A stretch of 35,695 nt of DNA from Bacteroidales bacterium (GTDB lineage: Bacteria > Bacteroidota > Bacteroidia > Bacteroidales > ML635J-15), in assembly GCA_031284905.1 (NCBI GenBank), contig JAITXI010000012.1, forward strand, positions 1-35,695. The letters run 5' to 3'. The position numbers and the translations under genes were made by a program. The first letter of the stretch is position 1. Each line of letters opens with the position of its first letter. Below are positions 1 through 35,695 of this stretch, one piece after another. The notes under the pieces were generated by a model. That model was not told the origin of the DNA, made no database searches, and worked only from the letters and a program-made list of their open reading frames with translations.

Positions 1-249
1 TTTATAATATTTTGCCGCTTGTGGATAATCATTATCAAGACGAGAAGCTTCAGCTATTTTCCAAATAATATCATGGCGACGATTATCATATTCCAAACAT
101 TCTTTGAAAAGCATCGCAGCACCATAATAGTTTTTATTTTTAAATTCTTTTTCTGCAGTTGCTTTCAAAGAAGAAATTTGTCTGGTTTGAGAAAAAATCG
201 AACCAAGAAATAGTAAAAATATTATAATTGAAATTATTTTTTTTTGCAT
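1..249 (-). CDS. Secreted TPR protein, N-terminal part (runs off left edge)
   Basis: The ATG is the complement of 247-249 and the frame stays open to base 1, giving 83 residues. It begins with a signal peptide (MQKKIISIIIFLLFLGSIFS, cut near Q21), then a helical stretch typical of a first TPR (KEFKNKNYYGAAMLFKECLE, then an IIWKIAEASRL helix). It starts one base after the stop codon of the PorP/SprF gene, so the two are almost certainly co-transcribed. In Bacteroidetes, PorP/SprF genes are often followed by a large TPR / beta-propeller / OmpA-like protein that ties the T9SS or gliding machinery to peptidoglycan. That identity is inferred from position, because the diagnostic C-terminal domains lie outside the window. 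Confidence 0.8.
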   Translation of the reverse strand, partial: MQKKIISIIIFLLFLGSIFSQTRQISSLKATAEKEFKNKNYYGAAMLFKECLEYDNRRHDIIWKIAEASRLDNDYPQAAKYYK

Positions 250-250
250 T

Positions 251-1273
251 TTACATAAAATCAGGACATTTTCTATAATATGGAGAAACGAAAGTTTTCT
301 TTTTTGAGATTATATAAATCACAGACAATTCAAATCCTCCTTTTCCTTTACTGATAGATGTTAATTTTGAAAAATTAATATCATAATTAATTGTAACTCT
401 AATATTATTATATTTCCCGCCAAAACAAATTATGGCTGCATCTTTTGCACGAGTTAGAAAACCAAAATATAATGTTTGAAATCCAATTGGAGAATGTTCG
501 TATTTAATTAATCCTCCAAAATTATATTCCGAATATTTTTGTTGAAACATAAAAATTAACATCGGTTCAATCCACCATTTTTCTGAAAGTTGCCAGTTTA
601 TTCCTCCGCTTACCATATATTTTATAGGTAAAAATTTATCCGAATTTATTGAAAAACTTTTATGAGGTTGTGTAAGATGAAAAACTGAAAATCCTAAGTA
701 TGGCTGAAATTTCGGATTCTTTTCACTAAAAAAATTTAATCCACCACCAAAGTCAAAATAATTGATTTTTGAAGTTCTGAAATTTTCGTCAGGATTAATA
801 TCAGGATTAAAATTGTTGTTTTGATATTGACTTCCAAAAGTTAATTTATTGAAATCTATATTTTGAAAAACATATCCGGGAGCTAATCCTATTCCCAGAA
901 AAATATTTTTATCTTTATTTATCGGAAAATAATAGGCTAAATTCAAATACAATTGATTTGTCATCAAATTTCCGGCTCCTGCAATATCTGTATTAATTTG
1001 TAAACCAACACCTGAAATAGATTTTTTTAAAATAAAATCGGTAAAAGAGGCATCAAATGAAAGAGCAAAAGTCTTATAAGCGTCTGCAAAAGATTGCCAT
1101 TGATTTTTATTATTGAAAACCAAACGATAATCGCCATCAAAATTTCCTGAATTTGCAGGATTTGTGTTTAAAGGACTTGCAAAAAATTGACTGAAATGAA
1201 TATCCTGCCCTTTAATTTCTAAAAAGTACAAACACAAAACAATATAAAATATTATCTTTTTAATATGAGCCAA
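251..1273 (-). CDS. PorP/SprF family type IX secretion outer-membrane protein
   Basis: A 340-residue protein with a signal peptide (IIFYIVLCLYFLEIKGQ) followed by the PorP/SprF hallmark DIHFSQFFASPLNTNPANSG, then alternating beta strands of an outer-membrane barrel. PorP/SprF proteins work with the type IX secretion and gliding apparatus. Many paralogues pair with one secreted adhesin or a type B (CHU_C) client, and such a client is encoded at 32202-34799, though far away. The frame has no ATG near its 5' end: it opens with TTG (complement of 1271-1273) and an in-frame TAG lies 10 codons upstream, so TTG is the only sensible start. The family call is firm; the specific role of this paralogue is not known. 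Confidence 0.93.
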   Translation of the reverse strand: MAHIKKIIFYIVLCLYFLEIKGQDIHFSQFFASPLNTNPANSGNFDGDYRLVFNNKNQWQSFADAYKTFALSFDASFTDFILKKSISGVGLQINTDIAGAGNLMTNQLYLNLAYYFPINKDKNIFLGIGLAPGYVFQNIDFNKLTFGSQYQNNNFNPDINPDENFRTSKINYFDFGGGLNFFSEKNPKFQPYLGFSVFHLTQPHKSFSINSDKFLPIKYMVSGGINWQLSEKWWIEPMLIFMFQQKYSEYNFGGLIKYEHSPIGFQTLYFGFLTRAKDAAIICFGGKYNNIRVTINYDINFSKLTSISKGKGGFELSVIYIISKKKTFVSPYYRKCPDFM

Positions 1274-1373
1274 TTTTTGTGTAAAATTACAATAAAAAAA
1301 CTAATTTCACTAAATTAATGCAAAGATAATAAACTTTTTCATTACAAGTACAAAAAATATTTACAGTTAACAC

Positions 1374-1571
1374 TTATGATTTTAATATTTCCGAAATTTC
1401 TTTTTCATTTAAACCTGTAATCTTTTCAATTTCTGACATTTTAAATCCCATTTTTATCAGATTTTTGGCTATTTCTATTTTTTCTTCTGCTTTCCCTTTT
1501 TCTGTACCAATAGCTAAACCTTTTGCTTCACCTTTTGCAAAATTTTCAACTGCACTAACTTCAATAGCATA
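1374..1571 (-). pseudogene. Orphan C-terminal fragment of an Rpn / PD-(D/E)XK nuclease
   Basis: In one frame this stretch reads YAIEVSAVENFAKGEAKGLA, then a Lys/Glu-rich linker, then a short helix-turn-helix-like tail (IEKITGLNEKEISEILKS) and a natural stop at 1374-1376. An in-frame TAA at 1572-1574 immediately precedes it, so the nuclease core is missing. Bases 1512-1571 match 15083-15142 of the intact Rpn gene with one mismatch in 60, while the tail (1374-1511) is clearly homologous but diverged. It is either a deletion remnant or a spare C-terminal cassette. An internal ATG could produce a short peptide, but I see no promoter box for it. Confidence 0.85.
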
Positions 1572-1676
1572 TTAAGAGATTATACCAATTTCGTTGCGAA
1601 ACAAAGATTAGAATAGATTAACTAAAAAACGAACAGATAAATTGAAAATCAATTTTTAAAAATCAATAAAAAACAT

Positions 1677-1684
1677 TAACTTTG
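1677..1684 (+). promoter_or_regulatory. Bacteroidetes -7 box upstream of argF
   Basis: TAACTTTG matches the TAnnTTTG consensus of the Bacteroidetes primary sigma factor and ends 14 bases before the argF ATG, which predicts a very short 5' leader. No good TTTG -33 element stands about 20 bases upstream. Confidence 0.65.
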
Positions 1685-1698
1685 TAAAAAAAAATAAT

Positions 1699-2700
1699 AT
1701 GGCATTTAATTTAAAAAACAGAAATTTCTTAAAATTATTAGATTTCACACCAAAAGAAATAGAACATTTATTAAAACTTGCATTAGAACTAAAAAGAGCT
1801 AAATATGCAGGAACAGAACAACCAACATTAAAAGGTAAAAACATAGTTTTATTGTTTGAAAAAGACTCAACCCGCACACGTTGTGCTTTTGAAGTAGCAG
1901 CTTTAGACCAAGGTGCTCATGTTACATATTTGGGACCGGCCGGCTCACAAATGGGTAAAAAAGAATCAATGAAAGATACGGCAAGAGTTTTGGGTAGAAT
2001 GTATGATGGCATCGAATATCGTGGTTATTCTCAAGAAATTGTTGAAACTTTGGCTGAATATGCAGGAGTACCGGTTTGGAACGGTTTAACAACCGAATTT
2101 CACCCGACTCAAATTTTAGCAGATTTTTTGACTATGATGGAACATATTGATAAGCCTTTAAGCAAAGTAACTTTCTGTTATTTTGGAGATGCTCGTAATA
2201 ATATGGGAAATTCTTTAATGGTTGGAGCTGCAAAAATGGGAATGGATTTCAGAGCTTGTGCCCCAAAATCCTTGTGGCCAAATGAAGAATTAGTTGCAAA
2301 ATGTAGCGAAATTGCAAAAGAAACAGGTGCTAAAATTACTTTGACAGAGAGTATTGATGAAGGAGCAAAAGGTTGCGATTTCTTATATACAGACGTTTGG
2401 GTTTCGATGGGTGAACCAACAGAAGTTTGGGAACAACGTATCAAACTTTTAAGTCCTTACCAAATTAATATGAATGTTGTTAAGAAAACAGGTAATCTAA
2501 ATGTAAAATTTTTACATTGTTTACCGGCTTTTCACAATAGAGAAACAATTGTAGGAGAAGATATTTATCAAAAATTTGGTTTGGAATCAATGGAAGTTTC
2601 CGAAGATGTTTTTGAATCTCCAATGTCGATAGTTTTTGATGAAGCAGAAAACAGACTTCACACAATCAAAGCTGTAATGGTGGCAACACTTGGAGCATAA
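1699..2700 (+). CDS. argF: Ornithine carbamoyltransferase
   Basis: A 333-residue enzyme that joins carbamoyl phosphate and ornithine to make citrulline, in arginine synthesis or, run in reverse, arginine catabolism. The carbamoyl-phosphate loop STRTR is at residues 57-61, [13 protein letters not shown] supplies the HPTQ motif, and HCLP is at 273-276 with the catalytic cysteine. Sequence and length fit the E. coli ArgI / catabolic ArcB branch (DQGA, VTYLGP and GSQMGKKES segments) and not the shorter succinyl- or acetylornithine variants of some Bacteroidetes. No other arginine genes flank it, so context does not separate argF from arcB. Base composition is slightly richer in G+C than the neighbours, as expected for a conserved, well-expressed gene. 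Confidence 0.96.
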
Positions 2701-2751
2701 AATTATACTTTTTATAAAATAAGAGAATAAGTTTAATTTCTTGTTTCTCTT

Positions 2752-2811
2752 TTTATTTTTAGCTGTAAAGTTTCATAACGTTGATGACGGACTTTTACAG
2801 CTAAAAATAAA
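2752..2811 (+). terminator. Long near-perfect hairpin downstream of argF
   Basis: Left arm 2752-2771 and right arm 2791-2811 are complementary over 20 pairs with one bulged A and enclose a 19-base loop. The core is AGCTGTAAA paired with TTTACAGCT, extended on the outside by AT pairs. It begins 51 bases after the argF stop and probably ends that transcript. The remaining spacer to hldA (2812-2999) is AT-rich, with a 10-bp inverted repeat (AATAATTACA paired with TGTAATTATT near 2960-2995) and no gene. Confidence 0.6.
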
Positions 2812-2999
2812 CATATATATGTAGTTTACTGAAATTTTTAATTTTTCTAACTTAAAAATTAATCACTGATTATCAGCTACTTACAATTTACAAAAAACGA
2901 AAGATAATTTAAATTAGTTTTATAAATACCTATATTCCAATACATTATACAAACATAAATAATTACAGTTTTTTTTATTATTTTTTGTAATTATTTTTT

Positions 3000-3007
3000 T
3001 AATTTTG
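3000..3007 (+). promoter_or_regulatory. Bacteroidetes -7 box upstream of hldA
   Basis: TAATTTTG fits TAnnTTTG and lies 23 bases before the ATG at 3031. A TTTG is present upstream but only 12 bases away, which is too close for a standard -33 element. Confidence 0.55.
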
Positions 3008-3030
3008 TAAAATAAAAATAGTCAAATAAA

Positions 3031-4038
3031 ATGGAAATTTCAAAAGATAAAATAACTAAATATGTTTCAGCCTTCAAAACAAAAAAAATAATGGTAATTG
3101 GAGATGTTATGATTGATTCTTACAAATTTGGAGATACAAATCGTATATCACCAGAAGCACCAGTCCAAGTTGTGTTGATTAATAATGAAAAAAACAAATT
3201 GGGTGGAGCTGCAAATGTTGCTTTAAATATTAATTCTTTAGGTGCAGAAGCAATTTTATGTTCTGTAATTGGGAATGATTATAATTCAAATATCTTCAAA
3301 ATATTACTTAAAGAAAAAGATTTAATAGACGAAGGAATTATTAGCGATAATGAAAGAACTACGACAATAAAAACGAGAATTTTTTCACGAGGACAACAAC
3401 TCCTTCGTATTGATGAAGAAATTGAAAATAATTTGAGTAATAATATCGAAAATAAACTTTTTGAAAAAATTTGGGAAATTATTAAAAATAAAAAAATTGA
3501 TTTAATAATTTTTGAAGATTATGATAAAGGAGTTTTGTCGGAAAATTTTATTTCAAAAATTATTAAATTAGCAAAAAAAAATGAAATTTTAACTACTGTT
3601 GACCCCAAAATAAAAAATTTTCATTCATATAAAGGCGTTGATTTGTTTAAACCAAATTTTGGTGAATTTTGTAATGGAATGAATGAAAAAAAAATTTCAG
3701 TTGAAAGTAATAATTTCAAAGCGATTACTAAAAAATTCCTTACAGAAAATTTGATAAAGAATTTATTAATAACTTTATCTGAAAATGGAATTTATATCAC
3801 AAATAAGAATTTGGATTACAAATTTCCGGCTGTTTTAAGAAATATTGTTGATGTTTCAGGAGCCGGTGACACTGTGATAAGTATTGCAAGTTTATTATTA
3901 ACATTAGACATTCCGATTGATGAGATTGCATACATCGCTAATATTGCCGGCGGAATAGTTTGTGAAAAAATTGGCGTTGAAGCCATTACGGATAAAGAAC
4001 TTTTAGAAAATTTTAAAGACAAGAATTTGAATGAATAA
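3031..4038 (+). CDS. hldA: D-glycero-beta-D-manno-heptose-7-phosphate kinase (PfkB family)
   Basis: A 335-residue sugar kinase of the RfaE/HldE kinase-domain type, which phosphorylates heptose 7-phosphate at C1 on the way to ADP-heptose for lipopolysaccharide core. Diagnostic stretches are VIGDVMIDSYKFGDTNRISP at the N terminus, the substrate loop NKLGGAANVALN near residues 56-67, SRGQQLLRIDEE, and the PfkB signature SGAGDT with the catalytic Asp at residue 280. The C-terminal cytidylyltransferase domain of bifunctional HldE is absent, so a separate HldE2-type enzyme is expected elsewhere. It stands alone with its own promoter and ends beside a collapsed receptor gene on the other strand. Confidence 0.92.
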   Translation: MEISKDKITKYVSAFKTKKIMVIGDVMIDSYKFGDTNRISPEAPVQVVLINNEKNKLGGAANVALNINSLGAEAILCSVIGNDYNSNIFKILLKEKDLIDEGIISDNERTTTIKTRIFSRGQQLLRIDEEIENNLSNNIENKLFEKIWEIIKNKKIDLIIFEDYDKGVLSENFISKIIKLAKKNEILTTVDPKIKNFHSYKGVDLFKPNFGEFCNGMNEKKISVESNNFKAITKKFLTENLIKNLLITLSENGIYITNKNLDYKFPAVLRNIVDVSGAGDTVISIASLLLTLDIPIDEIAYIANIAGGIVCEKIGVEAITDKELLENFKDKNLNE

Positions 4039-4424
4039 TTAAACTTAATAAAAATGCCTTTTAATTTAACATTTTCTTTACTATATTGATAAACGTTATT
4101 TAAGTTGTTGGAATTTTTAATAGATATATGTTTTTCAGAAAAAAAATCATATCCAAGTATAGTACATGAATTCATGTGATGAAAATTAAAATTAGTTGTT
4201 AGTTTTGCAGTTTCACGCGAAAATTGTTGTCTATAAAATAATGTATATGTTCCTGAAAAATTAGAATTTTGCCGATTTCCGTTAAAACATAAAATGTTTC
4301 TTAATAGTAATTGTAACAATTTTATAGTTACTAACGAAACAGGTTGCGTTACAATACTATCTGCAACTTTTCCTGTTAAGAGACAATTTTGAGCAGAAAC
4401 ATTAATTACTAATAAAAAAAAGGT
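4023..4424 (-). pseudogene. Collapsed TonB-receptor-like / outer-membrane beta-barrel gene
   Basis: One open frame joins the two ends of a much larger Bacteroidetes outer-membrane receptor. From 4424 downward it reads a signal-peptide remnant and carboxypeptidase-regulatory-like start (LLVINVSAQ, then LTGKVADSIVTQPVSLVTIK). It then passes directly into late barrel strands (FSGTYTLFYRQQFSRETAKL, LTTNFNF) and a typical barrel end (KGIFIKFNYSFKF). The plug and most of the barrel, probably several hundred residues, are missing. There is no in-frame ATG (TAA at 4425-4427) and no stop after the final strand; the frame runs on antisense into hldA. I infer an internal deletion followed by decay. Confidence 0.65.
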
Positions 4425-4436
4425 TTATAGTAAAAT

Positions 4437-4483
4437 AATGCTTTGTAATTTTGTTTAAAATATTAACAAAATTACAAAGCATT
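4437..4483 (-). terminator. Perfect 19-bp hairpin after the small lipoprotein gene
   Basis: Arms 4437-4455 and 4465-4483 (AATGCTTTGTAATTTTGTT and its complement) are perfectly complementary around a 9-base AT loop. The hairpin begins 17 bases beyond the stop of the minus-strand lipoprotein gene and is followed on that strand by ATTTTA, so it fits a terminator. Confidence 0.7.
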
Positions 4484-4499
4484 TGATTAATACATTATT

Positions 4500-4856
4500 T
4501 CATTTATCTTCAATTAATACAACCACACCATTTGCTGTAAATTTATTTCCATGTTCTACATCAAGTTGTACATACGCTACTGAAATATTTTTTACATCAA
4601 TATGTCCTTGATATTTTTTTGTTGCCTCTTTCATTAATTCAATATAGGCTTGTGTTTTATTTTTTTTCGATATTCGTCCTGCACCAAGATATGTCATTGA
4701 ATAAAAATCACATTGAACTGAAGCAATTATTTTTTCATTCGATTCAATTGGTCTATACAAATTTTTTGTTGAAGCACATCCTGAAAACAAACATACAGAT
4801 AATATACCTGATAACACTACGAAAATAACATTAAAAATTACCCAAAATTTATTCAT
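4500..4856 (-). CDS. Small lipoprotein of unknown function
   Basis: 118 residues with a lipoprotein signal: a hydrophobic run after MNKFWVIFNV and the lipobox LFSGC with the acylated Cys at residue 27. The mature part is about 90 residues of mixed alpha/beta character (EKIIASVQCDFYSM, AYIELMKEATKKYQGHIDVK, and a final strand FTANGVVVLIED). The shape resembles small periplasmic heavy-metal-binding or YbjQ-like folds, but I cannot assign a family. It lies 23 bases downstream of the beta-barrel gene on the same strand, so both are probably made from the promoter facing the AraC gene. Confidence 0.75.
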   Translation of the reverse strand: MNKFWVIFNVIFVVLSGILSVCLFSGCASTKNLYRPIESNEKIIASVQCDFYSMTYLGAGRISKKNKTQAYIELMKEATKKYQGHIDVKNISVAYVQLDVEHGNKFTANGVVVLIEDK

Positions 4857-4879
4857 ATTTTTATTTTTTAAAATTTAAC

Positions 4880-5368
4880 TTAAAATGTGTAACGAAAACT
4901 TAAATTTAATCCCCAATCAAAATAAGACTCCGAACTATGTTTGCTAAACAATAATCCATAACCCGGACGATAATCTAATTGTATTGATAGCGGAATATTA
5001 AACTTATATTCTATTCCTCCAATAACATTAACACCAAATTTTCCGGATTTCAAATTATCTGTAAAAGCGTATCCCACTGAAGTACCGACACCTAAAAACC
5101 AATATAAATTTGATATGGAAATTCTATGTTGAAACATAATATTAGGATTAATGTCAACAGTCCAAAATTGACTTGAATCATGTGCTTCAAATTTAACCCC
5201 TAAATCTGTTTGTAACGCTACTTTATTGCCGATTGCAAATGTTTTGTAGGATAACCCGTTCATAAATCCTGCGATAATTCCTGCTCCTGATTCATATGGA
5301 GCTTGTGCATAACAGCTAAATCCTTGTAGAATAAAACTGAAAAATAAAATACTGATAGCTTTTTTCAT
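4880..5368 (-). CDS. Small outer-membrane beta-barrel protein
   Basis: 162 residues. Signal peptide MKKAISILFFSFILQGFSCY is followed by AQ, then about eight amphipathic beta strands (QTDLGVKFEAHD, WTVDINPNIMFQHRI, NVIGGIEYKF, SIQLDYRPGYGLLF) and a C-terminal strand ending in Phe (LNLSFRYTF), the usual signal for the BAM complex. Length and pattern fit an eight-stranded barrel of the OmpW / PorT-like kind; the ligand is unknown. It is the first gene of a two-gene unit with the lipoprotein and is divergent from the AraC regulator. Confidence 0.82.
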   Translation of the reverse strand: MKKAISILFFSFILQGFSCYAQAPYESGAGIIAGFMNGLSYKTFAIGNKVALQTDLGVKFEAHDSSQFWTVDINPNIMFQHRISISNLYWFLGVGTSVGYAFTDNLKSGKFGVNVIGGIEYKFNIPLSIQLDYRPGYGLLFSKHSSESYFDWGLNLSFRYTF

Positions 5369-5394
5369 AAAAATTTTTTTTAAAAATTGATTTA

Positions 5395-5402
5395 CAAAAG
5401 TA
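5395..5402 (-). promoter_or_regulatory. -7 box for the beta-barrel/lipoprotein unit
   Basis: Read on the minus strand this is TACTTTTG, a full TAnnTTTG match, ending 26 bases before the ATG at 5368. No clear TTTG occurs at -33, which would fit a promoter that needs an activator. Confidence 0.65.
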
Positions 5403-5436
5403 CTATGATTTTATATGGTAAAAAAGCGAAAAAGAC

Positions 5437-5523
5437 GATAATATTATCCAATATGTCGCATATTTATTAATTATTTCTTAATAAATAACCATAAAGATAA
5501 TATTTTTATCCAATAAGTCGTAT
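5437..5523. promoter_or_regulatory. Two direct repeats, candidate AraC operator
   Basis: Copy 1 (5437-5461) and copy 2 (5496-5523) share GATAATATT, then ATCCAATA, then one variable base, then GTCG, a C/T and AT. The shared ATCCAATA starts at 5446 and 5508, 62 bases apart, close to six helical turns, so both copies face the same side of the DNA. They lie in the divergent spacer between an AraC regulator and an outer-membrane gene, with copy 2 just upstream of the araC promoter. Direct repeats are the usual site arrangement for AraC proteins. Confidence 0.65.
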
Positions 5524-5528
5524 TAATG

Positions 5529-5558
5529 TTTGTATATCAAAATAATGATGTACTTTTG
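5529..5558 (+). promoter_or_regulatory. Promoter of the AraC-family gene
   Basis: TTTG at 5529-5532 and TACTTTTG at 5551-5558 are separated by 18 bases, close to the Bacteroidetes -33/-7 arrangement. The start codon is 18 bases further on. Repeat copy 2 ends 5 bases upstream of the -33 element, a position from which a bound regulator could either activate or block. Confidence 0.65.
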
Positions 5559-5576
5559 TAAAAATATTATTTACAA

Positions 5577-6479
5577 ATGATAGACAAAATATTCAAAGTT
5601 GATTTTAATATTATTATGCAAAATATCAGAAATGATAATATTGAAGACGGTTTTATGATTTTTGATAACTTTACCGAAAAGATAAAAAATTATGATTTAA
5701 TTGCTGTTACAGACTATCCCATTCGATTGAATGCCATTACGATTATTGCTTTTTGTAACGAAGGATTCATGAAATATAATATGGGATTAAAAAAAATGTC
5801 AATTTCAAAAAATCAATTACATGTGATTTTATCTGACCAAATTATTCAAACAACAGAAATAAGTTCTGATTTTAAAGCCGGATTTATGGTAATAAGAAGG
5901 GATTTTCTAAATATGCCAAACAATTTTATGCAAACTATCAATTTACATAACAGTCTTATAGAAAAGTGTTATTTTGACCTTCCTTATGGAGAAATGCAAG
6001 AATATATTAAAATTTTTGAAATGATGAAAGATAAAATTAGAGATATGAAAAATCATTATAGGATACAAATTGTCCAAAATTATTGTCAGATAACATTTTA
6101 TAATATTTATAATCTGATTGCTAATGATAAAAAGAATAAAATTGAAATTCAACAAAGTAATTCTCTCCGAATTTATGAGAAATTTATCAAAAGTGTTGAA
6201 AAAAACTATCGACAAGAACATAATATTGAATTTTATGCCAATTATTTATGTCTTACTCCAAAATATATGTCTATGATTATCAGTAAAGTAAGTGGAAAAC
6301 ATGCATCAGAATGGATACACGAATATATTATTTTGGAAGCCAAAGCATTATTAAAATCAACGGATATGAGTTTTCAAACTATTTCCGATTTATTAAATTT
6401 TTCCACTTCATCTCATTTTGGCAGATTTTTTAAAAGATATACAAAATATACTCCTAATGAATATCGAAAATTGAAATAA
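5577..6479 (+). CDS. AraC-family transcriptional regulator
   Basis: 300 residues. The N-terminal two thirds resemble a cupin-type sensing domain (DLIAVTDYPIRLNAITIIAF, then the NMGLKKMSISKNQLHVIL strand pair). The C-terminal ~100 residues are a double helix-turn-helix of the AraC/XylS type. HTH1 lies around IEFYANYLCLTPKYMSMIIS, HTH2 around SFQTISDLLNFSTSSHFGRF, and the family ending is FKRYTKYTPNEYRK. It is divergent from the small outer-membrane protein and lipoprotein genes, its likely targets, with two in-phase direct repeats between them. The inducer is unknown; no two-component or enzymatic domain is fused to it. Confidence 0.93.
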   Translation: MIDKIFKVDFNIIMQNIRNDNIEDGFMIFDNFTEKIKNYDLIAVTDYPIRLNAITIIAFCNEGFMKYNMGLKKMSISKNQLHVILSDQIIQTTEISSDFKAGFMVIRRDFLNMPNNFMQTINLHNSLIEKCYFDLPYGEMQEYIKIFEMMKDKIRDMKNHYRIQIVQNYCQITFYNIYNLIANDKKNKIEIQQSNSLRIYEKFIKSVEKNYRQEHNIEFYANYLCLTPKYMSMIISKVSGKHASEWIHEYIILEAKALLKSTDMSFQTISDLLNFSTSSHFGRFFKRYTKYTPNEYRKLK

Positions 6480-6938
6480 AAAAAATTATATCCGTCTTAT
6501 CTCCAATAATGAGGTTAAATTAAGATATTACAAATTTTTAGATTTTAATTATAAATATTATTAATTGTAATCTTAAATGATTTTAAGACAATGGTTTAAA
6601 GAACTTCAGTTTTGTTTAAAAATCAAACAAAGTATTATTTAGAAGTGCCATATAGTTAAAGTGGCATTATAGATTTTGTTTTTGATTTTATTAAAAGTTT
6701 AAATGAATTTATTTATAAAAAGGTCGGACGGGAATAAGAAAACAAAGTTTATGCAAATAATTATATTTTAACGTCCCGCCCGACTAAAAAAACTAAAAAG
6801 ATTAAATCTTAAACTAATAATGATTAAATCTCAAAAAAGATAATGCAAATTTAACCATTTTTTATTTATTTTTGATGCAAAATATTTTGATTTTTTTTTT
6901 ATATTAGTGGTTTTGTTAAATGCAGGTTAACTCTAATT
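6480..6938. other. Gene-free spacer with a GC-rich inverted repeat
   Basis: No credible ORF in about 460 bases. The standout is GTCGGACGGGA (6723-6733) facing TCCCGCCCGAC (6774-6784): 10 of 11 positions pair, around a 40-base AT-rich loop. This is unusually GC-rich for its surroundings. A smaller TGCCA/TGGCA hairpin sits near 6648-6665. Possible readings are a terminator shared by the flanking convergent genes or a small RNA. Confidence 0.4.
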
Positions 6939-7679
6939 CTAATATTTTATCAATGTTTGTTTGTAAACTTGAGATGTAGAAATTCTCATACCAATATCAA
7001 TAATCGGATTAATAATTTGCGAATTTATATGTGTCATTTCTTTGTAAATCAGACCAATATCAGCAGCATAAATTTCACATTCAAAATCTTGATTTATTAT
7101 TGACGACAAACTATCTTGAATAATTGTAAGACAATTTGAATAATTTTCATTATTTAATGAATACGAATGATTAAAATTTGAAATATAGAAGATTTTATTG
7201 TCTAAATTGTTCAAAATATTTCCGTTCCATTTTTTATTTATAGAAATAGGAAATTTTATTTTTATAATTCGCTGATTTTCTTCATTTTTTTCTGCTTTAT
7301 CATCTTTAATTTTAGCTGACCAGACTTGATAAATTTCCCAATTTTTATTTTCTTGTTTAATGTATCGCTCTAATCTATAAGAATCATCTCCTTCATTATC
7401 AATATATGACGAAGTAACTACTTCTTTTAATAAATAATTTATTGTATCATAATAATCGGAAGGAACATCTGTTGAAATTTTTGTAACTTGATAAATTAAA
7501 GTATCACCTATTTTCAGTGGATAATATTCTTTTCCGGAATTTTTATTGACAGGCTCTTCATTCTGAAAATTGTCGTTGTTACAACCAAAAAACATAAAAA
7601 TTTCTACTAGCATAAAAAAAACAATACCTATTTGGTATATATTACTATTTCTTTGAGACTTCACTTTAAACAATATCAT
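6939..7679 (-). CDS. Lipoprotein of unknown function
   Basis: 246 residues. A hydrophobic N-terminal segment leads to the lipobox MFFGC (Cys at residue 33), followed by an Asn/Glu-rich tether. The body begins with EYYPLKIGDTLIYQVTKIST, a pattern common in Bacteroidetes lipoproteins, and has further beta-rich stretches (YRLERYIKQE, WEIYQVWSAKI, CEIYAADIGLIYKEMTHI). I do not recognise a named family and give no function. It is convergent with the AraC gene and divergent from the dipeptidase gene. Confidence 0.78.
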   Translation of the reverse strand: MILFKVKSQRNSNIYQIGIVFFMLVEIFMFFGCNNDNFQNEEPVNKNSGKEYYPLKIGDTLIYQVTKISTDVPSDYYDTINYLLKEVVTSSYIDNEGDDSYRLERYIKQENKNWEIYQVWSAKIKDDKAEKNEENQRIIKIKFPISINKKWNGNILNNLDNKIFYISNFNHSYSLNNENYSNCLTIIQDSLSSIINQDFECEIYAADIGLIYKEMTHINSQIINPIIDIGMRISTSQVYKQTLIKY

Positions 7680-7903
7680 TATTTTATTTTAAAAATATTA
7701 CACTTCTTTAATTATTTTCAAAAAAATACATTTTCTTTTTTTATTAACAATAATTCACAAAATATAAAAACTAATTGTTAATAAAAAAGTTAATATCTAT
7801 CAATATTTTTTAAAGTTATTCACAATATTAACATTATAACAAAATAAATATTTTCTTTGTACAATAAAAAAATTGTAACAAATTTTTTACAAATATAATA
7901 GAT

Positions 7904-8671
7904 ATGTTGAATATTTCAAAACGAATTTTATTTACTTTAATACTTACTATCGGAATTTATCAAAATTTTTCAAACAGTCAATCAAATAATTCTATATTTA
8001 AACACACAGAACGACCTATTTTTGTAAATAAAAACACAGGATTTACAAATTATGAAAGTAAGTTGGAATCTTTGGGATTTGTCGAAATTATTAAATATAT
8101 TCCATATATTCAAGTTGATATAAAATATGCTACTGAAAATAATTTTGTTAAATATAATTTTTATGGCGACAATCATAAAGCATATGTTCTTCCGGAATGT
8201 TTAAATAAGTTGATTAAAGCCTACGAAATACTACAAACACTTAGACCAAATTATAGTTTTGTAATTTTCGATGCTGTTCGTAGTGTTGAAGCTCAGCAAA
8301 TTATGTATGATTCAAATATTTTTGATTCTTTAAAAATTCCGCAAAATCAAAAATATATTTTTGTTGCAAAACCTGGAACTTCTTTGCATAATTATGGGAT
8401 GGCTATAGATTTAAGTATTATTGATACAGAAAATAAACTATTAAATATGGGAACAAATTTTGATTATTTTGGAGAATTAGCAAAAACATACAGAACTGAA
8501 GATATGTACAAATTAGGGCGTTTGTCGAAAGAACAATACGAAAATCGCCAATTGTTATTTTCTGTAATGAAACAAGCCGGTTTTACTGTAGCTCAAAACG
8601 AATGGTGGCATTTTAATGCTTGTACTTATGATTACGCAAAGGCTAATTGTAGGATGTTTTGTATAAATTAA
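7904..8671 (+). CDS. D-Ala-D-Ala dipeptidase, VanX/DdpX type (peptidase M15D)
   Basis: 255 residues with an N-terminal signal/anchor (residues ~5-25), so it is exported, probably to the periplasm. The M15D zinc-peptidase pattern is complete. The substrate-clamping Arg is R126 in FDAVRSVEAQQ, the first zinc motif SLHNYGMAIDLS gives H162 and D169, and EWWHFN gives the catalytic Glu E233 and zinc ligand H236. The family cleaves D-alanyl-D-alanine. In Gram-negative bacteria without vanHA neighbours this serves peptidoglycan turnover and D-Ala salvage, not glycopeptide resistance. The 5' side (7855-7900) has TTTCTTTG, one mismatch from a -7 box, followed by an AT hairpin. Confidence 0.93.
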   Translation: MLNISKRILFTLILTIGIYQNFSNSQSNNSIFKHTERPIFVNKNTGFTNYESKLESLGFVEIIKYIPYIQVDIKYATENNFVKYNFYGDNHKAYVLPECLNKLIKAYEILQTLRPNYSFVIFDAVRSVEAQQIMYDSNIFDSLKIPQNQKYIFVAKPGTSLHNYGMAIDLSIIDTENKLLNMGTNFDYFGELAKTYRTEDMYKLGRLSKEQYENRQLLFSVMKQAGFTVAQNEWWHFNACTYDYAKANCRMFCIN

Positions 8672-8790
8672 TACAGTTTCGCTACTTGAAGGCTATATTT
8701 TTGTTAGACCAGCAATTTCGTGGTCGCTGTTGAAGTTTTTTTATAAATATTTAACTCCTCCGTAGATTGCTGTTTTATTGAATAAAAAGA

Positions 8791-9219
8791 CTATTTTTCA
8801 AATTCCAAGAACTTTCTCTTAAAATCTTCCGGAATTTCAGCAGAACAATGGTTTATCTTATCATATCCGGCCAAAATTGTTTTACATGTAGATTTAATAA
8901 TGTTTGTATTTTCTTCAACAATTTGTTGAAACATTGTCATACTTTTTAGTCCAAATTTTTCTAATTTCGTCTCAACAAAAATATTATCTCTTTGATTGAT
9001 AGAATGATAATAGTTATTTTCTGTATTAACTACCACCGCTAAAACATCACTCCAATCAAATTTTTCGCCTAATATTTCTTGAAAATAATTTATCCTGCCA
9101 ACATCATAATATTGTGAAATTATTGAATTATTTACGTGATTTACAGCATCTATATCGCTAAAACGAATTTGAATTTTAACTTTATGTTTGAATTTTCTTG
9201 AATTTTCTTGATTGTTCAT
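8791..9219 (-). CDS. Acyl-CoA thioesterase, hotdog fold (4HBT family)
   Basis: 142 residues when started at the ATG complementary to 9217-9219. An in-frame ATG at 9300 would add 27 residues, but that extension is encoded by a dispersed intergenic repeat and matches nothing in the family. The hotdog signature is IQIRFSDIDAVNHVNNSI, with the catalytic Asp in DIDAVNHVNN as in YbgC/FadM-type enzymes, followed by the long central helix SQYYDVGRINYFQEI. Such enzymes hydrolyse acyl-CoA to free acid and CoA; the acyl chain used cannot be read from sequence. The beta-CASP nuclease gene lies just upstream on the same strand. Confidence 0.88.
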   Translation of the reverse strand: MNNQENSRKFKHKVKIQIRFSDIDAVNHVNNSIISQYYDVGRINYFQEILGEKFDWSDVLAVVVNTENNYYHSINQRDNIFVETKLEKFGLKSMTMFQQIVEENTNIIKSTCKTILAGYDKINHCSAEIPEDFKRKFLEFEK

Positions 9220-9268
9220 TTTTTTTTGATTTATGATTTTAGTAGTTAGTATTGAGATATGAGTATTG

Positions 9269-9303
9269 AGAAATATTAGCCCCATTCGCCCATTCTCCAT
9301 TCG
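9269..9303. repeat. Dispersed intergenic repeat, short copy
   Basis: On the plus strand this reads GAAATATTAGCCC, then CATTCGCC, CATTCTC and CATTCGTC units. The same leading 13-mer and CATTCG units, in the same order, occur on the minus strand at 15936-16028. Degenerate simple repeats of this kind are common between Bacteroidetes genes. Confidence 0.55.
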
Positions 9304-9310
9304 TCTATTA

Positions 9311-10729
9311 TTAATTTTTAATTTTTATTTCAAATTTATCTCCTTTTTTCGGTATTTCAATATTATTAAAACCTTTTTTCTTTAATTCATTTGCAAAAAA
9401 TGTTTGCGATTCGGTTTCTCCATGAATTAGAAATATTTTTTTCAATTTACTTTTGTCTTGACATGAAATAAAATCAATCATTTCTTTATAATCAGCATGT
9501 CCACTAAAAGATTCTATTTTTTTAATGTCTGCTTTTATTTTGTGTTCTGTTCCAAAAATTGATATACTTTTTCTTTCCTCTTGGATTCTTGCCCCCAATG
9601 TACTTGGCGCACAATAACCAACTAATAATATCGTATTTTTCTTATTACTTATACTGTTGGCGATATGATGTTTAACTCGTCCGGCTTCTGCCATTCCAGA
9701 TGCCGAAATTATTACACAAGGAGTTTTTCGATTATTTAATCGTTTTGATTCTGCTACATCTTTTACATATTTTAATCCTTGAAATCCAAAAATATCAAAA
9801 TCTAAATCATGTAAAATATTTTCCTGAGTTTCTTTATTAAAACATTCTGTATGCAATTTAAAAATTTCAGTTGCATTTACAGATAAAGGACTATCAATAA
9901 AAATATCAATAGCCGGCAATAATCCTTGATTAAAAAATTGATTTAATGTATATGTAATTTCTTGAGTTCTTCCTACACTAAAAGATGGAATTATTAATTT
10001 TCCTTTTTTACGAACACAAGTATCTTGAAGAATTTCTAACAATTCAAATTCCGAATCTTTAAGATTAGGGTGAATTCTATTTCCGTAAGTGGATTCCATA
10101 ATAAGATAATCGGTTTGGTCAAATTTTTCCGGTGGAATTAATAATTTTGGATGTTTTCGACCAATATCACCTGTAAAAGCGATTTTTGTGGTAACACCCC
10201 ATTCTGTAATTTTCAAATTCACAACGCCACTCCCCAACATGTGCCCGGCTTCTGTGAATTTCAAACTTATTCCTGTATGTAACGAAAATTCTTTATCATA
10301 AGGAATACTTATAAAATTTTTTATCGAATCAATCGCATTTTTAGACGTATAAATTGGCTCTATAGGCGGAAGTCCTTTTTTTGCCAATTTTTTATTATAC
10401 CATTTTATATCATTTTCCTGAATAAAACCTGAGTCAGGTAACATAATTGAACATAAATTTCGTGTTGCAGCAGTGCAGATTATTTTTCCTTTAAATCCAA
10501 GATTACATATATACGGAATTAATCCTGAATGGTCGATATGTGCATGAGAAAGTACTAAATAATCAATTTCTTCCGGATTAAAACCTAAATCTCGATTCAT
10601 TTTGTCAGTTTCTTCACCTTTTCCTTGATACATTCCACAATCAAGAAGTATTTTAATTCCTGCATCTGTTGTTATTAAATGTTTACTTCCGGTTACTTCT
10701 CTCGCTGCTCCTAAAAATTGTATTTTCAT
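9311..10729 (-). CDS. Metallo-beta-lactamase / beta-CASP ribonuclease
   Basis: 472 residues starting MKIQFLGAAREVTGSKHLIT, the standard opening of bacterial CPSF73-like nucleases. The zinc motif HAHIDH is at residues 62-67, with downstream GHMLGS and TGDIG motifs. The beta-CASP insertion follows (motif A MESTYGNR, motif B IIPSFSVGRTQE, motif C region IISASGMAEAGRVKHH), and the last metallo-beta-lactamase histidine is in ESFSGHADY. Proteins of this class cut or trim RNA in the cytoplasm; annotated substrates vary, so the target is not predicted. Length is normal (about 450-470 residues). It precedes the thioesterase gene by about 90 bases on the same strand, across the repeat at 9269-9303. Confidence 0.93.
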   Translation of the reverse strand: MKIQFLGAAREVTGSKHLITTDAGIKILLDCGMYQGKGEETDKMNRDLGFNPEEIDYLVLSHAHIDHSGLIPYICNLGFKGKIICTAATRNLCSIMLPDSGFIQENDIKWYNKKLAKKGLPPIEPIYTSKNAIDSIKNFISIPYDKEFSLHTGISLKFTEAGHMLGSGVVNLKITEWGVTTKIAFTGDIGRKHPKLLIPPEKFDQTDYLIMESTYGNRIHPNLKDSEFELLEILQDTCVRKKGKLIIPSFSVGRTQEITYTLNQFFNQGLLPAIDIFIDSPLSVNATEIFKLHTECFNKETQENILHDLDFDIFGFQGLKYVKDVAESKRLNNRKTPCVIISASGMAEAGRVKHHIANSISNKKNTILLVGYCAPSTLGARIQEERKSISIFGTEHKIKADIKKIESFSGHADYKEMIDFISCQDKSKLKKIFLIHGETESQTFFANELKKKGFNNIEIPKKGDKFEIKIKN

Positions 10730-10784
10730 TATATTTTTATTAAAATTTTCTCAATTAAAAAACTTAAATATTTAATTTTTATTT

Positions 10785-10792
10785 TAATTTTG
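10785..10792 (+). promoter_or_regulatory. -7 box upstream of the TMTC-like gene
   Basis: TAATTTTG fits TAnnTTTG and lies 16 bases before the ATG at 10809. No matching -33 element is visible. Confidence 0.6.
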
Positions 10793-10808
10793 TATTATAA
10801 ATTTTTAT

Positions 10809-12875
10809 ATGAAAAATAAAGTAATCAAAAAAGAAAAAAAAATTACAAATATATATAAATGGATAATTATTATTTTCGGATTTATTATATATTCTAATAC
10901 ATTAAGTAATGGTTATGCACTTGACGACAAGGCTGTAATTTGGAATAATAAATTTACACAAAAAGGAATTTCCGGAATAAAAGAAATTTTAGCTTATGAT
11001 TCAATGGCTGGAATGTTCGGAACAGATTCAAATCTTGAAGGTGGAAGATACCGCCCGTTTTCTTTGGTAACTTTTGCGTTAGAAATCGAATTATTTGGTA
11101 AGAAAATGACAGATCCTTCTGCAAGAGATGTTTTCAATGGTTGTCCTTTTATAAGTCATTTATTTAATATTTTATTTTTTTGTTGTTCGCTGATGATTTT
11201 GTTTAAAGTTTTGAAAAAATTATTTAAAAATTTTATACCAAAATATGAATTTTTATCAATTCCGTTTATTGCTACTTTACTTTTTGCGGTTCATCCACTT
11301 CATACTGAAATCGTTGCAAATATTAAAGGTCGAGATGAAATTTTAGCGTTTCTTTTTTCATTTCTTGCTTTAAATGCAATAATAAACTATATTGATAAAA
11401 ATAAAAAATGGGAATTAATTACTGCCTTTGTATATATGTTTTTAGGCTCAATGGCTAAAGAAACTACTATTACTTTTTTGGCAATAATTCCTCTCTGTAT
11501 CTATTTTTTCAGAGATAAAATTAATATTAAAAAATATGTATTTTTAGTATTACCATTATTTTTAGGAATTATTTTATATTTTGTTTGCAGACATTTAGCA
11601 ATTGGAAATCAAATGGGAATTGAAGTTATAAATTTAATGAATAATCCATTTTATGGAATGACTTTTTTTCAAAAATATGCTACAATTATTTTCACTTTAT
11701 TACTTTATCTGAAATTGATGATTTTTCCACATCCGCTCACTTGGGATTATTATCCTTATCACATTGAAATTTATGATTTCTCGAATATTTGGGTAATTTT
11801 TAGCATAATAATTCACCTTGCTTTAATAGTTGTCGCAATATTAGGATTTAAGAAAAAATCAATTTATTCTTTTTGTATATTATTTTATGCAATAACTCTT
11901 TCAATAACTTCAAATATATTTTTTAATATAGGTGCTTTTATGAATGAAAGATTTATATTTTTTTCATTATTAGGACTTTGTATTTTAATTGCTTATTTAA
12001 TTTCAGAAAAATTTCCTTTATTAATTAAAAATTATAAAACTGTTTCTCTAACATTGGTAAGTATAATTTTATGTTTATTTTCAGTTAAAACATTTACACG
12101 AAATTTTGATTGGAGAAATAATATAACTTTGTTTGGACACGATGTAAATATCAGTAAAAACAGTGCAAAAGGAAATTGTACTTATGCAGGTGAGTTATAT
12201 AAACTTTCAGAAGATGCCGAATTGGCAAAAGATACGGTTTTAAGAAATAAATATTTATTTCAAGCAAAGCCATATTACGAAAAAGCAATTGAAATTTATC
12301 CACAATACGAAGAAGCCTTAGTTGCTTTAGGAAATACTAATTATAGAATTTGGGGCGACTATAAAACTATGTTTAAATATTATATAAAAACATTAGAAAA
12401 AAATCCATTGAATCGTGATGTTTGGTCAAATTCGATTGGAGTTCTTACTCAAAATCTTAACGAACCTGAATATGAAAAAATTATTTGGAAAAAATATTCG
12501 GAAATATCAGATTATTATGAATCATTTTTTCAGTTAGGAAATTTGTATTTTTCATCAGTTCCTCCACAAAATGATTCTGCTATTTATTATTATGAAAAAG
12601 CTAAAGTTCGTAATTTTAATAATTTTGATTTATTGTATTGTCTGGGTGTATCTTATGGAAATATTTCTAACTTCGACAAAGCTCGTGAAAATCTATTATT
12701 AGCATTGAAAATAAAACAAGATGCAAAAACAAATCAATTAATTGGAATTTCTTACGGATTTCAAAACAATAACGAAAAAGCTTTAGAATATTTTGAAAAG
12801 GCATTTTCTTTAGACCCTAATAATCAGGAAATCATTAATAATATTATTATGGCTAAGAAAATTTTAGGAAGATGA
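10809..12875 (+). CDS. Polytopic membrane glycosyltransferase-like protein with C-terminal TPRs (TMTC-like)
   Basis: 688 residues. After a basic N terminus come many membrane segments (to about residue 435), including the TMTC/DUF1736-type landmarks SNTLSNGYALDDKAVIWNNK (first loop with a DD pair), GGRYRPFS, and AVHPLHTEIVANIKGRDEIL. The C-terminal ~230 residues are TPR helices (AKPYYEKAIEIYPQYEEALV, ALEYFEKAFSLDPNNQEI). Eukaryotic TMTC proteins are O-mannosyltransferases using dolichyl-phosphate mannose. Bacterial relatives are usually of unproven activity, so the enzymatic role is inferred from the DD loop and architecture. It is divergent from the ribonuclease gene and followed by a weak terminator. 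Confidence 0.83.
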   Translation: MKNKVIKKEKKITNIYKWIIIIFGFIIYSNTLSNGYALDDKAVIWNNKFTQKGISGIKEILAYDSMAGMFGTDSNLEGGRYRPFSLVTFALEIELFGKKMTDPSARDVFNGCPFISHLFNILFFCCSLMILFKVLKKLFKNFIPKYEFLSIPFIATLLFAVHPLHTEIVANIKGRDEILAFLFSFLALNAIINYIDKNKKWELITAFVYMFLGSMAKETTITFLAIIPLCIYFFRDKINIKKYVFLVLPLFLGIILYFVCRHLAIGNQMGIEVINLMNNPFYGMTFFQKYATIIFTLLLYLKLMIFPHPLTWDYYPYHIEIYDFSNIWVIFSIIIHLALIVVAILGFKKKSIYSFCILFYAITLSITSNIFFNIGAFMNERFIFFSLLGLCILIAYLISEKFPLLIKNYKTVSLTLVSIILCLFSVKTFTRNFDWRNNITLFGHDVNISKNSAKGNCTYAGELYKLSEDAELAKDTVLRNKYLFQAKPYYEKAIEIYPQYEEALVALGNTNYRIWGDYKTMFKYYIKTLEKNPLNRDVWSNSIGVLTQNLNEPEYEKIIWKKYSEISDYYESFFQLGNLYFSSVPPQNDSAIYYYEKAKVRNFNNFDLLYCLGVSYGNISNFDKARENLLLALKIKQDAKTNQLIGISYGFQNNNEKALEYFEKAFSLDPNNQEIINNIIMAKKILGR

Positions 12876-12899
12876 GAACGGAAGAATGACAAAAAGGGA

Positions 12900-12935
12900 T
12901 TAATCTTAAATTGCTATCACAGTATGTAAGATTAA
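12900..12935 (+). terminator. Candidate terminator after the TMTC-like gene
   Basis: TTAATCTTA (12900-12908) and TAAGATTAA (12927-12935) form a perfect 9-bp stem with an 18-base loop, followed by ACAATATTTTT. It begins 25 bases after the stop codon. Confidence 0.5.
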
Positions 12936-13245
12936 ACAATATTTTTCAACAATAACATGTCTAAATACCATATTGTATATTTAAAAAAATAATATTATTT
13001 GCTAATTTGATAGCGTTTTAGTATAACTTGGACGAAATGGGGCGAAAGAACAAAGTGGTCTCACTACTGAACCATTGACGACTCTTTTATATATTCGTGT
13101 ATTAGTGGTTATTTCTAAATGGGCAGACAGTAACTCCGAAAGAATTAAATGTTTAAAAAAAATCAATCTTCTTATTACGACCATATATACAGTGTTGTAA
13201 TAAATCGGTAATCTTTTTGCTATTATTAATGAAGACAACGTATTT
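12936..13245. other. Spacer without recognisable gene
   Basis: About 310 bases between two convergent genes. A 78-codon minus-strand frame (13002-13238) covers most of it, but its product is uneven in composition, has no promoter box and matches no family I know. The stretch 13020-13150 has more G+C than typical spacers here and may be decayed coding DNA. Confidence 0.35.
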
Positions 13246-14892
13246 TTATTTAATTATTAGAATTTTTGTGTGATAAACTTTTATAATATTTTCTAATTTC
13301 ATGAAATAACTTCCTGAATTATATTTTGTCATATCTATTGAAAAATCGGCAGTAATTTTGTTTTCGGTTTTAATTAATTTTCCATTAATATCATAGATAG
13401 TAAGGTTATATTTTTCATTATCAGGAAGTGTGATTTTGAAAAAACCATTATTGGGATTTGGAAAAATTTTGAAATTGTCGGAATTTATATTGTCTACGAA
13501 ATTTATATTGTCGGCGAGTAAAAAATTGCAAGAATTGGAGTTTGTGTTATTTGGATCAAGCCAATATTTTAATTGAGAAACAGAATCGTTACTATTTTGA
13601 TTCCAATGAAAAAATATTTTTCCAAAATAATCGTAAGCTTCTGTATTTAAACAAGTTGAATTTCCGCCTGATAAGGTTCCGATAATCAAACCGTTGTTGT
13701 CAAAAAGTGGAGAGCCTGAAGAACCAATGTCTGTAACTCCGTGTCCGTTTGAGGTTTGTGTCCAGACAAGTTTCCAATGTGCGTTTGTCATAGCAGTAAC
13801 TTCCGGATTTTGAAAAGTAGCACTGACAGGTGTAGAGTTGTAAGTAGATATTTTTTTGATATCACCTCTTGGGTGATTTATGCAAATTCCTGAATTTGAG
13901 GCATTTTCGATAAGATTCCAGCCATTGAAAACAAGATGGGAGTTTTTAATTTGAGTTTGCGAAATATTAGTAATTTTCACAAGAAGAAAATCAGAACCGC
14001 CTTCAATACTTGCTTCTGCAATTTTTTGACAACCACTAAAAGAAATTTTTGAAGGTTCTGTAGAAGGAGAATTACAATTTGAAGATTCGTAATTAAAATC
14101 GAAACGCCATTGCTGAAAATCGGTTTCTGAAGCATATTTTGCACAATGTTGAGCTGTTAAAAAATAAGGAAGCCCATTATTGGAAGTATTGTTTACTAAA
14201 CTGCCTGTGCAATATCCTACAGAGCTTCCATCAACGACATAAATTCTGGCAATTCCTTTTTGTTGATTTCTAAAATTATTGCCTTCCGAACAATTAATAT
14301 TTACATTACAATTTTCAGAACTTCCGAACCCTAGCTCTTTATTTTGATTTTTTTCATTTCGATAAATATAGGCTAATGCCGAAATTTGAAAATCATTTTC
14401 AGAAAAATCATTTTCAATTGGAATATTATATTCAATATAAATTTCTTCACCGGAAATAATTCCGATAGAATATCCCATACCGGAAATATTATCCTGTTTT
14501 GAAAATGGACCTAAAATTTGCGAATAATCGGAATTATAGACAAAAAATTCAGAATTATCTTGTAAGTTAAAATAATTAAAATGTAAGGACAATCCAACAG
14601 CATTTTTACAGGAAATTTTTATATTCCATTTTTTTTTATTTTTAGTTTGTGTATAAGCTCCTGAATTAGTAACAGTTATATTTGTTGAAATTAATGTCCC
14701 AATTTTATAAAAATCAAATTCATCATCAAAGAAAATTAAAGATTTTGCAGGTGGAGGTATAATTATGTTATCAATATTATTATTTTTTTCAAAATAGCTT
14801 ATAGGAAAAATTCCAACATTTTCTTTTATTTGAGCAAAGATAAATGACGATATAATTATTAACAGAAATATTGAAATAATTTTTTTTATCAT
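13246..14892 (-). CDS. Secreted trypsin-like serine protease with T9SS type A sorting domain
   Basis: 548 residues. The signal peptide ends near FAQ (residue 21) and an N-terminal beta-rich propeptide region follows. The chymotrypsin-fold catalytic domain has His in FLTAQHCA (H249), a probable Asp in GGSDFLLVKI (D301) and Ser in IGSSGSPLFD (S392). Cysteines around the domain resemble lysyl endopeptidase (Achromobacter protease I) relatives. The last ~75 residues are a type A T9SS sorting domain (FKIFPNPNNGFFKITLP, IYDINGKLIKTE, NSGSYFMKLE, and a basic ending HTKILIIK), so the enzyme is exported across the outer membrane and probably surface-anchored or released. Cleavage specificity is a guess from family resemblance. 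Confidence 0.92.
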   Translation of the reverse strand: MIKKIISIFLLIIISSFIFAQIKENVGIFPISYFEKNNNIDNIIIPPPAKSLIFFDDEFDFYKIGTLISTNITVTNSGAYTQTKNKKKWNIKISCKNAVGLSLHFNYFNLQDNSEFFVYNSDYSQILGPFSKQDNISGMGYSIGIISGEEIYIEYNIPIENDFSENDFQISALAYIYRNEKNQNKELGFGSSENCNVNINCSEGNNFRNQQKGIARIYVVDGSSVGYCTGSLVNNTSNNGLPYFLTAQHCAKYASETDFQQWRFDFNYESSNCNSPSTEPSKISFSGCQKIAEASIEGGSDFLLVKITNISQTQIKNSHLVFNGWNLIENASNSGICINHPRGDIKKISTYNSTPVSATFQNPEVTAMTNAHWKLVWTQTSNGHGVTDIGSSGSPLFDNNGLIIGTLSGGNSTCLNTEAYDYFGKIFFHWNQNSNDSVSQLKYWLDPNNTNSNSCNFLLADNINFVDNINSDNFKIFPNPNNGFFKITLPDNEKYNLTIYDINGKLIKTENKITADFSIDMTKYNSGSYFMKLENIIKVYHTKILIIK

Positions 14893-14938
14893 TTTAAAAA
14901 TTTCATAATTATTTGTACAAGAATCTTTAGTTTGGGAA

Positions 14939-15859
14939 TTATTTATTATGATTTAATATTTCTGAAATCTTATTTTTGCTCAAACCTGTAAATTCTGCTA
15001 TTTCTGATATAGAAAATCCTTTTTTGTTCAAATTTTGTGTTATTTCAGCGTTTCGTTTCTCTATTCCTTTCTCCATCCCTTCAGCTAAACCTTTTGCTTC
15101 ACCTTTTGCAAAATTTTCAACTGCACTAAATTCAATAGCATAATCCATTGTGTTTTTCAAATCTCGGTAAACTTTTAAACTGTCTTCATAATCAATTATT
15201 TCTGCTTTCGAAAACTTTAATATTTCGGCTGTAGCAAAAAGTCTTTCAAAAACTCGTTCTTGTAATCGTGCAGGACGAGCTGCCAATAGTGGTAAATTTT
15301 TTAATACATACATCCATTTGTCAAAATGACTCTCTAACTCTTCTTCTTTTTTGTTGAATTTTGGTAATTCTAAATAAATAAATGTTAATTTGTCGTAGAA
15401 AACTTTTTTCCGTTTTATGTCCATTAATTGTACTTCTATTTGAGAAAACGGATCCGAATCATTTTTGTCTTCTTCAAAAACAAAATCTAAAATTCCTACC
15501 AAATATACTGCTTTCAGTTCAAAATCCCAATCTCCGGCTTTCGCTTGCTCCTGAATAGGAAAAGATGAATAATAAACACTTCGGTCTTTGAAATATTTTT
15601 GTTTAGCTCGCTGCATTTCTACTATGAATTTTTCACCTCTTTCATTTTGACAGTAAATATCGAAAATTGCTTTTCTATCCCATTCGCTACGTCTTAATTG
15701 TTCATTCTTAAGATACTGAATATCAGTAATTTTTCCTTGATCTTTTATTAATTCATTAAGAAAATCCAATAAAATGTCTTTGTTTACTTCCGAGCCAAAT
15801 AATTTTTTGAAGCCAAAATCGGTAAATGGGTTTATATATTTTTCTGTTAATGAAGTCAT
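14939..15859 (-). CDS. Rpn-family PD-(D/E)XK nuclease / putative transposase
   Basis: About 306 residues from the ATG complementary to 15857-15859 (MTSLTEKYINPFTDFGFKKL). An in-frame start 15 codons upstream is excluded because the promoter box lies inside that extension. The PD-(D/E)XK core is visible in AIFDIYCQNERGEKFIVEMQ (Asp then EMQ). A Gly/Lys-rich linker (GEAKGLAEGMEKGIEKR) follows, then a C-terminal helix-turn-helix-like tail (SISEIAEFTGLSKNKISEIL). Members were first called transposases (RecA-independent recombination-promoting nucleases, Rpn); later work in E. coli describes them as anti-phage toxins whose C-terminal part is also made alone as an antitoxin. Fragments of the same family lie at 1374-1571 and 29917-29965. 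Confidence 0.92.
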   Translation of the reverse strand: MTSLTEKYINPFTDFGFKKLFGSEVNKDILLDFLNELIKDQGKITDIQYLKNEQLRRSEWDRKAIFDIYCQNERGEKFIVEMQRAKQKYFKDRSVYYSSFPIQEQAKAGDWDFELKAVYLVGILDFVFEEDKNDSDPFSQIEVQLMDIKRKKVFYDKLTFIYLELPKFNKKEEELESHFDKWMYVLKNLPLLAARPARLQERVFERLFATAEILKFSKAEIIDYEDSLKVYRDLKNTMDYAIEFSAVENFAKGEAKGLAEGMEKGIEKRNAEITQNLNKKGFSISEIAEFTGLSKNKISEILNHNK

Positions 15860-15879
15860 GAAATACAAATTATATACTG

Positions 15880-15911
15880 CAAATATACAATAAAAAATTA
15901 TCAATTACAAA
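15880..15911 (-). promoter_or_regulatory. Promoter of the Rpn gene
   Basis: On the minus strand TTTG (15911-15908), a 20-base spacer and TATATTTG (15887-15880) form a textbook Bacteroidetes promoter. It lies 20 bases before the ATG at 15859 and supports that start. Confidence 0.8.
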
Positions 15912-15935
15912 TTATTATTTTGAAAACTAAGAAAC

Positions 15936-16028
15936 ATGGCGAATGGCGAATGGACGAATGGTAAATTGAGAACTGTCTAACATCTAACAGCGAAATAATC
16001 TAACATATAGAAGCAGGGCTAATATTTC
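15936..16028. repeat. Dispersed intergenic repeat, long copy
   Basis: The plus strand carries GGCGAATGGCGAATGG and GACGAATGG units, then CTAACATCTAACAG and TCTAACAT units, and ends with GGGCTAATATTTC. Read on the minus strand it has the same order as the copy at 9269-9303, with about 52 extra bases made of TTAGAT/GTTAG-like units between the two shared parts. Its right end coincides with the stop codon of the flavin fusion gene. Confidence 0.55.
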
Positions 16029-17859
16029 AAAACTTTTCCCATTTAACATTTTCAGGATTCCATTTATTTTTTGGTTTTTCAATTTTTTCAGGATATCCTA
16101 TAGGAATAACATTGAGTGGAATTAAATTTTCAGGAATATTTAGAATTTCACGTAAAGGTTTGAGTCTGTCAGGATAAGGATAGACAGCTGTCCATACTGC
16201 ACCTAAATTCATGGCTTCGGCGGCTAAGAGAATATTCTCAGTACAAGCTGAGCAATCTTGTACCCAATAAGCAGAATCTATTTCAACGTATGCTTTTTTG
16301 ATGTCTCCACAGACAATTATTGCGGCGGTAGCATTTTTTGTCATAGAAGCATTAGGCAATTTTTCTCCAATATTTTTTAAAGTATTTTTATCTTGAATTA
16401 CAATAAATTTCCAAGGTTGTAAATTACGAGCTGAAGGAGCTGCCATACCTGCTTTTACCAAAATTTCCAGACTGTCTTTATTTATAGTTTGAGTTGTGTA
16501 TTCGCGTACAGATTTACGTTCAAAAATCACATCAATAGCACTATTTGAAAATTGTTGAATTTGTTGAGCAGTCGTTTCTTTATTATTTTGTGTATTTTTA
16601 AATAATAATATTATTAAAATAACAACACAAATAGCTAATAATCCGCTGATTATGTGAAAAATATTTTTGATTTGAAAATTTAATTTTAAGTGTCTTCCTT
16701 TTAATAAACTAAATAAAGCTCCTGTCGGGCATAAAAATCTGCACCAAGGACGTTTGATAAAAATTGATATAAAAAGCAAAACAACAGCAAAAATCAAAAC
16801 TCCGAGAGATGCATATTGAAATTTAAAAGCAGAAAACGGTTCAAAATTTTCAAGGGCAAAATCAACGGATAGTATTATAAATAAGAAAATAATAAATAAA
16901 AATATATATTTAATATACTTTAAATATTGAACAAAATTTCCTTTCAAATCAAATTTCTTTTTAGTAACTTGTCCTATTAATTCCTGTGCTGCACCAAAAG
17001 GACATAAATAAGAGCAATAAAACGATTTATTTGTAATTATTGGAAGTAAAATTGAAATAAAGAGAGTTACGAATAAAAATATTTGTGCATTAATACTCAT
17101 TCCATTAATTAACCAATTGTGTAACAACGCAATACTTAAAAAATTGCCTTGCCAAAAACCTAAAATTCCTACAGAAGCAAATAATAAGATTATTCTGATT
17201 ATTTTTGGATGTTTGTCAATTAGAAATAGCAAAATGGCAAAGAATAACACTAAAAATGAAGCAATCATTCCAACAATATTAAGAACTTTATGGGTTTTTA
17301 TTGAAGATAATTTATCTGTATAATTTTCTAATCGTAATTTTATAGATTCGATTATCGCAGTTGAAGAAAAAGTAGCTCCTGAAACAGCATCAACTTGTTT
17401 ATTTATAACTTGTTCAGCATTTAAACCTGTCCAATTGTCAAAAAAATTCAAAGAGTTTAACCTATTTATAAAAGAAGGAGTCTCAGAATTATCCATTAAA
17501 ATAATTTTTGTAATTTTTTCTTCATTATCCAAACAAATAGCCATTGGAATTTCACCACCAAAACCAATTATTTCAGAACAATATGGCGATGTGAATAATA
17601 AATAAGAAATAAAATGATTTTCTTTATCAAGAAGAGTGTATTTATCTGAAATTGTGTCATGATTGGCTATGAAAAAATTATCAAAATTTGTTTTAAAAAA
17701 ATAGTTTAAAGAGTTTATTTTTTGAAATTCATTATTGATAAGAGAATCTTCTTTAGAATCTTTTATTTTATTTCCTAAAAATTTATTTGAAGTAACAATA
17801 ATAATTGCTAATGCAAACAATAAAATAAAAATTTTGCTAATTTTATTTAATCCTTTCAT
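16027..17859 (-). CDS. Membrane FMN-binding / NosR-like 4Fe-4S protein fused to a nitroreductase
   Basis: 610 residues in three parts. (1) After one membrane anchor (10-24) lies an FMN-binding domain with DAVSGAT (157-163); the Thr of this motif is the covalent flavin site in NqrC/RnfG proteins, attached by ApbE. (2) Residues ~190-420 are a five- or six-helix membrane region with two half-motifs, YCSYLCPFGAAQE (C282, C286) and WCRFLCPTGALFS (C373, C377), as in NosR/NapH electron-transfer proteins. (3) Residues ~438-610 are an FMN nitroreductase domain (ERKSVREY, AAPSARNLQPWKFIV, MNLGAVWTAVYPYPDR, NVIPIGYPEK). I infer that electrons cross the membrane from the flavin domain to the nitroreductase or the reverse. 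Substrate unknown. No frameshift separates the parts. Confidence 0.88.
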   Translation of the reverse strand: MKGLNKISKIFILLFALAIIIVTSNKFLGNKIKDSKEDSLINNEFQKINSLNYFFKTNFDNFFIANHDTISDKYTLLDKENHFISYLLFTSPYCSEIIGFGGEIPMAICLDNEEKITKIILMDNSETPSFINRLNSLNFFDNWTGLNAEQVINKQVDAVSGATFSSTAIIESIKLRLENYTDKLSSIKTHKVLNIVGMIASFLVLFFAILLFLIDKHPKIIRIILLFASVGILGFWQGNFLSIALLHNWLINGMSINAQIFLFVTLFISILLPIITNKSFYCSYLCPFGAAQELIGQVTKKKFDLKGNFVQYLKYIKYIFLFIIFLFIILSVDFALENFEPFSAFKFQYASLGVLIFAVVLLFISIFIKRPWCRFLCPTGALFSLLKGRHLKLNFQIKNIFHIISGLLAICVVILIILLFKNTQNNKETTAQQIQQFSNSAIDVIFERKSVREYTTQTINKDSLEILVKAGMAAPSARNLQPWKFIVIQDKNTLKNIGEKLPNASMTKNATAAIIVCGDIKKAYVEIDSAYWVQDCSACTENILLAAEAMNLGAVWTAVYPYPDRLKPLREILNIPENLIPLNVIPIGYPEKIEKPKNKWNPENVKWEKF

Positions 17860-17976
17860 AATCTAAATATCTAATAATTTTTAATTAAGAACCAAGAGCC
17901 AAAACGTATTCGTATGCTTGTCAGTTCTTCGTTCACCATTCTTAAAATATCATCTCTCATATTCTTTTTTTATAGT

Positions 17977-18684
17977 CTAAACAATAAATATACAAGGTTT
18001 TTTGTTCAAATCAGGTTTATTTTTTTTCCACTCAAAAATATGTCTTGTTACAATAAATTCGTTTTCGCCGGAAATATCAAAAGCAATACAAAGTAGTGTA
18101 TCAAAATTTAAAGTATTTATCAAATCAGCTAAAAGTTTATTGTTTCGATATGGTGTATCCATAAAAATTTGGCTCTGTTTTTCTTTTACAGATTTCTGTT
18201 CTAATAGTTTAATTTTCTTTATTCTATCATTTTTTTCGATAGGAATATATCCGTTGAAAGCAAAATTTTGCCCATTTAAACCGGAAGCCATTAAAGCTAA
18301 AAAAATTGATGAAGGACCGACCAACGGAACAACTTTAATATTTTTTTCATGAGCCAATTTTACGATAACATTTCCGGGATCAGCAATACAAGGTAAACCT
18401 GCATCAGAAATTAATCCAAAATTGTTTCCTTTCTCTGCTTCATATAGAAAATCTGAAATCTCATTTTCTTTTGTATGCTGATTTAGTTCAAAAAAAGTAA
18501 TACTATTAATATCTATTTCGTTATTCAATTTTTTCAAGTATCTACGAGCTTCACGAATATTTTCAACAATGAAAAATTTTAAATCAATAACTTTATCTTT
18601 TATGATAATAGGAATTACAGAATTAATTTCCGTGTCACTGATTAAATTTGGAATTAGAAATAAAGTTGCTGTTTTCATCATCAC
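17977..18684 (-). CDS. RsmI-like SAM-dependent methyltransferase (tetrapyrrole methylase fold)
   Basis: About 235 residues. The family pattern is ATLFLIPNLISD at the start, FIVENIREARRYLKKL, then the SAM-site motif GLISDAGLPCIADPGNVIVK, VPLVGPSSIFLALMASGLNG, and QIFMDTPYRNNKLLADLI. RsmI 2'-O-methylates C1402 of 16S rRNA. This protein belongs to a shorter Bacteroidetes clade with the C-terminal domain missing, so 16S rRNA is only the likely target. Three tandem ATG codons occur at the start; any may be used. A TAACTTCG sequence upstream is one mismatch from a -7 box. Confidence 0.87.
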   Translation of the reverse strand: MMMKTATLFLIPNLISDTEINSVIPIIIKDKVIDLKFFIVENIREARRYLKKLNNEIDINSITFFELNQHTKENEISDFLYEAEKGNNFGLISDAGLPCIADPGNVIVKLAHEKNIKVVPLVGPSSIFLALMASGLNGQNFAFNGYIPIEKNDRIKKIKLLEQKSVKEKQSQIFMDTPYRNNKLLADLINTLNFDTLLCIAFDISGENEFIVTRHIFEWKKNKPDLNKKPCIFIV

Positions 18685-18878
18685 AATATCACAATGAAAA
18701 ACGAAGTTAATAAAAAAATATTTTAATTATAAAATTTTTACGAATTATCATAAAAAATTGTAGCTTCGTGAAAAAAATTTATCAAACGATTCTTCGTTAA
18801 TTTGTTTACCGTTCCTAGTTTTGTATTTGTTCTAATTGATTTGTCGGAAGAGGTTTAGTTTCTATCTATAAATTTTTC

Positions 18879-18956
18879 TTAAAAAACTCCAACTGCTTCA
18901 AGAGTAATAATTGTATCTATAGCGTTGTTTTTAAGGAAGATAACAGAAGAGTCTGA
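18879..18956 (-). pseudogene. Possible gene remnant, C-terminal end
   Basis: In the otherwise empty spacer 18685-18976 one minus-strand frame reads DSSVIFLKNNAIDTIITLEA, then VGVF and a stop. It looks like genuine beta-rich protein, but there is no start codon and no room for a gene. It is out of frame with the upstream gene at 18977. The rest of the spacer shows nothing recognisable. Confidence 0.25.
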
Positions 18957-18976
18957 AAATTTATTTCAGAACTTTG

Positions 18977-20065
18977 TTAAAAATCAAACTTATAAAAAGC
19001 TTCGGGCGAACTGGGAATTATTAAATCGGGATATTTTAATTTAATAAATTCAATATCACTATTGTGTCCCATTACTTTATAATGAATGTCAGAAATAGTA
19101 TCAGAATGTATAACAGAAAGTATTTTGCACGAACGAGATAAATTTTTATAATTTTTTGTTGAATATTTTAAGTACAGACTTGCCTTATCAATAACTACAA
19201 CATTATTAATAAATTTGTATTGAATTTGATAATATGATGTATGTAAATCAATAAAAAAAGTTAATCTTTTCATTGAATTTTCATTAAAAACCTTAAAATT
19301 TTCACAATAGATTATAGTTTCTTTGTAAAATTGAATATAAAATTTTTGTTCAGTTATTTTATTATTTTTAATAACAATTTTAAATATTAAAGTATCAGAA
19401 TTATTGTCAATTTTTTCTACAATAACGTCTTTTCTTTTTATAAATTTACTATTTTCTTTTTTTGTAATATCACAATCTCTAATTAATTGATTAATGGGAT
19501 TTATCCATTTAATTTCTTTGTAAACTTCGGGATAAATAGTTGAAAAACAATTGATAATCTGACAATAATAATTATAAATGGTTTTTTCTTGTTCTTTATT
19601 AAAATAACTTGTAAAAATTCCTTCAAAAATTTCAAACTGATTAAAGTCAGGAACGACTTGTTTAATAAAAAAATTGTAAAAAATATTAGTATCTAATGTT
19701 TCATAGACATTTTGATTAAGAAGAAATATTAAGTGTTTTTTTGCATTATATTTATCTTCGATAGAAATAGCATTCAGCAAAGAAAAACCTAAATCCAAAA
19801 AATATATATTTTCTGTGGACTTAATATTTAAATTTGTATCAATTAAATTAAGGAAATAACAATCAATATCATTAATATTAGTGTCAATATAACAATATCC
19901 ATATTCATCAGAAATAGCTAATAAATTATTTTCATGAAATACTTTTACATCAGAAACAGGTTGCTTATCTTTTGTATTAATAAAAATAATATTCTTCTTT
20001 TCTTGACAAAATATTGTTATATTGGTGTAAATAAATAATAAAAGTAAGATATATTTCTTTTGCAT
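18977..20065 (-). CDS. Exported protein of unknown function with a carboxypeptidase-regulatory-like start
   Basis: 362 residues from the ATG complementary to 20063-20065, which places the signal peptide (QKKYILLLLFIYTNITIFCQ) at the very N terminus. An in-frame start 13 codons upstream would bury it. Residues ~20-60 read IIFINTKDKQPVSDVKVFHE, then GYCYIDT, the strand pattern of a CarboxypepD_reg-like / CNA-B domain. The remainder is alpha/beta without a motif I can name (WINPINQLIRDCD, a beta-rich C-terminal half from ~230). The pattern resembles other Bacteroidetes exported proteins with a regulatory-like domain followed by an unknown body. It is last of three minus-strand exported-protein genes and is separated from the next by the 127-bp element. 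Confidence 0.8.
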   Translation of the reverse strand: MQKKYILLLLFIYTNITIFCQEKKNIIFINTKDKQPVSDVKVFHENNLLAISDEYGYCYIDTNINDIDCYFLNLIDTNLNIKSTENIYFLDLGFSLLNAISIEDKYNAKKHLIFLLNQNVYETLDTNIFYNFFIKQVVPDFNQFEIFEGIFTSYFNKEQEKTIYNYYCQIINCFSTIYPEVYKEIKWINPINQLIRDCDITKKENSKFIKRKDVIVEKIDNNSDTLIFKIVIKNNKITEQKFYIQFYKETIIYCENFKVFNENSMKRLTFFIDLHTSYYQIQYKFINNVVVIDKASLYLKYSTKNYKNLSRSCKILSVIHSDTISDIHYKVMGHNSDIEFIKLKYPDLIIPSSPEAFYKFDF

Positions 20066-20111
20066 AATAAAATTAAAGTATTGTATCGTTTTGTAAGTTA
20101 ACAAACAAAAA

Positions 20112-20238
20112 AAATTGTCTCAAAAGTTGTTTTTATCACTTAAAAATATAAAAATCTCATTACTTTATTAGTATTCATTTGTTCTAAATGAACGCTTTGT
20201 TTTTTTAATAAAATAATTTTTGAATTTTGAGACAATTT
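20112..20238. mobile_element. 127-bp element with 14-bp terminal inverted repeats (MITE-like)
   Basis: AAATTGTCTCAAAA at 20112-20125 is repeated in perfect inverted form at 20225-20238, with 99 AT-rich non-coding bases between. Ends containing TGTCTCAAAA are familiar from several insertion-sequence families, so a miniature inverted-repeat element is plausible. The right end overlaps the TAA stop of the lipoprotein gene (20237-20239), so the element may have set where that protein ends. No target duplication is obvious. A simple terminator hairpin is the alternative, but the loop is very long. Confidence 0.45.
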
Positions 20239-21415
20239 AATTTTTATTTTTTTCATCAGTTAAATATTTATTATTAATTTCAAAAACACTAAAATGCGAA
20301 GTTCCTGACAAGTCATCCGGTTTACGTAGCATTATGCCTTCTGATGTTACTACTAAACTATTAAATAGATATTCTTTGTTATTAAATAATTGCTCTCCAA
20401 TAACTTCAAAATTACTATCAATTAGCATTATTGAATACATAAAATCATTTATATCAAATAACGTTTTTGATTGTTCCCGAACTTTTAATTTTACAGTTCT
20501 ATAATAAACATCTCGATTTTTATCATAATAAATTCCGATATAAACAGTCGATTCGTTGCTTCTGTTTTCATATAGCTCCATATCATTAATTTGATTTAAG
20601 GCTATTGGTTGCGGAAAATCTTTAATAAAACTACTTCTACATTCTTTTTTTTTCTTTAAAACAAAATCTTGATAAATATATAATGAGTGGTCTGTTGAAA
20701 AACTTACTATAATCTCATCTTTATTATTCACTGAAAAAGAAACAATACAATCAAAGGGATAATCTGTTTTGCCTTCAACAACCATTTCTTTTGGAAACCT
20801 TGCTACTTTTGTATTAATAAAAAAATTATTTTTTTTATTTGATATTATATATAATGGTCTTAAATTGTTTTTATCCATAGTAGGGTCTAAAGCACCGGAT
20901 ATATAAAACAGCGAATCTTGATAATATAATGGAGAAATTACACTTGGCAAAAATTCCAGATAATTTCCTAAATCATATAAATCTATTATTCCGGAAGCAT
21001 CACTATTATATATATCTAAAAAAAATATAGAATCAACGTTATTATTTTTGTACTCAAGTAATTCAAAATTATATTTTGGCGTAAAAAATATAGAATTAAG
21101 ATTTCTGACAAAAAAACTTTGTATCTTTTTTTTAAATGGTATTTTTAAATTAAAAAGAAGTTCTCCGGTTTTAAAGTTATAGAAATTTAAAATATTTTTG
21201 TTTTGTTCCAAATAAATTAAATAATCGCTTGTGTCTGTCTTGATATATTGAGTAACAAACATTTCTTCCGAATTTTCAGGTCGTATAAAATCAATATCTC
21301 TACTTTGTATAAAAATATCATCAAAATTATTTTGTTTGTTTGTTTCTTTACACGAATTAAATAGAATAAAGCCTGATACAATTAAAAAAAATATAAAAAT
21401 TTTATGTTTTTGCAT
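20237..21415 (-). CDS. Lipoprotein of unknown function, probable beta-propeller
   Basis: 392 residues. Signal peptide MQKHKIFIFFLIVSGFILFN is followed by SC, a lipobox with Cys at residue 22. The mature protein is rich in short beta strands with blade-like spacing (SDYLIYLEQNKNILNFYNFK, GELLFNLKIPF, DEIIVSFSTDHSLYIYQDF, STVYIGIYYDKNRDVYYRTV). It looks like the DUF4221 / six-bladed-propeller lipoproteins common in Bacteroidetes, but I cannot prove the family by eye. No catalytic motif is visible. It follows the lipoprotein gene at 21479 after a strong terminator, so its own promoter is expected, but I find no clear TAnnTTTG. Confidence 0.8.
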   Translation of the reverse strand: MQKHKIFIFFLIVSGFILFNSCKETNKQNNFDDIFIQSRDIDFIRPENSEEMFVTQYIKTDTSDYLIYLEQNKNILNFYNFKTGELLFNLKIPFKKKIQSFFVRNLNSIFFTPKYNFELLEYKNNNVDSIFFLDIYNSDASGIIDLYDLGNYLEFLPSVISPLYYQDSLFYISGALDPTMDKNNLRPLYIISNKKNNFFINTKVARFPKEMVVEGKTDYPFDCIVSFSVNNKDEIIVSFSTDHSLYIYQDFVLKKKKECRSSFIKDFPQPIALNQINDMELYENRSNESTVYIGIYYDKNRDVYYRTVKLKVREQSKTLFDINDFMYSIMLIDSNFEVIGEQLFNNKEYLFNSLVVTSEGIMLRKPDDLSGTSHFSVFEINNKYLTDEKNKN

Positions 21416-21433
21416 GGTTTAGTTAAAAAATAT

Positions 21434-21465
21434 GTGTTGTTTGCAAAATATTTTGCAAACAACAC
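21434..21465 (-). terminator. Perfect 32-bp palindromic terminator
   Basis: GTGTTGTTTGCAAAAT and its exact complement lie back to back. On the minus strand the hairpin is followed by ATATTTTTT, and it starts 14 bases after the stop of the lipoprotein gene. It should form a strong intrinsic terminator between two minus-strand genes. Confidence 0.85.
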
Positions 21466-21478
21466 GGGTTATACATTT

Positions 21479-22123
21479 TTATTTAATATTAAAATAATTC
21501 GGGACATCCTTATAATTTTGAGCATCTTTATTAACGACAAATAAACCTTCCGGAAATTGTTTTATCGTAAGTTTGTCGTTTTTAAAATCTTCAATCATTT
21601 TTTCGGGAACTTCAGTTCTATAAATAAAATTATTAAGAAAAAATTCTTTTATTGCATTATCTCCTTTTTTAATAGCTTCCTTCAATGGAATACTGTAAAT
21701 CTTATTTATTTGTTCTGATGTTTCTTTATCAATATTTAAGTATTGAATTTCCGAAACCAAATAATGCTCTTCTTCACTTATGCCGTCAATTATTGGAATA
21801 GCGCCATACACATCTATATCAGGCAAACAACCTCCTACCGGGCTATAACAACCAACACCATAAATAAAACCTTTCAACGTCTCACTTGAATAAAATGTTC
21901 TCATATATGTTCCTACTTCAACTTCATTAAAATGACTACCGTTCCATTGAAGTTGTAGAATGTGTCCATTAGCATAACGTAAAGAAGATATATCTTGTTG
22001 TTTTAGAACCATCTCTTCAGCATTATTCATTTTGTTATTTTCAATATCATTTATTTTCTCGCACGAAGCGAAGGATATTGCGACCACTGCAATTACCATT
22101 ATTCTATAAAAAACTGATTTCAT
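21479..22123 (-). CDS. Lipoprotein of unknown function
   Basis: 214 residues from the ATG complementary to 22121-22123, which gives a clean lipoprotein signal (MKSVFYRIMVIAVVAISFAS then Cys). The frame is open 27 codons further up, but that part is very Lys/Glu/Asn-rich and would bury the signal. The mature protein has a QWNGSHFNEVEVGTYMRTFY stretch, a Cys/Gly/Pro loop (YGVGCYSPVGGCLPDIDVYG) and a helical middle (EQINKIYSIPLKEAIKKG). Family not recognised. The leader is long, with three stacked hairpins at 22305-22410, so regulation in the 5' region is possible. Confidence 0.72.
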   Translation of the reverse strand: MKSVFYRIMVIAVVAISFASCEKINDIENNKMNNAEEMVLKQQDISSLRYANGHILQLQWNGSHFNEVEVGTYMRTFYSSETLKGFIYGVGCYSPVGGCLPDIDVYGAIPIIDGISEEEHYLVSEIQYLNIDKETSEQINKIYSIPLKEAIKKGDNAIKEFFLNNFIYRTEVPEKMIEDFKNDKLTIKQFPEGLFVVNKDAQNYKDVPNYFNIK

Positions 22124-22304
22124 TTTGTTTTTTTTATTGGGTACAAACTTCTTTTTATTATCTCTTATTTTTTCTAAATTCATTTCTTTTTCTGAACTTT
22201 TCATATAATTTATTTATTAAATTTATAATTAAATCCTCTGTGGCATTCGTTTTTTTATATTTTTATAAAATGCCAAATTAATCACCGTTTTTAATTATCA
22301 CCTT

Positions 22305-22410
22305 CTTGTAAAAAAAATTACAAGTTGTGTGTACTGTCACACTTTAAAAATTCTCGCCTCTCTTCAATGTTTTTGACATCGTGTTTATTTACAGTAAAAT
22401 AAACGAGAGG
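22305..22410 (-). other. Cluster of hairpins between the 93-aa ORF and the lipoprotein gene
   Basis: Three stems occur in 106 bases. CTTGTAA/TTACAAG is at 22305-22324 and GTGTG/CACAC at 22327-22342. A two-level stem has GTTTATTT/AAATAAAC (22383-22404) enclosed on one side by CCTCTC (22357-22362) pairing with GAGAGG (22405-22410). The last begins right at the stop codon of the ORF ending at 22411. Either a composite terminator or a structured leader for the lipoprotein gene. The rest of 22124-22304 shows nothing. Confidence 0.45.
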
Positions 22411-22692
22411 TTATCGGCTCAAGTTCGTTTTGCAGAGCTCCCATACGCCAACTTTTCTTTTAATTTTATTAAGATATTTTTTTACATAGTCTCTAAATTT
22501 TTCTACAAATTTATATTTTATTTTTTGAATTACAATATAATTTTTATTATCATTTTCTTTTTCTATCAATGAAACAAAAAAATCTCTACAAGCATTGAAA
22601 TAACAAGAAAACATTACCAAAATTTTTTCCGGCAACAGATTTCTAATATTTTTTAATTTGCATTCGCGAGGTCTAAAGACGTTCTTGTTCAT
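22411..22692 (-). CDS. Possible small basic protein, 93 residues
   Basis: The ATG complementary to 22690-22692 opens a frame reading MNKNVFRPRECKLKNIRNLL, then hydrophobic/aromatic helices (ILVMFSCYFNACRDFFVSLI) and a very basic C-terminal half (KYKFVEKFRDYVKKYLNKIK). Codon use is like its neighbours and a hairpin follows the stop immediately, which favours a real gene. Against it: no recognisable family, no TAnnTTTG box directly upstream, and the terminator of the structured RNA only 30 bases before it. It could be a decayed fragment. Confidence 0.4.
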   Translation of the reverse strand: MNKNVFRPRECKLKNIRNLLPEKILVMFSCYFNACRDFFVSLIEKENDNKNYIVIQKIKYKFVEKFRDYVKKYLNKIKRKVGVWELCKTNLSR

Positions 22693-22721
22693 TTTTTTTA
22701 TTTTTTTCAAATTTTTTAAAT

Positions 22722-22921
22722 GAAAAAAGCGGACTTAATATCCGCTTATGAGGTTCTCGACTACCATATCTACAAGAAATAAGCCCGCATTCTGCGATCG
22801 CTACAACTTATTCTTGTAAATATTTGAAATTGTCGAAGTTCCAAGAGCAAGAATTTGCGTAAAACGCTTTTTCCTATATGTATTAAAATGTGCCTTTCAG
22901 CACGCTATTTTTTTATTTCAT
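22722..22921 (-). ncRNA. Structured small RNA, candidate 6S RNA (Bacteroidales-1-like)
   Basis: About 200 bases bounded on the minus strand by a TATTTTTG promoter box and a classic terminator. No ORF fits. In transcript order the stems are: GTGC/GCAC (22903-22890), GCGT/ACGC (22867-22857), a TCGAC/GTCGA closing stem (22836-22832 with 22761-22757), a long rod of CTTATTCTTGTA (22818-22807) with TACAAGAAATAAG (22783-22771, one bulge) capped by a loop containing GCGATCGC, then the terminator stem. A G+C content above its surroundings, the size, an own promoter and a terminator match the Bacteroidales-1 RNAs, which have been proposed as 6S RNA, the regulator that occupies RNA polymerase. The structured RNA is well supported; the 6S identity is inference. 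Confidence 0.6.
22723..22747 (-). terminator. Intrinsic terminator of the structured RNA
   Basis: On the minus strand AAGCGGA, a 7-base loop and TCCGCTT run straight into TTTT. This is a canonical stem plus T-run and fixes the 3' end of the RNA. Confidence 0.85.
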
Positions 22922-22924
22922 AAG

Positions 22925-22932
22925 CAAAAATA
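22925..22932 (-). promoter_or_regulatory. -7 box of the structured RNA
   Basis: Minus-strand TATTTTTG matches TAnnTTTG and predicts a start near 22921, about 200 bases before the terminator. The -33 region is not a clear TTTG. Confidence 0.65.
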
Positions 22933-23020
22933 TTTATAAATTTCAGACTACAGATTTAATCATTATTTTTAATAAAACGAATATTTTTTTTATTTTTTTG
23001 AAAAAATATATTGGATTTTC

Positions 23021-23080
23021 ATTTTGTACCTGTGAAATGTATCCCATTTTTACTTTGTCCCCATAAAATACATGAGTCCC
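23021..23080. repeat. Two imperfect tandem copies of a ~30-base unit
   Basis: Copy 1 (23021-23045) contains TTTTGTACC, GAAATG and TATCCC; copy 2 (23052-23080) contains CTTTGTCCC, AAAATACATG and AGTCCC, offset 31 bases. Repeated short units like these occur at the ends of some insertion sequences, so this may be an old element end. It overlaps an N-terminal ORF extension that I reject for the J-domain gene. Confidence 0.35.
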
Positions 23081-23134
23081 GTTTTTTTATCGTTCAATTT
23101 TACAACTTTGTTTTTTTACTTCAAATTTATTTTG

Positions 23135-23142
23135 TACTTTTG
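23135..23142 (+). promoter_or_regulatory. -7 box deciding the start of the J-domain gene
   Basis: TACTTTTG lies 12 bases upstream of the ATG at 23155. Because it lies downstream of the in-frame start at 23011, it argues that the protein begins MGSFFTIIM and not 48 residues earlier. Confidence 0.65.
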
Positions 23143-23154
23143 TATCTCAATTCT

Positions 23155-23904
23155 ATGGGAAGTTTTTTTACTATCATAATGATTATTCTGGGTATCAGAT
23201 TTTTGTTTTCTCTCTTTTCAGGAGGAGTTTCTTCAAAGTCTTCTAGTAATCAATCTAAGGCATCAATTGAACAATTTTTAGATGCTTTAATGAAAGTTTC
23301 TTCTCATGTAATGAAAGAAAAACAAGAAAATTATGCAAAAAAATCAGAATTAGAAATTTTAAAACGATTTTTAGACAGAAATTTTAATGTTGAACAAAAT
23401 AATTATGCTCTAAAGAAACTACAACAATATTTAGGATACAATTATTCGTTAAACGAAATTTTTTCATCTTGTTCTATATTAAGATTATACGATTATAGTA
23501 CAAAAATATTTGTAATGAATATTTGTTTTTCACTTGCTTCTGCCGATGGAGTTATTGATGAAAAAGAAAACAGACTATTGTATCAAATAGCAAATTGGTT
23601 GCATATTAATCAAAATGATTTTATAAATTTGAATCGTAGATTTAATAATTTAAACAGCCGGTATGAAGATTATTCGCAAAATTATTCTTTTGGTAAAAAT
23701 ATTAGCAGTCATTATAAAACATTAGGAGTTACCGAAAAATCAAGCGACCAAGAAATAAAAAAAGCATATCGCGAAAAAGCAAAATTATTTCACCCTGATA
23801 AATACGCTAATAGAAGTGAGGCAGAAAGAAAAAATGCAGAAGCAAAATTCAAAGAAATAAATAATGCTTACGAAGAAATTTGTAAAGAAAAAAATATAAA
23901 ATAA
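23155..23904 (+). CDS. DjlA-like membrane co-chaperone (TerB-like plus J domain)
   Basis: 249 residues. One N-terminal membrane segment (GSFFTIIMIILGIRFLFSLF) is followed by a Ser-rich linker, then a TerB-like helical domain (~60-170, with the acidic turn SADGVIDEKENRLLYQIANW), and a C-terminal J domain (~186-249) with the DnaK-stimulating HPD at 213-215 in KAKLFHPDKYAN. This is the DjlA layout, so it should hold DnaK near the inner membrane. The frame is open 48 codons further upstream, but that part is encoded by repeat-like DNA and lies before the promoter box. A 10-bp inverted repeat (ATTTTTGTAA and TTACAAAAAT) follows the gene before the YfhO promoter. Confidence 0.88.
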   Translation: MGSFFTIIMIILGIRFLFSLFSGGVSSKSSSNQSKASIEQFLDALMKVSSHVMKEKQENYAKKSELEILKRFLDRNFNVEQNNYALKKLQQYLGYNYSLNEIFSSCSILRLYDYSTKIFVMNICFSLASADGVIDEKENRLLYQIANWLHINQNDFINLNRRFNNLNSRYEDYSQNYSFGKNISSHYKTLGVTEKSSDQEIKKAYREKAKLFHPDKYANRSEAERKNAEAKFKEINNAYEEICKEKNIK

Positions 23905-23967
23905 CTAAATAAAATTATTTTTGTAAATTTGATAATAAAAAGAATTTATTTTTACAAAAATTTCTTG

Positions 23968-23975
23968 TAAATTTG
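23968..23975 (+). promoter_or_regulatory. -7 box upstream of the YfhO gene, within a duplicated segment
   Basis: TAAATTTG lies 16 bases before the ATG at 23992. The same TTGTAAATTTG stretch also occurs about 38 bases upstream (around 23928-23938), so there may be two tandem promoters. Confidence 0.6.
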
Positions 23976-23991
23976 CATAAATAAAAAAATA

Positions 23992-26589
23992 ATGAAAAAA
24001 TTCAAAACATATTTACCACATATCGTTGCAGTAGTATTATTTGCTATAATATCATTAATTTATAGTTCACCTTTATTAGAAGGGAAAAAAATAAAAGCAA
24101 CTGATTTAGATCAATGGACATCAATTTCTGAAGAAAATAGAAATTATACTAGAGAAACAGGAGAATCAACATTATGGACTAATTCTATGTTTTCAGGAAT
24201 GCCTTATTATACAATTAGTGCACCGCAAGAGAAAAACGTTTTTTGGAATATATATAGATTTATTACATTTGGAAAGACAACACCTTTTGGAATAGTTTTT
24301 TGGTATCTTTTAGGTTTTTATATTTTATTATTAGTGATGAAAATAAATCCTTGGTTATCAATTGCAGGAGCTATTGCTTATGCCTTTTCGTCATATTTTT
24401 TTGTAATATTATTAGCCGGTCATATAACAAAAGCCTTTGCAATTGCATTTATGGCTCCTGTAATTGCAGGTATTTATCTCGCTTATGAGCGGGAAAAACC
24501 GTGGCAAGGATTGTTTCTAACTACTTTCTTTTTATCATTAGAATTTATTACAACTCACGTTCAAATAATCTACTATGCAGGAATGATTACTATAATTTAT
24601 GTTGTTTTTGAATTCATATATTCAATTATTAATAAACATTTTTTGAGATTTCTTAAAACTTCATTTATTTTACTAATTGCTCCAATTTTAGCACTATCAA
24701 TAAATTTTGCAACTATTTATATGACTGCCGAATATACTCAATATTCACTTCGTGGAAAATCAGAATTAAATACTGCTCAACATGATCGTTCCGAAGGACT
24801 TGATAAATCATATGCAACAGCATGGAGTTATGGAATTGGTGAAACATTTACTTTGTTGATTCCCAATATGAAAGGCGCATCTTCAAATTTTAATATTGGA
24901 GAAGATTCTGAAACGTATAAAGTTGTTCAACCATATTTTGGATATGATAATGCTAAAAATATTACAAAATATTTCCCTGCATATTTTGGAGATCAACCAT
25001 TTACAATGGGAACAGTTTATGTCGGCGCAATTATATGCTTTTTGTTTGTTCTAGGATTATTCATTGTTAAAGGTAAAATTAAATGGATATTATTAACTTG
25101 TACTATCGTTTCTTTCTTACTTGCATGGGGACATAATTTTGCATTTCTAACAAATTTCTGTATTGATTATTTGCCCGGATATAATAAATTTAGAACTGTT
25201 TCAACAATTCTTGTTATTGCTGAATTTTCTATGCCTCTTTTGGGAATTTTGGCAATAAATGAAATATTAAAGAAAACAATACCTTTGCAAAAATTGAAAA
25301 TTTTCTTTTTTGTTTCTTTTGCAATTATAGCTTTACCACTTTTAATTTTTATTGTTTCTCCTTCTGTTTCTGGAGTAAATAATCAAACGTCATTAGCTGC
25401 CGATAATAAATTTTGTAACGATTTGGCAACTCATTTTCCAACCGATGCAAGTTATAATCAAGCCAAAGCAAAATTTGTTTCCGATTTACTTGTAGCTACT
25501 AATAATGATAAAATAAATTTAGTTAGAGATTCTGCTATTCGTAGTTTTATTTTTCTTTTGCTTGGAGGTATCGTTGTAATGTTTTTAATTTATAGAAAAA
25601 AATCTGTTAATACTCTTGTTCCGGGACTTGCTTTCTCTGTTTTGTTTCTCTGTGATTTAGTTCCTATTGATAGAGATTATTTTAATAAAGACAATTTTGA
25701 GAAAGAGAAGAAAAATGCAAGTTTAATTTCAAAAAGTAATGCTGATGAATTTATATTAAAAGATAACAGTTATTATAGAGTTTTAAATTTGACTACAAAT
25801 CCTTTAAGCGATGGTATAACTTCATATTGGCATCATTCAATAGGTGGTTATAGCGGGGCAAAAATAAGACGCTATCAAGATATTTGTGACACTATGTTTA
25901 CTAAACCTACGGGAGAATTTAATCAAATTCAAAATGCTATCTATACAGCTTCAATAAATAAATTACCACCAGAACAATTACAAACGTTGTTTTCGCAAAG
26001 AATAAATACTCCTGCGTTAAATATGCTTAATGCAAAATATATAATTTATAATCCGCAACAAACTCCTTTGATAAATAAAAATGCTCTTGGAAATGCATGG
26101 TTTATAAAAGATTATGAAATTGTGAATAGTGCAGATGATGAAATAAATGCATTGAAAACACTAAACACTGCTGAAAAAGCTATTGTTAGTAAACAATTTG
26201 AAAAACAAGCAACAGCCATAAATTTAGATTCTCCTGATTCACTTGCTACTATAACATTAACAGATATTACACCAAATACTGTTGAATATGAAACAAGTTC
26301 TTCTACAGATCAATTTGCAGTTTTTTCAGAAATTTATTATCCAAAAGGCTGGAAGGTTTTTATAGATAATTCTCCTTCTGAACATTTTAGAGCAGATTAT
26401 GTTTTGCGTGCTATGAAAGTACCTTCCGGAAATCATCATATAAAATTTAGTTTTGAACCTGATTCTTATAAAATTGGAATTATTGTTTCATATATTGCCG
26501 TATTTGTTTATTTTTTAATAATATTTGTGTTTTTTGGTTTGATGTTTTATAAAAATAAAACAAAAATAAATTCTCAAAAAATAATTTGA
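23992..26589 (+). CDS. YfhO-family polytopic membrane protein
   Basis: 865 residues. The first transmembrane helix (YLPHIVAVVLFAIISLIY) is followed by the large periplasmic-loop start SSPLLEGKKIKATDLDQWTS and a landmark WTNSMFSGMPYYTIS, both typical of Bacteroidetes YfhO proteins. About twelve membrane helices follow, then a soluble C-terminal region from ~570 containing SYYRVLNLTTNPLSDG and NMLNAKYIIYNP, and a final membrane helix near 840. The family has a GT-C-like fold and in Firmicutes takes part in glycosylation of lipoteichoic acid; in Bacteroidetes the substrate is unknown. It stands alone between the J-domain gene and a dead transposase. Confidence 0.88.
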   Translation: MKKFKTYLPHIVAVVLFAIISLIYSSPLLEGKKIKATDLDQWTSISEENRNYTRETGESTLWTNSMFSGMPYYTISAPQEKNVFWNIYRFITFGKTTPFGIVFWYLLGFYILLLVMKINPWLSIAGAIAYAFSSYFFVILLAGHITKAFAIAFMAPVIAGIYLAYEREKPWQGLFLTTFFLSLEFITTHVQIIYYAGMITIIYVVFEFIYSIINKHFLRFLKTSFILLIAPILALSINFATIYMTAEYTQYSLRGKSELNTAQHDRSEGLDKSYATAWSYGIGETFTLLIPNMKGASSNFNIGEDSETYKVVQPYFGYDNAKNITKYFPAYFGDQPFTMGTVYVGAIICFLFVLGLFIVKGKIKWILLTCTIVSFLLAWGHNFAFLTNFCIDYLPGYNKFRTVSTILVIAEFSMPLLGILAINEILKKTIPLQKLKIFFFVSFAIIALPLLIFIVSPSVSGVNNQTSLAADNKFCNDLATHFPTDASYNQAKAKFVSDLLVATNNDKINLVRDSAIRSFIFLLLGGIVVMFLIYRKKSVNTLVPGLAFSVLFLCDLVPIDRDYFNKDNFEKEKKNASLISKSNADEFILKDNSYYRVLNLTTNPLSDGITSYWHHSIGGYSGAKIRRYQDICDTMFTKPTGEFNQIQNAIYTASINKLPPEQLQTLFSQRINTPALNMLNAKYIIYNPQQTPLINKNALGNAWFIKDYEIVNSADDEINALKTLNTAEKAIVSKQFEKQATAINLDSPDSLATITLTDITPNTVEYETSSSTDQFAVFSEIYYPKGWKVFIDNSPSEHFRADYVLRAMKVPSGNHHIKFSFEPDSYKIGIIVSYIAVFVYFLIIFVFFGLMFYKNKTKINSQKII

Positions 26590-26614
26590 TGAAAAGCCAT
26601 TTTTTGATAATCTA

Positions 26615-27169
26615 TTAAAACCTTAACTTTCTCCTAATATTTACGTAATATTCAAGATTTTCAATTTTTGTATCATGTATCGATAGTCTTCTTCGTAGTT
26701 TCTGCATTAAACCACGGCTAATTGATTTTAAACTTTTTAATTCGGAGAGAATCATCAAAAAATCGAAAAGGGAATAGATTTTGTTAAGTTCATTGTCTTT
26801 GGCTGTTGCAAAATACGATAGTACCATTGCAATACGATATGATTTATAAACATACAACCTTCCAATGATTGCGAATTTTGCATATAAGTATAGTCTGCTT
26901 TCAATCTGGTTCAGATGCACATCCATCGTATTCCCTGCCCCGAACCCGTTCCACTTTGAATTGTTGTTTTCGCAATTGTGCTTTTTCCGATTCTACAAAG
27001 CTGTCTGCTTCGGTGATTTCCCCAATAATTTTTCGGTTATCTTGACCTACCATTTTTTCTCGGGCTTCCATTTGCTGGTGACTTCATACAAATAATAGTT
27101 TCCATTGATGCAACGCTGTTCTGTATTTATTTCCAATTTTTTTGCATCTTTGCGTTTCTTTAACAGCAT
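26615..27169 (-). pseudogene. Degraded insertion-sequence transposase
   Basis: From an ATG complementary to 27167-27169 the frame reads MLLKKRKDAKKLEINTEQRC, then INGNYYLYEVTSKWKPEKKW and a stop. In a shifted frame it continues KIIGEITEADSFVESEKAQL, then RKQQFKVERVRGREYD, and a third stretch (26926-26615) returns to another frame with VLSYFATAKDNELNKIYSLF and ends near IENLEYYVNIRRKLRF. These are pieces of one transposase of the IS4-like group that opens with YYLYE and GKITE motifs. At least two frameshifts and several stops separate them, and the DDE core is missing. The exact IS family is uncertain. Around 27170-27379 only AT-rich spacer is seen. Confidence 0.65.
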
Positions 27170-27379
27170 AATAAATAACAGTATTAATAAAACATTTAAT
27201 GAATATCGTAAAAAATACCCAAAAAAATTTGAGACTTTACATTATACAATATTTTAAAATATAAAACGGTTTTTCTTTAAAAGATTAAGCATTTGTAAAA
27301 TTATTATTTTGTTAATAAAAATGTTAATATCGTGTAAAAAATTGTGAAAAAATCGAAATGAAATTTTATAATTTTATTG

Positions 27380-27387
27380 TATTTTTG
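27380..27387 (+). promoter_or_regulatory. -7 box immediately upstream of ftsK
   Basis: TATTTTTG ends only 4 bases before the ATG at 27392. If used, transcription would begin at or just before the start codon, giving an almost leaderless mRNA; otherwise translation begins at the ATG at 27449. Confidence 0.5.
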
Positions 27388-27391
27388 TAAA

Positions 27392-29836
27392 ATGTATAAG
27401 AAAGAAGAAAAAAATAATACTGAAAAACATAAATCTGAAACAGACAACATGTTAAAAAAGAAATTCTCATTTTTTAAAGATGAAAAATTTCAATTGATAT
27501 TTGGATTATTTATCTTTTTATTTTCAATGATTGCATTAATTGCATTCATATCTTATTTTTTTACTTGGGAAAAAGATTCAAATATAGTTCAAAAGGATTT
27601 TTTTAAAGTCCTTTTTTCTAACATAAGATCTAAAAATTCTATCGGATTATTTGGAGCTTTTTTATCTAATATATTTATACATAAAACTTTTGGAATAGGC
27701 TCATTTGGTTTCATTTTTTTAGGATTCCTATTTTCTATTCAAATTTTTACAAAAAAAATTCCTAACCTCGTTAAAGTTTTTTTCCTAACTTTAATTGCAA
27801 TTTTTTGGACTAGTATAGTAGCTTCAATTTTTGATAATGATTATCAAATTTTTGGTGGAGCTTATGGATATTTTATTTTAAATTGGTTGGAAAATTCTAT
27901 CGGAAAATTTGGAGCATATTCGCTTCTTTTCTTTTCTCTTCTAATAATTTTAGTATATTTGCTTCCAAATTCAATTCCAAAATGTAAAAAATTTCTTTCA
28001 AAAATATTTAATCGCAAACATATAGAACCAAAATCTGAAATCAATAAATCTGAAAATAATAATTCAAAAATAAATAATATTGATGATTTAGATGATTTAG
28101 ATGACTTAATAAATCAAAATAAATCACTTAGAACTGAAAATTCAGATATTGAAATAGAAATCACTAAAAATCAATATTATAATGAAGATGAGCCAAAAAA
28201 CATTGAGAAAAATGAAGCTATTATAAAAGATGAAATTGATTTTGAAGTAGGAGAATTTGATTCTGAAAAAATTATTGATGAAGATGATTTTAACAATCAA
28301 CAATTAGAAGATTATGACCCAACTAAAGATTTAGAATATTATAAATTGCCTCCCATAGATATTTTAAATGATTATCCGACAAACAGGGGAAATATTTCGG
28401 AAGCAGAATTTAATGCCGAACTTAAAGCAAATTCTGATAAAATTGTTAAAACTTTGAATGATTATAAAATAGAAATTTCAAAAATAAAAGCTACTGTCGG
28501 TCCTGCTGTTACTCTTTATGAAATAATTCCGGCTCCCGGTGTAAAAATTTCAAAAATAAAAAGTCTTGAAGATGATATTGCACTCAGTCTTGCAGCTCTC
28601 GGTATCAGAATTGAAGCACCAATTCCAGGAAAAGGGACAATCGGAATTGAAGTTCCAAATTCAAAACCTGATGTTGTTTCAATGCGTTCTGTTTTAAAAT
28701 CCGAAAAATTTCAAAATTCAAAATACGAACTTCCTGTTGCAATGGGAAAAACTATTTCAAACGAAACTTATGTTTTCAATTTGGCAAAGACTCCTCACTT
28801 ATTAGTAGCAGGAGCAACCGGACAAGGAAAATCTGTTGGAATAAATGTTATAATAACATCTCTATTGTACAAAAAACACCCTTCACAACTAAAATTCGTT
28901 CTTATTGACCCCAAAATGGTTGAACTATCATTGTATAATAAAATTGAAAAAAATTTTTTGGCAAAATTACCTAACGAAGAATCTGCAATTATTACTGATG
29001 TTACAAAGGTTGTCCCTGTGATGAATTCACTTTGTATTTTAATGGACGAAAGATATAGACTTCTTACATTAGCAAGCGTTAGAAATATTATTGAATATAA
29101 CGAAAAATTTATTAAACGAAAATTAAATCCTAATAATGGACATTATTTCATGCCATATATCGTAGTTGTTATTGATGAATTTGCAGATATTATTGTTCAA
29201 GAAGGAAAACAAATAGAAGCTCCAATTTCTAGAATAGCAGCGAAAGCCAGAGCTATTGGAATCCATTTAATTGTTGCTACTCAACGTCCTTCAACTGATG
29301 TAATTACAGGTGTGATAAAAGCTAATTTCCCGACAAGAGTTGCCTTTAAAGTTACGAATATTCACGATTCAAAAACAATATTAGACCATACAGGAGCAAA
29401 TCAATTAATCGGAAAAGGAGATATGCTAATTTCAGAAAATGGACAAATTGTTCGTTTACAAAGTGCTTTTGTTGATACTCCCGAAGTCGAAAATCTTGTT
29501 GATTTTATTAGTAAACAACAAAGTTATTCTTATGCTATGCCATTACCGGAACCCTCCACATCTGATAACGAATATGGAAGTTCAGGAAATAACTTAAATT
29601 CAAATGAAAAAGATGAATTGTTTGTCGAAGCAGCTAGATTAATTGTTCGACACCAACAAGGTTCAACCTCTTTAATTCAAAGAAAAATGAGTTTAGGATA
29701 CAATAGAGCCGGACGAATTATTGACCAACTCGAAGCCGCAGGCATTGTCGGTCCTTATGAAGGAAGTAAAGCTCGCCAAGTAAATTTTCCTGACGAATAT
29801 TCTTTAGATCAATACTTAAATACATTAAATTTATAA
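27392..29836 (+). CDS. ftsK: FtsK/SpoIIIE DNA translocase
   Basis: About 814 residues (796 from the alternative ATG at 27449). It has four N-terminal membrane helices (~35-190), then an acidic linker (INNIDDLDDLDDLINQN, with many Glu/Asp up to ~310). The RecA-like motor follows, with Walker A AGATGQGKSVG (K480) and Walker B IVVVIDEFADII (D595), preceded by the ASCE alpha domain (AAPG-type loop IIPAPGVKISKIKSLEDDIA). The C-terminal gamma winged helix reads LFVEAARLIVRHQQGSTSLI, then AGRIIDQLEAAGIVGP. The protein sits at the division septum and pumps chromosome ends clear while reading KOPS-like polarity sequences. The linker is shorter than in E. coli FtsK, as usual in Bacteroidetes. Confidence 0.95.
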   Translation: MYKKEEKNNTEKHKSETDNMLKKKFSFFKDEKFQLIFGLFIFLFSMIALIAFISYFFTWEKDSNIVQKDFFKVLFSNIRSKNSIGLFGAFLSNIFIHKTFGIGSFGFIFLGFLFSIQIFTKKIPNLVKVFFLTLIAIFWTSIVASIFDNDYQIFGGAYGYFILNWLENSIGKFGAYSLLFFSLLIILVYLLPNSIPKCKKFLSKIFNRKHIEPKSEINKSENNNSKINNIDDLDDLDDLINQNKSLRTENSDIEIEITKNQYYNEDEPKNIEKNEAIIKDEIDFEVGEFDSEKIIDEDDFNNQQLEDYDPTKDLEYYKLPPIDILNDYPTNRGNISEAEFNAELKANSDKIVKTLNDYKIEISKIKATVGPAVTLYEIIPAPGVKISKIKSLEDDIALSLAALGIRIEAPIPGKGTIGIEVPNSKPDVVSMRSVLKSEKFQNSKYELPVAMGKTISNETYVFNLAKTPHLLVAGATGQGKSVGINVIITSLLYKKHPSQLKFVLIDPKMVELSLYNKIEKNFLAKLPNEESAIITDVTKVVPVMNSLCILMDERYRLLTLASVRNIIEYNEKFIKRKLNPNNGHYFMPYIVVVIDEFADIIVQEGKQIEAPISRIAAKARAIGIHLIVATQRPSTDVITGVIKANFPTRVAFKVTNIHDSKTILDHTGANQLIGKGDMLISENGQIVRLQSAFVDTPEVENLVDFISKQQSYSYAMPLPEPSTSDNEYGSSGNNLNSNEKDELFVEAARLIVRHQQGSTSLIQRKMSLGYNRAGRIIDQLEAAGIVGPYEGSKARQVNFPDEYSLDQYLNTLNL

Positions 29837-29916
29837 ATTTAATTACAGGCATTGTTAATCAAGTATATATAGTGTTCCATTTCGATGATACATAATACTA
29901 AATTGCTATCATTGTA

Positions 29917-29965
29917 CGATTTTGGCTTCAAAAAATTATTTAGCTCGGAAGTAAACAAATACCTT
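29917..29965 (+). pseudogene. N-terminal fragment of an Rpn nuclease gene
   Basis: The frame reads DFGFKKLFSSEVNKYL and stops at 29966. Bases 29917-29959 match the complement of 15779-15821, near the start of the intact Rpn gene, with one mismatch in 43. Sequence on both sides is unrelated. This is a copied or left-over piece of the same family, not a functional gene. Confidence 0.8.
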
Positions 29966-29975
29966 TGAGTATGCA

Positions 29976-30250
29976 ATGACTCCAATTATTATGGCAATTG
30001 CATTTTTTATCAGAACAACAACTTGGATGTCGATTGATGATGTTCTTGATAATATCAATATTCAAGCTGGAAAAATTTCAAAATCCGCTTTATATAGTTT
30101 TTTTATTCGTAAAGGTATCAATATCAAACCAAAAGAAAAACAATTTAAAGAATACTATCCTGGATTTTTGCACATTGATTTAAGGAAATGCTCAAAAGAG
30201 TGAACGGTACTATTAAAAATGTTTCTATTTTAAAATTTGATTATACTTAG
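29976..30250 (+). pseudogene. IS481-type transposase with internal deletion
   Basis: The first part (29976-30203) reads an IS481 N-terminal region: MAIAFFIRTTTWMSIDDVLD, ISKSALYSFFIRKGI, and YPGFLHIDLRK, where the Asp of HID would be the first catalytic acid. In the next frame, 30188-30250 reads MLKRVNGTIKNVSILKFDYT. That resembles the late integrase-core motif MVERVNGTIKN, but with Lys in place of the third catalytic Glu. Most of the DDE core between these parts is gone. A short deletion derivative, certainly inactive. Confidence 0.7.
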
Positions 30251-30845
30251 TGGGACTACGGAATTAACAGCACAAAGTGGAACATTTACAGATGGGAGTG
30301 GTTCTAATAACTACGCAAATAATACAAATTGTTCTTGGCTTATTCAACCTTCAAATGCTTCATCAATTACTCTATCATTCTCGGCTTTTAATACAGAAAC
30401 CGGTTATGACGGAGTAATCGTATATAATGGAGCAAATAATTCATCGCCTATTCTATGATAATTTTTCGGAACATCACTACCGCCTTCTGTTAATTCAACA
30501 AGAGGAAGTATGTTTGTGGAATTTTTAAGTGACGCTAGTATTAGAACTCAAGGTTGGACAGCAAATTATACTTCGACTTCAACAATTGATATTGATGAAG
30601 TGCTATTAAAAAATAATTTAAAAATATTTCCTAATCCAACTTATGGTGTATTTACAATATTTTTAGATATTGAAACTTTTGTAACATTTGAAATTCTTGA
30701 TATTTTAGGAAAACAAGTATTAAAAACAAATAAAATAATTAAAGAAGATAATAATATTGAGGCATCGGAATTAAGTAATGGTATTTATATGATTAAATTT
30801 TCGATTAGAAACAGTTCTTTTATTGAAAGATTAATCATTAATTAA
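30237..30845 (+). pseudogene. Broken CUB-domain secreted protein with T9SS type A sorting domain
   Basis: A single frame encodes a CUB domain (SGTFTDGSGSNNYANNTNCS, ITLSFSAFNTETGYDGVIVY, then FFGTSLPPSVNSTRGSMFVE and GWTANYTS) and a complete type A sorting domain (LKIFPNPTYGVFTIF, ILDILGKQVLKT, ELSNGIYMIKFS, ending ERLIIN). Two adjacent in-frame stop codons (TGA at 30456, TAA at 30459) cut the CUB domain exactly where a Gly-x-phe-phe-gly-type loop is expected. The N-terminal signal peptide and catalytic or adhesive domains are absent, replaced by IS481 debris. It is therefore a truncated and stopped gene, not a functional secreted protein. Confidence 0.82.
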
Positions 30846-30975
30846 GTAGAATAACACTTAATCATCCGAAAAGTTAAAAAAAATATTTTTGTATTTCGGA
30901 AAAAAATATTACTTTTGATGAATTTTAAAGAAGTAAGTTTGAAATTTTAGGGTAATTTATTAAAATAATTAATAT

Positions 30976-31962
30976 ATGAAAAGAATATTATTTTTCGCTG
31001 TTATAACAGTATTTTTTGGAGTTTTATTTACAAATTGTAAAAAAGAAGAAAAAATTACATTATCTGTTGATAAATCAGCTATTTCTGCAATAGCTACTGA
31101 AGAAAACTATTTTATTACTGTAACAAGTAATGGTTCGTGGTCTGCTATTGTCAATTCAAATGCTAAATCGTGGTGTAAAATTGCCCCAATTTCTGCACCC
31201 GGTAATGGAACAATAACGGTTTCTATATCGGAAAATAGATTTAGTAATAAACGTTTGGCTACGATAACTATTTCTGTCGGAGATATTACGAAAGAAGTAA
31301 TTGTTACACAACAAGCCGCAATTTTTGGTGAACCTGAAATGGTAGCTGTTTCGGGAGGCACTACAACAATAAATGGTACAGAAATAACTATTAGCAGTTT
31401 TCAAATAGGAAAATATGAAGTAACTCAAAAAATGTGGTACGATGTGATGGGAAGTTGGCAAGGAACAACACTTTCTGCTCCTATAGGTGAAGGCGATGAT
31501 TTTCCGGTCTATAATATAAGCCACAATGAAGTTCAAAGTTTTTTAAACAAACTCAATCAAATGACCGGCAAGAATTATCGTTTACCAACCGAAACAGAAT
31601 GGGAATATGCAGCTAAAGGAGGACAAAGTTCTAATAATTACAGTTATAGCGGTAGTAATGTAATTACATTAGTAGCATGGTTTAGAGAAGAAGGTGGAAA
31701 AATTAAGCATGAAGTAGGCAAGAAAGCTCCGAATGAATTGGGTATTTATGACATGACCGGCAATGTTTCGGAGTGGTGTAGTGATTGGTTTGGAAATATT
31801 TATCCGACAAGTAACCTTACCGGTCCTGTGAATGGCTCAGCACACGTGTATCGTGGAGGAAGTAGTTTTGATGTAGCTACAAGTTGTCTTGTAACAAAAC
31901 GTTTTTATGCTACTCCCGACCACAAATCTAATATTATAGGATTTAGGCTTGCTATTAATTAA
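30976..31962 (+). CDS. Lipoprotein with BACON domain and formylglycine-generating-enzyme (SUMF1) fold
   Basis: 328 residues. Signal peptide and lipobox FTNC (Cys at residue 21) are followed by a BACON domain (~27-112: ITLSVDKSAISAIATEENYF, WSAIVNSNAKSWCKIAP, ATITISVGDITKEVIVTQQA). The C-terminal FGE/SUMF1 domain follows (MVAVSGGTTTINGTEITIS, IGKYEVTQKMWYDVMG, KNYRLPTETEWEYAAKGG, IYDMTGNVSEWCSDW, YRGGSSF, IIGFRLAIN). True FGE converts a sulfatase Cys to formylglycine in the cytoplasm. Surface versions like this usually lack that activity and act as binding or T6SS/T9SS-associated scaffolds. No paired active-site cysteines are evident, so I predict a non-catalytic surface protein. The position next to the CUB and CHU_C proteins fits an envelope role. 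Confidence 0.9.
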   Translation: MKRILFFAVITVFFGVLFTNCKKEEKITLSVDKSAISAIATEENYFITVTSNGSWSAIVNSNAKSWCKIAPISAPGNGTITVSISENRFSNKRLATITISVGDITKEVIVTQQAAIFGEPEMVAVSGGTTTINGTEITISSFQIGKYEVTQKMWYDVMGSWQGTTLSAPIGEGDDFPVYNISHNEVQSFLNKLNQMTGKNYRLPTETEWEYAAKGGQSSNNYSYSGSNVITLVAWFREEGGKIKHEVGKKAPNELGIYDMTGNVSEWCSDWFGNIYPTSNLTGPVNGSAHVYRGGSSFDVATSCLVTKRFYATPDHKSNIIGFRLAIN

Positions 31963-32161
31963 ATTTTTTGAATAAAATAAATTTGCTCAAAGATTGAAAA
32001 TGAATAATATTAGTTTTGTTACAAGTTTGATTTGTAAATAGCTAATATGAGAAGTTTATATCTTTTAATGCTGAAATATAAAGAATTGAGAAATCTTTAA
32101 CCTTAAATTATTATATAGAATAATTTAATTTTCTTATTTTTTTCAAAAAAATCAACATTTT

Positions 32162-32193
32162 TTTGAAATTTAGCATAATTATTGATACTTTTG
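32162..32193 (+). promoter_or_regulatory. Promoter of the T9SS type B surface-protein gene
   Basis: TTTG (32162-32165), a 20-base spacer and TACTTTTG (32186-32193) give a full Bacteroidetes promoter 8 bases before the ATG at 32202. The leader would be only a few bases long. The spacer before it (31963-32161) has no gene. Confidence 0.8.
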
Positions 32194-32201
32194 TATATTA
32201 A

Positions 32202-34799
32202 ATGAAAAAAATAATTTTCATAATATTATTTTTGTTTGTATATTTGAATATTTTCGCTACACACAATCGTGCAGGTGAAATTACATATCGTCAAATTTCC
32301 GGTTTAACTTTTGAAGTTACTATAATTACTTACACGGCAACCGGTCCCGGATTATGTGCCGACCGTCCCGAATTGGATATTATGTGGGGAGATAATACCA
32401 TTAGCACTTTGCCAAGAGTTGAAGAAATTCAATTGCCGGATTATTACAAACGAAATAAATATTTGGGCGTTCATACTTATATGGGACCCGGTTTGTATTC
32501 GTTAGTAGTAGAAGACCCTAACCGAAATCTTGGAGTTGCAAATATACCAAATTCTGTAAATACGGTTTTTTCAATTTCAACAACAATGTATGTAAATCCG
32601 GAAATTGGAACAAATAATACGCCTGTTCTTACACGAGCTCCGTTAGATAAAGCAGCGGTCGGCAGATTGTTTGTTCATAATCCCGGCGCATTTGACGTTG
32701 ATGGCGATAGTCTCGCTTATAGGTTGACAATTTGTCGTTCGGATAATGGTTTGCCAATTTCAGGCTATACTTATCCGCCGGCTTCAGATACTTTGTATGT
32801 TGATGCTTATACAGGCGATTTTGTTTGGAAAAACCCTACTACTGTCGGAGTTTATAATGTTGCTATGATTATCGAAGAATGGCGAAAAGGAGTAAAAATT
32901 GATGAAATTATTCGTGATATGCAAATTCAGGTTTTTGACGATAATAATCATCCGCCTGAAATTTCTGCACACGACAATATTTGCGTAGAGGCAGGTACTC
33001 AAATTCGAGATACAATTGTAGCAACCGATAAAGATAATAATTCTATAACTCTGTCAGCTGTCGGTGCCCCTTTTTTACTTGACCCCGATAATTCAGGTTT
33101 TTCAATTATCGCTTCGGCACTCGGTCTAAAAAAAGGACTGTTAATTTGGAACACGTCTTGTGCGAATATCAGAAAACAGCCATATTCGGTTTTTATAAAA
33201 GCTACAGATAATAGCGAGCCTGTAAATCTTACATTTATAAAAACTATTAATATTACTATCGTAGGTCCGGCTGTTGAAAATCCTATAATTAATTCTGCAA
33301 GTAATTTTATCTCGCTTGGCTGGGATAAAAATAGATGTAATAATGCAATTGGCTATACTATTTATAGAAAAATTACATCTGCTTTTTTTCAGCATGGAGA
33401 TTGTCAAATAGGAATACCTGAAAGTTTGGGATATACAAAAATTGCATTTGTGGAAGGGGTGAACAACAATTCGTATCAAGATTTTGATGTCGCCCAAGGA
33501 TTTGATTATTGTTATCGAATTTGTACGGTTTGGGATGATAAAGGAGAACAACTTGAAGGATATGCTTCCGATGAAATTTGTATAACATTAAAACGAGGAA
33601 TACCGACAATCACAAATGTTAGTGTCGAAAATACTGACGAGAACGATGGAATTATTTATGTTGCTTGGGCAAAACCAAAAGTTGAAGAAATTGATTCAAC
33701 TGCTACCGGTCCTTATCAATATGTTTTATATCGTTCAATTGGCTATGTTGGACAAAATTTAGTTGAAATCAAACAACTTAACGATATTAATGACACAATT
33801 TTTATTGACTCACTTTTAAACACTTCAAATAACGTTTATTCTTATAAAGTTGAATTTTATAATAACGCAGTTGGAAATAGATTTTTAATTGGAACTCCTG
33901 ATGTCGCATCTTCTTTATGGCTTGATATTCAATTACTTGAAAATAAAAATTCTTTGTATTTTTCTAAAAATGTGCCGTGGCAAAATAATTTATATTCATT
34001 TTATAAATATGATAACACAAATTATAATTTTATAGGTAGTATTTCTAATGAAGTCCATTTTGATGATACTCATATAGTTAGCGGAGAAAAAAATTGTTAT
34101 TATGTGGAATCTTCCGGATTTTATTCAAGTTCCGAAATAATAAATCCGATTTTGAATAAATCTCAAATAAAATGTGTTGTTAATATTGACACTTTTCCAC
34201 CGTGTCCGCCAATTTTACAAGTAACAAGTATTTGTGATTCTGCTTATAATTCAGTTAGTTGGGCTTTGTCGGATACTTGTACTCAAGATGTCGTAAGTTA
34301 TAATCTATATTATAAACCAAGAATAAATTCCGATTTTACAAAAATTACTTCAACTGATAAAAATGAATTTAAACATATTCCAATTATTTCATTAGCAGGA
34401 TGTTATTATGTAAATACAGTTGATTTTTATGGAAATATGAGTGAAAATTCTAATGTTGTTTGCGTAGATAATTGTACTTATTATCGTTTGCCAAATGTTT
34501 TTTCACCAAATGGAGATGGAATAAATGATTTTTATGAACCAATAAAACCATATTATTTTGTTGAAAAAATAGATATGAAAATTTTTAATAGATGGGGAGA
34601 TTTGATTTTTGAAACTTCAGACCCTGATATTAGATGGGATGGAAAATATTCGCATAATAAAAAACCTGTAGCCGATGGCGTTTATTTTTACCGTTGCGAT
34701 GTTTACGAACAACGTTTGACAGGAATAGAAATCCGTCATTTAGAAGGATTTATACATGTTTTTGCTTCAAATGATTATAAAAATACAATTTCAGAATGA
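32202..34799 (+). CDS. Large cell-surface protein with T9SS type B (CHU_C) sorting domain
   Basis: 865 residues. Signal peptide KIIFIILFLFVYLNIFA is followed by THNRAGEITYRQISGLTFEV, the conserved opening of gliding-motility-associated proteins. It continues with TRAPLDKAAVGRLFVHNPGA and DGDSLAYRLTI, and a run of Ig/fibronectin-like beta domains (~250-750). The C-terminal gliding-associated domain spans ~763-855 (LPNVFSPNGDGINDFYEP, IFNRWGDLIFE, WDGKYSHNKKPVADGVYFYR). Type B domains direct export through the T9SS and usually need a PorP/SprF partner; one is encoded at 251-1273. The role is probably adhesion or motility. It overlaps the start of the following TPR gene by four bases (ATGA), so the two are translationally coupled. 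Confidence 0.92.
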   Translation: MKKIIFIILFLFVYLNIFATHNRAGEITYRQISGLTFEVTIITYTATGPGLCADRPELDIMWGDNTISTLPRVEEIQLPDYYKRNKYLGVHTYMGPGLYSLVVEDPNRNLGVANIPNSVNTVFSISTTMYVNPEIGTNNTPVLTRAPLDKAAVGRLFVHNPGAFDVDGDSLAYRLTICRSDNGLPISGYTYPPASDTLYVDAYTGDFVWKNPTTVGVYNVAMIIEEWRKGVKIDEIIRDMQIQVFDDNNHPPEISAHDNICVEAGTQIRDTIVATDKDNNSITLSAVGAPFLLDPDNSGFSIIASALGLKKGLLIWNTSCANIRKQPYSVFIKATDNSEPVNLTFIKTINITIVGPAVENPIINSASNFISLGWDKNRCNNAIGYTIYRKITSAFFQHGDCQIGIPESLGYTKIAFVEGVNNNSYQDFDVAQGFDYCYRICTVWDDKGEQLEGYASDEICITLKRGIPTITNVSVENTDENDGIIYVAWAKPKVEEIDSTATGPYQYVLYRSIGYVGQNLVEIKQLNDINDTIFIDSLLNTSNNVYSYKVEFYNNAVGNRFLIGTPDVASSLWLDIQLLENKNSLYFSKNVPWQNNLYSFYKYDNTNYNFIGSISNEVHFDDTHIVSGEKNCYYVESSGFYSSSEIINPILNKSQIKCVVNIDTFPPCPPILQVTSICDSAYNSVSWALSDTCTQDVVSYNLYYKPRINSDFTKITSTDKNEFKHIPIISLAGCYYVNTVDFYGNMSENSNVVCVDNCTYYRLPNVFSPNGDGINDFYEPIKPYYFVEKIDMKIFNRWGDLIFETSDPDIRWDGKYSHNKKPVADGVYFYRCDVYEQRLTGIEIRHLEGFIHVFASNDYKNTISE

Positions 34800-35695
34800 T
34801 AAAAAAATTATCTCACATATTTTTTATAATATTTAGTTGTATTAACTTATTTTCACAACAAAACCATTTGGCTGAGCAATATTTTAAAGCCTTAAATTAT
34901 TATCAAAGCAAAAATATTGATTCTGCTGAAATTGTTTTAAAGAAAAATATCGAAGAAGAAAAATTTGTTATTTTATTAGGAAAAATTTATAATGAAAATA
35001 ATAAAACAAACGAAGCAATTTTAATTTTGGAAAAAAATTATCAAAAAAATCAATCTAATGAAATAGCATTTAATTTAGCTTTAATTTATGCAGAAATGGA
35101 TTTTGACCAAGAAGCTATTTTTTGGTTAGAAAAATATTTTCTTAATAATAATTTGTCTGATTTTTATTCTCAAATAATTAAAAATAAAGAATTTACTAAT
35201 ATAGAAAATTCAGAATTGTGGAAAAATTTTTGGAATAATAATACATATAATAAGAATTATCAGCAATTTGAAGAAATATTATATAATATTAAACAAGAAA
35301 ATTTTGAAGAAGCAGTTCAATTATTAAATACTTGTAAATCAATATCGTATGACTATTATAAAAATTATTTATTAGCCGATGTATATTTTAAAATGAATGA
35401 TTTAAAATTAGCAAATAAATATATTTTATTGTCGTTAGAAAGCAAGTCAAAATTTTATGAAGCTCAAAATCTGAAATATCAAATTGATAAATTGAATAAA
35501 GATTATAAATCAGCGGAAAATATTTTAGATAAAATGATGAAGTCTGATATATTTAATTCTAATTTAATTTTGGAAAAAGTAGATTTATTATATAAATTGA
35601 AAAATTATACGGAAGCTCAAAAAATCTTGGATTATTATTCTAATTTTTTCCCTACAGATAAAATTGCAATTTTGTTGAAAGCAAAAATTTCCATT
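34796..35695 (+). CDS. Secreted TPR-repeat protein, N-terminal part (runs off right edge)
   Basis: The ATG at 34796 overlaps the stop of the surface-protein gene, and the frame stays open through base 35695 (300 codons). A signal peptide (KKLSHIFFIIFSCINLFSQ) precedes repeated helix pairs of TPR type (QYFKALNYYQSKNIDSAEIV, EIAFNLALIYAEMDFDQEAI, NYLLADVYFKMNDLKLANKY, YKLKNYTEAQKILDYYSNFF). Being coupled to a type B surface protein, it is likely a periplasmic or outer-membrane-associated partner for its assembly. That job is inferred from context only, since TPRs merely indicate protein binding. Confidence 0.85.
   Translation, partial: MIKKLSHIFFIIFSCINLFSQQNHLAEQYFKALNYYQSKNIDSAEIVLKKNIEEEKFVILLGKIYNENNKTNEAILILEKNYQKNQSNEIAFNLALIYAEMDFDQEAIFWLEKYFLNNNLSDFYSQIIKNKEFTNIENSELWKNFWNNNTYNKNYQQFEEILYNIKQENFEEAVQLLNTCKSISYDYYKNYLLADVYFKMNDLKLANKYILLSLESKSKFYEAQNLKYQIDKLNKDYKSAENILDKMMKSDIFNSNLILEKVDLLYKLKNYTEAQKILDYYSNFFPTDKIAILLKAKISI

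What the first reader, a model, noticed from the sequence alone, without database searches (positions are those of the whole stretch)
1374..1571. Orphan Rpn C-terminal cassette: near-identical hinge, diverged tail
Bases 1512-1571 match 15083-15142 of the intact Rpn gene with one mismatch in 60, but from there to the stop the two copies are only distantly similar. The shared 60 bp encode the hinge just before the variable C-terminal domain. Rpn proteins in enterobacteria have a hypervariable C-terminal domain that is also made alone as an antitoxin (published for E. coli RpnL/RpnS). A free-standing alternative C terminus behind a conserved hinge is what one expects from a stored cassette that can replace the tail by homologous recombination, a domain-swapping system. 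A simpler alternative is a dead paralogue.
Basis: partly seen in the sequence, partly recalled or inferred. Interest (0 to 1): 0.7.

Follow-up and report, generated by a model that had tools for sequence, protein, structure and literature searches.

The report
Leftover Rpn tail beside shared hinge
A 198-base piece of DNA is the cut-off tail of an Rpn nuclease gene, a family with one member reported to protect E. coli against certain phages; its first 60 bases match 59 of 60 bases of the intact Rpn gene in the same window while the rest differs, and it is likely a leftover of recombination between Rpn copies at a shared hinge, predicted to be silent because no start codon precedes codon 41 of its 65.

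Summary
In detail: 59 of 60 hinge bases match the intact Rpn gene A (14939-15859, minus strand), then 89 of 132 aligned bases. Among same-residue codons, 0 of 19 differ in the hinge and 7 of 22 in the tail. Hinge and tail thus appear to have different histories, pointing to recombination at the hinge. The fragment has no nuclease body, a stop codon just upstream and no in-frame start before codon 41. None of the other 23 argF loci read in the genus has an Rpn match beside it; in 393 genomes of the order no tail outside its own genome exceeds 49% identity. I read it as a relic, not a working cassette.

The wider idea has support. Among 25 close Rpn pairs, 13 show a significant break, all at A-residues 218-285; but only 3 show the synonymous jump expected of swapping, most tails diverging by amino-acid replacement. 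One Chlorobiaceae gene shares its last 57 bases (56 identical) with a neighbour of unlike body. In E. coli, rpnE and free-standing ypaA share the hinge, and the four single-gene strains compared carry the ypaA tail on the rpnE body. Free-standing Rpn tails are published, so the fragment is a new member of a known kind.

The parts
1374..1571 (-). orphan C-terminal Rpn remnant (65 codons plus TAA stop), no body and no start codon before codon 41
   Evidence: match E=1.8e-13 to a tail profile built without the fragment
1512..1571 (-). hinge shared with the intact gene A, 59 of 60 bases
1374..1511 (-). diverged tail (HTH-like) and stop; 89 of 132 aligned bases identical to A's tail
14939..15859 (-). 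intact Rpn gene A (306 aa, PDDEXK_2 body plus tail)
   Evidence: PF12784 E=2.4e-73; TIGR01784 E=4.4e-30
15083..15142 (-). hinge of gene A (residues 240-259), inside a predicted continuous helix, residues 218-279
   Evidence: AlphaFold2 model, mean pLDDT 65.3 overall, block means 79-90 over residues 251-300
14942..15082 (-). tail of gene A, RpnS-like; family profile matches the solved RpnA small-form chain 7th0
   Evidence: E=0.0052, profile positions 260-298; the top-scoring chain is 8vd6, 'CAP repeat', E=4e-5, with no stretch passing on its own
1677..1684 (+). TAnnTTTG-type promoter-like motif before argF (motif recalled, not scored by a tool)
   Evidence: sequence
1321..1328 (-). TAnnTTTG-type promoter-like motif before the PorP/SprF gene (motif recalled, not scored by a tool)
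   Evidence: sequence
1699..2700 (+). neighbour argF-type carbamoyltransferase gene, divergent from the fragment
   Evidence: PF00185 and PF02729
251..1273 (-). neighbour PorP/SprF-type gene, same strand as the fragment
   Evidence: PF11751 E=7e-42

Best explanation
The 198-bp piece is the 3' end of an Rpn nuclease gene without nuclease body or start codon ahead of the tail, and it is likely a relic left by recombination between Rpn paralogues at the hinge, predicted to make no protein. Shown: 59 of 60 hinge bases shared with gene A, a tail about as diverged as that of a separate paralogue, a stop codon directly upstream, and argF-type and PorP/SprF-type genes on either side. Inferred: an Rpn copy that once stood here, or a free-standing RpnS-type tail derived from one, exchanged its hinge with gene A by gene conversion or crossover; its 5' part, including any start, was then lost. 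The hinge is a plausible exchange point because it lies in a predicted helix of four-residue repeats that Rpn copies share, while the distal tail diverges quickly. In some other genomes similar tail-only units stand as intact-looking genes with an ATG right behind a full-length Rpn gene.
For: Hinge 59/60 vs tail 89/132; synonymous differences 0 of 19 same-residue hinge codons vs 7 of 22 tail codons, p=0.0098, the tail value being near the A-B paralogue level (51 of 200 body codons, 16 of 45 tail codons). A and B differ in the same hinge (38 of 48 bases). The fragment's tail without the hinge is no closer to A's tail (24 of 45 residues) than to those of two metagenomic Rpn proteins (23 of 42, 22 of 41). 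No in-frame ATG/GTG/TTG before codon 41 and a TAA just upstream. An Rpn or fragment match beside argF occurs at 1 of 24 argF loci, the window's own (argF found in 23 of 26 genus genomes, flanks up to 1.5 kb). Own contigs 175 and 179 share exactly their first 119 bases and then differ in tail, and contigs 113 and 60 share exactly 119 bases of the N-terminal part, as expected if an assembly graph broke on a shared body with two tails. Other tail pieces without an early start, away from contig ends, occur in G104 (L358, L360, L361) and G067 (L357), so tail relics recur. Tail-only units with an ATG ahead of the tail: G023 and G013 of the same genus, G067, G093.
Against: The synonymous contrast rests on 41 codons (p=0.0098). 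The parent full-length gene with this tail was not found, so the exchange is inferred from similarity alone. Codon choice or short-range constraint in the hinge cannot be wholly excluded. The G104 pieces share no near-identical stretch with the three G104 full-length genes in hand (not all its copies were fetched), so the shared-hinge feature is not general among tail relics. A start-less orphan is not by itself dead: orphan CDI tails generally lack start signals, and one that was tested worked when fused to a full-length gene (PMC3150448, passages). No expression data exist for this organism here.
Confidence: 0.65

Rival explanations
1. It is a stored tail cassette: gene A could take up this tail by gene conversion through the 60-bp hinge and so switch the specificity of its nuclease and antitoxin.
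For: Long shared hinge; same strand as A; four E. coli single-gene strains carry the ypaA tail on the rpnE body; a Chlorobiaceae gene shares its last 57 bp, 56 of 57, with a neighbour of different body; orphan CDI tails also generally lack starts and are proposed donors.
Against: Single orphan, 13,511 bp away with argF and other genes between, which a crossover would delete; no close version of this tail on a full-length gene in 393 genomes; most tail divergence in close pairs is replacement, not exchange.
Confidence: 0.13
2. It is a plain dead paralogue with no recombination in its history: hinge identity is due to constraint or chance, and the tail simply evolves fast.
For: Tails evolve fast by replacement in 17 of 25 close pairs; no start codon; other tail relics without a shared hinge exist.
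Against: After death hinge and tail should decay alike; synonymous changes 0/19 vs 7/22; the A-B hinge is not conserved.
Confidence: 0.13
3. It is a living free-standing RpnS-type antitoxin made from a non-standard start or from the short internal ATG.
For: Free-standing tails with ATG exist in the same genus (G023, G013); E. coli YpaA is reported as made (PMC10327210); reading frame still open for 65 codons.
Against: First in-frame start is codon 41, leaving 25 residues, shorter than the RpnA small form solved as chain 7th0, 49 residues; the ATG at A-residue 262 reads ACA here.
Confidence: 0.06
4. Assembly error joined an Rpn tail to this place.
For: Other Rpn genes of this genome are broken at contig ends.
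Against: The shared stretch is 60 bp, shorter than the 119-base overlap that this assembly appears to use, and no near-identical second copy of the tail is in the assembly.
Confidence: 0.03

Closest known systems
E. coli rpnE with free-standing ypaA (RpnES), K-12
   Same: Free-standing Rpn tail with a hinge near-identical to that of a full-length Rpn (124 aligned bases with 3 mismatches and one 12-bp gap) followed by a diverged distal tail.
   Different: ypaA keeps an ATG in the same context as rpnE's internal one, lies 12 bp behind rpnE and is reported as made (PMC10327210); the window piece has no such start and lies 13.5 kb from gene A. E. coli Rpn bodies are of another Pfam family (PF04754, recalled and in the abstract listing).
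Free-standing tail behind Rpn in the same genus (G023, contig 3)
   Same: Tail-only unit whose hinge DNA is identical to its neighbour Rpn for 23 bp and then diverges.
   Different: Has an ATG 3 bp after the Rpn stop and looks intact.
Orphan cdiA-CT / rhs-CT modules (PMC3150448, passages seen)
   Same: C-terminal pieces, generally without start signals, that share a conserved hinge (VENN) with full-length genes and carry a different tail.
   Different: CDI orphans often come in arrays behind the main gene, paired with immunity genes; here one lone piece without partner, in a different protein family.
Type I restriction enzymes EcoR124I/II with four-residue (TAEL) repeats
   Same: Four-residue repeats whose number changes specificity; named as a parallel in PMC10327210.
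   Different: Different family and function; no membership claimed.

Membership tests
Rpn / PDDEXK_2 nuclease (PF12784, TIGR01784) | nuclease body over curated cut-off, gene A | tested here: met
   247.1 bits vs 27.4; TIGR01784 105.4 vs 52.1.
Rpn / PDDEXK_2 nuclease (PF12784, TIGR01784) | nuclease body present in the fragment | tested here: not met
   Own-genome PF12784 search lists no match at 1374-1571; fragment aligns to A-residues 238-303 only.
RpnS-type free-standing tail | tail homologous to RpnS three-helix unit | tested here: met
   Family profile vs 7th0, E=0.0052; fragment vs a tail profile built without it, E=1.8e-13. The value used a profile that contains the fragment.
RpnS-type free-standing tail | own start codon ahead of the tail | tested here: not met
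   First in-frame ATG/GTG/TTG is codon 41 of 65.
RpnS-type free-standing tail | expressed and blocks its RpnL | not testable with these tools
   Needs expression and toxicity assays.
Orphan tail module as in CDI/Rhs | conserved hinge shared with a full-length gene, different tail | tested here: met
   59/60 then 89/132.
Orphan tail module as in CDI/Rhs | same tail found on a full-length gene elsewhere | tested here: not met
   393 genomes of the order, best 49% aa outside the own genome; among 291 tails (A and B and some duplicates included) best 23 of 42 residues, A 24 of 45.
Orphan tail module as in CDI/Rhs | array behind the main gene with a cognate immunity gene | tested here: not met
   Lone piece between argF-type and PorP/SprF-type genes.

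The most novel reading that the evidence does not exclude
Rpn genes from Bacteroidota and Chlorobi to E. coli are tail-switching genes: free-standing tails that share the repeat hinge are donors and landing points, one recombination at the hinge changes nuclease and antitoxin together, and the window fragment is a tail set aside by such a switch. In E. coli the rpnE body is found in 5371 of 5426 genomes, its K-12 distal tail in 3101 and the ypaA distal tail in 5363, so by subtraction about 2,260 genomes would carry the ypaA tail on rpnE.
Probability: 0.3. Interest if true: 0.7.

Novelty: new member of a known kind. Interest (0 to 1): 0.45.

Why it matters
In the studied E. coli Rpn proteins the tail is part of the toxin and, made alone, its antitoxin (PMC10327210), so exchanging a tail at the hinge would change both in one step and keep them matched. 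That would be one way for these phage-defence genes to diversify without poisoning the cell. The published work mentions recombination only as a possible origin of the downstream tail copies; the E. coli rpnE/ypaA locus, where both forms are common, makes this directly testable in laboratory strains.

Tried and rejected
Searching small proteins with the 65-residue fragment: one candidate, none at E 0.01 or better. A full-length query bearing the fragment's tail was not built; instead the fragment itself was searched in 61 relatives and 393 genomes of the order. Synteny with the closest relative G011: its argF is preceded by an amino-acid-kinase-type gene and that genome has no Rpn match, so it gives an argF locus without Rpn but no clean empty site. 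Contig-cut tails (own contigs 175, 179, 201; G444 contigs 15 and 19; pieces in G040, G063, G085, G090, G093, G106) were not counted as orphans. Tail pieces behind other domains (PIN and RadC in G104; G003 and G020, unscanned or without a Pfam match) were set aside; G018 (L374), G085 (L364, L365) and the longer G067 piece (L357) were read but not classified. The 50-genome profile search and the 11-genome tail search list only the best rows, so they give no totals of orphan tails. From the rows I chose 80 regions in 26 genomes and left out copies in further multi-copy genomes; with four G000 genes this gave 90 full-length genes in 27 genomes and 129 within-genome pairs, of which the 25 pairs (15 genomes) with body identity of at least 0.85 were analysed. 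Pairs within one genome are not independent, and the break test ignored the first and last 15 codons. Against the swap reading: 12 of the 25 pairs show no break at the 1-in-2000 level, only 3 of 25 show a synonymous jump (p<0.002), and tail exceeded body identity by at least 0.08 in 3 of 129 pairs, all involving one gene, one of them not significant (p=0.073). The AlphaFold2 model has low confidence in the body, so no fold search was run on it.

Full report
What is there. On the minus strand, bases 1374-1571 encode 65 codons and a stop that match only the end of an Rpn protein. The first 60 bases agree with the intact Rpn gene A (14939-15859) at 59 positions; the remaining 132 aligned sites agree at 89. 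Gene A is a full PDDEXK_2/Rpn protein. The fragment follows an in-frame TAA and has no ATG, GTG or TTG before codon 41. It lies between an argF-type gene and a PorP/SprF-type gene.

Is it more than chance? A codon shuffle reached the near-identical segment in 7 of 20,000 trials. Among codons for the same residue, 0 of 19 differ in the hinge and 7 of 22 in the tail (p=0.0098). The sister gene B differs from A in this same hinge and lacks 12 bp there, so the hinge is not frozen. Without the hinge, the fragment's tail is no closer to A's tail (24 of 45 residues) than to two metagenomic Rpn proteins (23 of 42 and 22 of 41) among 291 tails compared. Hinge and tail of the fragment therefore appear to have different histories, which I read as recombination at the hinge; that step is inferred.

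This genome. Full-length Rpn genes: A, B (contig 64), contig 129 and contig 106; the other listed Rpn pieces lie at contig starts. Contigs 175 and 179 begin with exactly the same 119 bases and then carry two different tails; contigs 113 and 60 begin with exactly 119 shared bases of an Rpn N-terminal part. This is what an assembly graph with 119-base overlaps would give for two genes with a shared body, different tails and different surroundings; the middle is not in the assembly, so it is an inference. A similar break with 55 shared bases is seen in G444.

Relatives at the site. argF was found in 23 of 26 genus genomes; of 24 argF loci, with up to 1.5 kb on each side where the contig allows, only the window's own has an Rpn or fragment match. 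The closest, G011 (argF 91% identical), has no Rpn match at all. The fragment's tail was sought in 61 relatives (11 with a match at 0.01, the own genome included) and in 393 genomes of the order (14 with a match at 1e-6, the own genome included); outside the own genome the best is 49% identical. The donor or parent is therefore not found.

Do tails swap in general? From chosen multi-copy genomes I compared 90 full-length genes in 27 genomes as 129 within-genome pairs. Body identity exceeds tail identity by at least 0.08 in 99 of 129 pairs. Of 25 pairs with body identity of at least 0.85 (15 genomes), 13 show a single break reached in at most 1 of 2000 shuffles, at A-residues 218 to 285, 12 of the 13 at 235 or later; the hinge is 240-259, and the first and last 15 codons were not tested. 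Only 3 of 25 show a synonymous jump (G101, an Arcicella rosea tandem pair, 13 of 229 vs 16 of 30; G082; G063), while 17 of 25 show a replacement excess in the tail and 8 of 25 a higher replacement-to-synonymous ratio there. So fast amino-acid change is the commoner process and exchange the rarer one. A direct case of tail sharing: in G071, a Chlorobiaceae genome, two neighbouring PDDEXK_2 genes whose bodies are 39% identical share their last 57 bp, stop included, at 56 positions.

Free-standing tails and relics. Tail-only units with an ATG ahead of the tail, directly behind a full-length Rpn, occur in G023 and G013 of the same genus, in G067 (behind a PF04754 gene) and in G093. In G023 the hinge DNA is identical for 23 bp and then diverges; in G067 hinge and tail are near-identical with 24 extra bases; in G013 and G093 no hinge identity was found. 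In G137 the first Rpn residues are fused in frame to a tail. Short tail pieces away from contig ends, whose first start lies inside the tail, occur in G104 (three) and G067 (one); the G104 pieces share no near-identical stretch with the three G104 Rpn genes in hand. So tail relics recur, but the shared hinge is not a general feature of them.

E. coli. In K-12, rpnE and ypaA share 124 aligned bases at the hinge with 3 mismatches and one 12-bp gap, then diverge. The rpnE body is in 5371 of 5426 genomes, rpnE's K-12 distal tail in 3101, the ypaA distal tail in 5363. Of 40 rows spread over the ranking, 16 list only rpnE over a matched stretch of 941-989 bp, 19 list a second feature, 4 have two places (one of them, hit 37, was read and is two-gene), and one is broken by an insertion sequence. 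Four of the 16 single-gene rows were compared (hits 14, 21, 24, 29): 72 to 75 of the last 75 bases match ypaA and 49 to 51 match K-12 rpnE, on an rpnE body. The preprint PMC10327210 (text parts 1 to 3 of 4 read; [quoted passage not shown] the word 'swap' does not occur in its main text. Which form is ancestral was not tested. Four paper searches were run; I make no wider claim that tail exchange is unpublished.

Mechanism. The family profile matches the solved RpnA small form 7th0 at the tail (E=0.0052); a 'CAP repeat' chain, 8vd6, scores higher (E=4e-5) without a stretch passing on its own. The AlphaFold2 model puts the hinge inside one helix, residues 218-279, followed by two short helices; confidence is good only in the tail. 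The published work places the four-residue repeats in the first helix of RpnS, the dimer contact, and shows that adding a repeat breaks matching between long and small forms. A shared repeat helix is thus a plausible exchange point. For the window piece the likely history is exchange of the hinge with gene A and loss of the 5' part; it is predicted to be silent.

Verdict. The fragment itself is a new member of a known kind.

Noticed in passing
L252 (G071 contig 97), genes at 1347-2393 and 2579-3496: Two neighbouring PDDEXK_2 genes with unlike bodies (39% nt) share their last 57 bp at 56 positions: a tail shared between clades.
   Followed up: yes
L359:678-989 and L369:716-1210 (G104): Rpn-type tails behind a PIN domain (PF01850) and behind a RadC domain (PF04002), so the tail looks like a portable module.
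   Followed up: partly
L295:1423-1644 (G137 contig 178): The first residues of an Rpn protein fused in frame to an Rpn tail, a 74-residue open frame that looks like an internal deletion.
   Followed up: no
G000 contigs 113, 60, 175, 179 (starts): Contig pairs that share exactly 119 bases inside an Rpn gene and then differ, hinting at two copies with one body and two tails.
   Followed up: partly
window 14939-15859 versus contig 64 copy: Genes A and B are 71 of 72 identical just before the hinge although 86% identical over the body; the longest exact run (50 bp) was reached in 513 of 20,000 shuffles.
   Followed up: partly
L358, L360, L361 (G104): Three short tail pieces without an early start, away from contig ends, in a genome with many Rpn copies; two of them resemble each other and the PIN-fused tail L359.
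   Followed up: partly
NC_000913 2357816-2358001 (L376:7817-8002): ypaA is annotated as a pseudogene in the K-12 record although the preprint reports its protein.
   Followed up: no
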